Source: Desulfosediminicola ganghwensis (GTDB taxonomy: Bacteria > Desulfobacterota > Desulfobulbia > Desulfobulbales > Desulfocapsaceae). Taken from it: a DNA stretch of 64,000 bases. The notes under the pieces were generated by a model. It saw nothing but the letters and a program-made list of their open reading frames with translations. It had not been told where the DNA came from and searched no databases. Positions within the stretch are counted from its first letter, which is position 1; the number at the start of each line of letters is the position of its first letter. The translations under genes and the position numbers were made by a program. Below, in pieces: positions 1-64,000 of this stretch. Location: NCBI RefSeq assembly GCF_005116675.2, contig NZ_CP050699.1, forward strand, positions 5,589,001-5,653,000, given 5' to 3'.

Positions 1-723
1 CACACCAACATCACGGTTGGAGTCAACCCCTGCGTCGCTGACCGTTGCAATTATTTTTCCGGCAATAGAGAGCAGTTCTGTTTCATGCAGTAATAACGCC
101 TTACCCGGACTCCCTTCGGCGAGCCTGGCCAGGAGCATGGCCTGCTCTTTATCCATGACTGGCGCCAGTTGCCGCAGAAGCTCTGCACACTGTTCCGCCG
201 GCAAACCGAAAAACGGAATCACCTGACAACGGGAGGAAATGGTGGTCAGTACCTCCTGGGATGCCTCTGCGGTCAATATGAGCAGATTACCAGCCGGAGG
301 TTCCTCGAGGGTTTTCAAGAGGCTGTTGGCTGCCTCCTGGCGCATGGTGTGAACATCCTCCAGCAGCACCACTCTCAGATCAGATTCATATGGCGCATAA
401 CCGAGGGTGCGACACATCTCCCGGATCTGATCAATTTTAATGGTGCCTTTTTCGGGTCGTATCACCATATAATCAGGATGATTATCCGAAAGGAACTTTT
501 TACAGGAACTGCAGACGCCACAGGCTGACCCGGGAGTTTCACCACGACAGTTCAAGGTCGCCGCCAAACCACGGGCGAAGAGCTTTTTGCCAACACCATC
601 CGGCCCTTTAAAGACATAGGCGTGAGGCATTCTGCCGGAGCGCATGGTTCTCTCCACCAGAGACTTTGCCTTATCCTGGCCGATGAGCTCCATATGGCTG
701 AGTATGGTAGTAGGCTGATCCAT
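1..723 (-). CDS. holB: DNA polymerase III delta' subunit, partial
   Basis: This is the clamp-loader subunit that helps load the sliding clamp during replication. The minus-strand translation starts MDQPTTILSHMELIGQD and shows the P-loop-like GPDGVGKK, a zinc-type Cys cluster (CRGETPGSACGVCSSC) and the RuvB/DnaX-like LLKTLEEPP segment followed by the sensor stretch SSRCQVIPF. These are the hallmarks of HolB. About 240 N-terminal residues are present; the C-terminus runs off the left edge. An alternative start is the Met at 693 (MELIGQD), and no strong Shine-Dalgarno distinguishes the two. The next gene downstream in the transcription direction is outside the window. Confidence 0.9.
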   Translation of the reverse strand, partial: MDQPTTILSHMELIGQDKAKSLVERTMRSGRMPHAYVFKGPDGVGKKLFARGLAATLNCRGETPGSACGVCSSCKKFLSDNHPDYMVIRPEKGTIKIDQIREMCRTLGYAPYESDLRVVLLEDVHTMRQEAANSLLKTLEEPPAGNLLILTAEASQEVLTTISSRCQVIPFFGLPAEQCAELLRQLAPVMDKEQAMLLARLAEGSPGKALLLHETELLSIAGKIIATVSDAGVDSNRDVGV

Positions 724-776
724 GGCTTCGTAGCGTTACAGGGCGAAGTCGGTCTGCTCTGTCAGAAAGTATATTG

Positions 777-1808
777 TTAGAAAAGAGACTGCTGTTTCTG
801 GCGGGCTATCAGCTGGGCTGGCTGCTCTACCGCCAACGCTTCCTCTTTTTGCAGGGCGTTGAGGTACAGATACCGTTCCAGAGAGCGCTGATAATCACTC
901 CAGCTGAGCTCCGTACTGTTCAATTTTCGTCGTAACTGCTCCAGCACGTTCATCTTCGAGTCCATCTCATCGATGTGATTGAGCAACATCGCCTCGACGG
1001 TCATCGGTACCACCGGGGAGCCAAACTCCTGCTTGCCGTGATGACTCAGGATCAGGTGCTGCAACTGTTCCAGCAGGTCTTCGGGAAAATCACGGATACC
1101 GGCAGCGACATTGCTGACCATCTCACTGCCCATGACCAGATGCCCTTTGAGCCGCCCACTATCTGTGTAATCAATGATACCGTTTTCCATGCGCAACTCA
1201 TTCACCTTACCCAGATCATGCAACAGGGCACCGGCGATCAGCAGCGACCTGTTCACTCCCGGATAATGGGAAGAAAGCATGTCAGCGAGCTTGGCCATAG
1301 AGAGGGCGTGCTCCAGCAACCCGCCCACATATGCGTGGTGGATTCCTTTGGCAGCCGGCGCCTCTTGAAACATGGTCCAGGTTACTTGATCTTTCTTAAA
1401 AAAATGGCTGAGCAGCTTCTTGATAAACGGGTCATTGACGCTGCGGACCAGAGCTTGCAGCTCAGCGGCCATTTCTATGCGATCATGGGGCGTCGAGGGT
1501 AAGAAATCGGAGAGATCAACCTCACTGACAGGTACCGGCTGGATCTCATCCACCTTCAGCTGCAACTTGTCCCGGTAGGACTGCACCTGACCACGGACCC
1601 GGACACAATTTCCCGGCTTGCAGATATCGTGCAGCTGCTCGGCGTTATCCCAGACAGGCCCGCCAAGCTCACCGCTCTTATCCATCACTGTCAGTATCAG
1701 GTAGGGCTTACCTGCCCGCGTTTCCGAAAGCCTGGCGGACTTGACCAGAAAGCGGTCATCTACTCTGGCTCCCTCCTGCAACTCCTCTATAAACATTCGT
1801 TTCGACAT
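777..1808 (-). CDS. 3'-5' exoribonuclease YhaM family (OB fold plus HD domain)
   Basis: The 343-residue protein has an N-terminal OB-fold (about residues 15-95, GARVDDRFLVKSARLSETRAG) and a C-terminal HD phosphohydrolase domain with HHAYVGGLLEHALS and ALLHDLGKV near residues 158-200. This order is that of the YhaM/CBF1 3'-5' exonucleases acting on RNA or single-stranded DNA. It lies between ychF and holB on the same strand with short gaps, suggesting a housekeeping operon. The length matches the family. The exact substrate cannot be read from sequence. Confidence 0.87.
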   Translation of the reverse strand: MSKRMFIEELQEGARVDDRFLVKSARLSETRAGKPYLILTVMDKSGELGGPVWDNAEQLHDICKPGNCVRVRGQVQSYRDKLQLKVDEIQPVPVSEVDLSDFLPSTPHDRIEMAAELQALVRSVNDPFIKKLLSHFFKKDQVTWTMFQEAPAAKGIHHAYVGGLLEHALSMAKLADMLSSHYPGVNRSLLIAGALLHDLGKVNELRMENGIIDYTDSGRLKGHLVMGSEMVSNVAAGIRDFPEDLLEQLQHLILSHHGKQEFGSPVVPMTVEAMLLNHIDEMDSKMNVLEQLRRKLNSTELSWSDYQRSLERYLYLNALQKEEALAVEQPAQLIARQKQQSLF

Positions 1809-1825
1809 AGAGCTGGCCGTAATTA

Positions 1826-2923
1826 TCAGACATTAAATCGAAAGTGCATGCAGTCGCCATCGGCCACTACATATTCCTTCCCTTCAACCCTCATAAGTCC
1901 TTTTCCCTTGGCTCCGTTTTCACCATTGCAGGTGACATAATCATCGTAGGCAATCACCTCTGCCCGAATGAAGCCATGCTCAAAATCCGTATGGATTTTT
2001 CCAGCAGCCTGGGGAGCCTTGGAACCGACCGGGATCGTCCAGGCGCGAGTCTCTTTTTCACCTACGGTGAAAAAGGTCTGCAGACCAAGCAGCTGATAAC
2101 CGGCGGTGATCAACCTGTTCAGACCAGGCTCTTCCATACCGAGGTCATTCAGGAACTCCTGCTGTTCGTCTACTTCAAGCTGACTCAGTTCCTGCTCGAT
2201 GGAACCGGCAATCATTACCAGGAGAGCACCCTCATCTTCAGCAGTAGCCCTGAGCTGGTCAACGTACTGGTTGCCGTCTATCACTTCTTCTTCAGTAACA
2301 TTGGCAACGTAGAGTACAGGCTTGGCTGTAAGCAATGAAAGCTCTTTCACCACGCCCTCTTCCAGTTCACTCTGAATGTCGATCTTACGAGCCGGCTGAC
2401 CGGAGTCGAGCAGATTCTGCAATCTCTCTAAAAAGACAGCCTGGGCCTTGTAGGTTTTATCACCGGATTTGGCCATGGACTGCGCCTTTTGCAGTCGCTT
2501 CTCAACGCTGTCCAGATCTGCCATGATCAACTCCATGGTGATCACTTCCCGATCACGATTCGGATCGATGGAGCCCTCAACATGGACGATATTGTCATCT
2601 TCGAAACAGCGGATTACATGAACAATTGCTTCAACCTGGCGAATATGGCCAAGAAACTGGTTGCCCAGCCCCTCACCTTTGCTTGCACCTTTTACCAGAC
2701 CAGCGATATCAACAAACTCCATCTGGGTGTTGATTTTTTTTCTGGTTTTGGCAATATCCGCCAGTACGTCAAGACGCGCATCAGGCACCGGCACTACACC
2801 GACGTTTGGCTCAATTGTACAAAACGGGTAATTTTCAGCATCTATCCCAGCGGCAGTCAAAGCATTAAAAATAGTGGACTTGCCAACATTCGGCAAGCCA
2901 ACGATACCACAACGAAAACCCAT
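1826..2923 (-). CDS. ychF: Redox-regulated ATPase YchF (Obg-like)
   Basis: The 365-residue protein begins MGFRCGIVGLPNVGKSTIFNAL, a G1 P-loop of the Obg/TRAFAC family, followed by the switch region DIAGLVKGASKGEGLGNQFL and a C-terminal TGS domain (FFTVGEKETRAWTI). YchF is a universally conserved ribosome-associated NTPase that prefers ATP. Full family length, no odd features. It is first in a likely minus-strand unit ychF-yhaM; about 250 bp separate it from the divergent mtaD. Confidence 0.95.
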   Translation of the reverse strand: MGFRCGIVGLPNVGKSTIFNALTAAGIDAENYPFCTIEPNVGVVPVPDARLDVLADIAKTRKKINTQMEFVDIAGLVKGASKGEGLGNQFLGHIRQVEAIVHVIRCFEDDNIVHVEGSIDPNRDREVITMELIMADLDSVEKRLQKAQSMAKSGDKTYKAQAVFLERLQNLLDSGQPARKIDIQSELEEGVVKELSLLTAKPVLYVANVTEEEVIDGNQYVDQLRATAEDEGALLVMIAGSIEQELSQLEVDEQQEFLNDLGMEEPGLNRLITAGYQLLGLQTFFTVGEKETRAWTIPVGSKAPQAAGKIHTDFEHGFIRAEVIAYDDYVTCNGENGAKGKGLMRVEGKEYVVADGDCMHFRFNV

Positions 2924-3174
2924 TACAACGACTCCTTTCCTTCAATCACAGCAAGCTACAACACGCCTGTGTGCGCTCTTTCACGATATATGCATTACAG
3001 CAGAATACAGCTGACGACATTACTCTATGCCATGTCAGCCATTATAAGACGGCATCCTTTTTTACGCAGATGCAATCTGCAAAACAGAGTATCATACACG
3101 GAATTCGAGGAAAATACCCTCTTTTTCACTTTGAGGTTTCCAAAACCGACTGAATCCCATTCACCACAACGACC

Positions 3175-4467
3175 ATGCAAACACTTTTCACCAATTGCAC
3201 ACTCTACACCGGGCCCGGCGCAACACTTGAGCCTGATTCGTATCTGCTTACTGATACCAGCTACATAGCCGATATCGGGCCAATGACCAAGGTAACCATC
3301 CCTCCGAGAGCCAGGGTGATCAACTGCAAAGGCCGCATGGTAATGCCCGGCCTGATAAATAGCCATAACCATGCTGCCATGACCCTTTTTCGTGGTCTCG
3401 CCGATGACCTGGAACTTTCCGAGTGGCTGCATAAACATATTTTCCCGGCTGAAAAGGCCCACGTGAACCGGGAAATGGTCTACTGGTGTTCACGCCTCGC
3501 CATCGCAGAAATGATACTTTCAGGAACCACCTGTGTTGCCGACGCCTACTTTTTTTCCGGTGACTCCGCCCGCGCCCTGCGCGACTGCGGCATGCGCGCC
3601 GTGGTCGGGCACGGCATTGTCGATTTTCCAGCACCCAGTGTGCCGGACCCGAAAAAGAATATAGACACTGTTGCCGACTTTATCGAAGAGTGGCTTGATA
3701 AGGACGAGTTGATAACCCCTGCCGTATTCGCCCACGCCCCCTACACCTGCTCCCCCAGGACGCTGGTAAAGGCCAAGGAACTTGCAGAAGATCGAGGCGT
3801 TCGCTTTTTCACCCATATCGCCGAAAGCCCAAAAGAGATGGAGATGATTATCGAACCCCAGGCGAACACCCCGCTAAGCCATCTTGCCGCACTCGATATC
3901 CTGGACCCCGATTCGACACTTATTCACGCCATCTGGCTCTCAGACAGTGACATTAAAATACTTGCTTCAACGGAAACGAAGATTGTCTGTTGCCCACAAT
4001 CCAACCTGAAACTTGCCTCAGGTATAGCCCGGGTCCCGGAAATGCTTGCAGCAGGTATACCAGTCGGCCTTGGCACTGACGGTTGCGCCTCAAACAATGG
4101 ACTTGATATGTTTCGCGAGATGGATATTTTCGCCAAGCTCTACAAGGCCAGATACCTGGATGCCACAGTTATCCCGGCAGCCACCGCTCTTGCCAGTGCC
4201 ACTTCCATCAACGCCGAGACCCTCGGCCTGCCCAAAATCGGCAGACTGGCTAAAGGTAATTACGCCGATCTCATAGTGATCGACACCAACTCACCTCACC
4301 TCACCCCAATGTACAACGCAGACCTGCTCGTCTACAGCGCAAGGGGTAGCGATGTGCACTCGACCATGATCCACGGCCGCATGGTTATGGAAAACAGGGA
4401 GATTCTCTCGTTCGACCTTACCGAGACCATGGCAAGGGTTCGGGAACTGGCTGGTACTATTTCATAA
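3175..4467 (+). CDS. mtaD: 5-methylthioadenosine/S-adenosylhomocysteine deaminase family amidohydrolase
   Basis: The 430-residue cytoplasmic amidohydrolase carries the metal motif NSHNHAAMTLFRGLADDL (about residues 61-78), HAPYTCSPR, HIAES and the catalytic GTDGCASNNGLDMF. These are typical of the MtaD/TrzN/SsnA group that deaminates methylthioadenosine or S-adenosylhomocysteine in purine and methionine salvage. Other amidohydrolases of the group (chlorohydrolases, guanine deaminase-like) share the fold, so substrate is inferred. It stands alone on the plus strand, divergent from ychF. Confidence 0.88.
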   Translation: MQTLFTNCTLYTGPGATLEPDSYLLTDTSYIADIGPMTKVTIPPRARVINCKGRMVMPGLINSHNHAAMTLFRGLADDLELSEWLHKHIFPAEKAHVNREMVYWCSRLAIAEMILSGTTCVADAYFFSGDSARALRDCGMRAVVGHGIVDFPAPSVPDPKKNIDTVADFIEEWLDKDELITPAVFAHAPYTCSPRTLVKAKELAEDRGVRFFTHIAESPKEMEMIIEPQANTPLSHLAALDILDPDSTLIHAIWLSDSDIKILASTETKIVCCPQSNLKLASGIARVPEMLAAGIPVGLGTDGCASNNGLDMFREMDIFAKLYKARYLDATVIPAATALASATSINAETLGLPKIGRLAKGNYADLIVIDTNSPHLTPMYNADLLVYSARGSDVHSTMIHGRMVMENREILSFDLTETMARVRELAGTIS

Positions 4468-4474
4468 GGTGCAT

Positions 4475-4504
4475 GGCTCCAGGCTATAGCCTCGCCCCGG
4501 AGCC
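4475..4504 (+). terminator. Possible terminator hairpin after mtaD
   Basis: The arms GGCTCC (4475-4480) and GGAGCC (4499-4504) pair just downstream of the mtaD stop, with a small inner palindrome AGGCTATAGCCT in the loop. The following TTGTTG is a poor U tract, so this is a weak call. Confidence 0.35.
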
Positions 4505-4989
4505 TTGTTGTATTAGCTTACTGTCACCGGCCTGCTCACACTCTCCATGACACCGTTGATACTCTCAAAATGTACGTTGTGGTGTTCGAAATTGATAAAG
4601 ACCCGCCTTATTGATAACTTCAAGCTGACCAATCAACTCATCGCCCACCAGGCTTTTGTGGACAATCTCAATTGTCCAGCCATTTTGGGGTAAGGAGTCT
4701 GCTCAGAAAAACGGCCTTCAGAATTTCGAGGATGGAAAAAACTACCACTTTTGATTATCTTCCTAAGAATCCACTAGCCCAAAAGGAATCGTTGAACTCA
4801 TTCAGATTACCAGCTTGCCGGTGCCGATCGTTCCTGTTAACATCTTTGGAAGTTGCTGAGTCGTAGGATCAAAAGTTATACCTGCTCTCAGCAACCACCT
4901 GTTTCCAACAGAAACACCAGCTAGGAACAGAGATCGCACATCACAAACCCATACGCCTTCCCATAGACATATTTCATAAAGGAAACATA
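4505..4989. other. Gene-free stretch between mtaD and the SDR gene
   Basis: About 490 bp without a convincing gene. On the minus strand around 4517-4690 there are short protein-like runs in two neighbouring frames (for example IVHKSLVGDELIGQLEV and, one frame over, HHNVHFESINGVMESVS). They may be the frameshifted remnant of a small lost gene; I could not identify a family. Confidence 0.3.
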
Positions 4990-5691
4990 ATGACCAGACA
5001 CGTTGCTCTGATAACAGCCGCCGGCAGTGGCATGGGGGCAGAAATAGCCCGTAATCTCTCGCAAAACGGCTATATAGTAGGCATCCTCTCATCCTCTGGT
5101 AGAGGCGAAAAACTCGCGAAGGAACTCGGTGGCTTTGGTGTTACCGGTTCCAACCTCAACCAGGATGATCTGCAGAAACTCGTCGATCTGGCCATGGAGA
5201 GGCACGGCAGAATAGATGCACTCGTAAACAGTGCCGGTCACGGGCCAAAAGGTGATATCCTTGAGTTAAGCGATGACGACTGGCACCGCGGCATGGATGT
5301 CTATTTTCTCAACGTCGTTCGAATGTGCAGGCTCATTACCCCTATCTTCGAAAAGCAGGGACAGGGAGCTATTGTCAACATCTCCACATTTGCAACCTTT
5401 GAACCGGAATCAGCCTTCCCCACCTCGGGAGCATTTCGGGCCAGCCTTGCCGCATTTACCAAACTTTATGCTGACAAATACGCTGCCGCAAACATCAGGA
5501 TAAACAACATACTGCCAGGATTTATCAACAGCCTGCCAGAAAAAGAACACTTCAAATCCCGTATCCCCATGCGACGTTACGGGACTGTGCAAGAAATCGC
5601 TGCAACAGCAGCTTTTCTACTTTCCGACGGGGCAAATTATATCACCGGACAAAACCTGAGAGTGGACGGAGGCATTACCCGTTCTGTATAA
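4990..5691 (+). CDS. SDR-family protein lacking the Tyr/Lys catalytic pair
   Basis: The 233-residue short-chain dehydrogenase/reductase-like protein has a Rossmann nucleotide motif TAAGSGMGAEIA (about residues 9-20), the NSAG motif at 80-83 and a catalytic-type Ser132 (NIST). The YxxxK active site is absent: the aligned stretch reads TSGAFRASLAAFTK, giving Ser146 and Arg150 in place of Tyr and Lys. The C-terminal YITGQNLRVDGG is standard for classical SDRs. It is followed after one base by the EamA transporter gene, so the two are probably co-transcribed. Enzyme activity is doubtful or altered; substrate unknown. Confidence 0.8.
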   Translation: MTRHVALITAAGSGMGAEIARNLSQNGYIVGILSSSGRGEKLAKELGGFGVTGSNLNQDDLQKLVDLAMERHGRIDALVNSAGHGPKGDILELSDDDWHRGMDVYFLNVVRMCRLITPIFEKQGQGAIVNISTFATFEPESAFPTSGAFRASLAAFTKLYADKYAAANIRINNILPGFINSLPEKEHFKSRIPMRRYGTVQEIAATAAFLLSDGANYITGQNLRVDGGITRSV

Positions 5692-5692
5692 A

Positions 5693-6838
5693 ATGAACAG
5701 GCAGCAAAAAAGACCAGCCAAAAGCAGGCCATCCAGGCTAAAACAAAAAACGCATTTTCCCTTTGTCCCCCTTAGTCTTGGCCTGGCTTCTGCCCTGCTG
5801 TTTGGCCTTGCCACCCCTGCCAGCAAAATTCTCCTGGGTGAATTAAACATTTTCCTGTTGGCGGGGCTGCTCTACCTTGGAGCAGCCCTGGGAGTTATCC
5901 CCATATTCATCTTCGAATCACGCCGCCCCGGCACACTCGGAAAAAACAGACACTCGGTTTTTCCACCTAAAGCTCTCTCAGCCCCCCAGACCAGATACAT
6001 TTCCGCAGCAATCGTTTGTGGCGGTTTTCTCGGACCGCTGCTGCTATTACAGGGCCTGAAAGCCGCCCAGGCCTCGTCCGTTGCCATCTGGCTGAACCTC
6101 GAACTGGTTGCCACCGCAATCCTCGGGGTACTGTTCTTCAGGGACCACCTCGGACGCAACGGTTGGACGGGTGTGCTCCTTGCGACAGCAGCCGGAGTGA
6201 TCATAACGTTTTCAGAGGGTACTTCCGGCCTCACTGCCGCACTGCTTGTTACACTTGCCTGCATCTGCTGGGGATTCGACAATCACTGCACTGCTCTCAT
6301 CGACAGTTTTTCCGCAGCAGGCATTACTCTCCTCAAGGGCATATTCGCTGGCAGTTTCAGCACCTTGATCGGCATTATCAACTCCCCTGTTCTGCCCGAC
6401 CCTCTCCTGGTATTGAAAGCGTTGCTGCTGGGTGTAATCTGTTACGGCTTGAGCATTGTTTTATATGTAAGCTGCGCCCAACAAAGCGGTGCCACACGGG
6501 CGCAAATCCTTTTTTCCAGCAGCCCTTTTTTTGGTGTTGCCCTGGCTGTACTCCTTCTTGGTGAAGAGTTTTCGCCCGCCCACCTGGCTGCCCTTTGCTG
6601 CCTTGCCGGAGCCATCTACTTTTCACAAAAAACGAAGCATTATCATTTGCACAGCCACGAACCGCTCAGCCACACCCACCTGCACCGCCACAACGACGAC
6701 CACCACAACCACGACCACACCGGCAGCAACCAGCCTAAAGAAGACGGATTTCACTCACACCACCACGACCATCGGCCAATCTGCCACAGCCATCCGCACT
6801 ATCCAGACCTACACCACCGCCACCAACATGATAATTGA
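5693..6838 (+). CDS. EamA/DMT-family transporter with a His-rich C-terminal tail
   Basis: The 381-residue protein has about ten hydrophobic segments (roughly residues 25-305) in the two-repeat pattern of EamA drug/metabolite transporters. The last 65 residues are a cytoplasmic or periplasmic tail packed with His (for example HNDDHHNHDHTG and HSHHHDHRP). Such tails are seen on metal exporters and chaperones, so transport or sensing of Ni, Co or Zn is an inference. Its start lies one base after the SDR stop, indicating an operon. The first about 20 residues are basic. Confidence 0.85.
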   Translation: MNRQQKRPAKSRPSRLKQKTHFPFVPLSLGLASALLFGLATPASKILLGELNIFLLAGLLYLGAALGVIPIFIFESRRPGTLGKNRHSVFPPKALSAPQTRYISAAIVCGGFLGPLLLLQGLKAAQASSVAIWLNLELVATAILGVLFFRDHLGRNGWTGVLLATAAGVIITFSEGTSGLTAALLVTLACICWGFDNHCTALIDSFSAAGITLLKGIFAGSFSTLIGIINSPVLPDPLLVLKALLLGVICYGLSIVLYVSCAQQSGATRAQILFSSSPFFGVALAVLLLGEEFSPAHLAALCCLAGAIYFSQKTKHYHLHSHEPLSHTHLHRHNDDHHNHDHTGSNQPKEDGFHSHHHDHRPICHSHPHYPDLHHRHQHDN

Positions 6839-6962
6839 TTTTCCACGGAAACGAACTTGACCTGATATGCACATTAGCAGTACGTTCAACAGTCCACCTG
6901 TAAAAAGATCCGTTTAACAGCAACAAACGCTACAATAACTACCTACCTAAACCAGAAACACC

Positions 6963-8471
6963 ATGCGCAAGATCATCCGCCAGATACTCACATCCCGGGT
7001 CTATGAGGCCGCGGTCGAAACCTCACTTGACCCCGCACCAGCCCTTTCTGCAAAATACAACAACACCATACTGTTGAAACGTGAAGACCAGCAGCCGGTA
7101 TTTTCCTTTAAGCTTCGAGGGGCGTACAACAAAATTGCCAATTTGAGCGAGAATGAACTCTCCCGGGGAGTAATCGCCGCTTCAGCCGGCAACCATGCCC
7201 AGGGTGTTGCTTTCTCTGCCAGAAAGCTCGGCATCAAAGCGATGATCGTTATGCCGGTAACAACACCTGAGATCAAGATCGAAGCCGTTAAACGATTTGG
7301 CGCCGAGGTGGTACTCCATGGCAATAGTTATTCCGAAGCAGCAGAACGGGCCACCCAGCTTATTGAAGAGACCGGCATGACCTTTGTTCACCCATTCGAC
7401 GACGAGCTGGTAATCGCCGGCCAGGGAACAGTGGCAGATGAGATCTTAAGACAAAATCCCGGCAGGCTGGATGCTGTCTTTGTGCCAGTCGGAGGTGGCG
7501 GCCTCATTGCCGGCATAGCGGCCTATATTAAAATGCTGCGGCCTGAGGTAAAAGTTATCGGAGTGGAGCCGGAAGACAGTGACGGTATGGCCTGCTCCCT
7601 TGAAGCAGGTAAATTAGTCAGCCTCCCCTCTGTTGGGATCTTTGCCGACGGCGTCGCCGTGAAACAGGTTGGCCGTAAAACCTATAACTTGTGTAAAGAG
7701 TTTGTCGATGACATCGTCCGGGTCAACACAGACGAGATTTGCGGGGGAATCAAGGCAATTTACCAATCCACCAGATCCATTGTCGAACCGGCCGGTGCCT
7801 TGGGCATAACCGGACTTCTGAAGTATATTCGTAACAGCGGCTGCCAGGGGGAAACCCTGGTCGCCATCAATTCAGGCGCAAACATGAATTTCGAACGGCT
7901 GCGATACGTGGCCGAGCGCACCCTGGTTGGTGATAGCCAGGAGGCACTCTTCGCTGTGACCATTCCCGAAGAACCCGGCAGCCTGAAGAAGTTCTGTCAT
8001 GATCTGGTCGGCGAAAGGAACATCACCGAATTCAACTACAGGCTATCAGACCGTTCCAAGGCTCATATCTTCGTCGGAATTTCCATTACCGACAGTGACG
8101 AAAGAGAACAATTCAGCAATGAACTGACTGCGGCAGGCTATATCAACATCGATCTGACCGACAACGAACTTGCCAAGACCCACATACGCTACATGGTCGG
8201 CGGTAGATCCGAAGAGGTGAAAGATGAACGACTGTTCCGCTTCTGGTTCCCTGAAACCCCGGGAGCACTGGTTCGATTCCTCGATGCCACCAAGGGCAGA
8301 CGCAACATCTCGCTTTTTCATTATCGCATGCAGGGAGGGGATTTCGGCAGGGTTCTGATCGGCCTGGAATCAGCAAACGGAGATGACAGAGAGCTCATAA
8401 GACGGCTTGATGAACTGGGCTACACCTACTTTGAAGAGACGGATAACCCGGCATACTCACTCTTTTTGTAG
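6963..8471 (+). CDS. ilvA: Threonine ammonia-lyase, biosynthetic
   Basis: This PLP enzyme turns threonine into 2-oxobutanoate, the first step of isoleucine synthesis. Of 502 residues, the catalytic domain (about 1-320) shows the PLP lysine motif SFKLRGAYNKI, ASAGNHAQGVA and the glycine loop PVGGGGLIAGIA. The C-terminal 170 residues hold two ACT-like regulatory domains (EEPGSLKKFCHDLVG and ETPGALVRFLDATKG), the arrangement of the allosteric biosynthetic form, inhibited by isoleucine in known relatives. It appears to be a single-gene unit. Confidence 0.94.
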   Translation: MRKIIRQILTSRVYEAAVETSLDPAPALSAKYNNTILLKREDQQPVFSFKLRGAYNKIANLSENELSRGVIAASAGNHAQGVAFSARKLGIKAMIVMPVTTPEIKIEAVKRFGAEVVLHGNSYSEAAERATQLIEETGMTFVHPFDDELVIAGQGTVADEILRQNPGRLDAVFVPVGGGGLIAGIAAYIKMLRPEVKVIGVEPEDSDGMACSLEAGKLVSLPSVGIFADGVAVKQVGRKTYNLCKEFVDDIVRVNTDEICGGIKAIYQSTRSIVEPAGALGITGLLKYIRNSGCQGETLVAINSGANMNFERLRYVAERTLVGDSQEALFAVTIPEEPGSLKKFCHDLVGERNITEFNYRLSDRSKAHIFVGISITDSDEREQFSNELTAAGYINIDLTDNELAKTHIRYMVGGRSEEVKDERLFRFWFPETPGALVRFLDATKGRRNISLFHYRMQGGDFGRVLIGLESANGDDRELIRRLDELGYTYFEETDNPAYSLFL

Positions 8472-8575
8472 AGTATGCCTTACTTGCCCCACAAATAGAA
8501 AGGGATTACCCGTAATGATTAGCTGTTTATCAATTCACTGACAATCTTTTTCTTCTATATATTCAGGACTTAACC

Positions 8576-9085
8576 ATGGACGTATTCGACGCGATCAACA
8601 CCAGGCGAAGTATTCGCAGTTATACAGACCAACCTGTTTCAGATGAAATGGTACAGGATATTATCAAAGCAGGCATGCTCGCACCTTCCGCCGGTAATCA
8701 ACGCCCCTGGCATTTCATTGTTATCCGGGACCAGGAGTTACTTGCCAAAGTCCCGGATTTTCAATCCTATGCCAAAATGGTAACCAAGGCGCCGGTCTCC
8801 ATTCTGGTCTGCGGTGATCCTGAAGGAAAAAAATGGCCCGACTTCTGGCCGCAGGACTGCAGCGCAGCTCTCCAGAACATGCTGCTTGCCGCCCGCGGGC
8901 TTGGCCTGGGTACGGTCTGGGCAGGAATTTATCCTCTGGAAGAGCGTATCGTCGCCACCCGGAATCTGTTTGGCATTCCCGAAAACGTCATCCCTTTCGC
9001 CATAATGCCGATCGGTTGGCCGAAAGATGAGTTCACCGCCAAAGACAGATTCGAGCCGGAACTGATCCATCACGATCGCTGGTAA
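8576..9085 (+). CDS. Nitroreductase-family protein
   Basis: The 169-residue FMN-binding nitroreductase fold protein begins MDVFDAINTRRSIRSYTDQPV, with the phosphate-binding RRSIR and the APSAGNQRPWHFIV motif. The C-terminal GLGTVWAGIYPLEE and PIGWPKDE match the short group of NAD(P)H-dependent flavin reductases. Substrate cannot be deduced. It stands alone on the plus strand. Confidence 0.88.
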   Translation: MDVFDAINTRRSIRSYTDQPVSDEMVQDIIKAGMLAPSAGNQRPWHFIVIRDQELLAKVPDFQSYAKMVTKAPVSILVCGDPEGKKWPDFWPQDCSAALQNMLLAARGLGLGTVWAGIYPLEERIVATRNLFGIPENVIPFAIMPIGWPKDEFTAKDRFEPELIHHDRW

Positions 9086-9545
9086 GCTGCCCTTATTTCC
9101 TGCAGCCGAAAAGCAACCAGACGATAGAACCTGAAACTGCGACTGGCTTAACGCATCTGAAGCAGCAGCCCGCAACAGTATCCGGATGCTGCTTCAGGCC
9201 AATCACATCCTGCCCATTCGTTCAGCGCATCACCTTCGTCCCCTCACATCCAGTGTGATTATCTTGATATCCTAAAGACCATCCGGTATTACCTTGAACC
9301 TCTTCACCGCATAGTTACAATTGAAATACCATAGTCCTACCGGGGCCCCGGGGCATTTCTACCCAGGGGACAGTGCCGTTACTATCAAGTACCCCCCGCC
9401 CTGATTCTGGCATACCCCTAAAGCTGTCACGATTATTTACCTGCTTCACACCCCGCTATTCACCGATCTTTGTCGGATTTTTTTTGCGCTTTTGCTTTTG
9501 CTTTAACCCGGCCAGGGCCGAAGCTGCTTTAAAATACGCTGCTCA
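9086..9545. other. Gene-free stretch before the DUF1254 remnant
   Basis: About 460 bp with no supportable gene, hairpin or repeat that I could see. It ends in the AGGAGG ribosome-binding site at 9549-9554 that serves the decayed reading frame starting at 9559. Confidence 0.5.
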
Positions 9546-9558
9546 GCGAGGAGGATGT

Positions 9559-10298
9559 ATGAAAAGACCGACACAATTGGCGGCTTGCAAGCGGTTACTG
9601 TATGCGATGTGCCTGACCTTCTTTTTCACCTACCCTCTCTCAAAATGCATGGCCCATCGGCGAGATGTTCAAGCATGCTGGCAAGCTTGATGAAAACAAA
9701 TCCGCCCGCCCCGGAGGATAACGATATAGTAGATGGAATGGCCAGGATCGGCCAGATTGAAATGGCACTGTTTCTGAAAAAGCAGAAAACCACCAACGGC
9801 TGGCTCTGCTTCACCAAAAGGGTCGGCAACTTCGACACCGATTACCTGCTGCGTGCCATGGCCAATCTGCTCGGTCCCGGCTGGAACAGGCCGGCTGATG
9901 CCGTCTATCCGCTGTCTCAAAAGATGGTGATGGCAACAAGTATGACGGCTCCAGATACAACTATGTCATCCACTTTGAAAAGGGCCAACTTCCCCCTGTT
10001 GATGGTTTCTGGTCGCTCACAATGTATGACAAGGATCTCTTCCTGGCCCCGAACCAGATAGACAGGTACAACCTCAGCCAGAGCGATGATTTTATCTATA
10101 ACCAGGACGGATCTGTGGATTTTTTATCTCCAGGCCGAATCGCCGGGAAAGGATAAAGAGGCTAATTGGCTGCCTGCTCCCAGGGACACGTTCAGCCTGT
10201 GTCTGCGGGTATATGGGCCCTCCGATACCTCACCGTCAATCCTCGATGGCAGCTGGCAACCGCCACCGCTACTAAAGGTGCCAAAGGGCAAAGAGTAA
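9559..10298 (+). pseudogene. Decayed DUF1254/DUF1214 secreted protein gene
   Basis: A good AGGAGG site precedes the ATG at 9559, which opens a signal-peptide-like frame (KRLLYAMCLTFFFTYPLS) that stops after 43 codons. The rest of the gene continues in other frames: LASLMKTNPPAPEDND and GNFDTDYLLRAMANLLGPG, then YNYVIHFEKGQLPPVDGFWS, then AESPGKDKEANWLPAPRD. These follow the usual order of the DUF1254/DUF1214 family. Frame is lost at a short A run (near 9917-9920, one base too few) and at a run of six T (10120-10125, one base too many). The N-terminal DUF1254 part is mostly missing, so this is a truncated remnant and not just a sequencing error. Confidence 0.78.
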
Positions 10299-10405
10299 AA
10301 CATGTTTTCATCGCCCCTTATTCAATAACCGGCAAGCAAGGCAGATAAGCGCAGCACTACTGCGCGAACCCAATTTTTTAAATTTCAAAAAATGGAGACA
10401 GGACA

Positions 10406-11182
10406 ATGCATGCAGATACAAAAAAAACAATCGGATTTCTGACTATGGCTTGCTGTATGGTCGCTCTGCTCTGCGGTTTTGCAGATGTTCCCAAAGATGA
10501 CGAGAATATTAAACTGCTACGATTCGACGGCATAAACGGCAACCGCTATTCCGAAATTTTTCTGATCAGCGGCAACCCTGAGACCAAGGAACTCAAGGGT
10601 GGGGTCTACCAGACCATCGGCCTCAATGACCCGAATAACGTCGGGGATACCGCCCCGGCTGCCATCCTGGACAAGATGGACATGAAAGCTTTGGCAGAAG
10701 AGTACGGCATTGTAAAAGCATACAAAAATGGCCAACGACTGTGGACCTTGGACTGGCTTGAAGTCAATGTTGGAACACAGAGAAATTTCCAGGGGTTGAA
10801 CGGTCGCTGGGTCATGTGGCTGGATGTGCCGGAACATCTGGGGGGCAGTCAGGATAAAGTTGCCTATCGGCCGATGACAGGAAAGCGGGATACGCAATTT
10901 GGGATTAACAAGGGAACACGAGTCTATCTCCTCGATAGCCCCGAGGGGATAACCTATTACATGAAGTCAGCCAGCCAAATCCTCTTTCCTGACCAGACCT
11001 ATGACAGCCTCAAGGATCTCGGCAATACGCTGACGCTCCCGGAAGGATGGAAATTCAGGACTGTTGTCCTGGATAAAGACCTCGTTTTGACACCAAACGA
11101 CGGTAAATGCGAGATCTGCCAGGACAGTTTTGGCAACAGCTACGATCGAACCGGTGGCCCTTACAGTAGCTACAACCCATGA
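10406..11182 (+). CDS. Secreted protein of unknown function
   Basis: The 258-residue protein has an N-terminal signal peptide (about residues 1-26, IGFLTMACCMVALLCGFA) and a soluble mature region with no transmembrane segment. Recurrent features are LLRFDGINGNRYSEIFL near the start, GRWVMWLDVPEHLGG in the middle and LPEGWKFRTVVLDKDLVLTP near the end. The C-terminus has CEICQDSFGNSYDR, a possible metal or disulfide pair. A Shine-Dalgarno GGAGACAGG precedes the ATG. I do not recognise a characterised family; the neighbouring decayed DUF1214 gene suggests the two once belonged together. Confidence 0.75.
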   Translation: MHADTKKTIGFLTMACCMVALLCGFADVPKDDENIKLLRFDGINGNRYSEIFLISGNPETKELKGGVYQTIGLNDPNNVGDTAPAAILDKMDMKALAEEYGIVKAYKNGQRLWTLDWLEVNVGTQRNFQGLNGRWVMWLDVPEHLGGSQDKVAYRPMTGKRDTQFGINKGTRVYLLDSPEGITYYMKSASQILFPDQTYDSLKDLGNTLTLPEGWKFRTVVLDKDLVLTPNDGKCEICQDSFGNSYDRTGGPYSSYNP

Positions 11183-11309
11183 TAGCTGACCGTGCAAAAG
11201 ACAACCCCGGGCACACGGAGCCGGGATTATCTATCTGAATAACGATTGCCTCCCCTGCACACAAAATTGCAACAGGAAAGGCCAAGGCCGCAGTGCAGGC
11301 AGCATAAAA

Positions 11310-12626
11310 TTACTGGGACGCGGTATCGGACTGTTCCATTTCTTCAACAAGCTCTTCAAAACTCTCTTTAATTTGTTCACCATCCTCAGCCATGGCTGCC
11401 TCAAGCTCATCGAGTTCAACTTCAGGGTTGAGGGAGGCAGAGAGTGGTGTTGGCGCAATGACTACGAACTTGCCGCGTTCGTCTTTGACCTCACCTCTCC
11501 GTTGTGATCGGTACGCGGCAAAAATACTTATAAACAACATCATCACTGCCAGGCTGGCATAAAAGGCTGAAGGGCCATAGAAATCCATAGCAAAAGCGGT
11601 GAGCGGTGAGCCGATCGTTGCCCCGGTCGCACTGAGCAGAACCAGGGTGCCGCTGGCGGCGACCATTTGGGTGGGAGTCAGGTAATCGTTGGTATGCACA
11701 CCACAGAGCGCATAAAGCGGCATGGTGAGCCCGCCGATTACAGCTATCAGGAAGTATTGGAGCAAACCGGATTCCGGCAGGAAGATGGCGTACAATGAGG
11801 CACAGCCCCCTGCCAGTGAGGCAAAGATGATGACCTTGCTTCTGCCAACAGAATCGGACACCCAGCCCAGCGGATACTGGAGGACGAAACCTCCGACAAC
11901 CAGTGCCCCCATGAAGAGAGATACCTGCTGCGCAGTCATACCGACTTCAGTGCCGTATACTGCGCCCATGCCGAAAATCGCTCCATAGCACATGCCGTTC
12001 ATCAACATACCGACCACACCCAGCGGCGTAACCCGGTAAAGCTGGATGATAGAAATGTTCTCCATCAGCTCAAACTGCGGTGCCCGTGCTGTGGAGAGCA
12101 GGATGGGAATAACCGCGATGCTTATCAGCAGGGAGGAGAGCACGAAAAGCTCATAACTGTCGGGAGAGGAGATGTTCAACAATAACTGGCCGCCCGCCAG
12201 ACCGGCCAGTGAGACCACCATGTAAATGGAGAGCAGCTTACCGCGGCTACCGTTGTCGGCAGCTTCATTGAGCCAGCTTTCCGCCACGATATAAAGACCT
12301 GCATAGGAAAAACCGGTGACCAGCCTCATGCACCACCAGACGGGAGGATTGACGAAAACGGCCTGTACCAGAATCGAGGTGGAAGCGAGGGAGGCGAGCG
12401 CACCGAAGGTCCGGATGTGGCCGACATTCAGCACCATCTTCGGAACCCGTCTGCAGCCGAGGATCAGGCCCAGGAAGTAACCCGACATGACGATACCGGT
12501 CAGGGTAGTGCCGAAATCCTCCATGGAGGCACGCACGCCGAGCAACGTACCCTGCAATCCGTTACCGAGCATAATGAGCCCCATACCAAGAAACAGTGCC
12601 CAGCAATTGGAAATAATCGGTAACAT
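11310..12626 (-). CDS. MFS transporter (YcaD-like)
   Basis: The 438-residue protein has twelve predicted membrane helices over residues 8-390, with the MFS signature between helices 2 and 3 (GYFLGLILGCRRVPKMV) and a second-half counterpart (GYPLGWVSDSVGRSKV-like, LQYPLGWVSDSVGRSK). The overall type resembles YcaD-group transporters. The C-terminal 50 residues form a strongly acidic cytoplasmic tail (ELDELEAAMAEDGEQ). Substrate is unknown. It is alone on the minus strand. Confidence 0.85.
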   Translation of the reverse strand: MLPIISNCWALFLGMGLIMLGNGLQGTLLGVRASMEDFGTTLTGIVMSGYFLGLILGCRRVPKMVLNVGHIRTFGALASLASTSILVQAVFVNPPVWWCMRLVTGFSYAGLYIVAESWLNEAADNGSRGKLLSIYMVVSLAGLAGGQLLLNISSPDSYELFVLSSLLISIAVIPILLSTARAPQFELMENISIIQLYRVTPLGVVGMLMNGMCYGAIFGMGAVYGTEVGMTAQQVSLFMGALVVGGFVLQYPLGWVSDSVGRSKVIIFASLAGGCASLYAIFLPESGLLQYFLIAVIGGLTMPLYALCGVHTNDYLTPTQMVAASGTLVLLSATGATIGSPLTAFAMDFYGPSAFYASLAVMMLFISIFAAYRSQRRGEVKDERGKFVVIAPTPLSASLNPEVELDELEAAMAEDGEQIKESFEELVEEMEQSDTASQ

Positions 12627-13157
12627 GTTGCTATGTCGGCTCCACGATGATTAGTACGTTGTCGGATTTATCCTGACAGCAACACCACTTTTTTATAAAC
12701 GTGGCTGCTCATCCGGACAGAGTGTTTTCATCCTTTAACTAATCTTACCGCCCGTTTCAATCTGAATCAGATGAATCTATAGGGAAATCGTCGAATCGTT
12801 CTTCTCGTAACGAGCGATCAGTTTCCCCGCTACCTCAACGTTTCGCTCTTTTCGATTATCCTGCATGGCGGCAAAACCGACTTCTAACAAGCAGGCCCGC
12901 ATATCAGCAGGGAAGACCCTGAAGCACGGCCAGGCGAAGCCTCCGAACGGCGTTACCGGTATCGGTCAGGTACTGGAAAAGAGGTTAGAGGAGATAAGCG
13001 TAGACTTCCTGTGCGCGGTAGTCAGTGCCAGCCAGCCTGGCCTGAAGGTGCGTTAAAGCCTGCACATCCTAGATATCATTCATCAAGTTACGCTTTTAAA
13101 ACTTTTCAGGCGACACTATTGTATAAAAAATCACAAAAACACTCGACTCATCCCACA
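12627..13157. other. Gene-poor stretch left of the lipoprotein remnant
   Basis: About 530 bp without an intact gene. The final 50-60 bp (from about 13100) resemble, less closely, the sequence just downstream of the intact lipoprotein gene at 32611, so the duplication reaches beyond the coding part. Confidence 0.4.
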
Positions 13158-13355
13158 TCAATCATAACTCCACTTTCTGCGAAGTGACCAGATTCCACGC
13201 TGGCCACCGCTCGGCTCAGGCTGGGTGACGATGATCTGATTGCCCTCACCCCACCAGGCAACTACATAATAATATTTTGTGTAGAGCATACCGATCCGCT
13301 CACAGTTTTTACCTGTTATCTCGATCTCGAAGTTGATTCCAACCTGAGCGTCAAC
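13158..13355 (-). pseudogene. 3' fragment of a lipoprotein gene, paralogous to the gene at 32611
   Basis: The minus strand encodes about 54 codons ending RGIWSLRRKWSYD and a stop, almost the same protein as the C-terminus of the intact lipoprotein at 32611-33138. In the best 165 bp I count seven base differences, most of them silent (one Gly-to-Cys change is visible in EITGKNCERIG). Upstream of 13325 the sequence departs from the intact gene but stays open for a few more codons (AVDAQVGINFEIEI), then runs into an unrelated remnant on the other strand. So it is a truncated diverged paralogue. Confidence 0.82.
13161..13325. repeat. Left copy of a 165-bp direct repeat flanking the rdh island
   Basis: It aligns with 32614-32778 in the same orientation, with seven mismatches by hand count. 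The two copies are 19.5 kb apart and bracket both reductive dehalogenase clusters. Confidence 0.85.
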
Positions 13356-13626
13356 GGCACCCGGATCTCAGGATCTGCTGGACGGGCTCATAGGAATTCG
13401 TGGTTATCTCAATTTTCAAGACAAATGGTTTCTGCCATACTACGCAGATGTCGGTACCGGTGATTCCGAAGTAAGCTACAACCTTTTTGCCGGCGTCGGA
13501 TACCGGTTCAGCTGGGGAGATGTCAGGCTCGGCTACCGATATCTCGACTTTGATATGGATGATGAGAAGTACATGGAGGATCTATCAATGAGCGGCCCCG
13601 TACTCGGACTGGGGTTTCGATTCTAA
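13349..13626 (+). pseudogene. C-terminal remnant of an outer-membrane beta-barrel protein
   Basis: An open frame without a start codon encodes about 90 residues with alternating aromatic and polar strands (YNLFAGVGYRFSWGDVRLGY, YRYLDFDMDD) ending GPVLGLGFRF. A terminal Phe is the signal for the outer-membrane assembly machinery. No upstream barrel part or ribosome site exists, because the sequence on its left belongs to the lipoprotein fragment on the opposite strand. It is a recombination remnant of a larger barrel gene. Confidence 0.72.
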
Positions 13627-13661
13627 CCTGGATATTTCATGAAACATCCAGGTTAGAATCG
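13618..13661. terminator. 16-bp perfect hairpin after the barrel remnant
   Basis: Arms at 13618-13633 and 13646-13661 pair perfectly around a 12-base loop. The left arm includes the stop codon of the barrel remnant. There is no U run on either side. It sits between converging reading frames, so a bidirectional terminator is plausible. Confidence 0.55.
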
Positions 13662-13676
13662 TCAAACAGGGCTGCC

Positions 13677-13904
13677 TCAGGCACCATCGGTATTTATACC
13701 CTTTGTCAGTTCCTTATAGTCGATCTCCTGAACCTCTTTAGTGCTGAGCTTCGTCTGTTCCTTCGTATGGTTCTTTTTTGTCGAGGCAACGAAAAGGGGC
13801 ACGGCATTCTCCTGTGTTGCCGTTTCATAAAATTTTGGAACGACTTCCCAGCCGCAAAGAACCATAAAGCCTATAAAAAGAAGAATTGAAGCCAACTTTT
13901 TCAT
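13677..13904 (-). CDS. Small membrane protein ending the first rdh operon
   Basis: The 75-residue protein has one N-terminal hydrophobic helix or uncleaved signal (LASILLFIGFMVLCGW, residues 4-19) and a charged C-terminal part (KEVQEIDYKELTKG). Its ATG overlaps the stop of the upstream rdhC-like gene (ATGA), and AGGGAGA lies at a good distance, so I start here and not at the longer frame reaching 14018. The second rdh cluster ends in a protein of similar size and topology, with no clear sequence likeness. Function unknown; a membrane partner or assembly factor of the dehalogenase system is an inference from position. Confidence 0.72.
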   Translation of the reverse strand: MKKLASILLFIGFMVLCGWEVVPKFYETATQENAVPLFVASTKKNHTKEQTKLSTKEVQEIDYKELTKGINTDGA

Positions 13905-15070
13905 TTCACTATCTCCCTGACTGGCTGTGCCTTTGCAGAGGCTGGCTGTGGTGCGAACGCCCTCCTTGCAAATCGCAAGTAGGAAATGATGGCACTGGTC
14001 GGGCAAAAGAGATGGCACCAGGGTCGCTTGAACATCAATGATGCAAGTACCACCAGGATTGTAATACTGTAAATTATCCCTGAACCAATGAAATTGAACA
14101 CCTTCCCAAAAGGCTCATACATCGCGTATGAAGGCGATTTGTAGTAAAGGGCCGCCATCAGCACCATCAATACCCAGCTCCGGCCTGCCCATACCATCCA
14201 TTTTTGCTGAACAGGTGCTGAACAACCGGTGATCTTGCCAAGCCCCTCCTGGATTGCTCCAAAAGGACAGATATAGGTACAGAAAAGATTCTTTCTGGTA
14301 ACAAGGAAAGCGAGGATGGCTAACACAAGGCAGAGAAGTGCGGCATAGCTGGACATCCCTTTCACCCAGGAACCGTTAAGCAGTGAAACGACGGTGGCCA
14401 GCGAATATTGGGCACCAAGCCAAAAGCCGAGCACCACTACAGATGTGCTGAGAAGTACGGCCCGGGCTCGATTTTTCTTTTTGATTTTTCCAGTCGTTAT
14501 GATAAACGCCGCGACAAAAAACAGGCAGATAACCGCAAGCTTGAGTTTTTCAGGAGTTGCAGGCTCCGCCTGTTTTTTTACCTGCCGTATTCCGAACTCT
14601 GTGGAACCTATCTGCTGGGCAGCGCGCTCGATCCCCCTGATGACAGCAGCCGAGGAAAGAGTCGCGCCACTCACCGCATCAACTTGCGGTGAGTGATCGA
14701 TTCTTTTATCAATAAATCCTTGCAACACTCCGAGGCCTGTGATCTTTTCGAGATACGAACGAGTATCGGAACTGGAAAGTATTGCCGTATGGCGGATCTG
14801 CTTATCATTGTCGATAACCGCGGCAACCTCCATCAGGCCGCCGTAACTCGGTTCGCAGGCAGTGGCAACATAGAAGATTGTATCCTGATTGGTGCGGCTT
14901 TTGGCCTTGTAGAGGTTATCGCCTATCGGGCGTACCTCAATTATGTCATCAGCAATATTGGACAGCTGTTCTAATACAACTCCAGTAGCTCGATATTGCC
15001 CTCCCGCCCAGGCAAGAATCAGGGCGAGAGGAACCAGCAAAGAAGCGATTAGCCGGGAAAATCTAGACAC
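13901..15070 (-). CDS. rdhC: RdhC/NosR-type FMN-binding membrane protein with ferredoxin motifs
   Basis: The 389-residue protein has an N-terminal membrane segment (residues 8-25), a periplasmic FMN-binding domain with the flavinylation motif SGATLSS (about residue 135), then about five further membrane helices. Two polyferredoxin-type motifs, CTYICP and CHLFCP, lie in the C-terminal half. This is the layout of RdhC/VpuC and NosR proteins. In organohalide respirers RdhC is thought to pass electrons across the membrane or aid maturation. It follows rdhA1-rdhB1 in the operon and overlaps the small gene after it. Confidence 0.87.
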   Translation of the reverse strand: MSRFSRLIASLLVPLALILAWAGGQYRATGVVLEQLSNIADDIIEVRPIGDNLYKAKSRTNQDTIFYVATACEPSYGGLMEVAAVIDNDKQIRHTAILSSSDTRSYLEKITGLGVLQGFIDKRIDHSPQVDAVSGATLSSAAVIRGIERAAQQIGSTEFGIRQVKKQAEPATPEKLKLAVICLFFVAAFIITTGKIKKKNRARAVLLSTSVVVLGFWLGAQYSLATVVSLLNGSWVKGMSSYAALLCLVLAILAFLVTRKNLFCTYICPFGAIQEGLGKITGCSAPVQQKWMVWAGRSWVLMVLMAALYYKSPSYAMYEPFGKVFNFIGSGIIYSITILVVLASLMFKRPWCHLFCPTSAIISYLRFARRAFAPQPASAKAQPVREIVK

Positions 15071-15087
15071 AGGATCGTCCTCACAAT

Positions 15088-15393
15088 TTACGCTTTTGCC
15101 TTTTTGAAGACGAAGAGTTTGACCAGTATAGCCATGATAATAACATGGGGGACCCCAAGGTATCCAATGAAGTAGTAGCCACCATGTGACTCGTATTCAC
15201 CCATCAGGGTCGTGCCGCCAGCCACAACGAGGCAGAATGAGAGAAAGCAGCCGTACATCGCCGCCATCTGCCACCAGGCAACCTTCTTCTTGTAGTATTT
15301 CAGCCATTCGTAAGCGCCTGCAATGACCAACACCTGCAGAACTCCCATCCCCATCCAAAAGAGATAATCAAGTATCGTTGTTCCGGGAAACAT
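15088..15393 (-). CDS. rdhB: RdhB-type membrane anchor of reductive dehalogenase 1
   Basis: The 101-residue protein has three hydrophobic helices (about residues 8-28, 42-60 and 72-95) and a basic C-terminus (KLFVFKKAKA). The WMGMGVLQVL segment followed by EWLKYYKKKVAWW is typical of RdhB, the small protein that anchors the catalytic RdhA on the outer face of the cytoplasmic membrane. A strong AAGGAGA site precedes the ATG. It lies 50 bp after rdhA1 and 17 bp before rdhC1. Confidence 0.85.
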   Translation of the reverse strand: MFPGTTILDYLFWMGMGVLQVLVIAGAYEWLKYYKKKVAWWQMAAMYGCFLSFCLVVAGGTTLMGEYESHGGYYFIGYLGVPHVIIMAILVKLFVFKKAKA

Positions 15394-15443
15394 CCTGTTC
15401 TCCTTATATGTTTTCTGATGTTCGATTGTAGATATAGGCTCTG

Positions 15444-17084
15444 TTAATCCATACCGTGGTATTCCCAGGTTTTTTCAATATCCTTGAACACTTCTTCAGC
15501 CCGCAGATACCATGGCGGATTGTGATAGACCGCTTCCTTGCCACCAAGCCAGTCCGCCTGAAAGTCTTCCCCTTTAGGGTACTTGAAGAAGTTTTTCTGC
15601 ATGGCGAGCAAGCCTGAGGCAACCAGTCCGGTAGGATCGCGGGGCTCAATCTCTCTTGATAAGGTGTGAATCCAGGTGTTTTTTCTTGAATACGGGCAGA
15701 CCCCGATGCAGACCCGGCAACCCAGGGCATCGACGGTATGTCCGGCAGCCCACTGGCTGTAACATTTTTCGTCGTCGAGCAACCATCGCTTGAAGCCACG
15801 AACCACAGTAGTAGGTTCATCTTCAAAGGAAATGGCTCCTGAAGGACAGGTCTCAGCGCAGATTTTGCATTTCATGCAGAATTCCGACATCTTTACGCTG
15901 ATTGGCTCGTCGTACTCGAAATCGATATTGGTAACAACCGCCGCGGGCCTCACGTTGCAGCCGAGCTCCGGCACCATTACCATACCAGAGCGGCTGTACT
16001 CGCCGAGACCTGTGGTCAGCATGTAGGGCTCCATCATGATTTCATAATGGTAACCGGGGAATTGGGCACGGGCCGGGTAGCCGAGCTCATTGATAAAACG
16101 CTCAAGCAGACCGGCTGTGATACGAGAACGGAAATAGGCGTCATAGGATGTGCAGTAGCCGATGGCAGAATAGGTCTGATCCCAGTACATCGGAACCCCG
16201 AAAACAATGATCGATTTCCAGTGCTCAGGCACCTTGTCACCCCAGTCTGCACCGCCGTTCGGCATGCCGCGCATCTTGTTGGTAAACATAAACCTGGGAT
16301 CGAACTTGCCAATTCCGACGATGGATGTACCGAAGAGATGTGCCATGCGTTTGATCAGGTCCGTTGCATGTTTCGGCGACTTGAACTCCATCGGTTTCTC
16401 ACGCTTGACATGGCGGTAATCCCACTTTTCAGGCGGTTGTGGCTCACCTGTTTCCTTGTAGGCATCATCCGGTTCTTCCGGGACGGTGGAACCGTAGCGG
16501 TTGTACATACCGCCGTGAGCCAGCGCTTCGGTGTATGCTGCCGGCAGGGTGTACCGCTCATGTTTGCCCTTTTCCCAGTCTTCCCTGCTTTTCGCCCGCT
16601 TTTCGAGAGAGTCCAACATTATTCGATACTTTTCAGGATATTTCCTATAGTACTCTCCGACCTTGCCTGGAAGCTTTTCAAGCCCCATCCCGGGATTCCA
16701 CTCCCCTTTTTGCAGCAGACCGACAACCTCTTTGAGCCTGTCGAAGATGAAGTCATACCGGTCCGGGCGCTCCACTTTACCCACAGGCTCCATCATAGCG
16801 GCAGTTTTTACCCGAAACGGCTCCCGGTTAAAAAACATGTCACCGCCCTGGTAGGTGCGACCATATCCTGTGTAGGCATCATCTGAACGGCCGATCTTGA
16901 ATCCCGCCGCGCCTGCTCCCGCCAGGGTTGCGGCCGCCGCGGCAACTCCTCCGACCTTTAAAAAATTTCGCCTTGAGAGATTGGCGCAATCATCGACTGA
17001 TGGATCATCGTTCACCTCCTGGTCCAGCTTTGTGTAATTTTTAGGATCGGTTATGATATCCATCGCCTCATTCTTTTCAGCCAT
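15444..17084 (-). CDS. rdhA: Reductive dehalogenase catalytic subunit 1 (Tat-exported, corrinoid iron-sulfur)
   Basis: The 546-residue protein carries a twin-arginine signal (SRRNFLKVGG, residues 37-46), a central corrinoid-binding region and two C-terminal cluster motifs: CMKCKICAETCP (about 403-414), and CRVCIGVCP (about 455-463) with an upstream Cys. These are the signs of respiratory RdhA, which removes halogens from organohalides with a base-off cobamide and two [4Fe-4S] clusters. It has the usual 450-550 residue length. Start chosen by GAGGAGATAGG. The gene begins at the base next to the TPR gene stop and is followed by rdhB and rdhC. The substrate is probably aromatic, judging from neighbours, but this is inference. 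Confidence 0.93.
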   Translation of the reverse strand: MAEKNEAMDIITDPKNYTKLDQEVNDDPSVDDCANLSRRNFLKVGGVAAAAATLAGAGAAGFKIGRSDDAYTGYGRTYQGGDMFFNREPFRVKTAAMMEPVGKVERPDRYDFIFDRLKEVVGLLQKGEWNPGMGLEKLPGKVGEYYRKYPEKYRIMLDSLEKRAKSREDWEKGKHERYTLPAAYTEALAHGGMYNRYGSTVPEEPDDAYKETGEPQPPEKWDYRHVKREKPMEFKSPKHATDLIKRMAHLFGTSIVGIGKFDPRFMFTNKMRGMPNGGADWGDKVPEHWKSIIVFGVPMYWDQTYSAIGYCTSYDAYFRSRITAGLLERFINELGYPARAQFPGYHYEIMMEPYMLTTGLGEYSRSGMVMVPELGCNVRPAAVVTNIDFEYDEPISVKMSEFCMKCKICAETCPSGAISFEDEPTTVVRGFKRWLLDDEKCYSQWAAGHTVDALGCRVCIGVCPYSRKNTWIHTLSREIEPRDPTGLVASGLLAMQKNFFKYPKGEDFQADWLGGKEAVYHNPPWYLRAEEVFKDIEKTWEYHGMD

Positions 17085-17915
17085 TTACCTATCTCCTCTT
17101 TTTTCTTTTTGCGGCTGGTTGGTTGAACAGCCTGAGCAACTCTTTTTCCCCGCCGGTAATGATGACTTCACAAAAGCTGCAAATTCCGGGTAGGACTTTT
17201 GAACAATTTCGGCATAGGCATCATGCGCCTGCTTATCTCTGTTTTTCAGAATCTGTAGCCGGGAAACCACGAAGTCCCGGCTATCCAGGTCAATTCGGCA
17301 TAAATCGATGTGACAGCGCACCGCCTCTTCGTACCTATCAAGGGCCAGCATAGCGTCTCCTTTCAATTGGAGGGGAAGAGTCGCTGTACCGTGTACCCTC
17401 ATCGTTTCATCACAAATACATGCCGCCTCCTCAAAACGTTCCATGCTGAAGAGTGCTATGGTAAGCCCCTGGAGTGTCTCGAAATGGGCTGGATGAACAC
17501 CATATGCGCCCCTGAAATATGGCAACGCCTCTTCTGCACGCCCGAGATTGAGGAGAATCTCCCCGGTGACATACTGCACCTGCCAGTCCTCGGGCTTAAG
17601 GGCCGCAGCCTTACTAAACCAGATTAGGGCCTGTTCTTTCTTTTCCAGATGCAGATGACACAGGCCGCCGTTGAATAGTGCTTCGAAATAGTCGGGACGC
17701 GAATTCACCGTATCTTCCAGACATTGCAATGCATCGTCCAGCCGCCCCTGCTGCATCAGTAGCGTCCCCAGCTTGCAATAAATGACCGGATCTTCATCGT
17801 GCGGGTCGATGAGTGCTTTCAAGAGCTCTTCGTCCAGGCTGTACATCTCCTGCAACTCGTCCACCATCGCTTCCCTGTGCTTCTCACTCACTTGCTCAGA
17901 TGCTTCCATATCCAT
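17085..17915 (-). CDS. TPR-repeat protein leading the first rdh operon
   Basis: The protein of about 276 residues is made of tetratricopeptide repeats (for example DPVIYCKLGTLLMQQGRLDD, DYFEALFNGGLCHLHLEKKE, VQYVTGEILLNLGRAEEALP). It lacks a signal peptide and so acts in the cytoplasm. It ends in a Cys pair, CSGCST, plus an upstream Cys. It is the first gene after the sigma-54 promoter and abuts rdhA1, so it is translated and made with it. A chaperone for cofactor loading or Tat export of RdhA is a reasonable guess; TPR proteins are not a standard rdh accessory. A GTG at 17918 is an alternative start. Confidence 0.8.
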   Translation of the reverse strand: MDMEASEQVSEKHREAMVDELQEMYSLDEELLKALIDPHDEDPVIYCKLGTLLMQQGRLDDALQCLEDTVNSRPDYFEALFNGGLCHLHLEKKEQALIWFSKAAALKPEDWQVQYVTGEILLNLGRAEEALPYFRGAYGVHPAHFETLQGLTIALFSMERFEEAACICDETMRVHGTATLPLQLKGDAMLALDRYEEAVRCHIDLCRIDLDSRDFVVSRLQILKNRDKQAHDAYAEIVQKSYPEFAAFVKSSLPAGKKSCSGCSTNQPQKEKRGDR

Positions 17916-17955
17916 CACCTCTCGGTTGAACTGTTTACGATCACATCGATTTTAG

Positions 17956-17971
17956 AGCAAAGGGTGTGCCA
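17956..17971 (-). promoter_or_regulatory. Sigma-54 promoter of the TPR-rdhA1 operon
   Basis: Read on the minus strand the site is TGGCAC-N5-TTGCT, a full match to the -24/-12 consensus, about 40 bases upstream of the TPR start. The gene on the other side of this intergenic region encodes a sigma-54 activator, which fits. Confidence 0.88.
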
Positions 17972-18002
17972 TAACATTTTATCCTGAAATTACAGACCTA
18001 TA

Positions 18003-18026
18003 GGTTGTCGAAGAGATCAGACAACC
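18003..18026. promoter_or_regulatory. Palindromic upstream activating site GGTTGTC-N10-GACAACC
   Basis: A perfect 7-bp inverted repeat with a 10-base spacer sits about 32 bp upstream of the sigma-54 promoter and between the two divergent starts. It is the likely binding site for the Fis-type activator encoded at 18126 (inference). Confidence 0.65.
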
Positions 18027-18125
18027 GTTGACATTACGCTATTTCGTGAATATAAATGCTATTGGACAAGATGTATCAAATAGGGTAATCTCTCACACTC
18101 TTTAACTCTTAAAGGGATTTTATTT

Positions 18126-19775
18126 ATGAAAGATGACGATTTTTTCCGTACTTTAGCGATCCATATATCCAACAGCCTTGAACTCTCCAAGTCACTCAGG
18201 GCTATCTATGATTTTCTCTCCAGGGAATTCCCCCTGGTGGGCATCTCACTTCACCGCTACAACCAGGAAATGCGCTCTATGCAGCTGGATTTCCTGGTAA
18301 CATCCAGGGATTTTCATGAACTGGACCAGATCATTCCGATGGATGATGAAGATATTGAAATCATCATGGAACACGAGCAATGCTCACTGATCAGTTACTC
18401 CCCGACATCTTCCCACAACTGTTTGGCCGCCAAACACCAGCGGGCAATTGCCGAGTACATTCCAACCGGGGATCGTGCCTACCTGGTTGTCATTCTCACT
18501 GCCGGCCAACAGACAGTCGGCCACTTCGCCCTGATTGGAGAAACGGTGGATTGCTTTTGCGAAAAGCATCTGCACAAGCTTAGCCTGGCCAGAATTCCGT
18601 TGAGCCTTGCCATGGTCAATATGCTCCACTACAAGAAAATAAAGATGCTGCAGCAGCGACTCGACGAGAAGAGAAAGCAGCTGGAGGGAGAGGTCGAACT
18701 GTTACGGGATACGGCAATCATCGGCCGGGATGGTGGCTTGCGGGATACCCTCAAAATGGTTGAACAGCTTGCAGGCAAGGAGATCCCGGTGCTCATCCTG
18801 GGTGAAACCGGAACCGGCAAAGAGGTTATAGCCGATGCTGTTCAGAGAGTATCGCCCAGGCGCGGTAAACCGTATGTAAAGGTAAACTGCGGTGCAATCC
18901 CCGAAAGCCTCATGGACAGTGAGCTGTTCGGTTATGAAAAAGGTGCTTTTACCGGAGCACTGACGACAAAGCCGGGGAAGTTTGAACAGGCCGATGGCGG
19001 CACCCTTTTTCTTGATGAGGTGGGAGAACTGTCACCGCAGGCCCAGGTACGACTCCTCAGGGTATTACAAGAGCATGTGGTGGAACGGGTTGGCGGAAGC
19101 AAATCCATAGCCGTGGATGTCAGGATTATAGCCGCAACGAATCGACCTCTCGAAAATATGCTGCAGGATGGAAGCTTCCGCGACGACCTCTTTTACCGCC
19201 TGAATGTCTTCCCTGTCACCTTACCGCCACTCAGGGAAAGAAAACAAGATATCCCCCTGTTGATACATACCTTTGCTCAGGAGTATGCAAAACGAATGAA
19301 GCTTTCCCACGAAATTCAAATTGAGAGCAACTCGCTGGACAGACTGGAGCGATATTCCTGGCCGGGAAATATCAGAGAGCTGAAAAACATTGTCGAAAGG
19401 GCACTCACCTTAAACAACACCAGTCCAGTCGACCTGGCCCGACACCTGCCCAAGGATGACGGCTGGTATCTTACTGAACAGGAAAAGGACGGCTATTTAA
19501 AAAAGCTGATCAAAGAGCAGTTGCTCGAGGTGTTGGATGGAGGGCTGGCAAAGCTTCCAGAGCACAGCAGCGAAAAGTCGCAACATGAGCAAAAAACCGA
19601 ACTGCTCTCACTGGATGAAATCAACACCCGGCATATACGAAATGTTCTCCAGCACTGTCGTGGCAAAATAAGTGGCCCAGGAGGCGCGGCCGAGATACTC
19701 GGCATAAATCCCAATACTCTGAGAAAGAGGATGCAAAAACTGAAGATACCTTTTGGTGGTCGGGAATATGCATGA
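18126..19775 (+). CDS. Sigma-54-dependent activator with GAF-like sensor domain
   Basis: The 549-residue regulator has an N-terminal GAF-like sensor (about 10-165), a coiled linker (170-195), and an AAA+ domain with Walker A GETGTGKE (226-233), the sigma-54 contact loop GAFTGA (273-278) and Walker B GGTLFLDEVGE. A Fis-type helix-turn-helix ends the protein (GGAAEILGINPNTLRKRMQKL). FhlA/NorR-like activators have this layout. It diverges from the TPR-rdhA1 operon, whose promoter is sigma-54 type, so it most likely controls that operon in response to an organohalide or redox signal. The ligand is unknown. Confidence 0.9.
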   Translation: MKDDDFFRTLAIHISNSLELSKSLRAIYDFLSREFPLVGISLHRYNQEMRSMQLDFLVTSRDFHELDQIIPMDDEDIEIIMEHEQCSLISYSPTSSHNCLAAKHQRAIAEYIPTGDRAYLVVILTAGQQTVGHFALIGETVDCFCEKHLHKLSLARIPLSLAMVNMLHYKKIKMLQQRLDEKRKQLEGEVELLRDTAIIGRDGGLRDTLKMVEQLAGKEIPVLILGETGTGKEVIADAVQRVSPRRGKPYVKVNCGAIPESLMDSELFGYEKGAFTGALTTKPGKFEQADGGTLFLDEVGELSPQAQVRLLRVLQEHVVERVGGSKSIAVDVRIIAATNRPLENMLQDGSFRDDLFYRLNVFPVTLPPLRERKQDIPLLIHTFAQEYAKRMKLSHEIQIESNSLDRLERYSWPGNIRELKNIVERALTLNNTSPVDLARHLPKDDGWYLTEQEKDGYLKKLIKEQLLEVLDGGLAKLPEHSSEKSQHEQKTELLSLDEINTRHIRNVLQHCRGKISGPGGAAEILGINPNTLRKRMQKLKIPFGGREYA

Positions 19776-19876
19776 CAGATTGTTGCGGAATGGCCTCGTG
19801 CTGCTGCAACAATCTCGCAATTCCACCATCACAGCTGCTACCCGGAGAAGACCACTCTCCCCATTTACCCGGCAAG

Positions 19877-21493
19877 CTAATGCGCTTTTAGTTTTCGATA
19901 CAAGGTTGCAAGTCCGATCCCAAGCAGTTTTGCCGCTTCCCGCTTGTCGCCCCCTGCCAGTTCCAGTGTTCTTTTAATGTGATCTTTTTCTAATTGCCTT
20001 AAAGTCCTGCAACCTTCTGAACCGGTATAGGAGTCTTCTGCTTGCCGCAGCTCAACAGGCAGGTCCGCCCTGGTTATCATTCCCCTGTCACACAGGGCGG
20101 CAGCTCGGTAAATTACATTTTGCAATTCACGGACATTGCCGGGCCAGTTATATTGAAGTAGTGATTCTGCGGCAGCGGAAGAGAAACCGGTTGCCACGGA
20201 TTGCATCTCATGGGCTGCCTCTTTTAAAAAGCAATGGGCCAAGGGCAAAATATCTGCTGCTCTTTTTCGTAAGGAGGGAATCGTCAGTTCTATTACCCTG
20301 AGGCGGTAATAGAGGTCCTGGCGGAAATTCCCCCCTTTAATCTCATCTGTCAGAACCTTATTCGTTGCGGAGATAATGCGAACCTTTACCTTTCGCGCAC
20401 CGTTCTCCCCTATACGCCTGATCTCCTTTTCCTGTAACACCCGCAACAGCTTGACCTGCATTTTCAGGGAGGTTTCGCCAATCTCATCCAGGAAGAGTGT
20501 GCCGCCCTCCGCCTCTTCAAAAACGCCCTTGTGATCTCTTTCAGCACCTGTAAACGCTCCCTTTGTGTAACCGAAAAGTTCACTCTCCAGCAGCGTCTCG
20601 GAAAATGCACCACAGTTAACTGCAATAAAGGGCTTATTTCCACCGCAGGAGGTGTTGTGGATATAGCGGGCCAGGACCTCCTTCCCCACACCGCTTTCGC
20701 CGGTGATTAAGACAGGAGAGTTGACACGGGCTGTCCTGGAGGCCAGATCAACCACATCCTGCATTGCTTTGCTGCGCACAACCATCCCCTCCAGAAAAGT
20801 CCTCTTTCGTTCGAGATGTTCAAGGCTATGCCGGGTTTTTTTAAGTTGCTGCTCAGTATCACGAATCCGGGAGGTCAGTTCCTCGAGAATATCGTTTGTT
20901 GAAGCCATACCATAGAATGGCAACTGGGTTTGCAAGGTGCTTCCCCATTTTTCTGCATAACGTCCTTCCATTTCACAATATTCATCACCCTTTCCAATAC
21001 ATTTCGTTTCCAGAAAATAGACATCCTTTTGACGTTTGAAGGATTCATAGCCACTGGCAAAACCAGTCAGGGTCCAGCAGACGGCTTCATCTGCCACCCC
21101 GAAATGCATGAGGTGCTGCTCTGCCTCATAGGAATGTTCCAGCCGTGAATGGATAAGGGGTTGGTCGCTTTCACCGTCAGTCTCGGAGATCGCTGTGGTG
21201 AAGACGAGACCATAGAGCATATGCAGATGTGCTCCGCCCTTTGTTGCATGAAAGAGTTTGGGGGATTTACTCTTCAGCATCTCGGCTGTCCTCCAGCCAT
21301 GTGCATAACCATAGCGAGTCAGTACGTTTTTAGCTCCATACTCCCCGAACACCTGAATAAGTTCTTTGCGTAAGAGACCGCGAGATATGGAATCGCCTAT
21401 GAGTACCCGCTGATCAAGAAAAGAGATGATTTTAGTTTCCGAATCAACTTTGAGCAGGTCTTTCAAATGTAATTCTCTCATATCCATCCGCAT
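19877..21493 (-). CDS. XylR/DmpR-type sigma-54 activator with V4R sensor
   Basis: The 538-residue regulator begins with a XylR_N-type domain (about 10-100) and a V4R domain (about 105-180) containing CWTLTGFASGYESF and the Cys-rich CIGKGDEYCEMEG. The AAA+ domain has Walker A GESGVGKE (265-272), GAFTGA (312-317) and GGTLFLDEIGE, followed by a Fis-type helix-turn-helix (KREAAKLLGIGLATLYRKL). XylR, DmpR and relatives bind phenols or other aromatics directly through these N-terminal domains. It diverges from the flavoprotein gene, which has a sigma-54 promoter and TTGAGAA repeats, so that unit is the likely target. Confidence 0.9.
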   Translation of the reverse strand: MRMDMRELHLKDLLKVDSETKIISFLDQRVLIGDSISRGLLRKELIQVFGEYGAKNVLTRYGYAHGWRTAEMLKSKSPKLFHATKGGAHLHMLYGLVFTTAISETDGESDQPLIHSRLEHSYEAEQHLMHFGVADEAVCWTLTGFASGYESFKRQKDVYFLETKCIGKGDEYCEMEGRYAEKWGSTLQTQLPFYGMASTNDILEELTSRIRDTEQQLKKTRHSLEHLERKRTFLEGMVVRSKAMQDVVDLASRTARVNSPVLITGESGVGKEVLARYIHNTSCGGNKPFIAVNCGAFSETLLESELFGYTKGAFTGAERDHKGVFEEAEGGTLFLDEIGETSLKMQVKLLRVLQEKEIRRIGENGARKVKVRIISATNKVLTDEIKGGNFRQDLYYRLRVIELTIPSLRKRAADILPLAHCFLKEAAHEMQSVATGFSSAAAESLLQYNWPGNVRELQNVIYRAAALCDRGMITRADLPVELRQAEDSYTGSEGCRTLRQLEKDHIKRTLELAGGDKREAAKLLGIGLATLYRKLKAH

Positions 21494-21559
21494 TTTTCCT
21501 TATCTGGTTCAGTCCCTTGTTTTTGTTAATAAGAAATTAACATAACAGAATTTTTCAGT

Positions 21560-21586
21560 TTGAGAATCGTTTTCTCAAGTTGAGAA
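21560..21586. promoter_or_regulatory. Triple TTGAGAA upstream activating site
   Basis: TTGAGAA (21560-21566) and its inverse TTCTCAA (21572-21578) form a palindrome, and a third TTGAGAA follows at 21580-21586. The group lies about 65-90 bp upstream of the sigma-54 promoter, the usual place for enhancer-protein sites, and beside the XylR-like regulator gene. Confidence 0.72.
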
Positions 21587-21649
21587 TATATGACAGGCGC
21601 CATACACACAAAAACCCCTAAAAACCTGTTATTGTGCACATATGGCAAA

Positions 21650-21665
21650 TGGCACTCAATTTGCA
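21650..21665 (+). promoter_or_regulatory. Sigma-54 promoter of the flavoprotein-cytochrome operon
   Basis: TGGCAC-N5-TTGCA is a full -24/-12 match about 60 bases before the flavoprotein ATG at 21725. Confidence 0.88.
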
Positions 21666-21724
21666 ACTCCAGTCTCAATCAATGCTGGGCCTATGCCCTG
21701 ACAAAAAAACAACAGGAGATGAGG

Positions 21725-23431
21725 ATGGGTAAGAATACGAAAACAGATCTTTCAAGACGTACGTTTCTCAAAACCAGCGCAGTTGGTGCGGCAACACTGG
21801 CTACCGCAGCAGCTTTTCCCGGCGCTGTCAGCGCGAAAGAAAAAGAAGCAAAAGCCGTTGGTGAATGTGAAAGCAAATGGAGTTGGGAAAAACCGGCTAA
21901 GCCAATTCCTGCCAGCAAAATAAAAGAAACGGTTTCAACCGATGTTGTCGTTATTGGCGCGGGCCTGTCTGGTATAGTGGCGGCACTTTCTGCAGCAGAG
22001 CAGGGTGCCAGGGTATGTTTGGTGGAAAAGAACAAAAGCTGGGCAGCACGTGGAGGGCATATCACTGCTTTTGACAGTAATGTGCAGAAACAACTCGGCA
22101 TTGAAAATGACTACCGGCAGATCATTCGTGCCTGGGTGGCCTGGGCACAGGGACGTGTCGATGAAAAACTTCTCTGGGACTTCGCCAGAAAAAGTGGCGG
22201 CTGCATGGATTGGGCAACAGAAATAGGTAAAAAGCACGGGCTTGAGGTGACCATGTGGGAAGGCTATTACAAAGGGCCAGACTACACGGAGTTCCCGGTC
22301 ACCCATTTCTTCCACGAAGAAGATGCCGACCTTTCCTATGTTTATGGACACTCCAAGGGTATTGGCAACATCACCTTGCTGCCTGTACTCGAAAAAGAGG
22401 CCATATCCCAAGGGGTGAAATTCATGTACAAAACCCCCGCGGTGCAGATTCTGAAAGACGCACAGGGAAGAGCGGCCGGGATCATTGCGGGCAAGCCGGG
22501 CAAATACACCAGAATAAATGCAAAAAACGTCATTATTGCCACTGGCGACTATGCTTCCAACAATGAGATGGTCGAGCGCTTCTCGCCATTTAGCCTGAAT
22601 GCTGACGCCCAGATCTACTTTCCCAATAAGTGCAATACTGGTGATGGTATGATCATGGCTATGCAGGCAGGTGGCGCGATGCAGAAACATGAGCCGCATG
22701 CAGCCGTAATTCACCTGGAGGCGGGAGCTGCAAGCTACGGCTTTCTGCATGTAAACGCCAATGGTGAACGTTTTAAAAACGAGGATGTCAATACCCAGTC
22801 CAAGAGCTGCACCAAGGAACTGGAGCCGGAGGGAATCGCCTGGACCATTTACGATAAGAACTGGGCCAATCAGGTCAAAGAGCAGGTGGATTCAAATCTC
22901 GCAGGCGGACTGTTCTATGGGCAGATGTGGCAGCCGTGGGGTAATGGCTGGAATCAGGAAGTGGAGGAAATGACCCAGCAGGCGCATATCAAGGACGGAA
23001 AAGTCCTCGTTGCAGACACCATCGAAGAACTCGCCAGGAAGATGAATGTGCCGGTCAAGAAGCTGGTTGCAACCATCAACCGTTACAATGAATTGCATAA
23101 AATGCAGGATGATCCGGATTACGGTAAACGCAAGGAACTGCTGACCCCGATAGCAAATCCTCCGTTTTATGCAGGAAAACTCGCCAGTACCCTGCTCACC
23201 ATGTGCGGTGGCCTGAGAACCGACAGCAGCCTCCTGGTTATGGATGAAAATGATACCCCGATTGAAGGGTTGTATGTTGTAGGTGCCGCTCAGGGTGAGT
23301 TTTTTGCAAACGATTATCCGACCATCTGCCCGGGAATCGGACACGGCCGTTGTCTGACTTTCGGCAGGATGGCAGGGCTCATGGCAGCAGGAAAAGATCC
23401 TGAAAAACTTATCCCATCAATAAAAGTGTGA
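21725..23431 (+). CDS. Tat-exported FAD-dependent reductase (fumarate-reductase flavoprotein family)
   Basis: The 568-residue flavoprotein starts at 21725 (AGGAG six bases upstream; a longer open frame to 21590 would include the promoter). It has a twin-arginine signal SRRTFLKTSA (about residues 9-18), an FAD-binding motif VVVIGAGLSGIVAALSAAEQGA, and the family end motif with CPGIGHGRCLTFGRMAG. FAD_binding_2 proteins of this type reduce C=C bonds of enoates such as fumarate, methacrylate, urocanate or cinnamate in the periplasm. The multiheme cytochrome gene overlaps its stop, so the pair probably forms a terminal reductase fed from the quinone pool. The substrate may be aromatic, given the XylR-like regulator. 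Confidence 0.88.
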   Translation: MGKNTKTDLSRRTFLKTSAVGAATLATAAAFPGAVSAKEKEAKAVGECESKWSWEKPAKPIPASKIKETVSTDVVVIGAGLSGIVAALSAAEQGARVCLVEKNKSWAARGGHITAFDSNVQKQLGIENDYRQIIRAWVAWAQGRVDEKLLWDFARKSGGCMDWATEIGKKHGLEVTMWEGYYKGPDYTEFPVTHFFHEEDADLSYVYGHSKGIGNITLLPVLEKEAISQGVKFMYKTPAVQILKDAQGRAAGIIAGKPGKYTRINAKNVIIATGDYASNNEMVERFSPFSLNADAQIYFPNKCNTGDGMIMAMQAGGAMQKHEPHAAVIHLEAGAASYGFLHVNANGERFKNEDVNTQSKSCTKELEPEGIAWTIYDKNWANQVKEQVDSNLAGGLFYGQMWQPWGNGWNQEVEEMTQQAHIKDGKVLVADTIEELARKMNVPVKKLVATINRYNELHKMQDDPDYGKRKELLTPIANPPFYAGKLASTLLTMCGGLRTDSSLLVMDENDTPIEGLYVVGAAQGEFFANDYPTICPGIGHGRCLTFGRMAGLMAAGKDPEKLIPSIKV

Positions 23432-23955
23432 TGTTGATCATGTTTAAAGACCTGGTGAAACTTCAGGCGGCAACTTTTCTGGCGGCAGCGCTTTTGGTCT
23501 GTTTCAGCGGCGTATTCAGCAAGGCGTCGGCGGACGCCTCGTGTGCAAGGTCCTGCCATATCATCGAGCCTTATGTTGAAAGTGTACGTGATATAACCCT
23601 GCTTGCTTACGCCCATGCCGAGGCTGGCCTGTCTTGCATAGACTGTCATGAGCAAACGGAAGAGACTCAAGTTTACGAACAGAAAATCTGGGACAGGGGG
23701 GAATATGACGATCCCCTTCCTGCCAGAGAGTATGACTCTGATTTTTGCTTCCGTTGCCATGATTCTTATGAAACGTTAGCTGATAAAACAAAAGACTTTG
23801 CAGAAAAATATGATAAGAACCCTCATGACTCGCATCTTGAGGAGCCTGACTGCTACGAATGTCATCGTGTCCATAAGCCGTCAAACTTTATCTGTGCCGG
23901 ATGTCACACTGCGAACTGGCAGGAGAGGTTGCCACAAGGCTGGACTGCCGAATAA
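23431..23955 (+). CDS. Periplasmic multiheme cytochrome c partner of the flavoprotein
   Basis: The 174-residue protein has an N-terminal signal or anchor helix (QAATFLAAALLVCFSGVFS) and four canonical heme sites: CIDCH, CFRCH, CYECH and CAGCH. A fifth possible site, CARSCH, has three residues between the cysteines and would be a CX3CH variant. The length and single N-terminal helix resemble NapC/NrfH or the tetraheme partner of methacrylate reductase. Its start overlaps the flavoprotein stop (TGATG), so the two are coupled. It probably carries electrons to the flavoprotein. An internal ATG at 23440 is an alternative start. Confidence 0.85.
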   Translation: MLIMFKDLVKLQAATFLAAALLVCFSGVFSKASADASCARSCHIIEPYVESVRDITLLAYAHAEAGLSCIDCHEQTEETQVYEQKIWDRGEYDDPLPAREYDSDFCFRCHDSYETLADKTKDFAEKYDKNPHDSHLEEPDCYECHRVHKPSNFICAGCHTANWQERLPQGWTAE

Positions 23956-23960
23956 AGCCT

Positions 23961-23994
23961 GTAAAAAGGGGTGGGATCCTCCACCCCTTTTTAC
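23961..23994 (+). terminator. Rho-independent terminator after the cytochrome gene
   Basis: A perfect 14-bp stem (23961-23974 with 23981-23994) with a six-base loop and a run of five T within the right arm follows the stop codon by a few bases. Confidence 0.85.
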
Positions 23995-24022
23995 AGACTA
24001 TCATAGAGCCGTATGCGTCCAT

Positions 24023-24073
24023 TGCATTGAAACTTTCGGAAGATAAAATGTATTTTCCGAAAATTTCAATGCA
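24023..24073. repeat. Long imperfect palindrome, 19-bp arms
   Basis: Arms at 24023-24041 and 24055-24073 pair with one mismatch around a 13-base A/T-rich loop. It lies just behind the terminator and has no U tract, so it is not needed for termination. It could be a small mobile palindrome or a regulatory hairpin; I see no second copy in the window. Confidence 0.6.
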
Positions 24074-24518
24074 CTTCTGTCACTTCCCTGCAGTCTCAGT
24101 ATCAATATGACGATGCCAGCTTGAACCAACTTGTGTAATGGGGCTGGCAGGTAAGATCTCACAACAGACTTTTCCAGGAATCCCGACCGTTTTAGAGGGC
24201 AGCCGATTTCCCTCCTGTAGATGTGCAAAAAACCAGTCTCCTGGAATTAATCATGGATTTGTCCCGGAAAATACGCTTAATGGGTTGAGGAGGTTATTCA
24301 TTTGAACACTTCCAGGATATGCATGTGTGAATCTGGAAGATCAAGTTCCTGGTCACAGAAACACCAAACAGTACAATCCGCCTCCGAGATGATTGAAAAG
24401 GGAAAGATGGTCAAAGACGTTTACCGGGCTGGGGGAAGCAGTCGATCCAGGCACTGCAGTGCTTCGAAATTCTGGCTAAACATACAGTAAGCAGCTGTCA
24501 TTGAGTCGATGACCGAAA
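24074..24518. other. Gene-free leader of the MalT-like regulator
   Basis: About 445 bp with no supportable gene. It presumably contains the promoter of the regulator gene at 24519, but no clear -35/-10 pair or sigma-54 site stands out. Confidence 0.4.
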
Positions 24519-27257
24519 ATGGCAAGTTTTAATATGGACACGTTGCTGATAACCAAATTTCACAGACCTCATCTTCCGGGCGAGACTGTTACAAGGCCAC
24601 GCCTCAGTGACAAACTGTCGTCCACGGCCAGGGTGTCTCTGATCTGTGCACCAGCCGGATTCGGGAAAACCACCCTCGCCAGCACCTGGCTCAGCCGGCA
24701 AAAAGCTGCTGCTGCCTGGCTATCCCTGGATGAAAACGACAATGAGGCGCAACGCTTTTTCAGCTACCTGTTTACAGCCTTGAACCGTATTGTGCCCGAT
24801 ATTGCCACAAAATCCCTCGACCTTCTAAAATCACCAATTCCAGCCATAATAACTTCAGCAATTACACAACTGATCAACGACCTCGAACAGGCAGGCCATA
24901 CTCTCATCCTGGCCCTTGACGATTACCACCTGATCGAAAATCAGGAGATACATGAAGCCATTAGTTTTTTAATCAACCACCAGCCACAACACCTTCACCT
25001 GCTTATCATCAGCCGTACAGCCCCCCCGTTGCCAATTGCCAGGCTACGTGCTAAAAACCAGCTCAATGAGCTTGGAACCGAAGACTTGCGTTTTAACACA
25101 GAGGAGACCTGCGCCTTTCTCAACCGTGCCATGGCGCTGAGTCTGACAGGAGAACAGATCTCCAGACTGGAAAAACAATCCGAAGGATGGGTTACGGGAT
25201 TGCAACTTGCCGCCCTGTCCCTGAGGGACCTCCCGGAGGCCAATGCATTCATCGACAATCTGTCAGGCGAGGATCGTCACATCACGGATTATCTTATAAG
25301 TGAAGTTATTGCCCATCAGAAAAAAGAACTACAGGAATTCCTGATTCGGACCTCTATTCTTAAACGGATGAATGCGGATATCTGTGACAACCTGCTTGGA
25401 ATTACCAACAGCCAGCAGATTCTTGAGCAAATGGAAAAGGACAATCTGTTCATCATCCCCCTGGACAATTCCCGCTGCTGGTACCGCTATCACCATCTTT
25501 TTGCCCAAATGCTCAATAACCGCCTGCGTAGTGGTGACCAACAACAGCTCACCCATCTTCACCGACAAGCGGCAAATTGGTTTATGGCCCATGATATGTG
25601 GGAAGAAGCCATCGATCACGCACTGGAAGCAAAGGATTATGATCAGGTCATCAACCGTCTGGAGACGAACATCGACCAGATTCTGGCCCGGGGGGATTTC
25701 CACATTTACCTCCAGTGGTTCAATAAAGTTCCCGCAAACTATCTGCCTCCGGCCCTGACCCTGCATCAGTTGTTCTTTCTTCATGAAATGGGGGAGTTTG
25801 AAGCATTTGATCAATGCTTGCGACGCATTGAAAAACAACTCAGGCCACCAGCAGATTGCAAGCCTGGACAAGAAACTGCACAACATGGGATTCTTTCAGC
25901 CATCAAGGGGATTCGCAGTGCATCGTTCTTTGCCGTTGACGAAGCGAGAGTCCATTTGAACGACGCGCTGACCAGGCTTGACGAGGGGCAGAGTTTCTGG
26001 CGTATCCTTGCTCTCGGTTGCTACGGATTTTGCCACAGGGTCAGCGGCAACCACAGTGAGGCAATAGAGATTTTCAAACACGCCGCCGCAATGGCGCTGA
26101 AGGCAAATCTCCCTTTCTGCTTTTTTATGGATTCGATCGCTCTGACCAAACTTTACCTGGATTATGGGCAACTGGAACAAGCATTGCAGACCTGCCGAAT
26201 GGTGGTTGACTACAGCACGGGTGACGACGGAGAAGTTCCTTTTTCCGGCCTTGCCCATGTGGTCATGGGACAACTGCTCTACCATTCCGGCGAGCTTATT
26301 CAGGCAGAACAACACCTCAGGCACGGCTTGAAAAGAGTATGCAAAGATGGCGACGTATTTTCAATCGTTGATGCCTATCTGACCCTGGCACGGTGTCTGC
26401 TCAATCAGGGGAAACCGGAACAAAGCATCGCGGCAATAAATGAGATGAGCACCACCATCGGCAGCCTGGCGCCTTCACGTGCGGTGACCATTATCGCCAG
26501 ATCCTGTAAAGCCCTGATTCAAACCTTGAGTGGCCGGCCCGACCTGGCTGACAGGTCGTTTTCGCAAAACGATCAGCAGTATCTTGCAGGAAAAAGATAT
26601 CCTGATCTATACCCACTGAACTTTCAGGGAATCTACCGCACCGGCCAGCAGCCTCTGACCTTTTACTCAAACGTCACCCACCTCATTACCGCCAAACTAG
26701 CCATCGAAAAAGGGAGGCCGGAGGATGCACTTGTCCTACTCAATGAGCTCGTTGCAAAGTGTGACGAAAAAACCAGCCTGCTGTTTCGATCCGAAGTACT
26801 GATCCAGGTGGCTTTAGCCCATCGCTTGCTCAGCCGTGAGCAACGGGCGCTGCACAGTCTGGGTAAAGCAATAGCCCTGGTCGCACCTGAAAACTACTGC
26901 CAGATATTCATAAGAGAGGGACGGGCCCTGTATGAGCTGCTGAAGCAGCTGGTCCAGATCACCGCTGATTGCGAAACCGTGTCTTTCATCAATGTATTAT
27001 TAAAAAGAATTTCCTGTTCCGGCTGTTCTCTAAAAGCACAGCAGCCTCTTTTCGATCTGACCCCGCGTGAGGTAGAAGTCCTGAGCTACCTGACCAAAGG
27101 CAAGAGTTATCGGGAAACAGCCGGGCAACTGTTTGTCTCCGTCAACACTCTGAAAACACACGCCAAAAGAATATACAGCAAATTAGGTGTCGGCAACCGG
27201 ACACAGGCGATCAATAAAGCCAAAGAACTCAGTCTGCTTCCACCGTATTCATCCTGA
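24519..27257 (+). CDS. MalT-type LuxR-family ATP-dependent transcriptional activator
   Basis: The 912-residue regulator has the STAND-type P-loop CAPAGFGKTTLAS (about residues 43-55), a long helical TPR-like sensor region (about 400-830) and a C-terminal LuxR helix-turn-helix (LTPREVEVLSYLTKGKSYRE to YSKLGVGNRTQAINKAKEL). MalT-like proteins (LAL type) bind an inducer in the TPR part, oligomerise with ATP and activate sigma-70 promoters. It lies immediately upstream of rdhA2 on the same strand, so rdhA2 is the likely target. Known rdh regulators are mostly CRP/FNR (RdhK), MarR or two-component types, so this type is unusual here. Confidence 0.9.
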   Translation: MASFNMDTLLITKFHRPHLPGETVTRPRLSDKLSSTARVSLICAPAGFGKTTLASTWLSRQKAAAAWLSLDENDNEAQRFFSYLFTALNRIVPDIATKSLDLLKSPIPAIITSAITQLINDLEQAGHTLILALDDYHLIENQEIHEAISFLINHQPQHLHLLIISRTAPPLPIARLRAKNQLNELGTEDLRFNTEETCAFLNRAMALSLTGEQISRLEKQSEGWVTGLQLAALSLRDLPEANAFIDNLSGEDRHITDYLISEVIAHQKKELQEFLIRTSILKRMNADICDNLLGITNSQQILEQMEKDNLFIIPLDNSRCWYRYHHLFAQMLNNRLRSGDQQQLTHLHRQAANWFMAHDMWEEAIDHALEAKDYDQVINRLETNIDQILARGDFHIYLQWFNKVPANYLPPALTLHQLFFLHEMGEFEAFDQCLRRIEKQLRPPADCKPGQETAQHGILSAIKGIRSASFFAVDEARVHLNDALTRLDEGQSFWRILALGCYGFCHRVSGNHSEAIEIFKHAAAMALKANLPFCFFMDSIALTKLYLDYGQLEQALQTCRMVVDYSTGDDGEVPFSGLAHVVMGQLLYHSGELIQAEQHLRHGLKRVCKDGDVFSIVDAYLTLARCLLNQGKPEQSIAAINEMSTTIGSLAPSRAVTIIARSCKALIQTLSGRPDLADRSFSQNDQQYLAGKRYPDLYPLNFQGIYRTGQQPLTFYSNVTHLITAKLAIEKGRPEDALVLLNELVAKCDEKTSLLFRSEVLIQVALAHRLLSREQRALHSLGKAIALVAPENYCQIFIREGRALYELLKQLVQITADCETVSFINVLLKRISCSGCSLKAQQPLFDLTPREVEVLSYLTKGKSYRETAGQLFVSVNTLKTHAKRIYSKLGVGNRTQAINKAKELSLLPPYSS

Positions 27258-27311
27258 AAAAAACCTCCGCAAATTTCCTTTTCCCGGTCTATCACCCTTT
27301 TGGGTGACTTT

Positions 27312-27347
27312 CATCAAAAAGCAAAATCACCCGTAGGGGTGTTTTAT
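27312..27347 (+). terminator. Terminator-like hairpin after the MalT-like gene
   Basis: AAAATCACCC, a short GTA loop and GGGGTGTTTT form an A/T-flanked stem ending in T residues. A second hairpin, TCACCC-TTTT-GGGTGA, lies 30 bp upstream. Together they may end the regulator transcript or act as operator elements before rdhA2. Confidence 0.55.
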
Positions 27348-27442
27348 TAATCCCCCCTCCCTCTAATATACACTCCCAAAAATCGATCTAGGCGCAGGGA
27401 ACCAATATCCCTGTATTTTTTTAAACGATGGGAGGTATAAAC

Positions 27443-28894
27443 ATGAGCCAATCGGGTTCGCGAAAATCAACCTATCACTCAACAGTCGGGCGGCGAGACT
27501 TCCTGAAGATGTTGGGTCTGGGAGCCGGAGTCGTCGGTGCAGGAGCTATCGGGCTTGGCTCAACGTCCAAATCATCCTTTGCCGATGTGGATGAGATGAT
27601 GGCCTCACCTTATGCGGAACGTAGTCTGCCCTGGTGGGTCAAGGAGGTCGATGAACCAACCGTGGAGATCGACTGGGACAATATGGAGATATTTCCAGGC
27701 GTCCATAAAACCCTGTTCAACCCTGAAAGCTGGGATAAGCCAGAGGAATACATGGCAATCCATGCCCAGAACATTGCCTCGACAACAGAGAAGGTCAGAA
27801 AAAACGTTCCAGGCTATTCTCTTCGTGACCGTGCCCTGGGAGATGCCAACTGTTGGGGTTGGGGCGCGCTGAGTTCAATCGCCCCTTCATGGACCGGTCC
27901 CGATATCAAATCGTTCAACGGCTGGGAACATCCGACCATGTTCTATACCCCGGATCAGTTTGGAGTCCCTCGGTACGAGGGTACTCCTGAGGAAAATTCT
28001 CGCATGTTACGGGTGGCCGGACGCATCCTCGGCGCAGCCGACATGGGCTTTGTCAAGCTCAACAAAAGAACCAAAAAGCTCCTGTACGGCTCCGTCCGCT
28101 TTGAAAACGTTGAAAAAGGCTACGATGCCGGGGACGGCACCTTCATCCTGCCCGACAAGGACCTGTGGGTCATCTGCGCAGTCATTCCACAATCGTTGTG
28201 GATGGCACAATACACCGACCGCATGAGCTGGGCATCTGCCAATACCGCCGCCTATTCCAGAGCCAATATTTATTCCAATCGCATCAACGTATTCCTGCGC
28301 GGCCTCGGCTACCAGCACTACGGCGGCCATACCGGCTCCGTTGGCCGCACCGTCGGTTTCGGTGTCATGGCCGGACTGGGCGAATACGGTCGTGCCGGCA
28401 TTTTAGTCAGCCCGCAGTGGGGTACCAATTTCCGCACAGTCATGCTGACCGTAACAGATCTTCCGCTGGCAGAAACCAAGCCGATCGACGCGGGAATTCT
28501 CGAATTCTGCAAGGCCTGCAAAAAATGCGCTGAAATGTGTCCGTCTGAAGCAATTCCGAAAGACAGCGAACCTTTCTGGGGCGGCGATAAATCCTGGCAG
28601 GCAAAAGGGATCAAGGGCTGGTATCAGGATGCCAAGAAGTGCTACTCCTATATGCTCGGCGGAGACCCGGACTGCAGTCGTTGCCAGGCCGTCTGCCCTT
28701 TTACCAAGTTCGATGAAGCGGTCATGCATGATCTGGTTCGCATCGCCATTTCCAAAGCACCTGCTCTTAACAATGCCATACGCGAGCTGGATGATGTCTT
28801 TGGCTACGGTCAGGAACCTGCACAGGAGAAATCTCCATGGGATGTCAATCCGATGGACATTCCCCTGTTCGGTCTCGACAAATCACGCTCATAA
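27443..28894 (+). CDS. rdhA: Reductive dehalogenase catalytic subunit 2
   Basis: The 483-residue RdhA has a twin-arginine signal GRRDFLKMLG (about residues 15-24) and two C-terminal cluster motifs: CKACKKCAEMCP (about 356-367) and CSRCQAVCP (about 410-418) with an upstream Cys in KCYSYMLGG. The central region includes GLGEYGRAGILVSPQWG, comparable to GLGEYSRSGMVMVPELG in RdhA1, but the two proteins are clearly diverged, so substrates may differ. Start chosen at 27443, six bases after GGAGGT; a longer frame begins at 27428. rdhB2 follows after 15 bp. It is exported folded, with its corrinoid, by the Tat system. Confidence 0.93.
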   Translation: MSQSGSRKSTYHSTVGRRDFLKMLGLGAGVVGAGAIGLGSTSKSSFADVDEMMASPYAERSLPWWVKEVDEPTVEIDWDNMEIFPGVHKTLFNPESWDKPEEYMAIHAQNIASTTEKVRKNVPGYSLRDRALGDANCWGWGALSSIAPSWTGPDIKSFNGWEHPTMFYTPDQFGVPRYEGTPEENSRMLRVAGRILGAADMGFVKLNKRTKKLLYGSVRFENVEKGYDAGDGTFILPDKDLWVICAVIPQSLWMAQYTDRMSWASANTAAYSRANIYSNRINVFLRGLGYQHYGGHTGSVGRTVGFGVMAGLGEYGRAGILVSPQWGTNFRTVMLTVTDLPLAETKPIDAGILEFCKACKKCAEMCPSEAIPKDSEPFWGGDKSWQAKGIKGWYQDAKKCYSYMLGGDPDCSRCQAVCPFTKFDEAVMHDLVRIAISKAPALNNAIRELDDVFGYGQEPAQEKSPWDVNPMDIPLFGLDKSRS

Positions 28895-28909
28895 AGAAAG
28901 GAGAATATC

Positions 28910-29212
28910 ATGCGTATCGTTAGCTGGAACTGGTTCTGGTATGTGCTGCTCGGCTTTATCATGGGCGGTGGAGCGTTTTTCCTCTACTCATTGCTCAAGG
29001 AAAAATGTGTCAAGTTAGTCTGGCATGAACTGACCCTTACAACCCTGTCCTTTGTAACCTTCATGTTTCTGGGACAAACCTTTATCTCCTCATTTAATGA
29101 AGGTGAGCCCCGAGCTGCCTGGTTGAGTGTTGTGTTTCTGGGACTGCCGATCATTATCATGGCGGTTATCGTTCGACGCTCCATTCGAGGCAGGATGATT
29201 TCCAACCAGTAA
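28910..29212 (+). CDS. rdhB: RdhB-type membrane anchor of reductive dehalogenase 2
   Basis: The 100-residue protein has three hydrophobic helices (about residues 8-27, 40-60 and 68-88) and a basic end (RRSIRGRMISNQ). The WFWYVLLGFIMGGGAFFLY segment fits the RdhB pattern of an aromatic-rich first helix. AAAGGAGA precedes the ATG. Position between rdhA2 and the rdhC-like gene supports the role of tethering RdhA2 to the periplasmic face of the membrane. Confidence 0.83.
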   Translation: MRIVSWNWFWYVLLGFIMGGGAFFLYSLLKEKCVKLVWHELTLTTLSFVTFMFLGQTFISSFNEGEPRAAWLSVVFLGLPIIIMAVIVRRSIRGRMISNQ

Positions 29213-29326
29213 CCCTGAACAGGTTGACTCCATATCTTCCACGGCACTGTGGCACAGAAGGATTTCGACTGTCCGCAATAAAAATGCAGGCACTCTATAA
29301 CAAAGGCAAAACAGCGGTACAACACG

Positions 29327-30604
29327 ATGCAATCTGAATCCTTCACTGAAACGCCCACCCAGGCGGACAGCAGTCACAGGGCCAGATACCAGGCAGCACG
29401 AGCGGCTCAACCCGACAGGCGAAAAAAAAGAGAACGCGTTTTTGCCGTAGTAACAATCGTGCTGATCATTGCTGCCTGGATGATCGGCTTCAACCGTGAA
29501 AATGGGGACATGGAGCCTTATCTTCACCAGGCGATGCCCGAGGCCGAGCGCCTTGAAAAAACCCGAAGCGGAAGCTATGCGGCCTATAGTTCAGAACAGG
29601 TTATAGGCTACATCGTTGTCGGAGAAGGGAACGGCTACGGAGGACCGATGAACCTTGCAGTCGCAACCGATCTGCAGGGCAGGATCGTCGGTCTGGCTGT
29701 TGTCCGCCATCGTGAGACTCCCAGTTGGTTTAAACGGGTTCAGGAAAACGGATTTTTCTCCGGCCTGATCGGTAAAAGCTTTAGGGACCCGTTTACCCTC
29801 GGCCGTGATATTGATGCTGTCAGCGGAGCGACGTACACCTCCCGCGGGATTGCAGATGCCGCACTGCGCGGGAGCCGTCTGGTGGCCGAAAAGAACCTGA
29901 ATTTTTCTGTTCCTGCGCAGGCACCGCCAAAAATTGTATTCGGTCTGCCGGAAATCGTGCTGCTGGCGCTGTTTGCCCTTGGCTTCATCGGCCATCGAAA
30001 ATCGTTTCGCTACAAGAAAAAATTACGCTGGTTCTGCATGCTGACCGGCATGTTTTCCCTCGGCTTTATCTATACAAATCCTCTGACCATTTCTCTTATC
30101 AACAAGATGCTGCTCGGGTTCTGGCCGGACTGGCACACCCATCTCTACTGGTATCTGTTGCTCGGTGGGATCCTTTTCACTTTGACGGCGTCAGGCAAAA
30201 ATCCCTACTGTGAATGGTTCTGCCCTTTTGGGGCCGCACAGGAGTGTATGGGCAAAATCGGTGGCGCCAAGCCCTATGCCATATCTCGCTACAGGTCTTT
30301 GCTGAAGTGGCTGCAGCGCGGCCTGGCCCTGGCAGCGATCCTCGTTGCCCTGATGTACCGCAATCCTGGAATATCCAGTTATGAAATATTCGGCACCCTG
30401 TTCGATCTGAAAGGGAATATCCCGCAGTTTTTTCTACTGGCCCTGGTGATATTGGCTTCCCTTTTTGTTCACCGCCCATGGTGCCGCTATCTTTGCCCGC
30501 TCAAGCCACTAGAAGCGTTTATCAGATTCCTTAAAACCTGGCTGAAAAATATATGGCCCAACAAAAACACAGTAACAGTAACAGTAACCCCAAAGAACAA
30601 CTGA
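29327..30604 (+). CDS. rdhC: RdhC/NosR-type FMN-binding membrane protein, cluster 2
   Basis: The 425-residue protein has a basic cytoplasmic N-terminus, a first helix (about 42-57), a periplasmic FMN domain with the flavinylation motif SGATYTSRG (about residue 165), about five more helices and the ferredoxin motifs CEWFCP and CRYLCP. This is the same plan as the protein at 13901-15070. The Thr of SGAT is the expected FMN attachment point. The last 50 bases overlap the next small gene. The 115-bp gap from rdhB2 is the largest within this cluster. Confidence 0.87.
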   Translation: MQSESFTETPTQADSSHRARYQAARAAQPDRRKKRERVFAVVTIVLIIAAWMIGFNRENGDMEPYLHQAMPEAERLEKTRSGSYAAYSSEQVIGYIVVGEGNGYGGPMNLAVATDLQGRIVGLAVVRHRETPSWFKRVQENGFFSGLIGKSFRDPFTLGRDIDAVSGATYTSRGIADAALRGSRLVAEKNLNFSVPAQAPPKIVFGLPEIVLLALFALGFIGHRKSFRYKKKLRWFCMLTGMFSLGFIYTNPLTISLINKMLLGFWPDWHTHLYWYLLLGGILFTLTASGKNPYCEWFCPFGAAQECMGKIGGAKPYAISRYRSLLKWLQRGLALAAILVALMYRNPGISSYEIFGTLFDLKGNIPQFFLLALVILASLFVHRPWCRYLCPLKPLEAFIRFLKTWLKNIWPNKNTVTVTVTPKNN

Positions 30605-30804
30605 TTGTTGCTTTTGTTCTTGTCAGCTCCATGTTGATCATGACCGACGTGGGGATGAATCTTGCCGAGGAAATCCGCATTACGTCTGAACTCAAAACCA
30701 TTTCCACGGAATTGACAAAGCCCCAGCCGAAAATTGAGCCAACACTTTCGGGAGAAGAGCTGCAGGAATGGACTGAGCGCCTGAAAAAACAATCAGATAC
30801 ATGA
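30553..30804 (+). CDS. Small membrane protein ending the second rdh operon
   Basis: The 83-residue protein has a polar Asn/Ser-rich start, one hydrophobic helix (LIVAFVLVSSMLIMTDVGM, about 17-35) and a charged, probably helical C-terminus (EELQEWTERLKKQSD). Its start overlaps the end of the rdhC-like gene in another frame, an arrangement seen also at the end of cluster 1. No known family is recognised. The shared place, size and topology suggest a fourth, unnamed component of this dehalogenase system. Confidence 0.65.
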   Translation: MAQQKHSNSNSNPKEQLIVAFVLVSSMLIMTDVGMNLAEEIRITSELKTISTELTKPQPKIEPTLSGEELQEWTERLKKQSDT

Positions 30805-30939
30805 ACCCGCTAGACGAGCCGTCCCTCGAAGCAATGTCTAAATGAGAATACTGGTTTTCGTGCCGGAATCGCTAAAGAACAGTGTTTACCGATCCGGCTT
30901 AATTTGCAGCATAATCATTTCAAGGAAGGTAGATGAACC

Positions 30940-31869
30940 ATGCGTCAAATCACCAAACTGTTGGCCACACTTACTTTATGCGTCCTACTATTATGTTCAG
31001 TTGCAGGAGCCTTTGCTGCAACGTCAGGTTCTCATTATCCCTTCGGCGGCGAGGGCGTCATGGCCGCCTCCATGCCCCCTCCCGGGTTCCATTACCGAGT
31101 CTATAACACCTGGTACAATCCTACCCAGACAAACAACGATAGTGGCGATAACAGCGGCCTCGACTTCAATCTTGACGTGTTCTCCAGCGTTCACCGTTTT
31201 ATCCATGTTACCGGCATCAAAATTCTGGGAGCAGATTACACCTATAACCTCATTGTGCCTTTGGTTTCAAAGGATATCAGCATCACCGACTTTGGCATTT
31301 CCGACAGCAAATCATTATCGATGGGAGATATAGTCCTTGAGCCGTTCGCGCTTGGCTGGCACGGCAAGCGCTGGGATGCTTCTCTCGGGCTGGCGATAAT
31401 AGCACCTACAGGAGAGTATGACGCGCATAAGCCAGCCTCTCCAGGTCTGGGATACTGGTCCGGTATGCTGACTTTAGGCGGCACGTACTTCTTCGACGAA
31501 CAGAAGACGCTCTCTTTCAGTGCCTTGACGAGAACCCTCGTCAATACTGAACAGGATGACACGGGCGTGACTCCCGGCTCCGAGTTTGTGGTCGAATACG
31601 GCCTGGGTAAAATGTTCCACGTCAGTGATAATTTTCTGGTACGACCGGGAATTGCCGGATGTGCTTACTGGCAGCTCGAAGATGACAGCGATGACGGCCC
31701 GGGCACATTTGCCGACGAACGCAAAAGAGCTGCGGCACTGGGGCTCGAGATCAACCTGATGCATCTGCCCAGCCTGATACAGGCCAACCTGCGGGTTCTG
31801 CGTGAATTTGAAGCCAGGAATACCGCAGAAGGCTCAATGGTTACCCTGACGTTGACCAAGTCATTCTAA
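30940..31869 (+). CDS. Outer-membrane protein of the phenol-degradation MetA family
   Basis: The 309-residue protein has a cleavable signal peptide (residues 1-27, LLCSVAGAFAA) and a mature start HYPFGGEGVMAASMPPPGFHYRVYN, typical of the Phenol_MetA_deg (SphA-like) barrel family, and ends in Phe (TLTLTKSF). Members sit in aromatic-compound catabolic clusters and are thought to move hydrophobic or aromatic substrates across the outer membrane. A GGAAGGT site precedes the ATG. Its place just after the rdhA2 cluster suggests uptake of a haloaromatic electron acceptor. Confidence 0.83.
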   Translation: MRQITKLLATLTLCVLLLCSVAGAFAATSGSHYPFGGEGVMAASMPPPGFHYRVYNTWYNPTQTNNDSGDNSGLDFNLDVFSSVHRFIHVTGIKILGADYTYNLIVPLVSKDISITDFGISDSKSLSMGDIVLEPFALGWHGKRWDASLGLAIIAPTGEYDAHKPASPGLGYWSGMLTLGGTYFFDEQKTLSFSALTRTLVNTEQDDTGVTPGSEFVVEYGLGKMFHVSDNFLVRPGIAGCAYWQLEDDSDDGPGTFADERKRAAALGLEINLMHLPSLIQANLRVLREFEARNTAEGSMVTLTLTKSF

Positions 31870-32124
31870 GCCGGATTTCTCATGACTTTTTTGATCTGAA
31901 TCTCAAATTATTGCTGACACACAATGAATTAGTTGAGTTGAAAATCGGAGTGTTTTTCGTTTCAGGTCAAAACAGGTCACCCTGCCGGTCAAGAGATTTC
32001 TTCCGCATACTCTTCGATACAGGCCATGGGCGGTAGATTAATACAGCACCACGGCCTGTATCTCGATCTGCGGAAAACTTTCTTGATGAGAAATTCGGGC
32101 TAATCCACCCTGAGCCACACGTCA
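31870..32124. other. Gene-free stretch before tatA
   Basis: No convincing gene, promoter or repeat seen. Together with the hairpin and the ribosome site that follow, it forms the roughly 310-bp leader between the outer-membrane protein and tatA. Confidence 0.4.
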
Positions 32125-32149
32125 AGGCAGTCCGATACTCGGACTGCCT
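32125..32149 (+). terminator. 11-bp hairpin upstream of tatA
   Basis: Arms at 32125-32135 and 32139-32149 pair perfectly around a three-base loop, followed by a C run instead of T. It may be a weak terminator of the upstream gene or a 5' leader element of tatA. Confidence 0.45.
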
Positions 32150-32180
32150 GCCCCCCACATCAGATAACAGGAGAGAGTAG

Positions 32181-32336
32181 ATGTTCGGAATTGGAACCCA
32201 GGAATTACTCATTGTCCTGATGCTGGTAATGATTGTCTTTGGTGCCGGCAAATTGCCGCAAATAGGATCTTCTCTGGGACAGGGAATTCGAAATTTCAAA
32301 CAAGGAATCAGGGGTGATGAAGAAAACACAGCCTGA
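32181..32336 (+). CDS. tatA: Short TatA/E twin-arginine translocase subunit
   Basis: This 51-residue protein was found by direct reading. It starts [20 protein letters not shown], a single membrane helix, followed by the hallmark [10 protein letters not shown] hinge and an amphipathic helix ([14 protein letters not shown]), ending with a short acidic tail. TatA forms the pore-related complex that exports folded proteins with twin-arginine signals. GGAGAG lies six bases before the ATG. At 51 residues it is at the short end of the family. It lies beside three genes encoding Tat-exported redox proteins, so a dedicated role for the island is plausible. Confidence 0.92.
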
Positions 32337-32610
32337 CCCGGGCTGCTCTGCTCATTACCCCGCCAGGCCCTGACCTGGTCCCCGGTATCTTCTGCTATGG
32401 TTCGGCACCCGGTATAACCTGCACAGGAGATACCGGTTTTTTCCCGCCAGGAATAATGCTGGTGACATTCAACACCCATAGGCTTGAATGTATCCCGGCT
32501 GTCGCCTCTCGCCTCTCAACAACAGCTCGGATATAATTTTTTCCTTTTCAGCCAGCACGATTGTATAGAAATCTCCAAACCACTCGACTCGCACCTGACT
32601 TCCGCCCCTG

Positions 32611-33138
32611 TTAATCATAACTCCACTTCCTGCGAAGTGACCAGATTCCACGCTGGCCCCCGCTCGGCTCCGGCTGGGTGACGATGATCTGATTGCCCTC
32701 ACCCCACCAGGCAACTACGTAATAGTATTTTGTGTAGAGCATACCGATCCGCTCACCGTTTTTACCTGTTATCTCCATACCGCGATATTTGATCTGGATA
32801 TATTCTATATCATCGACTTCACAGAACTTACCGGGAAAATTCTCCACCCAGCTCTTCAGCTGACCACCCACCTTGAACTCATGCCAGAACTCTGATTTGA
32901 GCTGATACTCTTTTCTCAATGCCAGCAAAGCAGTCGGCTCCCCCGAGGGACCGTTAAAATAATAGCGATATTCAGGTTGGAGTTTTCCGCTCTTGAACTC
33001 CTGATCAACCTGCCAGTTCATAGTTACCCTGGCATAGTCTTTTGCCGGCCCACAGCCACTCAAAAGAACCAGGAAACTGAACAACGCCATTACCACCAGT
33101 ACATTGCCCCGATTCCCGAGAATACTTTTTATCACCAT
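32611..33138 (-). CDS. Lipoprotein of unknown function at the island edge
   Basis: The 175-residue protein has an N-terminal hydrophobic stretch with a lipobox (FLVLLSGCGPA), predicting lipid attachment at the Cys near residue 29. The mature part is rich in aromatics (KYYYVVAWWGEG) and ends IWSLRRKWSYD. I start at 33138, with AGAGG upstream; a longer frame to 33174 lacks a ribosome site. Its last 54 codons are nearly duplicated at 13158-13325. No family recognised. Confidence 0.78.
   Translation of the reverse strand: MVIKSILGNRGNVLVVMALFSFLVLLSGCGPAKDYARVTMNWQVDQEFKSGKLQPEYRYYFNGPSGEPTALLALRKEYQLKSEFWHEFKVGGQLKSWVENFPGKFCEVDDIEYIQIKYRGMEITGKNGERIGMLYTKYYYVVAWWGEGNQIIVTQPEPSGGQRGIWSLRRKWSYD
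32614..32778. repeat. Right copy of the 165-bp direct repeat
   Basis: It is the partner of 13161-13325, in the same orientation, with about seven mismatches, and lies within the 3' end of the intact lipoprotein gene. Weaker similarity continues past the stop codon to about 32545. Confidence 0.85.
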
Positions 33139-33403
33139 AACTTGCCTCTTATGTCTTTCTATGCTCCGTTCCATGGATTTTTTTCAACGTTTGGTAATTA
33201 CGATTATAACTACATTTGTTCAATTTCACTTTTGAAACAACCTCACCCAACTATCTAAAACCATTTTCTGCAATATTTGGGTTGCTCAATCACAAAAACA
33301 GTGCGATATTGTCTGTCCATCTAGATAATCTACATCCTCCGCGTCACACAGTGTTTCGAGACGCTTATCAATTTCTTTCCCCTATCGGACAGGAGTACCT
33401 TCC

Positions 33404-33961
33404 ATGAAAAAGCAGATGATTATTTCCGTTATGTCAAAAGACAGACCCGGGGTAATTGCCGATATTACCGGAGCAATCTATACCCTCGACGGCGATCTGG
33501 CAGACCTCAACCAGTCTGTACTCTGCGGCTATCTGAACATGATCCTGATCGCCACGTTTGACGAGGATGTCACCCCTGAAGACGTGCATGCGGAAATTTC
33601 CCACATCAACACTCCAGTCAAGTTTGAGGTCGCTATCAAAGTGATGCATGAGCATGTCGAGTTGGCATCAATGCCGCTTCCTCCAGACACCTATGTGATG
33701 ACTGCTCAGGGTAAAAACAAGAGTGGTCTGGTACATAAGGTCAGCAAATTCTGCCAGCATCACAATATAAATATCCGTGACCTCGCAACGACCCTGCGCG
33801 ACGGCCAGTACACCATGGTGCTGCAACTCGATCTCACCCAGGTTGAATCCATTGCCACCGTTCAGGAGTCGCTGGCTCTGTTCTCCGAAGAGACCGACCT
33901 GAAAGTAATGATGCAGCATAATGATATTTTTCAGGCAACCCACGAAGTTACTTTGCATTAA
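33404..33961 (+). CDS. Two-ACT-domain protein (GcvR-like)
   Basis: The 185-residue protein consists of two ACT domains, about 4-85 (IISVMSKDRPGVIADITGAI) and 95-175 (VMTAQGKNKSGLVHKVSKF). ACT domains bind amino acids. It is followed after 29 bp by a PFL-family (UPF0210) gene, a pairing found in many bacteria, where the ACT partner is usually a single-domain UPF0237 protein. The ligand and role are unknown. An ATG at 33404 follows GGAGTACC. Confidence 0.83.
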   Translation: MKKQMIISVMSKDRPGVIADITGAIYTLDGDLADLNQSVLCGYLNMILIATFDEDVTPEDVHAEISHINTPVKFEVAIKVMHEHVELASMPLPPDTYVMTAQGKNKSGLVHKVSKFCQHHNINIRDLATTLRDGQYTMVLQLDLTQVESIATVQESLALFSEETDLKVMMQHNDIFQATHEVTLH

Positions 33962-33990
33962 TCCTCACATTTCACGACCAGGAGTTGATC

Positions 33991-35373
33991 ATGTTACGTT
34001 CAGACCAGATTCTCGCCACCGTTGAGATGATTCAGAAAGAGAATCTCGACGTGCGCACCGTCACCATGGGTATCAACCTGCTTGATTGCCGTGGCACCGA
34101 TGTTGAGGATACCTGCCGAAAAGTTGAAGAAAAGATCGTCAGATTTGCCGGAAATTTCGTCGCAACCTGCAATGAGATCAGTCGAAATCTCGGCATCCCC
34201 ATCGTTAATAAGCGTATTTCCGTCACCCCAATCGCCTTCGTTGGCTCGGGCTTTGATCAGCACGGCTTTGTTGAACTTGCCAAAGCTCTTGATCGCGCTG
34301 CCACAGCAGTGGGCGTTGATATCCTGGGTGGCTTCTCTGCCCAGGTGGAAAAAGGCATGACAGCCACCGACCATGAATACGTCAAGTCGCTGCCCGAAGC
34401 TCTTGCCCAGACTGATAAAATTTGCGCATCCATCAATATAGGTACCAGCCAGAAAGGTATCAACATGGATGCTCTGGCCATGATGGGCCCCACCATCAAG
34501 GAGATCGCCGAAAAAACCAAAGAGCAAAACGGCTTCGGCGCCGCCAAGTTTGTTGTGTTCTGCAATCAGCCCGGCGACAATCCTTTTATGGCCGGTGCCA
34601 TCCACGGACTAGAAGAGGCTGACGTTGTGCTTAATGTCGGCGTCAGCGGTCCCGGCGTTATCGCCAGGTCACTGGAGAGACTGATCGAGGATCACAACGG
34701 TACCAAACCCCTGCCCCTTGACGAAATCGCCGAAGAGATCAAACAGACCACCTTCCGGGTTACCCGCTGCGGTGAGCTCGTCGGCCGACAGGTCTCCAAG
34801 GCCCTCGGTATCGAGTTCGGTGTGGTTGACCTCTCTCTTGCCCCAACCCCGGCTATCGGCGACAGCGTCGGCGAGATCTTCAAGATTCTCGGTGTTGACG
34901 CGGTCGGAGCCCCCGGCTCCACCGCTATTCTTGCCATGCTGAACGACGCGGTGAAAAAAGGCGGTATCTTCGCCTCTAAAAATGTCGGCGGGCTCTCCGG
35001 CGCCTTTATTCCGGTGATGGAAGATTCCGTGCTTGCCGATGCGGTCGGCGAGGGCGCACTCTGTATGGAAAAACTTGAGGCCATGACCTGCGTCTGCTCT
35101 GTTGGTCTTGATATGGTTCCCATTCCCGGGTCAACTGATGCCGACACCATCTCCGCCATTATCGCCGATGAAATGGCACTCGGCATGATCAACAACAAGA
35201 CCACCGCAGCCCGCCTCATCCCTGTCCCCGGCATGGAAGCTGGTGATCATGTCAGCTTCGGCGGCCTGTTTGGTGCCAGCCCGATCATGGAGTTGCGCAA
35301 TACCGGTAAGTCTTCCCGATTCATCGGTTGGGGCGGCCGTATTCCGGCCCCCATCCACAGCTTCAAAAACTAA
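33991..35373 (+). CDS. PFL-family protein (UPF0210/DUF711)
   Basis: The 460-residue protein starts MLRSDQILATVEMIQKENLD and contains the conserved stretches RTVTMGINLLDCRG, NVGVSGPGVI and SVGLDMVPIPGSTDADTI of the UPF0210 family, which structurally resembles pyruvate-formate-lyase-like proteins but lacks a known reaction. Start chosen at 33991, seven bases after AGGAG. It is co-transcribed with the ACT-domain gene. A large hairpin follows the stop codon. Confidence 0.88.
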   Translation: MLRSDQILATVEMIQKENLDVRTVTMGINLLDCRGTDVEDTCRKVEEKIVRFAGNFVATCNEISRNLGIPIVNKRISVTPIAFVGSGFDQHGFVELAKALDRAATAVGVDILGGFSAQVEKGMTATDHEYVKSLPEALAQTDKICASINIGTSQKGINMDALAMMGPTIKEIAEKTKEQNGFGAAKFVVFCNQPGDNPFMAGAIHGLEEADVVLNVGVSGPGVIARSLERLIEDHNGTKPLPLDEIAEEIKQTTFRVTRCGELVGRQVSKALGIEFGVVDLSLAPTPAIGDSVGEIFKILGVDAVGAPGSTAILAMLNDAVKKGGIFASKNVGGLSGAFIPVMEDSVLADAVGEGALCMEKLEAMTCVCSVGLDMVPIPGSTDADTISAIIADEMALGMINNKTTAARLIPVPGMEAGDHVSFGGLFGASPIMELRNTGKSSRFIGWGGRIPAPIHSFKN

Positions 35374-35426
35374 TTGAAGCGCCACACGATTTGCCTACCC
35401 TGGTAAGAACTTCTGACCAAGGCCAG

Positions 35427-35471
35427 ATAATCGGCAGGTACAATACAGAATATTTTGTACCTGCCGATTAT
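35427..35471 (+). terminator. 17-bp perfect hairpin after the PFL-family gene
   Basis: Arms at 35427-35443 and 35455-35471 pair without mismatch around an 11-base loop, 55 bp after the stop. There is no T run, so it could stabilise the 3' end or terminate weakly. Confidence 0.6.
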
Positions 35472-35671
35472 TGCACGTTCTTTCCTCCCGGCTGCAGCCC
35501 CTTCTGGGGTTTGACATCCTCTCCCCCCCTCCAATACAATAAAAGAAAGGAATGAGCACAGTTCATGATGCTGCTCACGATCTGCATCCGGTTCCAGCTG
35601 TTTGCACGACCGGCTCCCCACTTCAGGCAGCAACCGTACCGCAACGGTCCTATCACCAAGGAGGCCCCGCA

Positions 35672-36100
35672 ATGAAAAAATTCACCAAGATCCTGCTCCC
35701 CGTCGATGGTTCCAAAACATCCAGAACTGCCAAAGAGCATGCCATCGCCCTGGCCACGGCAATGGAGGCCGAAATCGTGCTGGTGTACATTACCGGGCTT
35801 ATTCCTGCCATTATCACCGGTAAACCACGCGAAGAAGCTATTAACGCCCAGAAGGAAGAGGCGGATACCGTTCTCAAACCGTATCGCAACTACCTCAACG
35901 ATCACAGAATTACCTATAACGAAGTCATCAGCTCTGCCTTTCACCCCGGTGATGAGATTTGCAAAATTGCCAATAACGAAGGATGTGATCTGATAGTCAT
36001 GGGCTCAAGGGGACTGAGTGACATTGAGGGTCTTTTTCTGGGCAGTGTCACCCATCGGGTACTATCCCGCTGCGACATCCCGGTAATGGTCGTTCGCTAA
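35672..36100 (+). CDS. Universal stress protein
   Basis: The 142-residue protein begins MKKFTKILLPVDGSKTS and has the ATP-binding motif GSRGLSDIEGLFLGSVTHRVL (G-2x-G-9x-G-S/T), the classic UspA fold. Start chosen at 35672 because AAGGAGG lies eight bases upstream; the longer open frame from 35552 has no support. It stands alone. Confidence 0.9.
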   Translation: MKKFTKILLPVDGSKTSRTAKEHAIALATAMEAEIVLVYITGLIPAIITGKPREEAINAQKEEADTVLKPYRNYLNDHRITYNEVISSAFHPGDEICKIANNEGCDLIVMGSRGLSDIEGLFLGSVTHRVLSRCDIPVMVVR

Positions 36101-36188
36101 CTGAAGTCATTCGTCACCATTAAAAAAAAGAACACATTCCCATCTGAGAGGACTGGCTGCCGTATTTCTATCGCTCCTGCCGCGACCC

Positions 36189-36569
36189 TTATTGCCGTCT
36201 TTTACCGGTATAATCATTCAAGCTGTGATAAAAGGCGCCGACAGCCAGTTCTGCACAATGATGATGGTCAGCTGGAAGTGTTTTCAGGTACTCAATAATT
36301 TTTTCCGGCGTAATCTCCCAGCATTCACTTAACTGGCACCCCTCTGCCAGATAGCTGATAGTATTGGCGCAGGCAAATGTATTCAGACAGCCGTTTATTT
36401 GAAAAGTGAGCCCCTCGACACGCTCGTTCTCCACCAAAAGATAAAATTCTACAGTATCACCACAATCCCCGGTCCTGGTGCCGAAACCGTCAGGCGCTTC
36501 CATCACACCATAACGATCATAGCTGTACGCCATTATGATAAACTCATCTGAGTAGTCATCCAGAGACAT
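36189..36569 (-). CDS. NifU/IscU-like iron-sulfur scaffold protein
   Basis: The 126-residue protein has the three-Cys layout of the NifU N-terminal fold: GDCGDTVEFYL, QINGCLNTFACANTISYLAEG and HHCAELAVGAFYHSL. These bind a transient [2Fe-2S] cluster before transfer to targets. Several DUF-type relatives in Desulfobacterota have this form and stand alone, as here. Start at 36569, following AGGAGGG. Demand for clusters is high in this genome (RdhA, RdhC, hydrogenase). Confidence 0.8.
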   Translation of the reverse strand: MSLDDYSDEFIIMAYSYDRYGVMEAPDGFGTRTGDCGDTVEFYLLVENERVEGLTFQINGCLNTFACANTISYLAEGCQLSECWEITPEKIIEYLKTLPADHHHCAELAVGAFYHSLNDYTGKRRQ

Positions 36570-36711
36570 CGTCAACCCTCCTGTAAAAAAATTCCCCTGC
36601 CCCTTGCTTTAAAAAACGCACCATAGCGCACGGAGATGCCCTTTTGCAACAATCCCCAAAAGATATCTTGTTGCCAGCACTGCCAGGCACAGGTATATAG
36701 AAAGCTAGCGG

Positions 36712-36945
36712 GTGCGTCCGGGCCTGATTACCAGTCAGGCACCGGGGATAATAGGAAAGCCGGTGCAAATCCGGCACAAGCCAGTCATTGCTGTAAGCGG
36801 AGTCTGCTGCGGCTGGGCAACGAACCGTTTTTTTCACCAGTTACCGGTCAATGTCCATGCCCTGAACTATTCGGCTGATCACTGGAGCTTATGCTCTGGG
36901 AAGGTGGCCGCAACAGGTTAATCCGTAAGTCAGAAAGCCTGCCCG
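36712..36945 (+). promoter_or_regulatory. Cobalamin riboswitch
   Basis: The conserved core is clear: AAGCCGGTGCAAATCCGGC near 36757-36775, a P-loop segment with CACTGG near 36881, GGGAAGGTGG near 36898, and the B12 box AAGTCAGAAAGCCTGCC at 36927-36943. It reads on the plus strand toward the TrpD-like gene at 37201. A GCCTG-CCCG-CAGGC hairpin overlaps the end and may be part of the switch. High cobamide should turn the operon down, by analogy with known members of this class. Confidence 0.92.
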
Positions 36946-37200
36946 CAGGCGATATGTTCATGTCGCCTTCAGAGTTCCACTGGAGTTCTCTGTATTGCCT
37001 GACAGATCCCGCCGAGGCATTTTTTTTTTAATGCAGCGGCAGGGCTTGCAGGAGATACAGAGAGAGGACCCACCTGCTTTGCCAGAATCCGCTATGAGGT
37101 CCCTCCTCTCATCCCTGCCAGGCTGATACTGCAGAGCTGTCCCGGGCTGCATCACACCTCGGTCAGTATTTTTTTACAACCTTCAGCCGGACAAAATCTC
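36946..37200 (+). promoter_or_regulatory. Leader between riboswitch and first gene
   Basis: About 255 bp without a gene. It contains a possible stem formed by GAGAGGACC near 37061 and GGTCCCTCCTCTC near 37098, which might be a terminator or antiterminator of the expression platform, but no clear T-tailed terminator. The start codon at 37201 has only a weak ribosome site. Confidence 0.45.
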
Positions 37201-38313
37201 ATGGACATTGATAACAACCAGAAATTCGGGGGACTCATCGGTCAGCTTATTAACAAGACCGACCTGAGCGAAGCTCAATCCTATGAAGCCTTCTGCATGG
37301 TACTCAACAACGAGGTAACCGAGATGCAGCAGGGCGCCTTTCTCGCAGCCCTCACCTCCAAAGGTGAATCCGCTCCCGAGGTTGCCGGTGGATGGCGAGC
37401 GATTTACGACCTCGACACCACTAAAACTCACCTGCGTTGTGCTGACGAGGTCGTTGACAATTGCGGTACCGGCATGGACAGTTTTAAGACTTTCAATATC
37501 TCCACTGCCGCCTCAATTATCGCCGCTGCCGGTGGCGTAAAGGTTGCCCGTCACGGCGCCCGGGCCATTTCCTCCACCTGCGGAACAGTGGACATTGCTG
37601 AAAGTCTCGGGGTCGATGTCGAATGCAGTGTCGATATTGTCGCTAACTCCATCGAGACCACAGGGCTTGGCCTGTTTAACGGTATGAGCCCGCAGGTTCA
37701 CCCCCTGGCATTGGGGAGAATACTCTCACAGATTCGCTTCGGTTCACCATTAAATATCGCAGCCTCCCTGGCTAATCCCGCCCTGCCCAGATATGGAGTG
37801 CGCGGTGTCTACTCCCGTGAATTACTGATGCCTGTCGCCAGGGTGATGGACTCCATCGGCTATCTTGACGCAATGGTCATGTACGGCTCAATTGAGGGAA
37901 GTGATAAGGGGATGGACGAGGCGTCCGTCTGCGGCACTACCTACGGAGTCCGTCTGCATGGAGGTACGCTCACAGAATTCAGTTTCACCCCAGAGGATTG
38001 TGGCCTGATACAACATCAGCCTGAAGAACTTGCTCCCGAGACAGATCGTCAGGAAGCAGCAAAACAGATGCTCGCGCTGCTTGCCGGTCAGATAAACGGG
38101 GCGAAACGCGACGCAATCCTCTTAAACAGCGCCTGTATTTTCCACCTGCGTGGCCTCTGTACCACCATGAAAGAGGGTGTCAAAATGGCCGATGCCATCC
38201 TTACCAGCGGCAAGGCTCTTCAGCTTTTGCATGAGTGGGTACGAGCCCAAAGCAGTGACCGGGAGGCCAGCCTTTCCCGTCTTGAGAAACTGAAAAGCGA
38301 GGTTCTCAACTGA
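37201..38313 (+). CDS. TrpD-like phosphoribosyltransferase in a cobamide operon
   Basis: The 370-residue protein has the anthranilate phosphoribosyltransferase fold: an N-terminal helical domain, then NCGTGMDSFKTFNIST (canonical GTGGD reads GTGMD), KVARHGARAISSTCGTVD (canonical GNRxxSSxxGSxD), an Arg-containing active-site segment ALGRILSQIRFGSPLNI, and GMDEASVCGTT. No other trp gene is nearby. A cobalamin riboswitch precedes it and a CobT fusion follows, so its likely acceptor is not anthranilate but a base or phenol-like compound for the cobamide lower ligand. That assignment is inference. Confidence 0.82.
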   Translation: MDIDNNQKFGGLIGQLINKTDLSEAQSYEAFCMVLNNEVTEMQQGAFLAALTSKGESAPEVAGGWRAIYDLDTTKTHLRCADEVVDNCGTGMDSFKTFNISTAASIIAAAGGVKVARHGARAISSTCGTVDIAESLGVDVECSVDIVANSIETTGLGLFNGMSPQVHPLALGRILSQIRFGSPLNIAASLANPALPRYGVRGVYSRELLMPVARVMDSIGYLDAMVMYGSIEGSDKGMDEASVCGTTYGVRLHGGTLTEFSFTPEDCGLIQHQPEELAPETDRQEAAKQMLALLAGQINGAKRDAILLNSACIFHLRGLCTTMKEGVKMADAILTSGKALQLLHEWVRAQSSDREASLSRLEKLKSEVLN

Positions 38314-38519
38314 TGAAGCTATTGGTCCTTAAAGAAGCCGACCGCTACTTCCGCTTCAGGCAGGAGAACATTGAAATCTGCAAGATGAGCAAAGCCAGTG
38401 TCTATCCCCCTGAGCAGTATCAGCTGGTTGTAGAGAACCTGAAACAGCTACATGAAAATGGTTATCCGGATGCCAGGATTATGCAGCTAACCATTACCGA
38501 AACCGAATACACTCCCTGA
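38313..38519 (+). CDS. Small protein of unknown function in the cobamide operon
   Basis: The 68-residue protein has no membrane helix or signal; it has a mixed charged composition (EADRYFRFRQENIEICKMSK, YPPEQYQLVVENLKQLHENG). Its ATG overlaps the stop of the TrpD-like gene (TGATG), and its own stop lies one base before the start of the dehydrogenase-CobT gene, so all three are tightly coupled. No family recognised. Confidence 0.72.
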   Translation: MKLLVLKEADRYFRFRQENIEICKMSKASVYPPEQYQLVVENLKQLHENGYPDARIMQLTITETEYTP

Positions 38520-38520
38520 C

Positions 38521-40653
38521 ATGCAACAGCGAATTCAACTCACCGCGATACAACAGCTTTCCTCGACAAGCGTCAACCCCAAGCAGCTTGACCAACCGAC
38601 TGAGGGCCACATCCGGCTCAAGGTGCTCTATTGCGCCATCTGTCGCACAGATGCCAAGATGTGGAAAAGTGGTCATCGCGATCTGAAACTGCCGAGAGTA
38701 CTCGGTCATGAAGTGGCGGCGATCAATGAAAGCAGCGGTGAGTTGTTTACCATCTGGCCGGGCCAGGCCTGTTGGAAATGCAGCTATTGCCTCAACGGAC
38801 GAGATAACCTCTGTGAAGAGATGAAAATCATCGGGTTTCACTCTGACGGGGGGTTCAGCAGTTGGCTTGATGTTCCCAACCGTTCACTCATACCGGCAGA
38901 AGGCATACAAGATCCCAGACTGTTGGTCTTTACCGAACCCATCGCCTGTGTTCTCCATTGCCTGGCAACGCTCAACATCTCAGGCCGGGAACGTGTCATT
39001 ATTTATGGCGGTGGAACCGTAGGACTCCTCACCGCCCTGGCCTGCCAGGTCCGGGGTTGCATGGTTACTGTTATCGAACAAAGTGAAGAGAAGATAGCGA
39101 AAACGACACCATTCACCTCCACCCACCAAATTGCCGTGGTGAAAGATACCGTGGATAGCGATTTTGATCTGGCCATCAACTGTTGTGACAGCCCGATCGC
39201 CTGCGCACTTTGCATCACCAAGTTGAAAAAAGGCGGCAAACTTGGTTTTTTCTCCGGCCTCAAGAAAAATGAGGAGTTGGACACAAACCTCCTGAACCTA
39301 CTACATTATAAAGAAAATCAGCTTATTGGCAGTTACGGCCCTACCAGGGCAGACATGTTCGAGGCTGTCAAATTCTGCAGGCTGCACGGGGAAGGGCTGC
39401 TCCTTCTTATTGAAAAGTTTTTAACGGCTGAAGACGCTGCCTCGGTAATGCCCGCAATAGCAGATGGCAACGCGCTGAAATATGTTCTCGATTTCAGCTC
39501 AGATACAACCACGTCTACTACATTTTCACCCGGCCCACCTGCCAGGGCCGTTCCTTCTACCAGCAACCAGTCTGCCGCCAACTCCCTGCTCTCCCTGCCA
39601 CTGACCAATCTCATCCGGAAGATTCAGCCGCTGTCTGAAGAAATACGGACAGCAGCTCAAAAGAAAATTGACATGAAGACCAAGCCTCTTGGGGCCCTCG
39701 GCAAGATAGAGCGACTCGCCGTCAGGATTGCCGCCATCCAGTCCAACCTCATGCCTCGCATCGAGAATAAACAGATGGTCGTCTTTGCAGGAGATCACGG
39801 AGTAGTGGAGGAAGGTGTTTCCGCGTATCCGTCCAAGGTAACCAAACAAATGGTCGAAAACTTTCTCGATGGCGGAGCCGCGATCAATGCCTTTTGCCGA
39901 CAGTTTGACATTAGTCTCAAAGTGGTCGATATGGGAGTCAAGGGGCAATTCGCCGCCCACCCATTGCTCATTCATGGCAAGGTGCGGGAGGGTACCAGCA
40001 ATTTCACCCTGCAGCAGGCCATGACCATAGAAGAAGCTGTTGCGGCTATGGAGGTAGGCGCGCAAGTGTTTTCTAAAATACTTGATGCCGGCGGGTGCGA
40101 CGTAATCGGCCTTGGTGAAATGGGTATTGGCAATACCAGCTCCGCTTCGGCGATAATCTCTCTTATTACCGGAACTCCTGTGGCGGAGCTGACCGGGCGC
40201 GGCACAGGGGTAGACAACAAAGGGTTAGAGCGAAAGATAGAGGTACTTGAAAAGGCACTCCACCTGCACAGGCTAAAGCCTCATCAACCGATAGAGATTC
40301 TCGCCGCAGTAGGCGGCTTTGAACTCTGCGGCATTGCGGGTTGCGTTCTTGCAGCCGCAGCCCATGGCAAATGTGTTGTCCTGGATGGACTCATATCCAC
40401 AGCAGCCGGACTTGTCGTTTACCAGATCTGTCCTGATGTCGGTCCATACCTTATCGCTGGACATCGCTCAGTGGAGCAGGGGCAGATCGCAGCCCTGCAA
40501 CACATGAATCTTCACCCGGTAGTGGACATGGAAATGCGTCTCGGAGAGGGTACCGGCGCAGCCCTCACCATCAATATGATAGAACTTGCAGCACGGGTAA
40601 TGCGAGAAATGGCAACATTTGAAGAAGCAGGTATAGAAGCCGTTCACCGTTAA
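38521..40653 (+). CDS. cobT: Zinc-type dehydrogenase fused to CobT phosphoribosyltransferase
   Basis: The 710-residue protein joins two enzymes. Residues 1-330 are a medium-chain zinc dehydrogenase: catalytic-type Cys38 and Cys41, GHE at 62-64, structural zinc Cys84, Cys87, Cys90 and Cys98, and a Rossmann GGGTVG. A Ser/Thr/Pro-rich linker (about 335-365) leads to CobT, nicotinate-nucleotide:lower-ligand-base phosphoribosyltransferase, with FAGDHGVVEEGVSAYP, GLGEMGIGNTSSASA, TGRGTG and the catalytic Glu676 in MRLGEGTGAAL. CobT activates the base that becomes the cobamide lower ligand. A fused oxidoreductase could prepare or modify that base. One open frame with no break supports a genuine fusion. 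Confidence 0.9.
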   Translation: MQQRIQLTAIQQLSSTSVNPKQLDQPTEGHIRLKVLYCAICRTDAKMWKSGHRDLKLPRVLGHEVAAINESSGELFTIWPGQACWKCSYCLNGRDNLCEEMKIIGFHSDGGFSSWLDVPNRSLIPAEGIQDPRLLVFTEPIACVLHCLATLNISGRERVIIYGGGTVGLLTALACQVRGCMVTVIEQSEEKIAKTTPFTSTHQIAVVKDTVDSDFDLAINCCDSPIACALCITKLKKGGKLGFFSGLKKNEELDTNLLNLLHYKENQLIGSYGPTRADMFEAVKFCRLHGEGLLLLIEKFLTAEDAASVMPAIADGNALKYVLDFSSDTTTSTTFSPGPPARAVPSTSNQSAANSLLSLPLTNLIRKIQPLSEEIRTAAQKKIDMKTKPLGALGKIERLAVRIAAIQSNLMPRIENKQMVVFAGDHGVVEEGVSAYPSKVTKQMVENFLDGGAAINAFCRQFDISLKVVDMGVKGQFAAHPLLIHGKVREGTSNFTLQQAMTIEEAVAAMEVGAQVFSKILDAGGCDVIGLGEMGIGNTSSASAIISLITGTPVAELTGRGTGVDNKGLERKIEVLEKALHLHRLKPHQPIEILAAVGGFELCGIAGCVLAAAAHGKCVVLDGLISTAAGLVVYQICPDVGPYLIAGHRSVEQGQIAALQHMNLHPVVDMEMRLGEGTGAALTINMIELAARVMREMATFEEAGIEAVHR

Positions 40654-41378
40654 CGAAAATTTCCCGTTTATACTCCAAAAAGAAACCTTCTGAATAGGTC
40701 TTGTCTATCGACCAGACAGCAACAGGTCTTTTAATGTCTTGAATCAAATATTGTCAGGATAGTATTCGACAGTCCCCATCGATACATTGTGCCATAGAAA
40801 AATACCGCACAATCGCCACAACACCACCCCTGCCTTCCCAACCAGGTTCAACAGCAAAAGATGGATAATATTGGGTCATCATTGGGTTTATATCAACCAA
40901 TCAGAGACAAATCTGACACGCCAATCAGGCCGAAATTTACGGGACTACTACATTGTAGGTATTCGAAATTCCAGAAATAGAAACGGTCGGAACATATTAC
41001 CAATTCAAGATAATTCTACGGTAAGCCTTTACCAGTAATAGCATTATTGGTGATACCAATATGCCTTTACTGTTTTAAACGCCGTTTTTTTTGCATTGGT
41101 ATGTATTTTGAGGTATACGAACGAAGTGGTTTATGTTAGCATATGCTCCATTTGGTACCACTACGTCGCGCACGACTTTGTCGCATCCGACAATGTAGCA
41201 TTTTTTTCAGTTGGTGCAACAAAGTTTTATCGAATATATGCAGAACCGGGCCTTAGTTTTCCGGAGCCGGATTTTTGGTGCCAGGCCCGCGAATTGCTCG
41301 ACAGATTTAGATTACATGTGCAGTGCGAGACTGCACTCGAAGAGTTGTTACGGAAAATATACGAACGGGAATGAAACG
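40654..41378. other. 725-bp gene-free region before the DUF1641 gene
   Basis: A/T-rich compared with the neighbours, with no supportable gene. Short open frames here have no ribosome site or family likeness. It likely contains the promoter for the DUF1641-sqr operon. No strong sigma-54 site was found. Confidence 0.5.
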
Positions 41379-42146
41379 ATGAACGAAGCTTTGATTCTGG
41401 AAAAGTTGGACAACCTTGCAAGCGAAATTCAGTCGCTGAAATCAGAAGTGCAGGCTTTTAAGGACGCAAAGCCAGTGCCCGCCACTTCCGCACAACCGGC
41501 TGTTTCTGCATCTGTCCCAATGCTCGCCAAATTCGATGGCAAATACAATGAGAAGGATCTTGACTGCCTGGTCGAAAACCTGCTGATCAGTGTCAACGAC
41601 ATTAACTCCATGCTCTTTAAAATGAAGGCTGGTAACGAGTTGTGTCGCGACATCGAGCCCATTGCCCATCAGGTTTACCCACATCTCATCAAATTCCTTT
41701 ACGAGATTGAAGGAGCCGTTACCCTCACCGATTTCGAGGCACTGCTGAGAAATCTGCTGATCAGTGTACCTGCCATGAACGAAGCTCTTGGCTTCCTCCG
41801 TGCCGGTATCGAACTGACAGACGATCTCATGCCTGTCGCCAAGATTGTCTATCCGAAGGTAATTGTGGCGCTTAACGAGCTGCAGCAAGCCATCGACAAC
41901 TCTGGTGGTATCATCAAAGTTGTGGGAGCAGCCGCTTCCAACGTCAAGGAATTCACCATCTCCGAGGAACAGGCTGAAGAGATCATCAAAGTGATGAACT
42001 CTATTAATCTTAACAACATCAAGCCAGTATCACCTATTGGAGCTGTTAAACAACTCATGAATCCGGATGTCCAGAAATCACTTGGCGCAGCATTTATGAT
42101 GCTTCAGTCCATGGGTGCCTGTGTTCAGATCATGCAGAAAAAATAA
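41379..42146 (+). CDS. DUF1641 protein preceding the sulfide:quinone oxidoreductase
   Basis: The 255-residue protein has a short coiled start (ALILEKLDNLASEIQSLKSEV), an Ala/Pro linker (about 29-45) and two similar segments, LLISVNDINSMLFKMKAGNELCRDI and LLISVPAMNEALGFLRAGIELTDDL, the internal repeat of DUF1641. Such genes commonly lie beside sulfide:quinone oxidoreductases and formate-dehydrogenase-type genes; the role is unknown, maybe as a membrane-associated partner. Start at 41379, since the longer frame from 41211 has no start signal. Confidence 0.82.
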   Translation: MNEALILEKLDNLASEIQSLKSEVQAFKDAKPVPATSAQPAVSASVPMLAKFDGKYNEKDLDCLVENLLISVNDINSMLFKMKAGNELCRDIEPIAHQVYPHLIKFLYEIEGAVTLTDFEALLRNLLISVPAMNEALGFLRAGIELTDDLMPVAKIVYPKVIVALNELQQAIDNSGGIIKVVGAAASNVKEFTISEEQAEEIIKVMNSINLNNIKPVSPIGAVKQLMNPDVQKSLGAAFMMLQSMGACVQIMQKK

Positions 42147-42236
42147 TAACAGTCAATCGCTCGAAGTTACTATACAGAACAGGCCGGCAACAACCGTCCC
42201 TGTTCGAAACCTGCCCTAAAGGAGGCGATCAACGTC

Positions 42237-43460
42237 ATGAAGAAGTTAGTCATTCTCGGTGCCGGTTGCGGTGGCACCATGATGGCGAACAAAATGAGGA
42301 ACCACCTGGGTGATGACTGGTCTATCACCATCATCGATCGTGATAACAATCACGATTATCAGCCAGGCTACCTCTTCGTACCGTTCGACATCAATAAACC
42401 AAAGGATATCAGGCGAACCAAGAAAGAGTTCATGAATCCCGGAATTGACTTTGTTATCTCCGAGATTACCAACGTGGACTGGAATGCGCAGGAAATCACC
42501 ACTGCCACCGAAGGTAAGTTCTCCTATGATATCCTGATCATGTCCACCGGCTGTGATATCAAACCTGAAGAAGTTGAAGGCCTGAAAGAAGGCTGGGGTA
42601 ATGATATTCACGGTTTCTACCGTTACGATGATTCCATCGCCCTGAACAAAGCTCTCAAGCAGTTCAAAGGCGGTAAGCTCGTTGTGAATATAGCAGAGAT
42701 GCCTATCAAGTGTCCTGTTGCTCCTCTTGAGTTTGTATTCCTCGCTGACTGGTGGTTCCACACCCAGGGCATCCGTGAAAAAGTCGAAATCGAGTTTGTC
42801 ACTCCGCTTTCCGGCGCTTTCACCAAGCCTGTTGCCACCAGAATTCTCACCGAGGCGTGTGAGCAGAAAAACATTAACATCACCCCGAACTTCGCTCTCG
42901 GTTCAGTAGATCCTGAGAAGAAGATTATCGAGGCGTGGGACGGAACCCAGGTCAACTACGACATGCTGGTCTCCATTCCGCCCAACTTCGGTGCTGATGC
43001 AATGATCGACTCAGATGTCGCCGACCCGATGGGATATATTCCTGTCGACAAGCACACCCTGCAGCCTGCCGGATATGACAATGTCTGGGTACTTGGTGAC
43101 GGAACTGATGTTCCTACCTCCAAGGCTGGTGCGGTAGCGCACTTCCAGGGTGATATTCTCGAAGAGAATATTATGGCGTACATCGAAGGCGGTGAACAAC
43201 ATGCCCGGTCCGACGGGCATGCGGTCTGATTCATTGAATCAGGCTTCGGGAAAGCCTACATCATCGATTTCAACTACGACACTCAGCCATTCACCGGAAA
43301 CTATCCGCTGCCAGCGGTAGGTCCACTCGGTCTTTTGAAAGACACTGAGATGAACCACATTTCCAAGCTGATGTTCAAATGGGTTTACTTCAACATGCTG
43401 CTCAAGGGCACCTGGCTCGGACCGCCAGCTCTTGACATGAGAGGCAAATGCGTTGAGTAA
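42237..43460 (+). CDS. sqr: Sulfide:quinone oxidoreductase, selenocysteine-containing (UGA read-through)
   Basis: This FAD enzyme oxidises sulfide and reduces menaquinone. The N-terminal part shows the dinucleotide motif VILGAGCGGTMMANKM, the catalytic-type Cys in MPIKCPVAPLEF (about residue 160) and NVWVLGDGTDVP. Translation meets TGA at 43227-43229 (codon 331), but the same frame continues for 76 codons, FIESGFGKAYIIDFNYDTQP to MRGKCVE, then TAA at 43458. Relatives have Cys here (DGHANCFIE), so UGA replaces a conserved redox Cys. A six-pair hairpin (43241-43257) 11 bases after UGA is a SECIS candidate. A strong terminator follows. The full 407 residues match the family length. Confidence 0.85.
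43227..43257 (+). promoter_or_regulatory. In-frame UGA with candidate bacterial SECIS hairpin
   Basis: The UGA is followed after 11 bases by AGGCTT (43241-43246), a five-base loop CGGGA and AAGCCT (43252-43257). Position and size fit bacterial SECIS elements, whose apical loop usually carries G or GU; here the loop has G but no U. A second small palindrome, TGATTC-ATT-GAATCA, overlaps the UGA. Confidence 0.65.
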
Positions 43461-43495
43461 CCCGCGTTGATTGGTGCTATACACCAGACGTGAGG

Positions 43496-43532
43496 AAGCG
43501 GCGGAATCAGAAATGATTCCGCCGCTTTTTTT
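43496..43532 (+). terminator. Strong terminator after sqr
   Basis: A perfect 14-bp stem (43496-43509 with 43514-43527) with a GAAA loop is followed by a T run. It lies 36 bp after the TAA at 43460 and not directly after the UGA, supporting read-through of the whole gene. Confidence 0.93.
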
Positions 43533-43609
43533 GTTTTAGGATACAACTCATCAGCTGCTCTGGATAAGAGCAGCCAGTCGCTTCAGGGAAACCCGGAATT
43601 GCCAAAGCT

Positions 43610-44185
43610 TCAGACAATACGACAATTTGGGCAGATGGTATACTGAAAACGGGGATCATCTTTCTTTTCAGTATATTCCTCCATTGTGTGCCAGGAATCA
43701 TCAAAATCCCTGATTTTGTTGCATATTGTGCAAGCTGGCAGGTTCGACTGAAGCATTTCGACATGATCCAGCACTGTTCGCAACTCGTTGTTTGAGATAA
43801 CGAGTTCCTCCTGGATCGACACCAACCGTTCCGCGACCCGTACCCTGGCTCGCAATTCGTGCTCGTCAAAAGGCTTGGTAATATAATCGTCAGCTCCGGC
43901 ATCAAATCCCTGAAGGATATCATTCTGGGCATCACGAGCAGTAAGAATGATCACGTACACCGGAGTGTCACGCTCAAGCATCTTTACCTTCTCACAGAGT
44001 TCCACGCCGTTTATGCCAGGCATCTCCCAGTCAAGAATCGCAATCTGGGGGCCATCCGGTTTTTTCAGTATCTCCCAGGCTTCGGTACCCTCTTCAACAC
44101 CATCGACCTTGTAGCCCCAGCGTTCGAGAACTACCTGCACGGTAAGTCTAGTCGTATACTCATCCTCAGCAATCAGTAACTTCAA
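43610..44185 (-). CDS. Single-domain response regulator with a C-terminal Cys pair module
   Basis: The 191-residue protein has a receiver domain: acidic pair ED near residue 7, phosphorylation Asp in AILDWEMPGINGVEL, and KPF. It lacks a DNA-binding domain. After a coiled linker (residues about 118-150) comes CTICNKIRDFDDSWHTMEEY and a final CPNC, a probable zinc or iron site seen on some orphan response regulators and GGDEF-less proteins. I start at the TTG of 44185, eight bases after GGAGG; a longer frame to 44302 has no ribosome site and an unlikely sequence. Confidence 0.82.
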   Translation of the reverse strand: MKLLIAEDEYTTRLTVQVVLERWGYKVDGVEEGTEAWEILKKPDGPQIAILDWEMPGINGVELCEKVKMLERDTPVYVIILTARDAQNDILQGFDAGADDYITKPFDEHELRARVRVAERLVSIQEELVISNNELRTVLDHVEMLQSNLPACTICNKIRDFDDSWHTMEEYTEKKDDPRFQYTICPNCRIV

Positions 44186-44564
44186 GGATATATCCTCCGT
44201 TTGCGATGTTTCATCAGGGTGCTGCCAATTATTGAGTAACACCTGCCAAACACACAAGATTATGCTCCATCCGCACCAGCTGCATGTTAGCTGATACAAC
44301 ACTCAAATACAGTTTATCCACCCGCTATTATCCTGAACAGATTGTGTTTTGTCCACCTTTTGTGCATAAAAAAACGTATTTTCGCGAATATTGCTCTACC
44401 AATACCTCGCTATGATCTCCTGAGAAAATACTTTTCCTTCGTTTTTCAACTGAGTATAGTACCAGCAATTTTGAACTTTTCACTTACACCAGTAGCTGCC
44501 CTGCCACATTATAATTGCTGCTTATCAGGCCTTTTTTGCTCCAGCCGGCCTTCATCTTCGACAA
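44186..44564. other. Intergenic region between divergent genes
   Basis: About 380 bp that should hold the promoters of the response regulator (minus) and the DUF368 gene (plus). No distinct promoter motif or repeat was recognised. Confidence 0.4.
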
Positions 44565-45683
44565 ATGCAACTTGCCAGCCCAACTATGCAGACACTCAAA
44601 AATTTCAGCATTGGATTCCTTATTGGCCTCGCCAATCTTATACCTGGAGTATCCGGTGGCACTTTTGCGCTGATCCTTGGCGTCTATGAAAGGCTGATCC
44701 ACTTTCTTAATCAACTGGGGCCCAAATCCGTTCGCACCCTGCTGTCGCTTATCAGCCAACTGTTCCGGTCAGGATTCACCAGAGACAACAGAACACGACT
44801 CTGGCGCTACCTCCAGGAAAACGACTATCCCTTCATGTCTATTCTTGCCCTGGGCGCACTGGTCTGCATCTTTAGCATGTCAGCCCTGATGAAACATCTG
44901 CTGCTTCATCACTTTGTCTATACCTACGCCTATTTCTTCGGCTTGATTATCGTCTCGATACTTGTGCCCTGGAAGATGATCAAGAGACGCCATATCGCAC
45001 TTATCCTGCCTGCCTTAATCGGTATTATCCTCACTGTTTCAATAACGGCAACAGTCGACCCGTACCAGAAAGCCCTGCATAAATCTGAACTGTTGCAAAC
45101 TGAATTCATCGGTGACAGTACCCAATCGGGCCAGTCGCTGCAACAGGCTGCTACCGCGCCTTTGAGCTATGTAGGCAAGTACAGTTCCGGTGAATTCGCG
45201 TTTATCTTTATCTGTGGCGTACTGGCTATATCCGCCATGGTACTCCCTGGAGTGAGCGGCTCACTGGTGCTGATTCTACTTGGCCAGTATTTCACTGTCA
45301 TCTCGGCAATTGCAGGAATAAGCAGCCTGTTGTTGGATGACATTAGCTTTCTGGCCGCAATGGCGCTTGGCATTGTCGTGGGGCTGCTCAGCTTTGCCCG
45401 GGTTATCGAATATGCGCTGACGCGATTTCACGACCTGACCGTGAGCTTTCTTATCGGACTGATCGGTGGTTCACTCTATACACTCTGGCCATTTAAAAGG
45501 GCCGAAATAATTGCCGAGTATTATGTCAAGAACGGTTCGATGATTGAAAAAATTGACAATTTCCAGGTCTATTCAAACATCAATATCCTGCCCGATGATC
45601 TGAAAACTGCCATGGTCGCCCTGGCAATTGTTATTGCCGGAATGGCGACCATGATCCCGTTTATTCGAGGGGGGAAAGCGTAA
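44565..45683 (+). CDS. DUF368 polytopic membrane protein
   Basis: The 372-residue protein has about nine hydrophobic helices and the family hallmark LIGLANLIPGVSGGTFALILGVYERLI near the N-terminus, repeated in the second half as VLPGVSGSLVLILLGQYF. DUF368 (PopT-like) proteins have been linked to recycling of undecaprenyl phosphate across the membrane. A start at the Met of 44586 is equally possible; neither has a clear ribosome site. It ends ten bases from the convergent menA stop. Confidence 0.87.
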   Translation: MQLASPTMQTLKNFSIGFLIGLANLIPGVSGGTFALILGVYERLIHFLNQLGPKSVRTLLSLISQLFRSGFTRDNRTRLWRYLQENDYPFMSILALGALVCIFSMSALMKHLLLHHFVYTYAYFFGLIIVSILVPWKMIKRRHIALILPALIGIILTVSITATVDPYQKALHKSELLQTEFIGDSTQSGQSLQQAATAPLSYVGKYSSGEFAFIFICGVLAISAMVLPGVSGSLVLILLGQYFTVISAIAGISSLLLDDISFLAAMALGIVVGLLSFARVIEYALTRFHDLTVSFLIGLIGGSLYTLWPFKRAEIIAEYYVKNGSMIEKIDNFQVYSNINILPDDLKTAMVALAIVIAGMATMIPFIRGGKA

Positions 45684-45693
45684 TTATTCTCTG

Positions 45694-46581
45694 TTATACG
45701 ATTAAGCCAGCGGCAAAGAGGAGGGAGAAGAAGAGAGAAAGCTTAGCCGTCCTGGCGAGGGTATAGTTGAGGTCGCTGCCGCTGATACCCCGGACTTCAT
45801 CACAGAGCATAATTGCCATGGGCAGGGTGAAGAAGGTAAACAGCACAGAAAATCCAACGCCGGCAAAGGCGAGCGGTACCATCATAAAATACGGAACCAG
45901 CACCATAGCACGATAGAGGGTAATAGTTTTCATTCTACCAAGCCGAACAGCCAGAGTCCTCTTGCCAGCCTCTTCATCGGTCGGTATATCGCGGAGGTTA
46001 TTGACCACCATGATAGCTGAAATCAACAGGCCCGGCGCGATAGATGCCACCACAACCAGCCAGGACAGGCTCAGCGCCTGAACCCAATAGGTTCCGCAAA
46101 CTGCCACCAGCCCGAAGAAAATAAAGACAAACAACTCCCCGAGTCCATGGGATGCCAGCGGATAGGGGCCCCCGCTATATGCCAGGGCCGCCAGCACTGA
46201 AGCCACAGCCACCAGAAATATTACCAGCCCGCCAACCAGGGTGAGATAGCAGAAAACCAGACCGCTGGCAACCAGAGTCGCCACCATTGCCCCCTTCACC
46301 TGACGGGGTGGGATCAACCCGCTCTGGGTGACACGCACCGGCCCCAGCCGTTTCTCACCGTCGATCTCATTTTTGGCATCGAAATAGTCATTGGCCAGAT
46401 TAACCGCTATCTGCAACAGCAGTGCCCCGAAAAACGCCGCAAAAGCAGGTAGAAAAGCAAAAACGCCATCGGCTATGGCCGCGGCACTGCCTACGGCAAC
46501 AGGAGCCGCCGCCGCTGGCAGAGTTTTGGGCCGCATCGCCAGGTACCATAGGTATAATTTAGATTCTGAACCGTTCATCAA
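45694..46581 (-). CDS. menA: 1,4-dihydroxy-2-naphthoate polyprenyltransferase
   Basis: The 295-residue UbiA-family membrane enzyme joins a polyprenyl chain to dihydroxynaphthoate, the committed membrane step of menaquinone synthesis. It has eight or nine helices and the two Asp-rich motifs NDYFDAKNEIDGEKR and NNLRDIPTDEEAGKRTLAVRLG. Menaquinone is the carrier that would link sqr and the hydrogenase to the reductive dehalogenases. It follows the ABC transporter genes on the minus strand with a 40-bp gap. Confidence 0.9.
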   Translation of the reverse strand: MMNGSESKLYLWYLAMRPKTLPAAAAPVAVGSAAAIADGVFAFLPAFAAFFGALLLQIAVNLANDYFDAKNEIDGEKRLGPVRVTQSGLIPPRQVKGAMVATLVASGLVFCYLTLVGGLVIFLVAVASVLAALAYSGGPYPLASHGLGELFVFIFFGLVAVCGTYWVQALSLSWLVVVASIAPGLLISAIMVVNNLRDIPTDEEAGKRTLAVRLGRMKTITLYRAMVLVPYFMMVPLAFAGVGFSVLFTFFTLPMAIMLCDEVRGISGSDLNYTLARTAKLSLFFSLLFAAGLIV

Positions 46582-46621
46582 ATTCGTTTCATTCCTTTAC
46601 AATTATCTTAACTACAATCTC

Positions 46622-47374
46622 CTACCTGAGGTAGAGATGTTTACTTACCCGCAACTCGATAGAGTAGATGAGAAAATAGAGCGCCACCCCGAGCAATCCC
46701 ATGGCGAGGATACCGGTATACATCTCCGGATACATCAGCACCTGGTAGGTTTCGACCACGATATAGTAGCCAAGACCATACTGGGTCAGGGACTGTTCCG
46801 CGATAAAAAGTACAGCGATTGCAGTGCCCACAGAAACCCGGAGAGCAGTCAATACCGCTGGAAGCGTTGCCGGCAGATAAACATATCGAAATAATGCCAT
46901 TCGCCCTGCCCCCAGTGAACGTACGGAAAGGATCAGTTCTTTTCTCAGACAGGAGGCCTCGTCACGCACCACCACCAGAATCTGGAAGAAAATGATAATG
47001 GCAATAAGTGTTATCTTGGAAAAATCGCTTATGCCCATTACCACATAGATAACAGGCAGAAAGATGATCTTTGGTATGGGGTAGATTATCGCGATAAGCG
47101 GCGCCACCACCCTGTCCACCTGCGGCATCTGCCCAAGCAGCAACCCCGTCGGCGCAGCGAGTGCCGTGGCAATAAAGATGGCGGCCAGGACCCTCGCGCT
47201 ACTCGCCAGAAGATGCAGGCCAAGTTCACCGAAGATGGTCTGGCAAAAGAGCGGTACCACCACCAGGGGAGAAGGGAGAATAGGTCTGTTAAGAAGCATC
47301 GCCCCTATCTGCCAGAGCATGAAGAACATGGCGAGACCGATCAATGTAGAACCAAGGGTTACTGGTTTTTTCAT
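46622..47374 (-). CDS. ABC transporter permease (NitT/TauT/SsuC type)
   Basis: The 250-residue protein has six membrane helices and the EAA-like loop ILSVRSLGAGRMALFRYVYLPATLP that contacts the ATPase, typical of BPD_transp_1 permeases for nitrate, taurine, sulfonates or thiamine precursors. The start at 47374 lies two bases after the ATPase stop, which argues against the longer frame to 47443. Confidence 0.87.
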   Translation of the reverse strand: MKKPVTLGSTLIGLAMFFMLWQIGAMLLNRPILPSPLVVVPLFCQTIFGELGLHLLASSARVLAAIFIATALAAPTGLLLGQMPQVDRVVAPLIAIIYPIPKIIFLPVIYVVMGISDFSKITLIAIIIFFQILVVVRDEASCLRKELILSVRSLGAGRMALFRYVYLPATLPAVLTALRVSVGTAIAVLFIAEQSLTQYGLGYYIVVETYQVLMYPEMYTGILAMGLLGVALYFLIYSIELRVSKHLYLR

Positions 47375-47376
47375 AA

Positions 47377-48183
47377 TTACTGCTGTACTGCTGAATTTTG
47401 GGTGACTGTCTTCGAGCCGATGGTCATTCGCAATTGCTGGCAACGCTCAAGAAATTCAGAATCATTTCGTTTGTCGATCCTGCCGGTGAGGTTATTTTCT
47501 ATCACCACCGGTTCGCGATTGGTATCGTTACCGAGAACCAGGATCTTCTCCCCGAGCACCACCGCCTCCTCAATATCGTGGGTAACGGTAATGGAGGTAA
47601 GACCTGACTCCAGGTGGAACGAGTTCATAACCTTCTGCAGCTCTTCCCGAATCGGTGCATCCAGGGCGGAAAACGGCTCATCCATCAGCAACAGATCCGG
47701 CTCAAGCACCAATGTCCTGGCAATGGCCGCCCTTTGCCGCTGCCCACGGGAGAGTTCGGCAGGATATTTCTGCTGCAACTCACTGATGCCTAGCCAGCTC
47801 AGCCAATACTCAATCCGCTCTGCAAGCTTTTTCTCATCGGTCTCCATATCAACCGGGCTGTGAACACCGTCTGGCCCGTAAAATTTACGGATTTTCAGTC
47901 CAAGTTCGGTGTTTTCTCTCACCGTGGCCCAGGGTAGAAGGCCATGATCCTGCAACACCAGCCCGGTTCTGGGCCTGGCCCGGAGCAGTTCCTCGCCATC
48001 CATGCGAATAACACCCTTATCCGGCTTCAGCATCCCGGCTATTATGGAAAGCAGCGTGGTTTTACCACAACCGGATGGTCCGATAATCGTCCAGGCTTCC
48101 CCGCTGCCAATCACCAGACCGAAGTCGGCAAAGATCTGTTTGCCATCTCCATAGGAAAAGCCTAATCCTTCTATTTCAATCAT
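47377..48183 (-). CDS. ABC transporter ATPase (NitT/TauT type)
   Basis: The 268-residue ATPase has Walker A GPSGCGKTTLLS, the signature LSRGQRQRAAIARTL and Walker B LLLMDEPFSALD, with a C-terminal H-loop ITVTHDIEEAVVLGE. It powers the neighbouring permease. Start taken at the Met of 48183 (MIEIEGLGFSYG); a GTG at 48210 is an alternative. Operon order is binding protein, ATPase, permease, menA. Confidence 0.88.
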   Translation of the reverse strand: MIEIEGLGFSYGDGKQIFADFGLVIGSGEAWTIIGPSGCGKTTLLSIIAGMLKPDKGVIRMDGEELLRARPRTGLVLQDHGLLPWATVRENTELGLKIRKFYGPDGVHSPVDMETDEKKLAERIEYWLSWLGISELQQKYPAELSRGQRQRAAIARTLVLEPDLLLMDEPFSALDAPIREELQKVMNSFHLESGLTSITVTHDIEEAVVLGEKILVLGNDTNREPVVIENNLTGRIDKRNDSEFLERCQQLRMTIGSKTVTQNSAVQQ

Positions 48184-48248
48184 CTCACACCCTGCCGGCA
48201 CATGCTGCACGTTACCTCTTCAGCCCTCAATGTTACACCCGATCAAAG

Positions 48249-49241
48249 TTACTGACGGTTAATATACTTCTCCGTTACCGAGTCTTCGTAGCTCACCTCT
48301 TTTTCAAGCAGCTTCTTCTCAAGCAGCCACTGCTGAACATCATCCCATTGCAGCTTGCTTGGAACCTGTCCCCTTGGAAAAGGTGGAATGCGAAACGACT
48401 GCTGAACATTTTTAGGCACTCGAATCCTGGCCAGCATCAGTTCCCGGTATCTGTCCGGATTATCATTCAGATCCGCAGCGGCCCTGTCCCAGGCCCGCAT
48501 GAATTTTTCTATAGCCGCATGTTTCTCGTCGGTTGCTGCAACACTGAAGCTGATGACACTGGCACTCAACCCTGCCACTTTCAGATCATTGGTAACCTCC
48601 ACCGCACCCGCCTGCAACGCGGCAAAAGCGAGGGGATCAGGCAGAGTCGCCGCCTTGATCTGACCAGCGAGGAGCAGTTGCATCCGCTCTGGCAAAACCG
48701 GCACCGAGGCGAACTTGATATCCTGTGCAGCAACACCTTCACTGGCCATTAAACGACCGGTGATATACTCGATTACTGTATTTTTTGAGACCGCCACGGG
48801 TATTCCGGCAAGATCGCTTACGCTCGCCACCTCACTGCCGGGCGCAGCGAGTATTCTGAAAAGGGGTGCTTCATCAATTGGCACACGCGCATAGGAGACA
48901 ATTTTCATCTGCACCCTGTCACGGTTAAAGAGCGCCGCCCCACCAACCTCATTGATCATGCCGTCAATTCTGCCAGCCTGCATCAACTGATCACGCTCCA
49001 CGGCACTACCCACCGGCAGTGCTTCCACCACGATACCTTCCTCGGCAAAGTATCCATTTGCTTCCGCCACATAAATCGGCAGAACATCCGGGATTGGCAA
49101 GACTGCCAAACGCAACTGATTGTCCACTCTTTCATTACTGGCCACTGCTGCACCAGCCACAGTGGCAATCACCAACAGGCCCGCAAACAGCGCCACAACC
49201 AGCTCCCGCATACTACCGATTCCTGCTGCTTTCTTTTTCAT
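48249..49241 (-). CDS. ABC transporter substrate-binding protein (NMT1/THI5-like)
   Basis: The 330-residue protein has a signal peptide (ELVVALFAGLLVIATVAGAAVAS) and a periplasmic binding domain of the NMT1/SsuA type (VAEANGYFAEEGIVVEALPVGSAVERDQLM). Such proteins bind sulfonates, nitrate, hydroxymethylpyrimidine or other small anions; the sequence does not decide. The first gene of a three-gene importer. A GTG at 49250 is an alternative start. Confidence 0.87.
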   Translation of the reverse strand: MKKKAAGIGSMRELVVALFAGLLVIATVAGAAVASNERVDNQLRLAVLPIPDVLPIYVAEANGYFAEEGIVVEALPVGSAVERDQLMQAGRIDGMINEVGGAALFNRDRVQMKIVSYARVPIDEAPLFRILAAPGSEVASVSDLAGIPVAVSKNTVIEYITGRLMASEGVAAQDIKFASVPVLPERMQLLLAGQIKAATLPDPLAFAALQAGAVEVTNDLKVAGLSASVISFSVAATDEKHAAIEKFMRAWDRAAADLNDNPDRYRELMLARIRVPKNVQQSFRIPPFPRGQVPSKLQWDDVQQWLLEKKLLEKEVSYEDSVTEKYINRQ

Positions 49242-49505
49242 CCCTCTCACCGGACTCCCCCCCAGCTTTTATCCTGCACATTATTAATGAAATTCTAATC
49301 CTTGATTATTCTACACTATTCGGCAAGTTACCTCGTGCCACTGCACACATAGCACATTTCCTGCAACATATACAGTGTCAACTCAACCGGTACACGAGAC
49401 GACACGTTTTTTATGGCGATTATTGCCAGCTCGAAATTGCTGGAAGACCAGATGGAGAGAATGGGAAATACGTTTTTCCGACTCTCTCTTTAACAGGGAC
49501 GGTAA
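49242..49505. promoter_or_regulatory. Upstream region of the ABC importer
   Basis: About 260 bp between the importer and the end of mnmH, both on the minus strand. It should contain the importer promoter; no clear motif was recognised. Confidence 0.35.
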
Positions 49506-50558
49506 TCAGCGTAACAGCGAATTACGGTAATTGAGGAGCTTTTCGGCAGTGAGCGGAATATCTTCGGAGGAGAGCTCCAACTCAAACATGTTCCGCGCCA
49601 TGGAATTGCCATATCGTTTATCGTAGTACTCAACGAGCAGCAAGCGCACCAGTTCGGCGAGATTACCATGGCTGAGAAGCACAATCATTCTATCCACCAG
49701 CCCATGTCCAAGCTTTCGCCTCATTGAATTGAGTATCGCTTCAATCTTTTCCACTGTCTGTTCGTCTTCTACCGGGTAATCTTCCAGTATACGTGAAACC
49801 CGGGTCTCAACCGAGGCAGTGACCAGCACATGGTGCCCGCGTTTCATGGAATCCGCCACGCCTTTCGGCAAGAAAACCCCACCCATTTTTCTGCTTTCCC
49901 CTTCCACGAAAACCGGGCCTTTGTCAAGGGTGACTATCTTCGCAAACAGGTAGGAATCAAAGCTTTTTTGAGTTCGTGGCGATCTGTTCAGGCCGCCAAA
50001 GAGAGAGCTTTGGTGTTGGGCCAGATCTTCAAGATCAATTACATTATCCAGATATTGCAGAATTCTGGTTTTACCAGTTCCGGTGAGACCGTGAAGCACT
50101 ATGCATTCTGCGCTATAGAGTTCAAGTTCTTTAAGCACCAACTGGCGGTACGCCTTGTAACCACCTTCAACCTGGATGGCATCATAACCCTTCAGGTTTA
50201 AAAGGTTCACAACAGAGCGGGAACGCATCCCCCCCCTGGCACAGAAGACAGCGATCCTCTCACCTCTATAGGGTTCAAGCTCTGCGAGCAAGGTACTCAG
50301 TCGCGAGGTAACCAGGTCAAACCCGGTATCAATAGCCTCATCCCGTCCACCAAAGCGGTAGATGGTACCAACCAGTTCGCGTTCTTCATTATCAAAAACC
50401 GGAATATTTATAGCGCCGGGCAGAGAGCCTTCGAGGAACTCCTTGGGGGAACGAACATCGATACTTACGCAATCTGAGGTCAGAACCTCTGTAAAGCTGA
50501 GCGTTTTGGGGGAAGCGCCCAATATATCATTTTGCGACATCCCATACTCTTCATCCAT
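49506..50558 (-). CDS. mnmH: tRNA 2-selenouridine synthase
   Basis: The 350-residue enzyme replaces sulfur by selenium in the wobble 2-thiouridine of certain tRNAs, using selenophosphate. It combines an N-terminal rhodanese domain (CVSIDVRSPKEFLEGSLPGAINIP, active Cys in FCARGGMRSRS) with a P-loop domain (HGLTGTGKTRIL) and the GLNRSPRTQKSFDSYLF stretch of the MnmH/SelU family. Its presence shows that the organism makes selenophosphate, which supports selenocysteine insertion in sqr. An internal Met at residue 7 (MSQNDILG) is an alternative start. Confidence 0.93.
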   Translation of the reverse strand: MDEEYGMSQNDILGASPKTLSFTEVLTSDCVSIDVRSPKEFLEGSLPGAINIPVFDNEERELVGTIYRFGGRDEAIDTGFDLVTSRLSTLLAELEPYRGERIAVFCARGGMRSRSVVNLLNLKGYDAIQVEGGYKAYRQLVLKELELYSAECIVLHGLTGTGKTRILQYLDNVIDLEDLAQHQSSLFGGLNRSPRTQKSFDSYLFAKIVTLDKGPVFVEGESRKMGGVFLPKGVADSMKRGHHVLVTASVETRVSRILEDYPVEDEQTVEKIEAILNSMRRKLGHGLVDRMIVLLSHGNLAELVRLLLVEYYDKRYGNSMARNMFELELSSEDIPLTAEKLLNYRNSLLR

Positions 50559-50651
50559 CGTCTCTCACCACTCAGCCTTATCTCGTAACCAGTTTCAATT
50601 GTAATAATCGTTATAATTCAATCAGCTCACAGCAGCCTGTGCCACCAATGC

Positions 50652-52148
50652 TCATCTTCTCGGTATATACCAGGTTCCATCCGGAGTTCTGCAACCGATA
50701 CCGGGATAGTGCCTCGTCAACTCAGCGACCTGCACTTCCTGGTTATACTGCCTGCAAATGATGCCATTTTCATCTGCATAGACCGGCCCCGGAATCATAG
50801 TGACCACACTATCACCCCCTGCCGCAATCCACAGATCAGACTGCCCCACGGCGGTTTCCTCCATAACCTCTTGAAATTGATGCTGAACCTGAACAAGCGC
50901 CTGGGGTGTCCTGGTGATCTTCTGCAAATCCGGAATAATTGCCACCAGCTCTTTTCTGGTGTCCGGTTTCAAGCTTCGGTTATCACGGGTACGCAACACC
51001 CAATGTCCGACGGAAGGGGCATAATACCATGTTTTATATTCACGTGCCCGCGATTTGGGAAATGAATAGCTGTCCCTGAATCTCGAGCAGCATATCCGCC
51101 AGGTGTCAAATTCTCCCGCTGCCACCTTTACCCTCTCCTGCCCTTCAACATCACAGCGCCAGAACGAGTCGTAAACCCTCTCGATACCATCTTTGCCGAT
51201 CCATTTCCCCTTCTCGTCATAACGGGTCTTACTCTTTAATGTGAGTGGCCAGAGGGTGGTGGTCGGCTTATCAAAAAGGTAAGAAGTCTGGGCAAAACTG
51301 CGCAGACCGACCCTGGTGCTCGTCTGCCATTCCGAGCGCTTGTAGGTGAAATCCGGAGAACCCACAGAACGGTTTCCATAATGATTCTGCCACTCAACCT
51401 GCTCCTTATCTGCAACAACAACCTGCTCCCAGCTCCCATCTGAATAGACATATGTGTCACCTTCTTCATACTCAGGCAGCGGTACAAATTGATCAGCCAT
51501 CGTTTCCGTCGCGCTCTGCTGCTCATGGTCATGCCCCTCTTCCTGCGGCACAGAAAAGCCCCGTTCTTCGGCAGCGGTATCGCTCTCAAGTTCCGCAACA
51601 ACTGCAGCGGTCTCAGCCAATAGTGGTATCAATTCACCTATAAATCCGAGCCGGTTCCTGATAACCGCCCCAGCTGATGTACTGCACAATCCATCCACAC
51701 TCATTTTTTTCTGCATGCTCATCGACTCGCTGCAGATACCCAGCATATCATTCGGCTCCGAATCGTCATCGCTGTCGGCGTCATCACTCAGATTATCCAA
51801 GGCGTCTTCTCCATCGCCACCCTCGCCATCGCTGTCACCATCATCACCGGAGTCATCAGAATCATCCTCTTCGGCAGCGCCATCATCTTCATCCGGCTCA
51901 TCTCCAGAATCCCCGTCTTCGGTGTCATCCTGATCATCAGTGTCGCCACCATCCTGATCATCATCGCCGCCGTCAGCATCTCCTGTCCCATCCTCCTGGG
52001 CTGTTGCATTTGCTGCCTGGCCCTCAGCCACACCCGTTGCACTCCCATTATCCCAACTCGACTGATACGTGGCGAGAAACAGTATCCCGATCATGAGCCA
52101 GGACAATATCCCGCCAGCGCCTCTCAACATCGTTCCTGCAATTTTCAT
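50652..52148 (-). CDS. Membrane-anchored protein with a long Asp/Glu/Gly repeat region
   Basis: The 498-residue protein starts at 52148 behind AGGAGGG (a longer frame to 52238 is unsupported). It has one N-terminal helix (GGILSWLMIGILFLATYQSSW) and then about 110 residues of low-complexity acidic sequence made of Asp, Gly, Glu and Ser (about 45-160), probably calcium-binding or extended. A folded region follows with SDGSWEQVVVADKEQVEW and DTWRICCSRFRDSYSFP. The last 45 residues (CRQYNQEVQVAELTRHYP, CRTPDGTWYI) resemble the C-terminal domain of 17-kDa surface-antigen proteins. Function unknown; an envelope location is likely. Confidence 0.78.
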   Translation of the reverse strand: MKIAGTMLRGAGGILSWLMIGILFLATYQSSWDNGSATGVAEGQAANATAQEDGTGDADGGDDDQDGGDTDDQDDTEDGDSGDEPDEDDGAAEEDDSDDSGDDGDSDGEGGDGEDALDNLSDDADSDDDSEPNDMLGICSESMSMQKKMSVDGLCSTSAGAVIRNRLGFIGELIPLLAETAAVVAELESDTAAEERGFSVPQEEGHDHEQQSATETMADQFVPLPEYEEGDTYVYSDGSWEQVVVADKEQVEWQNHYGNRSVGSPDFTYKRSEWQTSTRVGLRSFAQTSYLFDKPTTTLWPLTLKSKTRYDEKGKWIGKDGIERVYDSFWRCDVEGQERVKVAAGEFDTWRICCSRFRDSYSFPKSRAREYKTWYYAPSVGHWVLRTRDNRSLKPDTRKELVAIIPDLQKITRTPQALVQVQHQFQEVMEETAVGQSDLWIAAGGDSVVTMIPGPVYADENGIICRQYNQEVQVAELTRHYPGIGCRTPDGTWYIPRR

Positions 52149-52628
52149 CCACCCTCCTGTAAAGCTGCGAGTCAGTATGTTCTCAAAGACAACTGTTACA
52201 GAAAGCCCCACCTGCAACATCATCAATAGATATCGCACACAAGAGGGACCTATCCTCTGTTCAGCAATTCTGCTTCAGTTTGTATAAGGCTATGGAAAAA
52301 TACTCTGTAAATAAACCGGGATTGCGTATTTTCAGTATATCTGAATGATTTGCGCAGTTGAAGAGATCTATTGATTTTCTTGACTTTAAGCCCTTGGGGT
52401 AAAGGCGTAGTCACGTAAAAACAGGCCTTGGGGTGGAACTCAACCAGACATTATTTCACACTATTACAAACACTAAACCGACCTTGCCAATATCCGACCG
52501 GGTTACACCCCGGCACCGGGGAAGAGAGCTTATCAGCAATACGGCGCTAACCACTCTTCTCAGGTACCGGGATGAATCTCACCACGTTCGGCCGGTTAAC
52601 ACATTTGCCTGACCGAAGCTGTTCCAGG
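52149..52628. other. 480-bp region with no gene
   Basis: It lies upstream of the acidic-repeat gene and behind the following minus-strand gene. No hairpin, repeat or promoter motif stood out. Confidence 0.4.
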
Positions 52629-53054
52629 CTACGCCGAAGCTTTCAACCAGGCTTCCTGCAGGCGTAACTTGAGATAATCCACCATTTCCCTGTCAGGAGA
52701 ATACATGTCGAAGCAGTAGCCGTCATCCCCGGAAAGACCGCCTGGAATAACTTCACCACGCTGGTCCGGATCGCTGATCATATCGCCATAGAAACAAACT
52801 GACAGCCAGCGTTCAGCCGGGTCATCATCGATAACATCAATGATAGCAAAGAGGTTACGCTCGCTCTGCCTGGCGTGTTTCGGCCGAAGCGAGTAGCTCA
52901 CCCCGGGCCTGCCGATAAATGTCAACGAAGTCTCCGCCAAATCAGCGGCAAAATTATACAGCTCCTGGAAGCAGGATTTCATCGGATCATCGGCCGGTCC
53001 CCATTCAGCCAGAAATGTTTCCACCTCCCTTGTATTCCCCTGTTGTTCAGACAT
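52629..53054 (-). CDS. Conserved protein of unknown function
   Basis: The 141-residue soluble protein has no signal or membrane helix. Identifiable stretches are LTFIGRPGVSYSLRPKH, LFAIIDVIDDDPAERWLSVCFYGDM and GYCFDMYSPDREMVDYLK. The gene has a strong AAGGAGG ribosome site and normal composition. I do not recognise a characterised family. It stands alone. Confidence 0.75.
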   Translation of the reverse strand: MSEQQGNTREVETFLAEWGPADDPMKSCFQELYNFAADLAETSLTFIGRPGVSYSLRPKHARQSERNLFAIIDVIDDDPAERWLSVCFYGDMISDPDQRGEVIPGGLSGDDGYCFDMYSPDREMVDYLKLRLQEAWLKASA

Positions 53055-53330
53055 AAAGTACCTCCTTGAAAGTATTTTTACTGCCAGCTACCCATTTTGA
53101 CTTCCCGCTTCTGCCGTTTCAATCACTATTCAAATCTGGGCAACCGGCATCACAAAGTGTACACTTCATGGCAGATTAGCTTCTGATCTGCCGGTCCATT
53201 TTCCAGTCAGTCAGCTGCAGAAATGGCCCACTTACTGACAAATGCCCATAACTGGACACCTCACAGTAATAGCCGAAATGTATTTCGGCCGAAACATTTT
53301 TCTTTATGATTCCAAGTTAAAGAGGCTTGC

Positions 53331-54116
53331 ATGCTATTGATTACCGCCCCCTCCAAGACCCAGCGAAGTCAACTGTCCAATCCAGTGATGGCTTCGGAAC
53401 ACTTCACTCTGCCGGTATTTTTAGAGCGCAGTAAAAGGCTTAATTCAGAACTTGCCAAACTTTCGCTGACGGAACTCTGCCAACTCATGAAGATGAGCGA
53501 GACCCTGCGCAAAAGTACCCACCTGCGAATCTCACATTTCGTCGAAGAACCGACATCAACAAATTGTCTGCCTGCTCTCTTTACATTTCAAGGTGACGCT
53601 TACTCAAGCCTTACCCCTGAGAGTTATGATCAACAGCAACTGCTTCATGCCCAGGCTCATTTGCGCATCCTCTCCGGCCTTTACGGCATCCTGCGTCCCC
53701 TGGACCTGATGTCTCCATATCGACTGGAGATGGCAACCAGACTGCAAACGGAAAATTCGGCAAATCTCTACCAGTTCTGGGGCGATATGATCACCGAAAA
53801 CATAAACGAAGACCTGGCCGGACTCGCTGAACCGGTTGTGGTCAATCTGGCCTCTACGGAATACTCTAAGGTCATACATGCCAAAAGACTCGAAGGCCGA
53901 ATGCTGACTATCACCTTCAAGGAAAAAAAAGGCGATGACTACCGGACAGTTCCCATCCATTCCAAGAGAGCCCGTGGCATGATGATTCATTTCATGATCA
54001 CCGAACAACTTACCGCCCCTGGCCCCCTCCGGGATTTCAATCTCGGTGGATACACTTACCGGGATGATCTCTCAAGTCTCTCCCAAAAAGATGAGTGGAT
54101 CTTCACCAGAGGGTAA
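53331..54116 (+). CDS. yaaA: Peroxide stress protein YaaA family
   Basis: The 261-residue protein matches the YaaA/DUF328 family: MLLITAPSKTQRSQ at the start, ALFTFQGDAYSSLTPESY, LRILSGLYGILRPLDLMSPYRLEM and VVNLASTEYSKVI. In E. coli YaaA lowers free iron during peroxide stress and binds DNA. It is a single gene ending in a strong terminator. Confidence 0.92.
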   Translation: MLLITAPSKTQRSQLSNPVMASEHFTLPVFLERSKRLNSELAKLSLTELCQLMKMSETLRKSTHLRISHFVEEPTSTNCLPALFTFQGDAYSSLTPESYDQQQLLHAQAHLRILSGLYGILRPLDLMSPYRLEMATRLQTENSANLYQFWGDMITENINEDLAGLAEPVVVNLASTEYSKVIHAKRLEGRMLTITFKEKKGDDYRTVPIHSKRARGMMIHFMITEQLTAPGPLRDFNLGGYTYRDDLSSLSQKDEWIFTRG

Positions 54117-54128
54117 CGTTTTCTCGAT

Positions 54129-54176
54129 AAAAAGCCAAAAGGGGCAGCGCTAGCGCGCTGCCCCTTTTGGCTTTTT
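54129..54176. terminator. Strong bidirectional terminator between yaaA and the hydrogenase operon
   Basis: A 22-bp perfect stem (54129-54150 with 54155-54176) with a TAGC loop, A run on the left and T run on the right, ends yaaA on the plus strand and can end the hydrogenase operon on the minus strand. Confidence 0.93.
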
Positions 54177-54213
54177 CGTCTCTTTTCAATACCCTGGAAC
54201 AAGCCGGGCCATT

Positions 54214-54672
54214 TCAGGTTAGCAGTTGCAGTACCTCATCCGCTGCGACAGGGATTGAAGCGGCAACGCTCTCACTCAACTTTTCACCGAGTTGATCGAA
54301 ACACTGCCCCTCTATGCCAACCAGCCATATAGTATGCGGCATCCGTTCAGGGTACAATTTTCTGCCAACTTCAATGGCCTCTTTCACCCCGATACCATGA
54401 CCGCTGACCGGTCGCTCCGTCATACCGGGCAGCTGCTCCCAGGCAAGCACATGCACTGTGCCGCAATCAGCTCCGAGCTGTACCGCGTCCACCACCACCA
54501 GTACCTCTTCACCAGCCAGCTCCTCCAGCAGATCTATACCGCCAAGCCCTAAGAACTTCAGGTGTACATCCGCTGGCAGCTGTCTCTCCCTTAGCTCCTC
54601 ATACACGGCCGCGCCGGCACCATCATCACCGGCAATGGAGTTGCCAATACACAGAACAGTCGCTGTAGCCAT
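54214..54672 (-). CDS. [NiFe] hydrogenase maturation protease
   Basis: The 152-residue protein has the HycI/HyaD family motifs: CIGNSIAGDDGAGAAVYEEL (Asp for nickel sensing), VVVDAVQLGADCG and HGIGVKEAIEVG. It trims the C-terminus of the large subunit after nickel insertion. It is the last gene of the hydrogenase operon, with its start overlapping the end of the preceding gene. Confidence 0.9.
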   Translation of the reverse strand: MATATVLCIGNSIAGDDGAGAAVYEELRERQLPADVHLKFLGLGGIDLLEELAGEEVLVVVDAVQLGADCGTVHVLAWEQLPGMTERPVSGHGIGVKEAIEVGRKLYPERMPHTIWLVGIEGQCFDQLGEKLSESVAASIPVAADEVLQLLT

Positions 54673-55148
54673 TACCTGCCCACAGCTCTGGAAAAGGCCA
54701 GGTTAAAGGTACAGGTCTCTCCGGTTTCCACAGTTTTCGGCCGTACCGGCGAACCGGTGAGTTCTGCCATGATTCCTGCTATATAGTAATGAAACATCTG
54801 GCAGGTAAGGCCGTCTATCTCCATGTTACGCTGCTCACAGACACTGCGGATCGGGCAGCGATGCAAGGAGATCACGGCTTCACCATCATCCACGTGACCG
54901 TTGATCTCCATCTGCTGATTCCGAAACACCCGGATAAACTCAGCCAATGCAGCCGCCGGAGTCGGGCTTTCAAGATGAATGGGCATATTCTGGGCCATTC
55001 TTCTACCCGCCGCCACCGCCAGAGACGGAGTGGATTTACCGACAAATGTTTCAATGGTACCGACAAACATATCGAGCAGAAAGGACACCTCGGTGAAGGC
55101 CTTATCGTAGTCCTCGTCGGTGAGATTGAGTTCATTGGTTGTGATCAT
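54672..55148 (-). CDS. V4R/hydrocarbon-binding-like protein in the hydrogenase operon (copy 2)
   Basis: The 158-residue soluble protein resembles the operon's first gene in size and layout: SPSLAVAAGRRMAQ-like segment (PSLAVAAGRRMAQN), a central cysteine CPIRSVCEQ and CQMFHYYIAGIMAELTG near the C-terminus, then TCTFNLAF. The likeness to V4R or methanogenesis-regulator-type domains is distant. It may be an assembly or sensing factor of the hydrogenase. Start overlaps the ferredoxin gene stop. Confidence 0.68.
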   Translation of the reverse strand: MITTNELNLTDEDYDKAFTEVSFLLDMFVGTIETFVGKSTPSLAVAAGRRMAQNMPIHLESPTPAAALAEFIRVFRNQQMEINGHVDDGEAVISLHRCPIRSVCEQRNMEIDGLTCQMFHYYIAGIMAELTGSPVRPKTVETGETCTFNLAFSRAVGR

Positions 55149-55396
55149 AAAAACTTCTCCATTCTCTGGCTGAAGTGGATGTTTCTGTAAAAGTTCTTCA
55201 CCACATGGATATTACTATGGCTGATCGCCTGAGAGGGACAGATATAGGTGCAGCTCAGACAGGCAATACAATTCTCAACCGTCTTCACCACCGCTTTTTC
55301 ATTTGCTTCGTCAAAGCTGAAGCAATCTGTCGGACAGACCTCCAGGCAGAGCCTGCAGCCACGACAGCCTTTTTCCCTGATTGTCATTTCCAGCAT
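55145..55396 (-). CDS. 2[4Fe-4S] ferredoxin of the hydrogenase operon
   Basis: The 83-residue protein has two CxxCxxCxxxCP motifs (CRGCRLCLEVCP and CIACLSCTYICP). It lies directly between the large-subunit gene and the V4R-like gene, so it is the likely electron carrier or subunit of the complex, in the place MvhB or MvhD would take in related hydrogenases. Confidence 0.88.
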   Translation of the reverse strand: MLEMTIREKGCRGCRLCLEVCPTDCFSFDEANEKAVVKTVENCIACLSCTYICPSQAISHSNIHVVKNFYRNIHFSQRMEKFL

Positions 55397-55397
55397 C

Positions 55398-56813
55398 TCA
55401 TCCCCTCCTCAATGTGCGGATGAGTTCTCCGCTCTTGCGAACTTCCACATCAAGCTCCATCCTGCCGATCGCATGTGTTGAACAGGCAAGACAAGGATCA
55501 TAGCAACGGACAATGAACTCAAGACCATTCAGCGCCGCCTCATCATTTCCACTGGCAAAGAGTGAGTTCGCGCCTTCTTTTAACGAGCGATTGATAGCCG
55601 CTGTATTCTGCTGGGTGGCAATGATCATGTTGGCCGAACGAACAATACCGCGCTCGTCGATCTCATAGTCATGGATCAAGGTTCCCCTCGGGGCCTCAAC
55701 GTGACCAACGCCCCGTTTGCCACGAAAATCCGCAGCTACCCGGGTATCGTCGCGCAGTCTGGGATTGTTGATAATCGCATCTGCCCGTTCTGAAGCATAG
55801 ATCAGCTCGATCAGCTTGCAATACATCTGCAGCACTGCGTTATGATTGGGCTTGCCGAACCTGTTCCTGAACTCCTCAAATTCGGCCTGGGCGAGTGGAG
55901 TGTCGATGGAATCAATGACGTTCATTCTGGCCAGGGTGGATACACGATACAAATTCTCCCGGCCATCCAGATCGAAGTACACCTCTTTGGCATAGGAATT
56001 ATCCACAGCCCGCTCGACAATATAGTTGGTATAGTCGGTGGCGGAGAATTCCGCCTGCACCACACCTGAATCATCCACCACTCGCAGGTCGCCGTCATAA
56101 AGATTGAGCGCACCGTCCTTCACAGTGCCCATGTACCATGATGGCATATTGAGCTGGTCCAGCAGCACCGGGTGCTTATCCAGAAAATTGAACAACAGCT
56201 TTTTGATGGCTGGCGCCAACTCTTTGGACAGGCTTACCGCCTCGGCGGTCAACTCCTGCAGCTTGGCATACTGGGCGTCGCTCAGTTTATAGGAAATTCC
56301 GCCAGCCACTGCGGTTACTGGGTGAATCCCCCTGCCGCCGATGGTCTCGTTGATCTTCTGACCGAGACTTCTTAATCTCAATCCTTTTCTGGTCAGATCC
56401 GGTTCTGCATCGACCATACCGACAATGTTCTGGGTGGCCGCATCGCCACCAAGCCCAAATACCAGATCCGGACCTGCAAGAATGAATAAAGAAAGGGCAT
56501 GGGAGTGAATCACATGACCCATATACATGAATTCCCGTAGCAGCTTACCAGCCTCAGGCACTTCAATTCCCGCCGCATTATCAAGCGCCTTAGCTGCAGC
56601 CAGATGGTGCGCCGTAGGGCAGACACCACAGATACGAGCTGTAACCTGGGGCAGAGTTGAAGCCTCCATGCCCACCAGAATACGCTCAAAACCACGAAGC
56701 TCATTGACGCAGAAGAACGCCTCGTCAACCTTTCCTGCATCATCACACTCCAGCAGGATGCGGGCATGGCCTTCAATTCGGGTTACCGGGTCAATCTTAA
56801 TTGTTTTTGCCAT
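55398..56813 (-). CDS. [NiFe] hydrogenase large subunit, cytoplasmic group 3 type
   Basis: The 471-residue catalytic subunit holds the NiFe site in RICGVCPTAHH (about residue 63) and DPCLACSTH near the C-terminus, followed by about 22 residues that the protease would remove. Both Cys pairs are complete; no selenocysteine is used. It lacks a Tat signal. Start at 56813 overlaps the small-subunit stop (ATGA); the longer frame to 57080 runs inside that gene. Group 3 F420-nonreducing (Mvh-like) hydrogenases feed electrons to ferredoxin or heterodisulfide reductase; here the partner is unresolved. Confidence 0.9.
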   Translation of the reverse strand: MAKTIKIDPVTRIEGHARILLECDDAGKVDEAFFCVNELRGFERILVGMEASTLPQVTARICGVCPTAHHLAAAKALDNAAGIEVPEAGKLLREFMYMGHVIHSHALSLFILAGPDLVFGLGGDAATQNIVGMVDAEPDLTRKGLRLRSLGQKINETIGGRGIHPVTAVAGGISYKLSDAQYAKLQELTAEAVSLSKELAPAIKKLLFNFLDKHPVLLDQLNMPSWYMGTVKDGALNLYDGDLRVVDDSGVVQAEFSATDYTNYIVERAVDNSYAKEVYFDLDGRENLYRVSTLARMNVIDSIDTPLAQAEFEEFRNRFGKPNHNAVLQMYCKLIELIYASERADAIINNPRLRDDTRVAADFRGKRGVGHVEAPRGTLIHDYEIDERGIVRSANMIIATQQNTAAINRSLKEGANSLFASGNDEAALNGLEFIVRCYDPCLACSTHAIGRMELDVEVRKSGELIRTLRRG

Positions 56814-57745
56814 CAGCTTGCCTCCACATCCGCAATCCACTTCCTGATCAAAAAAGTCGGTTTGTTGCCTATCATTTTGGTTGCCATCGCATAGGCGTAA
56901 TGGGTCTTGGCAGACTGCTCCATCCGCGCCTTGATAGCCTCTGCCGGGATACTGGTGAGTTGCGACATTCTCTGGCTCACCTCCGTTCTGAGATCCCGGT
57001 TGGGCTCTGTCAGAATCTGCATGGTGGGTCCTGCACAACCGGTACACATGATACCGTGGTTGGGGCATGGGGCCAGACACCTGTCCAGCGTTACGGACCC
57101 AAGGCAGATATGTCCCTGGCTGAGGAAACAGAGTTCTTCATCCATCACTTCATCAACACTGGATTTCAGCTCTGCCACCTCGGTTTTCTTCATCACCCTG
57201 TTGCAGGCACCGCAGATCGATTCCTGGCGCACACTCGGCTCCCTGCCCTCAACAATTGCAGTCAGCGCCTCAAAGATGAAATGGGCGTGGGGAGGACAAC
57301 CCGGCATGTAGAGATCAACATCGATAACCTCATCAATTGGAATGACCACCTGTTCAAGCCCGTCGACAGCTGTAGCTGGCACAGTATCGGTTTTGGTCGT
57401 TGGACATTTTTTATAGACGTGATCGATAATCTCTTCTTTGGAGTGAGCCAGACCTGCTCCATGCAGACCGCCATATACTGCACAGGTACCGAAGGCAATT
57501 ATGGTCTTGCACTTTTTGCGCATCTCAAGGGCCGCATGCCGGTCATGCTCTGTCCGGATAGAACCGGTGACAATACCGATCTCCGCTTCAGGATATAATT
57601 TTTCATCGGTCAGAACCGGACATTTCTGGATCTGAACGCTCTCTAAAAACTGCAGGATTTTTTCATGCAGGTCTACGATGGCCACGTGACAGCCTCCGCA
57701 GTCACACAGCCATTCGGTATTGAGTCGAACCTTACTGTTACTCAT
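56813..57745 (-). CDS. [NiFe] hydrogenase small subunit, MvhG-like
   Basis: The 310-residue protein lacks a Tat signal and has CDCGGCHVAI for the proximal cluster, TCAVYGG, CPPHAHFIFEAL and the distal set CFLSQGHICLG, CPNHGIMCTGCAGP typical of the cytoplasmic F420-nonreducing hydrogenase small subunits. It relays electrons from the NiFe site. It overlaps the large-subunit gene by three bases. Length is near that of MvhG. Confidence 0.9.
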   Translation of the reverse strand: MSNSKVRLNTEWLCDCGGCHVAIVDLHEKILQFLESVQIQKCPVLTDEKLYPEAEIGIVTGSIRTEHDRHAALEMRKKCKTIIAFGTCAVYGGLHGAGLAHSKEEIIDHVYKKCPTTKTDTVPATAVDGLEQVVIPIDEVIDVDLYMPGCPPHAHFIFEALTAIVEGREPSVRQESICGACNRVMKKTEVAELKSSVDEVMDEELCFLSQGHICLGSVTLDRCLAPCPNHGIMCTGCAGPTMQILTEPNRDLRTEVSQRMSQLTSIPAEAIKARMEQSAKTHYAYAMATKMIGNKPTFLIRKWIADVEAS

Positions 57746-57769
57746 TTCTTTATCTCCGCGGAAACCAGG

Positions 57770-58252
57770 CTAACCCTGAATGGTAAGCAGCTTTAGACAG
57801 GCATTTTCACCTGCATGTTTAATCTCCAGAGTCGTCTTCTTACCCATGATCGTTTCCAGAGCACCCGCAAAGAATCCGTACATCATATTGCACAGGGAGC
57901 CCTCCTGGCTATGACCGAAACGAAACAGCGCCTGACGAATCATGCAGTCCCTGAATACCAGCAGAATCTGTGATTCACCTTTGTCATTGGTAGTAATCAA
58001 CTCAGTCTGACCCAGCGGCTTGAAGGTTTCGAACCCCCAGAGACAACTATTTGCTGCGAGAATATTTCTGACCTCGTCGATTGCTTCCAACAGGTCATCA
58101 GTCTTTTGAGCGTTTTCCGAAAATGTCCTGCCCAGGTTACGACCTGCAGACATTGTCATGCTGTTTGCACCGCGTCCGAGAATGGGCTCTATACCGGCAG
58201 AAAGCGCTGCCATGAAATTCATGGTCTCCTGCAGCGTTCGCCGTTTTTTCAA
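57770..58252 (-). CDS. V4R/hydrocarbon-binding-like protein in the hydrogenase operon (copy 1)
   Basis: The protein of about 160 residues starts at a TTG (58252) five bases after GGAGG; a longer frame to 58318 has a poorer start. It contains ANSMTMSAGRNLGRTF, VFRDCMIRQALFRFGHSQEG and CNMMYGFFAGALETIMGKK, comparable in order and size to the gene at 54672-55148. So the operon has paralogous proteins at both ends of its structural genes. Function unknown. Confidence 0.68.
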   Translation of the reverse strand: MKKRRTLQETMNFMAALSAGIEPILGRGANSMTMSAGRNLGRTFSENAQKTDDLLEAIDEVRNILAANSCLWGFETFKPLGQTELITTNDKGESQILLVFRDCMIRQALFRFGHSQEGSLCNMMYGFFAGALETIMGKKTTLEIKHAGENACLKLLTIQG

Positions 58253-58603
58253 TACTTCCTCCACCTCATCCACCTCCCTTTTATATTGGCCGTATCCCCA
58301 AAAACAGCGAATCTGCATTTCAATGCTGCAGCTTCACTCTTTTCGTGCTGGAGAAAACCCTTTAAAAATGAACCACTTCAGAAATATCAGTGTAATGAGT
58401 ATATTGGATAAGAACAAGAAAAAGTTAGCTATTTGGCCTCTTGGGCCTGTTGGGCTGATGAAGACAGGGGTGGTACAGCTGAATTGAGGGAGGCCCGACA
58501 CACACCTTCAGATCGTCAGGCCACGGGAAGAAAATTCGTTGAACGAAGAATTGAAAATAGATGGAGGATGCTATTTTACAGATAAATAAACTTAAGTACC
58601 TGG
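58253..58603. promoter_or_regulatory. Upstream region of the hydrogenase operon
   Basis: About 350 bp between the hydrogenase operon and the end of pcm, both on the minus strand. It should contain the hydrogenase promoter. No sigma-54 or other clear motif seen. Confidence 0.35.
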
Positions 58604-59263
58604 TTACCAGCCATGCTCGCCGATAAGATCGACGAAACGAACACTGCTCAGGCGATCAATGCGTATTTTGTCATCTATTTTTTTTACAAGCTGGAGCTCC
58701 TGCACATTCTGGTCTCCCACCGGCATTATCAACCTGCCGGAATCAGCCAGCTGATCCAGAAGCGGTGTTGGAATCTCGGGACCGCCAGCGGTGACGATAA
58801 TTGCATCATAGGGGCCATTTTCCGCCCACCCCAAAGTGCCGTCGTCAAGTTTGGCGACAATGTTAAAATATTTCAATTTGTCAAACACCTTTCGGGCAGT
58901 GGCCAGCAAGGTATTGAGTCGCTCGACGGTATAGACCCGCCGGCAGAGACGTGACAGCACAGCAGCCTGATAACCGGAACCGGTCCCGATTTCAAGAACT
59001 GTTTCATGTCCCTGTAATTGCAAGGCCTCTGTCATCAATGCCACGATGTACGGTGCGGAAATTGTCTGACCGGAAGCGATGGGCAACGGATAATCGCCAT
59101 AGGCTCTCGCCCGCATGGCGTCATCCACAAAGAGATGTCTGGGTACCTCCGACATCGCCGCCAGGGTTCTTGGGTCAACCACGCCACGGGCCAGGATCTG
59201 TTCCTGCACCATCCTCTCCCGTGCGGTCTTATATCGATCTATCACTGCGGTGTCTTTTGCCAA
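58604..59263 (-). CDS. pcm: Protein-L-isoaspartate O-methyltransferase
   Basis: The 219-residue enzyme repairs damaged Asp/Asn residues by methylating isoaspartate with S-adenosylmethionine. Motifs are RMVQEQILARGVVDPRTLAAM, VPRHLFV, IASGQTISAPYIVALMTEAL and the SAM loop EIGTGSGYQAAVLSRL, ending FVDLIGEHGW. Full length. Its start overlaps the preceding lipoprotein gene by 22 bases, suggesting coupled translation. Confidence 0.93.
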   Translation of the reverse strand: MAKDTAVIDRYKTARERMVQEQILARGVVDPRTLAAMSEVPRHLFVDDAMRARAYGDYPLPIASGQTISAPYIVALMTEALQLQGHETVLEIGTGSGYQAAVLSRLCRRVYTVERLNTLLATARKVFDKLKYFNIVAKLDDGTLGWAENGPYDAIIVTAGGPEIPTPLLDQLADSGRLIMPVGDQNVQELQLVKKIDDKIRIDRLSSVRFVDLIGEHGW

Positions 59264-59631
59264 TCGAAGTCATTCGCCCAGGACGAGGAGTCCTGTAGTT
59301 GCGCGCCATATTTACACTCGGTAACCACGTTGTCTTTGATCAGTACGATAACAGTACCACTGTTCGGCTGACCGAAGTACCTGCCGACAACCGGCGCATT
59401 TTTAAGCTTAGATCTCTCATATTCGGTGTAAATCCACTTCTCTGCACCGTCATCGAGAACGAATTGTTCATCGGGCTCACCAAGAAAGGTCAGCACATCG
59501 TCCCGGCCGGAAACTCCGACCTCTACAAGGGCCGCATCGGAAGCCAGATGTCGTACTGGTTTATTATAGCATCCCGAAAGGGTAAATGTGGCCAGTAAAA
59601 TTAGTATCAACGGTCGAAACATGGCAGGCAT
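59242..59631 (-). CDS. BamE/SmpA-like lipoprotein
   Basis: The 129-residue protein has a signal peptide with lipobox (LATFTLSGCYN) and a mature domain with VEVGVSGRDDVLTFLGEPDEQFVLDDGAEKW, the pattern of the small SmpA/BamE-type fold (a turn on an RxxVxxxLGxP core). It is probably anchored to the outer or inner membrane. Real BamE is part of the barrel-assembly complex, but many unrelated lipoproteins share this fold, so the role is open. It is co-transcribed with pcm. Confidence 0.78.
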   Translation of the reverse strand: MPAMFRPLILILLATFTLSGCYNKPVRHLASDAALVEVGVSGRDDVLTFLGEPDEQFVLDDGAEKWIYTEYERSKLKNAPVVGRYFGQPNSGTVIVLIKDNVVTECKYGAQLQDSSSWANDFDWQKTPQ

Positions 59632-59765
59632 CGTGTTTTCTCCAGTGAATTACACAGCTATGGGATAATGAAAAGCTCTATAGTCTGTCCGCAAACATTT
59701 TTCAACACCAAATGTCAGGGAGGTTTGCCACGCCAGGCTATCGGCCAGACCGACCCGGCATAGAA

Positions 59766-59801
59766 AATCACAGCTGTCTATATAATCAGACAGCTGTGAT
59801 T
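59766..59801 (-). terminator. Terminator of htpG
   Basis: A perfect 14-bp stem (59766-59779 with 59788-59801) around an eight-base loop is followed, in the minus direction, by a short T run. It lies 38 bp beyond the htpG stop. Confidence 0.78.
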
Positions 59802-59838
59802 GATGCAATGTTTAAGGTGTGATCGAAAAGGGATGTGA

Positions 59839-61716
59839 TCAGTCCTGAAGGGCTCGACCGAGGATTTTGTAGTTCCGCTCCACCATCACCAGCGGATCAA
59901 CGATCAGGCCAGCCTGAATCATGGCGTTGTCGTAAATCTGCAAAGCAACGTCTGCGGCAAAATCAGCATCTGCTTTCTGCAGGTCGGCGAGCTTTTTGAT
60001 AATCGGATTTTTGGGGTTGATCTCCAGATTTTTCTTGGAGTCACCTCCCATACCGAGCCCTTTTTCCGCCCTGCTGGCAGCAAGCACCCGCTCCATGGAA
60101 GATGTCATATAGCCATCGGGATTGACAATCATAGCCGGGGCATCAACCAGACGCTTGGAGACAATGACATCTCCAACCTGATCTGCGAGGGTCTCCTTCA
60201 GCCAAGCAACCAGGGAGTCAGTCGACTGATCATCAAGCTTCTCACCGCTCTCATTTTCCGCCTCCTTACTCTCCTCTTCACTCTCGCCAAGATCAAGATC
60301 CGCCCTGTCGGCAGAGACCAGTTTCTTGCCCTCAAAATCACCAAGATGGCTCAGCACGAAGTCATCAATTGGCTCCATGGTGTAGATGATCTCAATATCC
60401 CTCTTCTTGAACATCTCCACATACGGACCCGCCTCGATCGCGTTCCTGCTCGGACCATTAATATAATATATGGTATCCTGATCCGCACCCATACGAAGCA
60501 CGTAATCCGCCAGAGAAACCGGCTTACCCTCTTCAGATTTGGAAGATTCAAAGCGCAACAGTTTGCCAAGCTCTTTCTGGTACTCATAGTCTGAAGTCGC
60601 ACCTTCTTTGATAAAAATGCCGAATGTCTTCCAGAACTCGAGATACTTCTCTTCGTCTTTTTTCGCCTCTTCAATGAGGTATTTGAGAAAACGCTTGGTG
60701 ACAACTTTTCTTAACTTGGCAACCAGGGCGTTATCCTGCAGAGCCTGCCGTGAAATGTTCAGCGGCATATCCTCACTGTCCACCACGCCTTTCAAAAAGC
60801 GCAACCACTCCGGCAGGATATTCTTGGAATGCTGATCGATGAGAATTCGCTGGCAGTAGAGATTGACACCCGGATCCATCTTACCGAAACCAAGAACTTC
60901 AAAGTTCTCTTTCGGCACGAAAAGAAGAGCGTTGATCATGAGCGGAGCATCAGCGGAGAAGTGCAACCGATAATTCGGTTCATCCGTAGCGTTACCGATG
61001 AATTTATAAAATTCGTTATATTCTTCATCAGTTATCTCAGCACGGTTTCTGGTCCAGAGCGCCTGTACGGTATTTACAACCTCTTCATCAAGCTTGATAG
61101 GGAAAGGCACAAAGGCTGAGTACTGTTTGATGATCGACTCGACTTTCCACTTGGTGGCATAATCCTTGGCATCATCTTTCAGTTCAACGATGATCCTGGT
61201 TCCCCTGCGTAATCCTTCCATCTCGGTGATGGAGAAAGCACCGGTTCCGTCAGAGACCCATTCATGCCCCTCGCTGCCATCCCAGGAACGACTCTGTACC
61301 CGCACCCTGTTACCAGCCATAAAGGCTGCATAAAACCCCACACCAAATTGGCCTATCAGGCTGACATCCTTCTGTGCTGCTTCGGCAAGTTCTGTGAGAA
61401 ACGTGTTGGAGCCGGAGTGGGCAATGGTTCCGAGATTATGCTCCAGTTCACTGCGACTCATGCCGATTCCGGTGTCGGTAATGGTCAAAGTGCTCTTCTC
61501 TTCATCAAGACTGATGGTGATCTCCAGAGGCACATGGCCATCGAAGGGATCTTCTGCCGTCAGGCTCTCATGCCGGTATTTCTCCAGAGCATCAGAGGCA
61601 TTGGAGATCAGTTCGCGGATGAACACATCCCGCTCGGTGTAGAGCGAGTTTATTACAATATCCAGTAGTTTCTTGGTCTCCGCTTGAAATTCATGGGTTG
61701 TTGTCTTTGCTGTCAT
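59839..61716 (-). CDS. htpG: Molecular chaperone HtpG (Hsp90)
   Basis: The 625-residue protein has the GHKL ATPase N-domain (ELISNASDALEKYR, DTGIGMSRSELEHNLGTIAHSG, QFGVGFYAAFM), the middle domain (YCQRILIDQHSKNILPEWLRFLKGVVDSEDMPLN is the family's conserved block) and the dimerisation C-domain. Start at 61716 after AGAGGA; the longer frame opens with TTG. Standard length. Confidence 0.95.
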   Translation of the reverse strand: MTAKTTTHEFQAETKKLLDIVINSLYTERDVFIRELISNASDALEKYRHESLTAEDPFDGHVPLEITISLDEEKSTLTITDTGIGMSRSELEHNLGTIAHSGSNTFLTELAEAAQKDVSLIGQFGVGFYAAFMAGNRVRVQSRSWDGSEGHEWVSDGTGAFSITEMEGLRRGTRIIVELKDDAKDYATKWKVESIIKQYSAFVPFPIKLDEEVVNTVQALWTRNRAEITDEEYNEFYKFIGNATDEPNYRLHFSADAPLMINALLFVPKENFEVLGFGKMDPGVNLYCQRILIDQHSKNILPEWLRFLKGVVDSEDMPLNISRQALQDNALVAKLRKVVTKRFLKYLIEEAKKDEEKYLEFWKTFGIFIKEGATSDYEYQKELGKLLRFESSKSEEGKPVSLADYVLRMGADQDTIYYINGPSRNAIEAGPYVEMFKKRDIEIIYTMEPIDDFVLSHLGDFEGKKLVSADRADLDLGESEEESKEAENESGEKLDDQSTDSLVAWLKETLADQVGDVIVSKRLVDAPAMIVNPDGYMTSSMERVLAASRAEKGLGMGGDSKKNLEINPKNPIIKKLADLQKADADFAADVALQIYDNAMIQAGLIVDPLVMVERNYKILGRALQD

Positions 61717-61875
61717 TGGCAAGTCCTCTTATATTAATTAAATAGACAGTCATATGGTGGCATCCGCTGCCATTGCTTTTTTCATAAAAGTCGGCGAAAA
61801 TGTTAAGCATGTTGACCCTCGTGTCAAGAGTTTCTCCCCCCTGTATCTGTCCTTTATGGTAATGAGGATTTCCCA

Positions 61876-62559
61876 ATGAGAATCATAGCCTTCGGTGATG
61901 TCCATATGTCAGTGCAAATCTGTGCAAACATCCCCGGCATCCGCGAGGCGGATCTGCTAATTGCCAATGGTGATCTTACCAATTACGGCAGAAAAGCAGA
62001 CGCCAAAATCGTTCTCGACCAGTTACTTGCCATCAACCCGAATCTATTGGCCCAAATTGGTAATCTTGATAATTTTGAAATCAACGACTATCTTGAACAG
62101 CTGGATATGAACCTGCATAAGCAGGCGCGCTTACTACATTCCCGCATCTGCTTGATAGGTCTGGGCGGCTCCAACATCACCCCGTTTGGAACTCCCACTG
62201 AGTTCAAGGAGGATCAGCTTTGGGATATGCTGATGCAGGCATACCAACAGGGGACCGACTTCATCCATCTTGCGGCCCCAAAGGGAGAAGCTAAAATCCC
62301 CCTGGTACTTGTATCTCACACACCTCCCTATGGAACCTCGGTTGACACCATCCATGGCGGGCACCATGTGGGCTCGACCAGCGTAAGAACTTTTATTGAA
62401 AAATATCAACCAGAGCTATGCATAACAGGCCACATCCACGAGGCCAAAGGTGAAGACCGAATCGGCAAAACACACATAATAAACCCCGGCATGCTGCAAC
62501 AAGGCGGCTGGGTCGATATTCAACTCATCCAATCTACTCTATCTGCGACCTTACAATGA
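61876..62559 (+). CDS. Calcineurin-like metallophosphoesterase
   Basis: The 227-residue protein has the five metal motifs of the family in order: GDVHMS, NGDLTNYG, GNLDN (the usual GNHD with Leu-Asp), SHTPPYG and TGHIHEAKG. It is likely an YfcE-like or related phosphodiesterase acting in the cytoplasm; substrate unknown. The next gene (hemY) overlaps its end by four bases. Confidence 0.87.
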   Translation: MRIIAFGDVHMSVQICANIPGIREADLLIANGDLTNYGRKADAKIVLDQLLAINPNLLAQIGNLDNFEINDYLEQLDMNLHKQARLLHSRICLIGLGGSNITPFGTPTEFKEDQLWDMLMQAYQQGTDFIHLAAPKGEAKIPLVLVSHTPPYGTSVDTIHGGHHVGSTSVRTFIEKYQPELCITGHIHEAKGEDRIGKTHIINPGMLQQGGWVDIQLIQSTLSATLQ

Positions 62560-63956
62560 CCACACACTTTTCCACAATTATCGTAGGCGGCGGACTCTCC
62601 GGACTGACCGTTGCCCATAAACTTCGCCAGCAGGATCCTGAACATAAGCTTTTGGTGCTGGAAAAAAACGGTGCAACCGGCGGCGTCATCCGCACCCATC
62701 GAGAAAAAGGTTTCATAACCGAGATAGGCCCCCATGGCTTTCTCGACAACTGCAATGAAAGCAAAGATATCCTGCGCGAAACCGGCCTTGATAAAGAAGC
62801 TGTTAAAGCGCCGCTTATTGAATTTGTGCGTTATGTCTACTTACGGGGCAAGCTCCAGTTGATTCCCCAGACGCCCTTGAAAATCAGCATGGCCCCCCTC
62901 ATTCCCTGGAAAGATAAATTCAGGGCCGTCTCCGAAATATTCCGGCCGCCTCTGGCTGGTGAACCAACGGTGGCCAAATGGGTCGACTACCGCTTCGGCT
63001 CCGCCATGCTGCCCTATATCGACGCTGTCTTTACCGGAACCTACGCTGGTGACTTCGACAAACTGAAAATCGATGCGGTTATGCCGGGTGTACGCGCTCT
63101 CGAAAAAGAACATGGCTCTGTCATCAAAGGCGTTTTTGCCAAGATGATGGCTAATCGCAAATCCGGCACAAAAAAGAAAATATCCATGCCCGCCATGACG
63201 AGCTTCCCTACAGGCATGAGCAGGCTACCTGAAAGGCTCACCGAACAGCTCACTGAAGGGAAAGATCTGTTACTCAACTGCGGCGTCAGCGCTGTTGCCA
63301 AAACCGAATCCGGCTGGCAGGTTGAAACAGAACAAGGGGTATTCACCGCCGACACCCTGGTCCTGGCTACACCGACCAACGTTGCCCTTAAGTTCCTCAG
63401 AGGTGTAAGCGACACAATGCCCATGACCAGCATTCCCGAAACCTGGATCGGCACCGTGGTTTTCGGCTTCGGACCCGGCGTTACCATTCCGCCTGGATTT
63501 GGTTATCTCACCCCTGAGGTTGAAAAACGATTTACTCTCGGCTCGCTGTTTTCTTCCAACATGTTTCCAGGAAGAGCACCGGAAAACCATGTGGTTTTTG
63601 AAACCCTTATCGGCGGAAGACGTCATCCGGAGCGCCTTGAACTGCCAAAGGAAGAACTCGTCGCCAAAGCTCTTGCCGACGTCAAGGAGATCCTGAAAAT
63701 TGATCAAGAACCTGTTTACACGACCGTTCTCCAGTCAGATGGTGGCATCCCCCAGCTTGAAGAAGGGTATCCTGAATTGCTGGAATGGCGTGATGAGGTA
63801 GTACGCAGTAACCATGGCCTGCATATTTGCGGCTTTGGCTGGGAGGGCATCGGTTTAAACGATATGATGAAAGCTGGCACCAAAGTGGCCAAGGCTATAA
63901 TAGATGCCACCGACAGCACGACCTCCGATGCCGAAGTAAAGAAAATCTACTTCTAG
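62556..63956 (+). CDS. hemY: Protoporphyrinogen oxidase (HemY-type)
   Basis: The 466-residue FAD enzyme oxidises protoporphyrinogen (or coproporphyrinogen) in heme synthesis. It begins with the dinucleotide motif TIIVGGGLSGLTVAHKL, has LEKNGATGGVIRTH, the family's GPHGFLDNC, and ends with HICGFGWEGIGLNDMMKAGTKVA. Heme is needed for the multiheme cytochrome encoded at 23.4 kb. Translationally coupled to the phosphoesterase gene. Confidence 0.9.
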   Translation: MTTHFSTIIVGGGLSGLTVAHKLRQQDPEHKLLVLEKNGATGGVIRTHREKGFITEIGPHGFLDNCNESKDILRETGLDKEAVKAPLIEFVRYVYLRGKLQLIPQTPLKISMAPLIPWKDKFRAVSEIFRPPLAGEPTVAKWVDYRFGSAMLPYIDAVFTGTYAGDFDKLKIDAVMPGVRALEKEHGSVIKGVFAKMMANRKSGTKKKISMPAMTSFPTGMSRLPERLTEQLTEGKDLLLNCGVSAVAKTESGWQVETEQGVFTADTLVLATPTNVALKFLRGVSDTMPMTSIPETWIGTVVFGFGPGVTIPPGFGYLTPEVEKRFTLGSLFSSNMFPGRAPENHVVFETLIGGRRHPERLELPKEELVAKALADVKEILKIDQEPVYTTVLQSDGGIPQLEEGYPELLEWRDEVVRSNHGLHICGFGWEGIGLNDMMKAGTKVAKAIIDATDSTTSDAEVKKIYF

Positions 63957-64000
63957 CCCCTATTTCTCATAATCAGGGTCAATTTTTGCAATTACACCTG

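Follow-up and report, generated by a model that had tools for sequence, protein, structure and literature searches.

A predicted selenocysteine at a catalytic cysteine position of a sulfide:quinone oxidoreductase homologue in Desulfosediminicola ganghwensis

The sulfate reducer Desulfosediminicola ganghwensis carries a gene for a flavoprotein of the sulfide:quinone oxidoreductase (SQR) group in which an in-frame UGA, at codon 331, is very probably decoded as selenocysteine (Sec) by means of a SECIS hairpin, SelB and tRNA-Sec. The gene was encountered in a stretch of 64,000 nucleotides of contig NZ_CP050699.1, here called the window. The Sec-containing SQR of this organism is already published and belongs to an already named family, NCBIfam NF049943. 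According to the 2025 deep-Sep paper, an NAD(P)/FAD-dependent oxidoreductase is a new selenoprotein in D. ganghwensis IMCC35004 and D. flagellatus IMCC35005 (PMC12013277), and a 2026 review that cites deep-Sep equates this selenoprotein with NF049943 and its HxxU motif (PMC13188914). The identity of the window gene with the selenoprotein of that paper rests on genome, family and motif: the match to the family is full-length, the genome and the HxxU motif are the same, and no difference was found, so that the gene is to be regarded as already known. An initial sequence-only reading of the window, which held that no Sec-containing SQR had been described, was therefore wrong on this point, as the selenoprotein had been published in 2025 (PMC12013277) and the family has been named by NCBI. 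What is added here is modest, namely the pattern of two origins of Sec within the SQR family and synonymous-site evidence for the SECIS element.

Reading frame and protein family

From the ATG at 42237 the frame meets a single TGA and then continues through 76 sense codons to a TAA at 43458-43460 (Table 1). Every coordinate that the sequence-only reading had given for this frame, its lone UGA at codon 331 and its 76-residue C-terminus holds, and a GC-rich inverted repeat with a run of T behind it, as read from the sequence, begins about 36 bp past the TAA, where that reading had placed a terminator.

Table 1. Features of the SQR locus in window coordinates, and masked runs in two further loci
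Feature	Position	Strand	Remark
Sec-containing sulfide:quinone oxidoreductase gene (NCBIfam NF049943)	42237..43460	+	407 aa, the UGA being translated as Sec (predicted)
In-frame UGA, codon 331	43227..43229	+	column of invariant Cys; aligned to Cys379 of human SQOR
Cys159 codon, partner redox Cys (predicted)	42711..42713	+	unchanged in every row; aligned to Cys201 of human SQOR
SECIS-like hairpin region	43236..43257	+	stem-loop 43241-43257; codons 334 and 336-340 synonymously invariant in Sec clade
Intrinsic-terminator-like inverted repeat and T run	43496..43534	+	read from sequence
Upstream ORF, DUF1641 at C-terminus	41211..42146	+	true start perhaps further in
7,500-N masked runs at expected selA site	L090 8502-16001; L091 9002-16501

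The encoded protein matches NF049943.1 with 664.5 bits over model positions 1-405 of 406, the curated cut-off being 525 bits, and it is the sole match above that cut-off in the D. ganghwensis genome among the matches listed. NCBIfam names the family 'type III sulfide quinone reductase, selenoprotein subtype', and the HxxU motif is present as HAVU, with the TGA of codon 331 at the position of U. Because Cys-type members of the family also score above the cut-off, the match alone is no proof of Sec. 'Type III' is NCBI's naming; by sequence, the closest solved structure is that of human SQOR (PDB 6oi5, 8dhk and others), the best PDB match with E ~1e-48 over residues 4-399.

Within this alignment Cys159 and residue 331 pair with residues 161 and 339 of the SQOR chain; the interval of 178 equals that between Cys201 and Cys379, the two cysteines that form the catalytic trisulfide of the human enzyme (PMC12589024). 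Both columns are invariant across all aligned relatives when Sec is counted as Cys, and the remaining cysteines vary. The suggestion that the UGA lies at a redox cysteine, and hence in the active site, is borne out to the extent that the codon aligns with catalytic Cys379, and the alignment supports the presence in the window protein of both predicted redox-active positions of SQR, Cys159 and Sec331. The two proteins are thus homologous over residues 4-399 with both catalytic positions aligned, whereas the window protein differs from human SQOR in having a predicted Sec for the second Cys, in being bacterial, and in the DUF1641 gene that adjoins its own.

Conservation of the UGA and of the hairpin behind it

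Among the 38 genomes searched, D. ganghwensis included, 14 (again counting its own) contain a full-length copy whose only TGA is at the same codon, and SQR fragments occur in a few further genomes. The full-length relatives at 65-90% identity keep this single TGA with the frame open on both sides, which goes beyond what chance would bring. The full-length homologues also comprise 25 Cys-type rows, all with Cys at the UGA column, so that the expectation of a UGA falling on a conserved Cys was confirmed; every full-length relative has either UGA or Cys at column 331. TGC or TGT stands at this codon in paralogues and in less closely related copies, where the surroundings read, for example, DGHANCFIE, the motif that had been attributed to relatives and that does exist, for instance in L023. 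Cys-type homologues from the same phylum (e.g. L023, L032 and L043) are about 47-57% identical to the window protein, share the residue pair and mostly have a DUF1641-like neighbour as the window gene does, but they have TGC or TGT in place of its TGA, and no common conserved hairpin was found in the Cys-type genes. One genome (G027) has, in addition to a Sec copy, tandem Cys-type SQR paralogues (L031) that are 55% and 32% identical to the window protein.

The hairpin that the sequence-only reading had noted 11 bases past the UGA was recovered as AGGCUU-CGGGA-AAGCCU, with a stem of six base pairs. The clade to which the window gene belongs consists of 16 rows representing 15 distinct genes (L056 duplicates L009). 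Of its degenerate codons, 179 encode an amino acid that never varies within the clade, and synonymous variation is lacking at just six of these, namely codon 334 and codons 336-340, the latter spelling the hairpin GGCTTCGGGAAAGCC. If all positions are taken as equally likely, the chance that the six invariant codons should all fall there is 1/C(179,6) = 2.4e-11. As judged from the aligned genes, the synonymous invariance of these codons is the mark of a SECIS element. Folded as a single sequence, the hairpin has only a moderate advantage over shuffled versions (z -1.74), and an Rfam search with it gave no match. The loop, CGGGA, is without GU; GU is typical of the loops of bacterial SECIS elements.

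Selenocysteine machinery and the origins of Sec

The genome of D. ganghwensis encodes a tRNA-Sec (75.4 bits; anticodon TCA by ARAGORN), SelB (385 bits) and two SelD proteins (L041 and L042), each of whose genes has an in-frame TGA of its own. The check for Sec machinery thus had a positive outcome for these three components and not for SelA, for which two models gave no match in this genome (G000) and which was likewise not found in G003. In G002, a TPR gene, a LOG-family gene and pilT follow immediately after selA, and in G001 the same neighbourhood is preceded by a masked stretch; selA is present at that place in two further genomes of the genus. In G000 and G003 the TPR, LOG and pilT genes were found, and 7,500 N stand before the TPR gene, removing its start. 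As the expected site, at about 3.922-3.930 Mb of the D. ganghwensis genome, sits within the N run, the absence of selA from the sequence most likely results from masking. The masked run is probably a neighbouring rRNA operon, which would fit with the location of selA in several related assemblies, merely 200-550 bases from a contig end. The view that the missing SelA points to some other route to Sec-tRNA was considered and rejected, as SepSecS (TIGR03531) is absent as well, the selA site is masked, and selA is present in two congeners.

A rival reading is that translation truly ends at the UGA, or that the UGA arose by nonsense mutation, leaving a truncated protein of 330 residues or a pseudogene; the standard code does read UGA as stop. 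Against this stand the retention of the UGA at an identical position in the full-length copies of 14 genomes, counting D. ganghwensis itself, even where identity falls to 65%, a C-terminus that is intact and conserved in those copies, the RNA-level constraint on the codons past the UGA, and the tRNA-Sec, SelB and SelD of the genome, which together render a genuine stop very improbable; the pseudogene reading is rejected from the relatives, with their shared TGA and their open frame on both sides. A sequencing error at 43229 has an even smaller, practically negligible probability, as no point in its support was found and independent assemblies, checked at this base, have the identical TGA, which refutes it.

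In the family tree Sec copies turn up twice, once in the window's clade and once in a clade belonging to family f20, and a constraint that joins all Sec rows is rejected (AU p = 7e-7), a result that leaves room for one early gain followed by losses and that comes from a tree made less certain by the long branches of L070 and L031. The hairpin of the f20 Sec clade, CGAGAAGG-GGUC-CCUUCUCG, is situated 17 nt past the UGA, and therefore differs from that of the window's clade both in sequence and in its distance from the UGA (17 nt vs 11 nt). Because the hairpins of both clades are unlike, two gains of Sec are favoured. Moreover, three Cys rows are nested in the f20 Sec clade, and one of these, L050, has a strong hairpin about 20-40 bases past its Cys codon, much like the SECIS-like one found in the related Sec genes, which is what a recent replacement of Sec by Cys should leave behind. 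We consider it likely that Sec was gained at least twice at the same SQR catalytic site, with different hairpins, and that some members of the second clade reverted to Cys, L050 keeping the hairpin.

Genomic neighbours and proposed reaction

The gene just upstream of the window SQR encodes a protein with DUF1641 at its C-terminus, and its homologues precede SQR in almost every member of the window's clade and follow it in most of the other cases. The recurrence of this gene beside SQR suggests that the two proteins may work together. Elsewhere in the window, a 710-aa ORF (38521-40653, + strand) has an odd domain composition by Pfam and NCBIfam, in which a zinc-type alcohol dehydrogenase (~28-285) is fused to a CobT-like domain (~368-705), that is, nicotinate-nucleotide--dimethylbenzimidazole phosphoribosyltransferase.

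It is conceivable that the protein is a selenoprotein whose physiological reaction is other than sulfide:quinone reduction, e.g. persulfide or polysulfide turnover involving a different donor or acceptor. In favour of this reading, the organism reduces sulfate, the protein is named differently by NCBI (sulfide quinone reductase) and by deep-Sep (NAD(P)/FAD-dependent oxidoreductase), and the literature searched yielded no assay of any member of the Sec clade. Nevertheless, both catalytic cysteines of SQOR are aligned and invariant, and the best solved match is human SQOR itself, so that a different reaction seems rather unlikely.

We propose that, in this flavoprotein of the sulfide:quinone oxidoreductase group, UGA 331 would be translated as Sec by SelB and tRNA-Sec with the aid of the SECIS hairpin that lies 11 nt past it. 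Sec331 would occupy the place of SQOR Cys379, facing the sulfur-acceptor channel, and would form with Cys159 a redox pair adjoining the FAD, as a selenosulfide; a bridging sulfur might be held between the two residues, like the trisulfide of human SQOR. The protein would oxidise sulfide with the reduction of quinone, and selenium may bring some kinetic benefit. Having Sec at the residue that carries the sulfur in an SQR is of chemical interest, since it may entail a selenosulfide or an Se-S-S bridge beside FAD.
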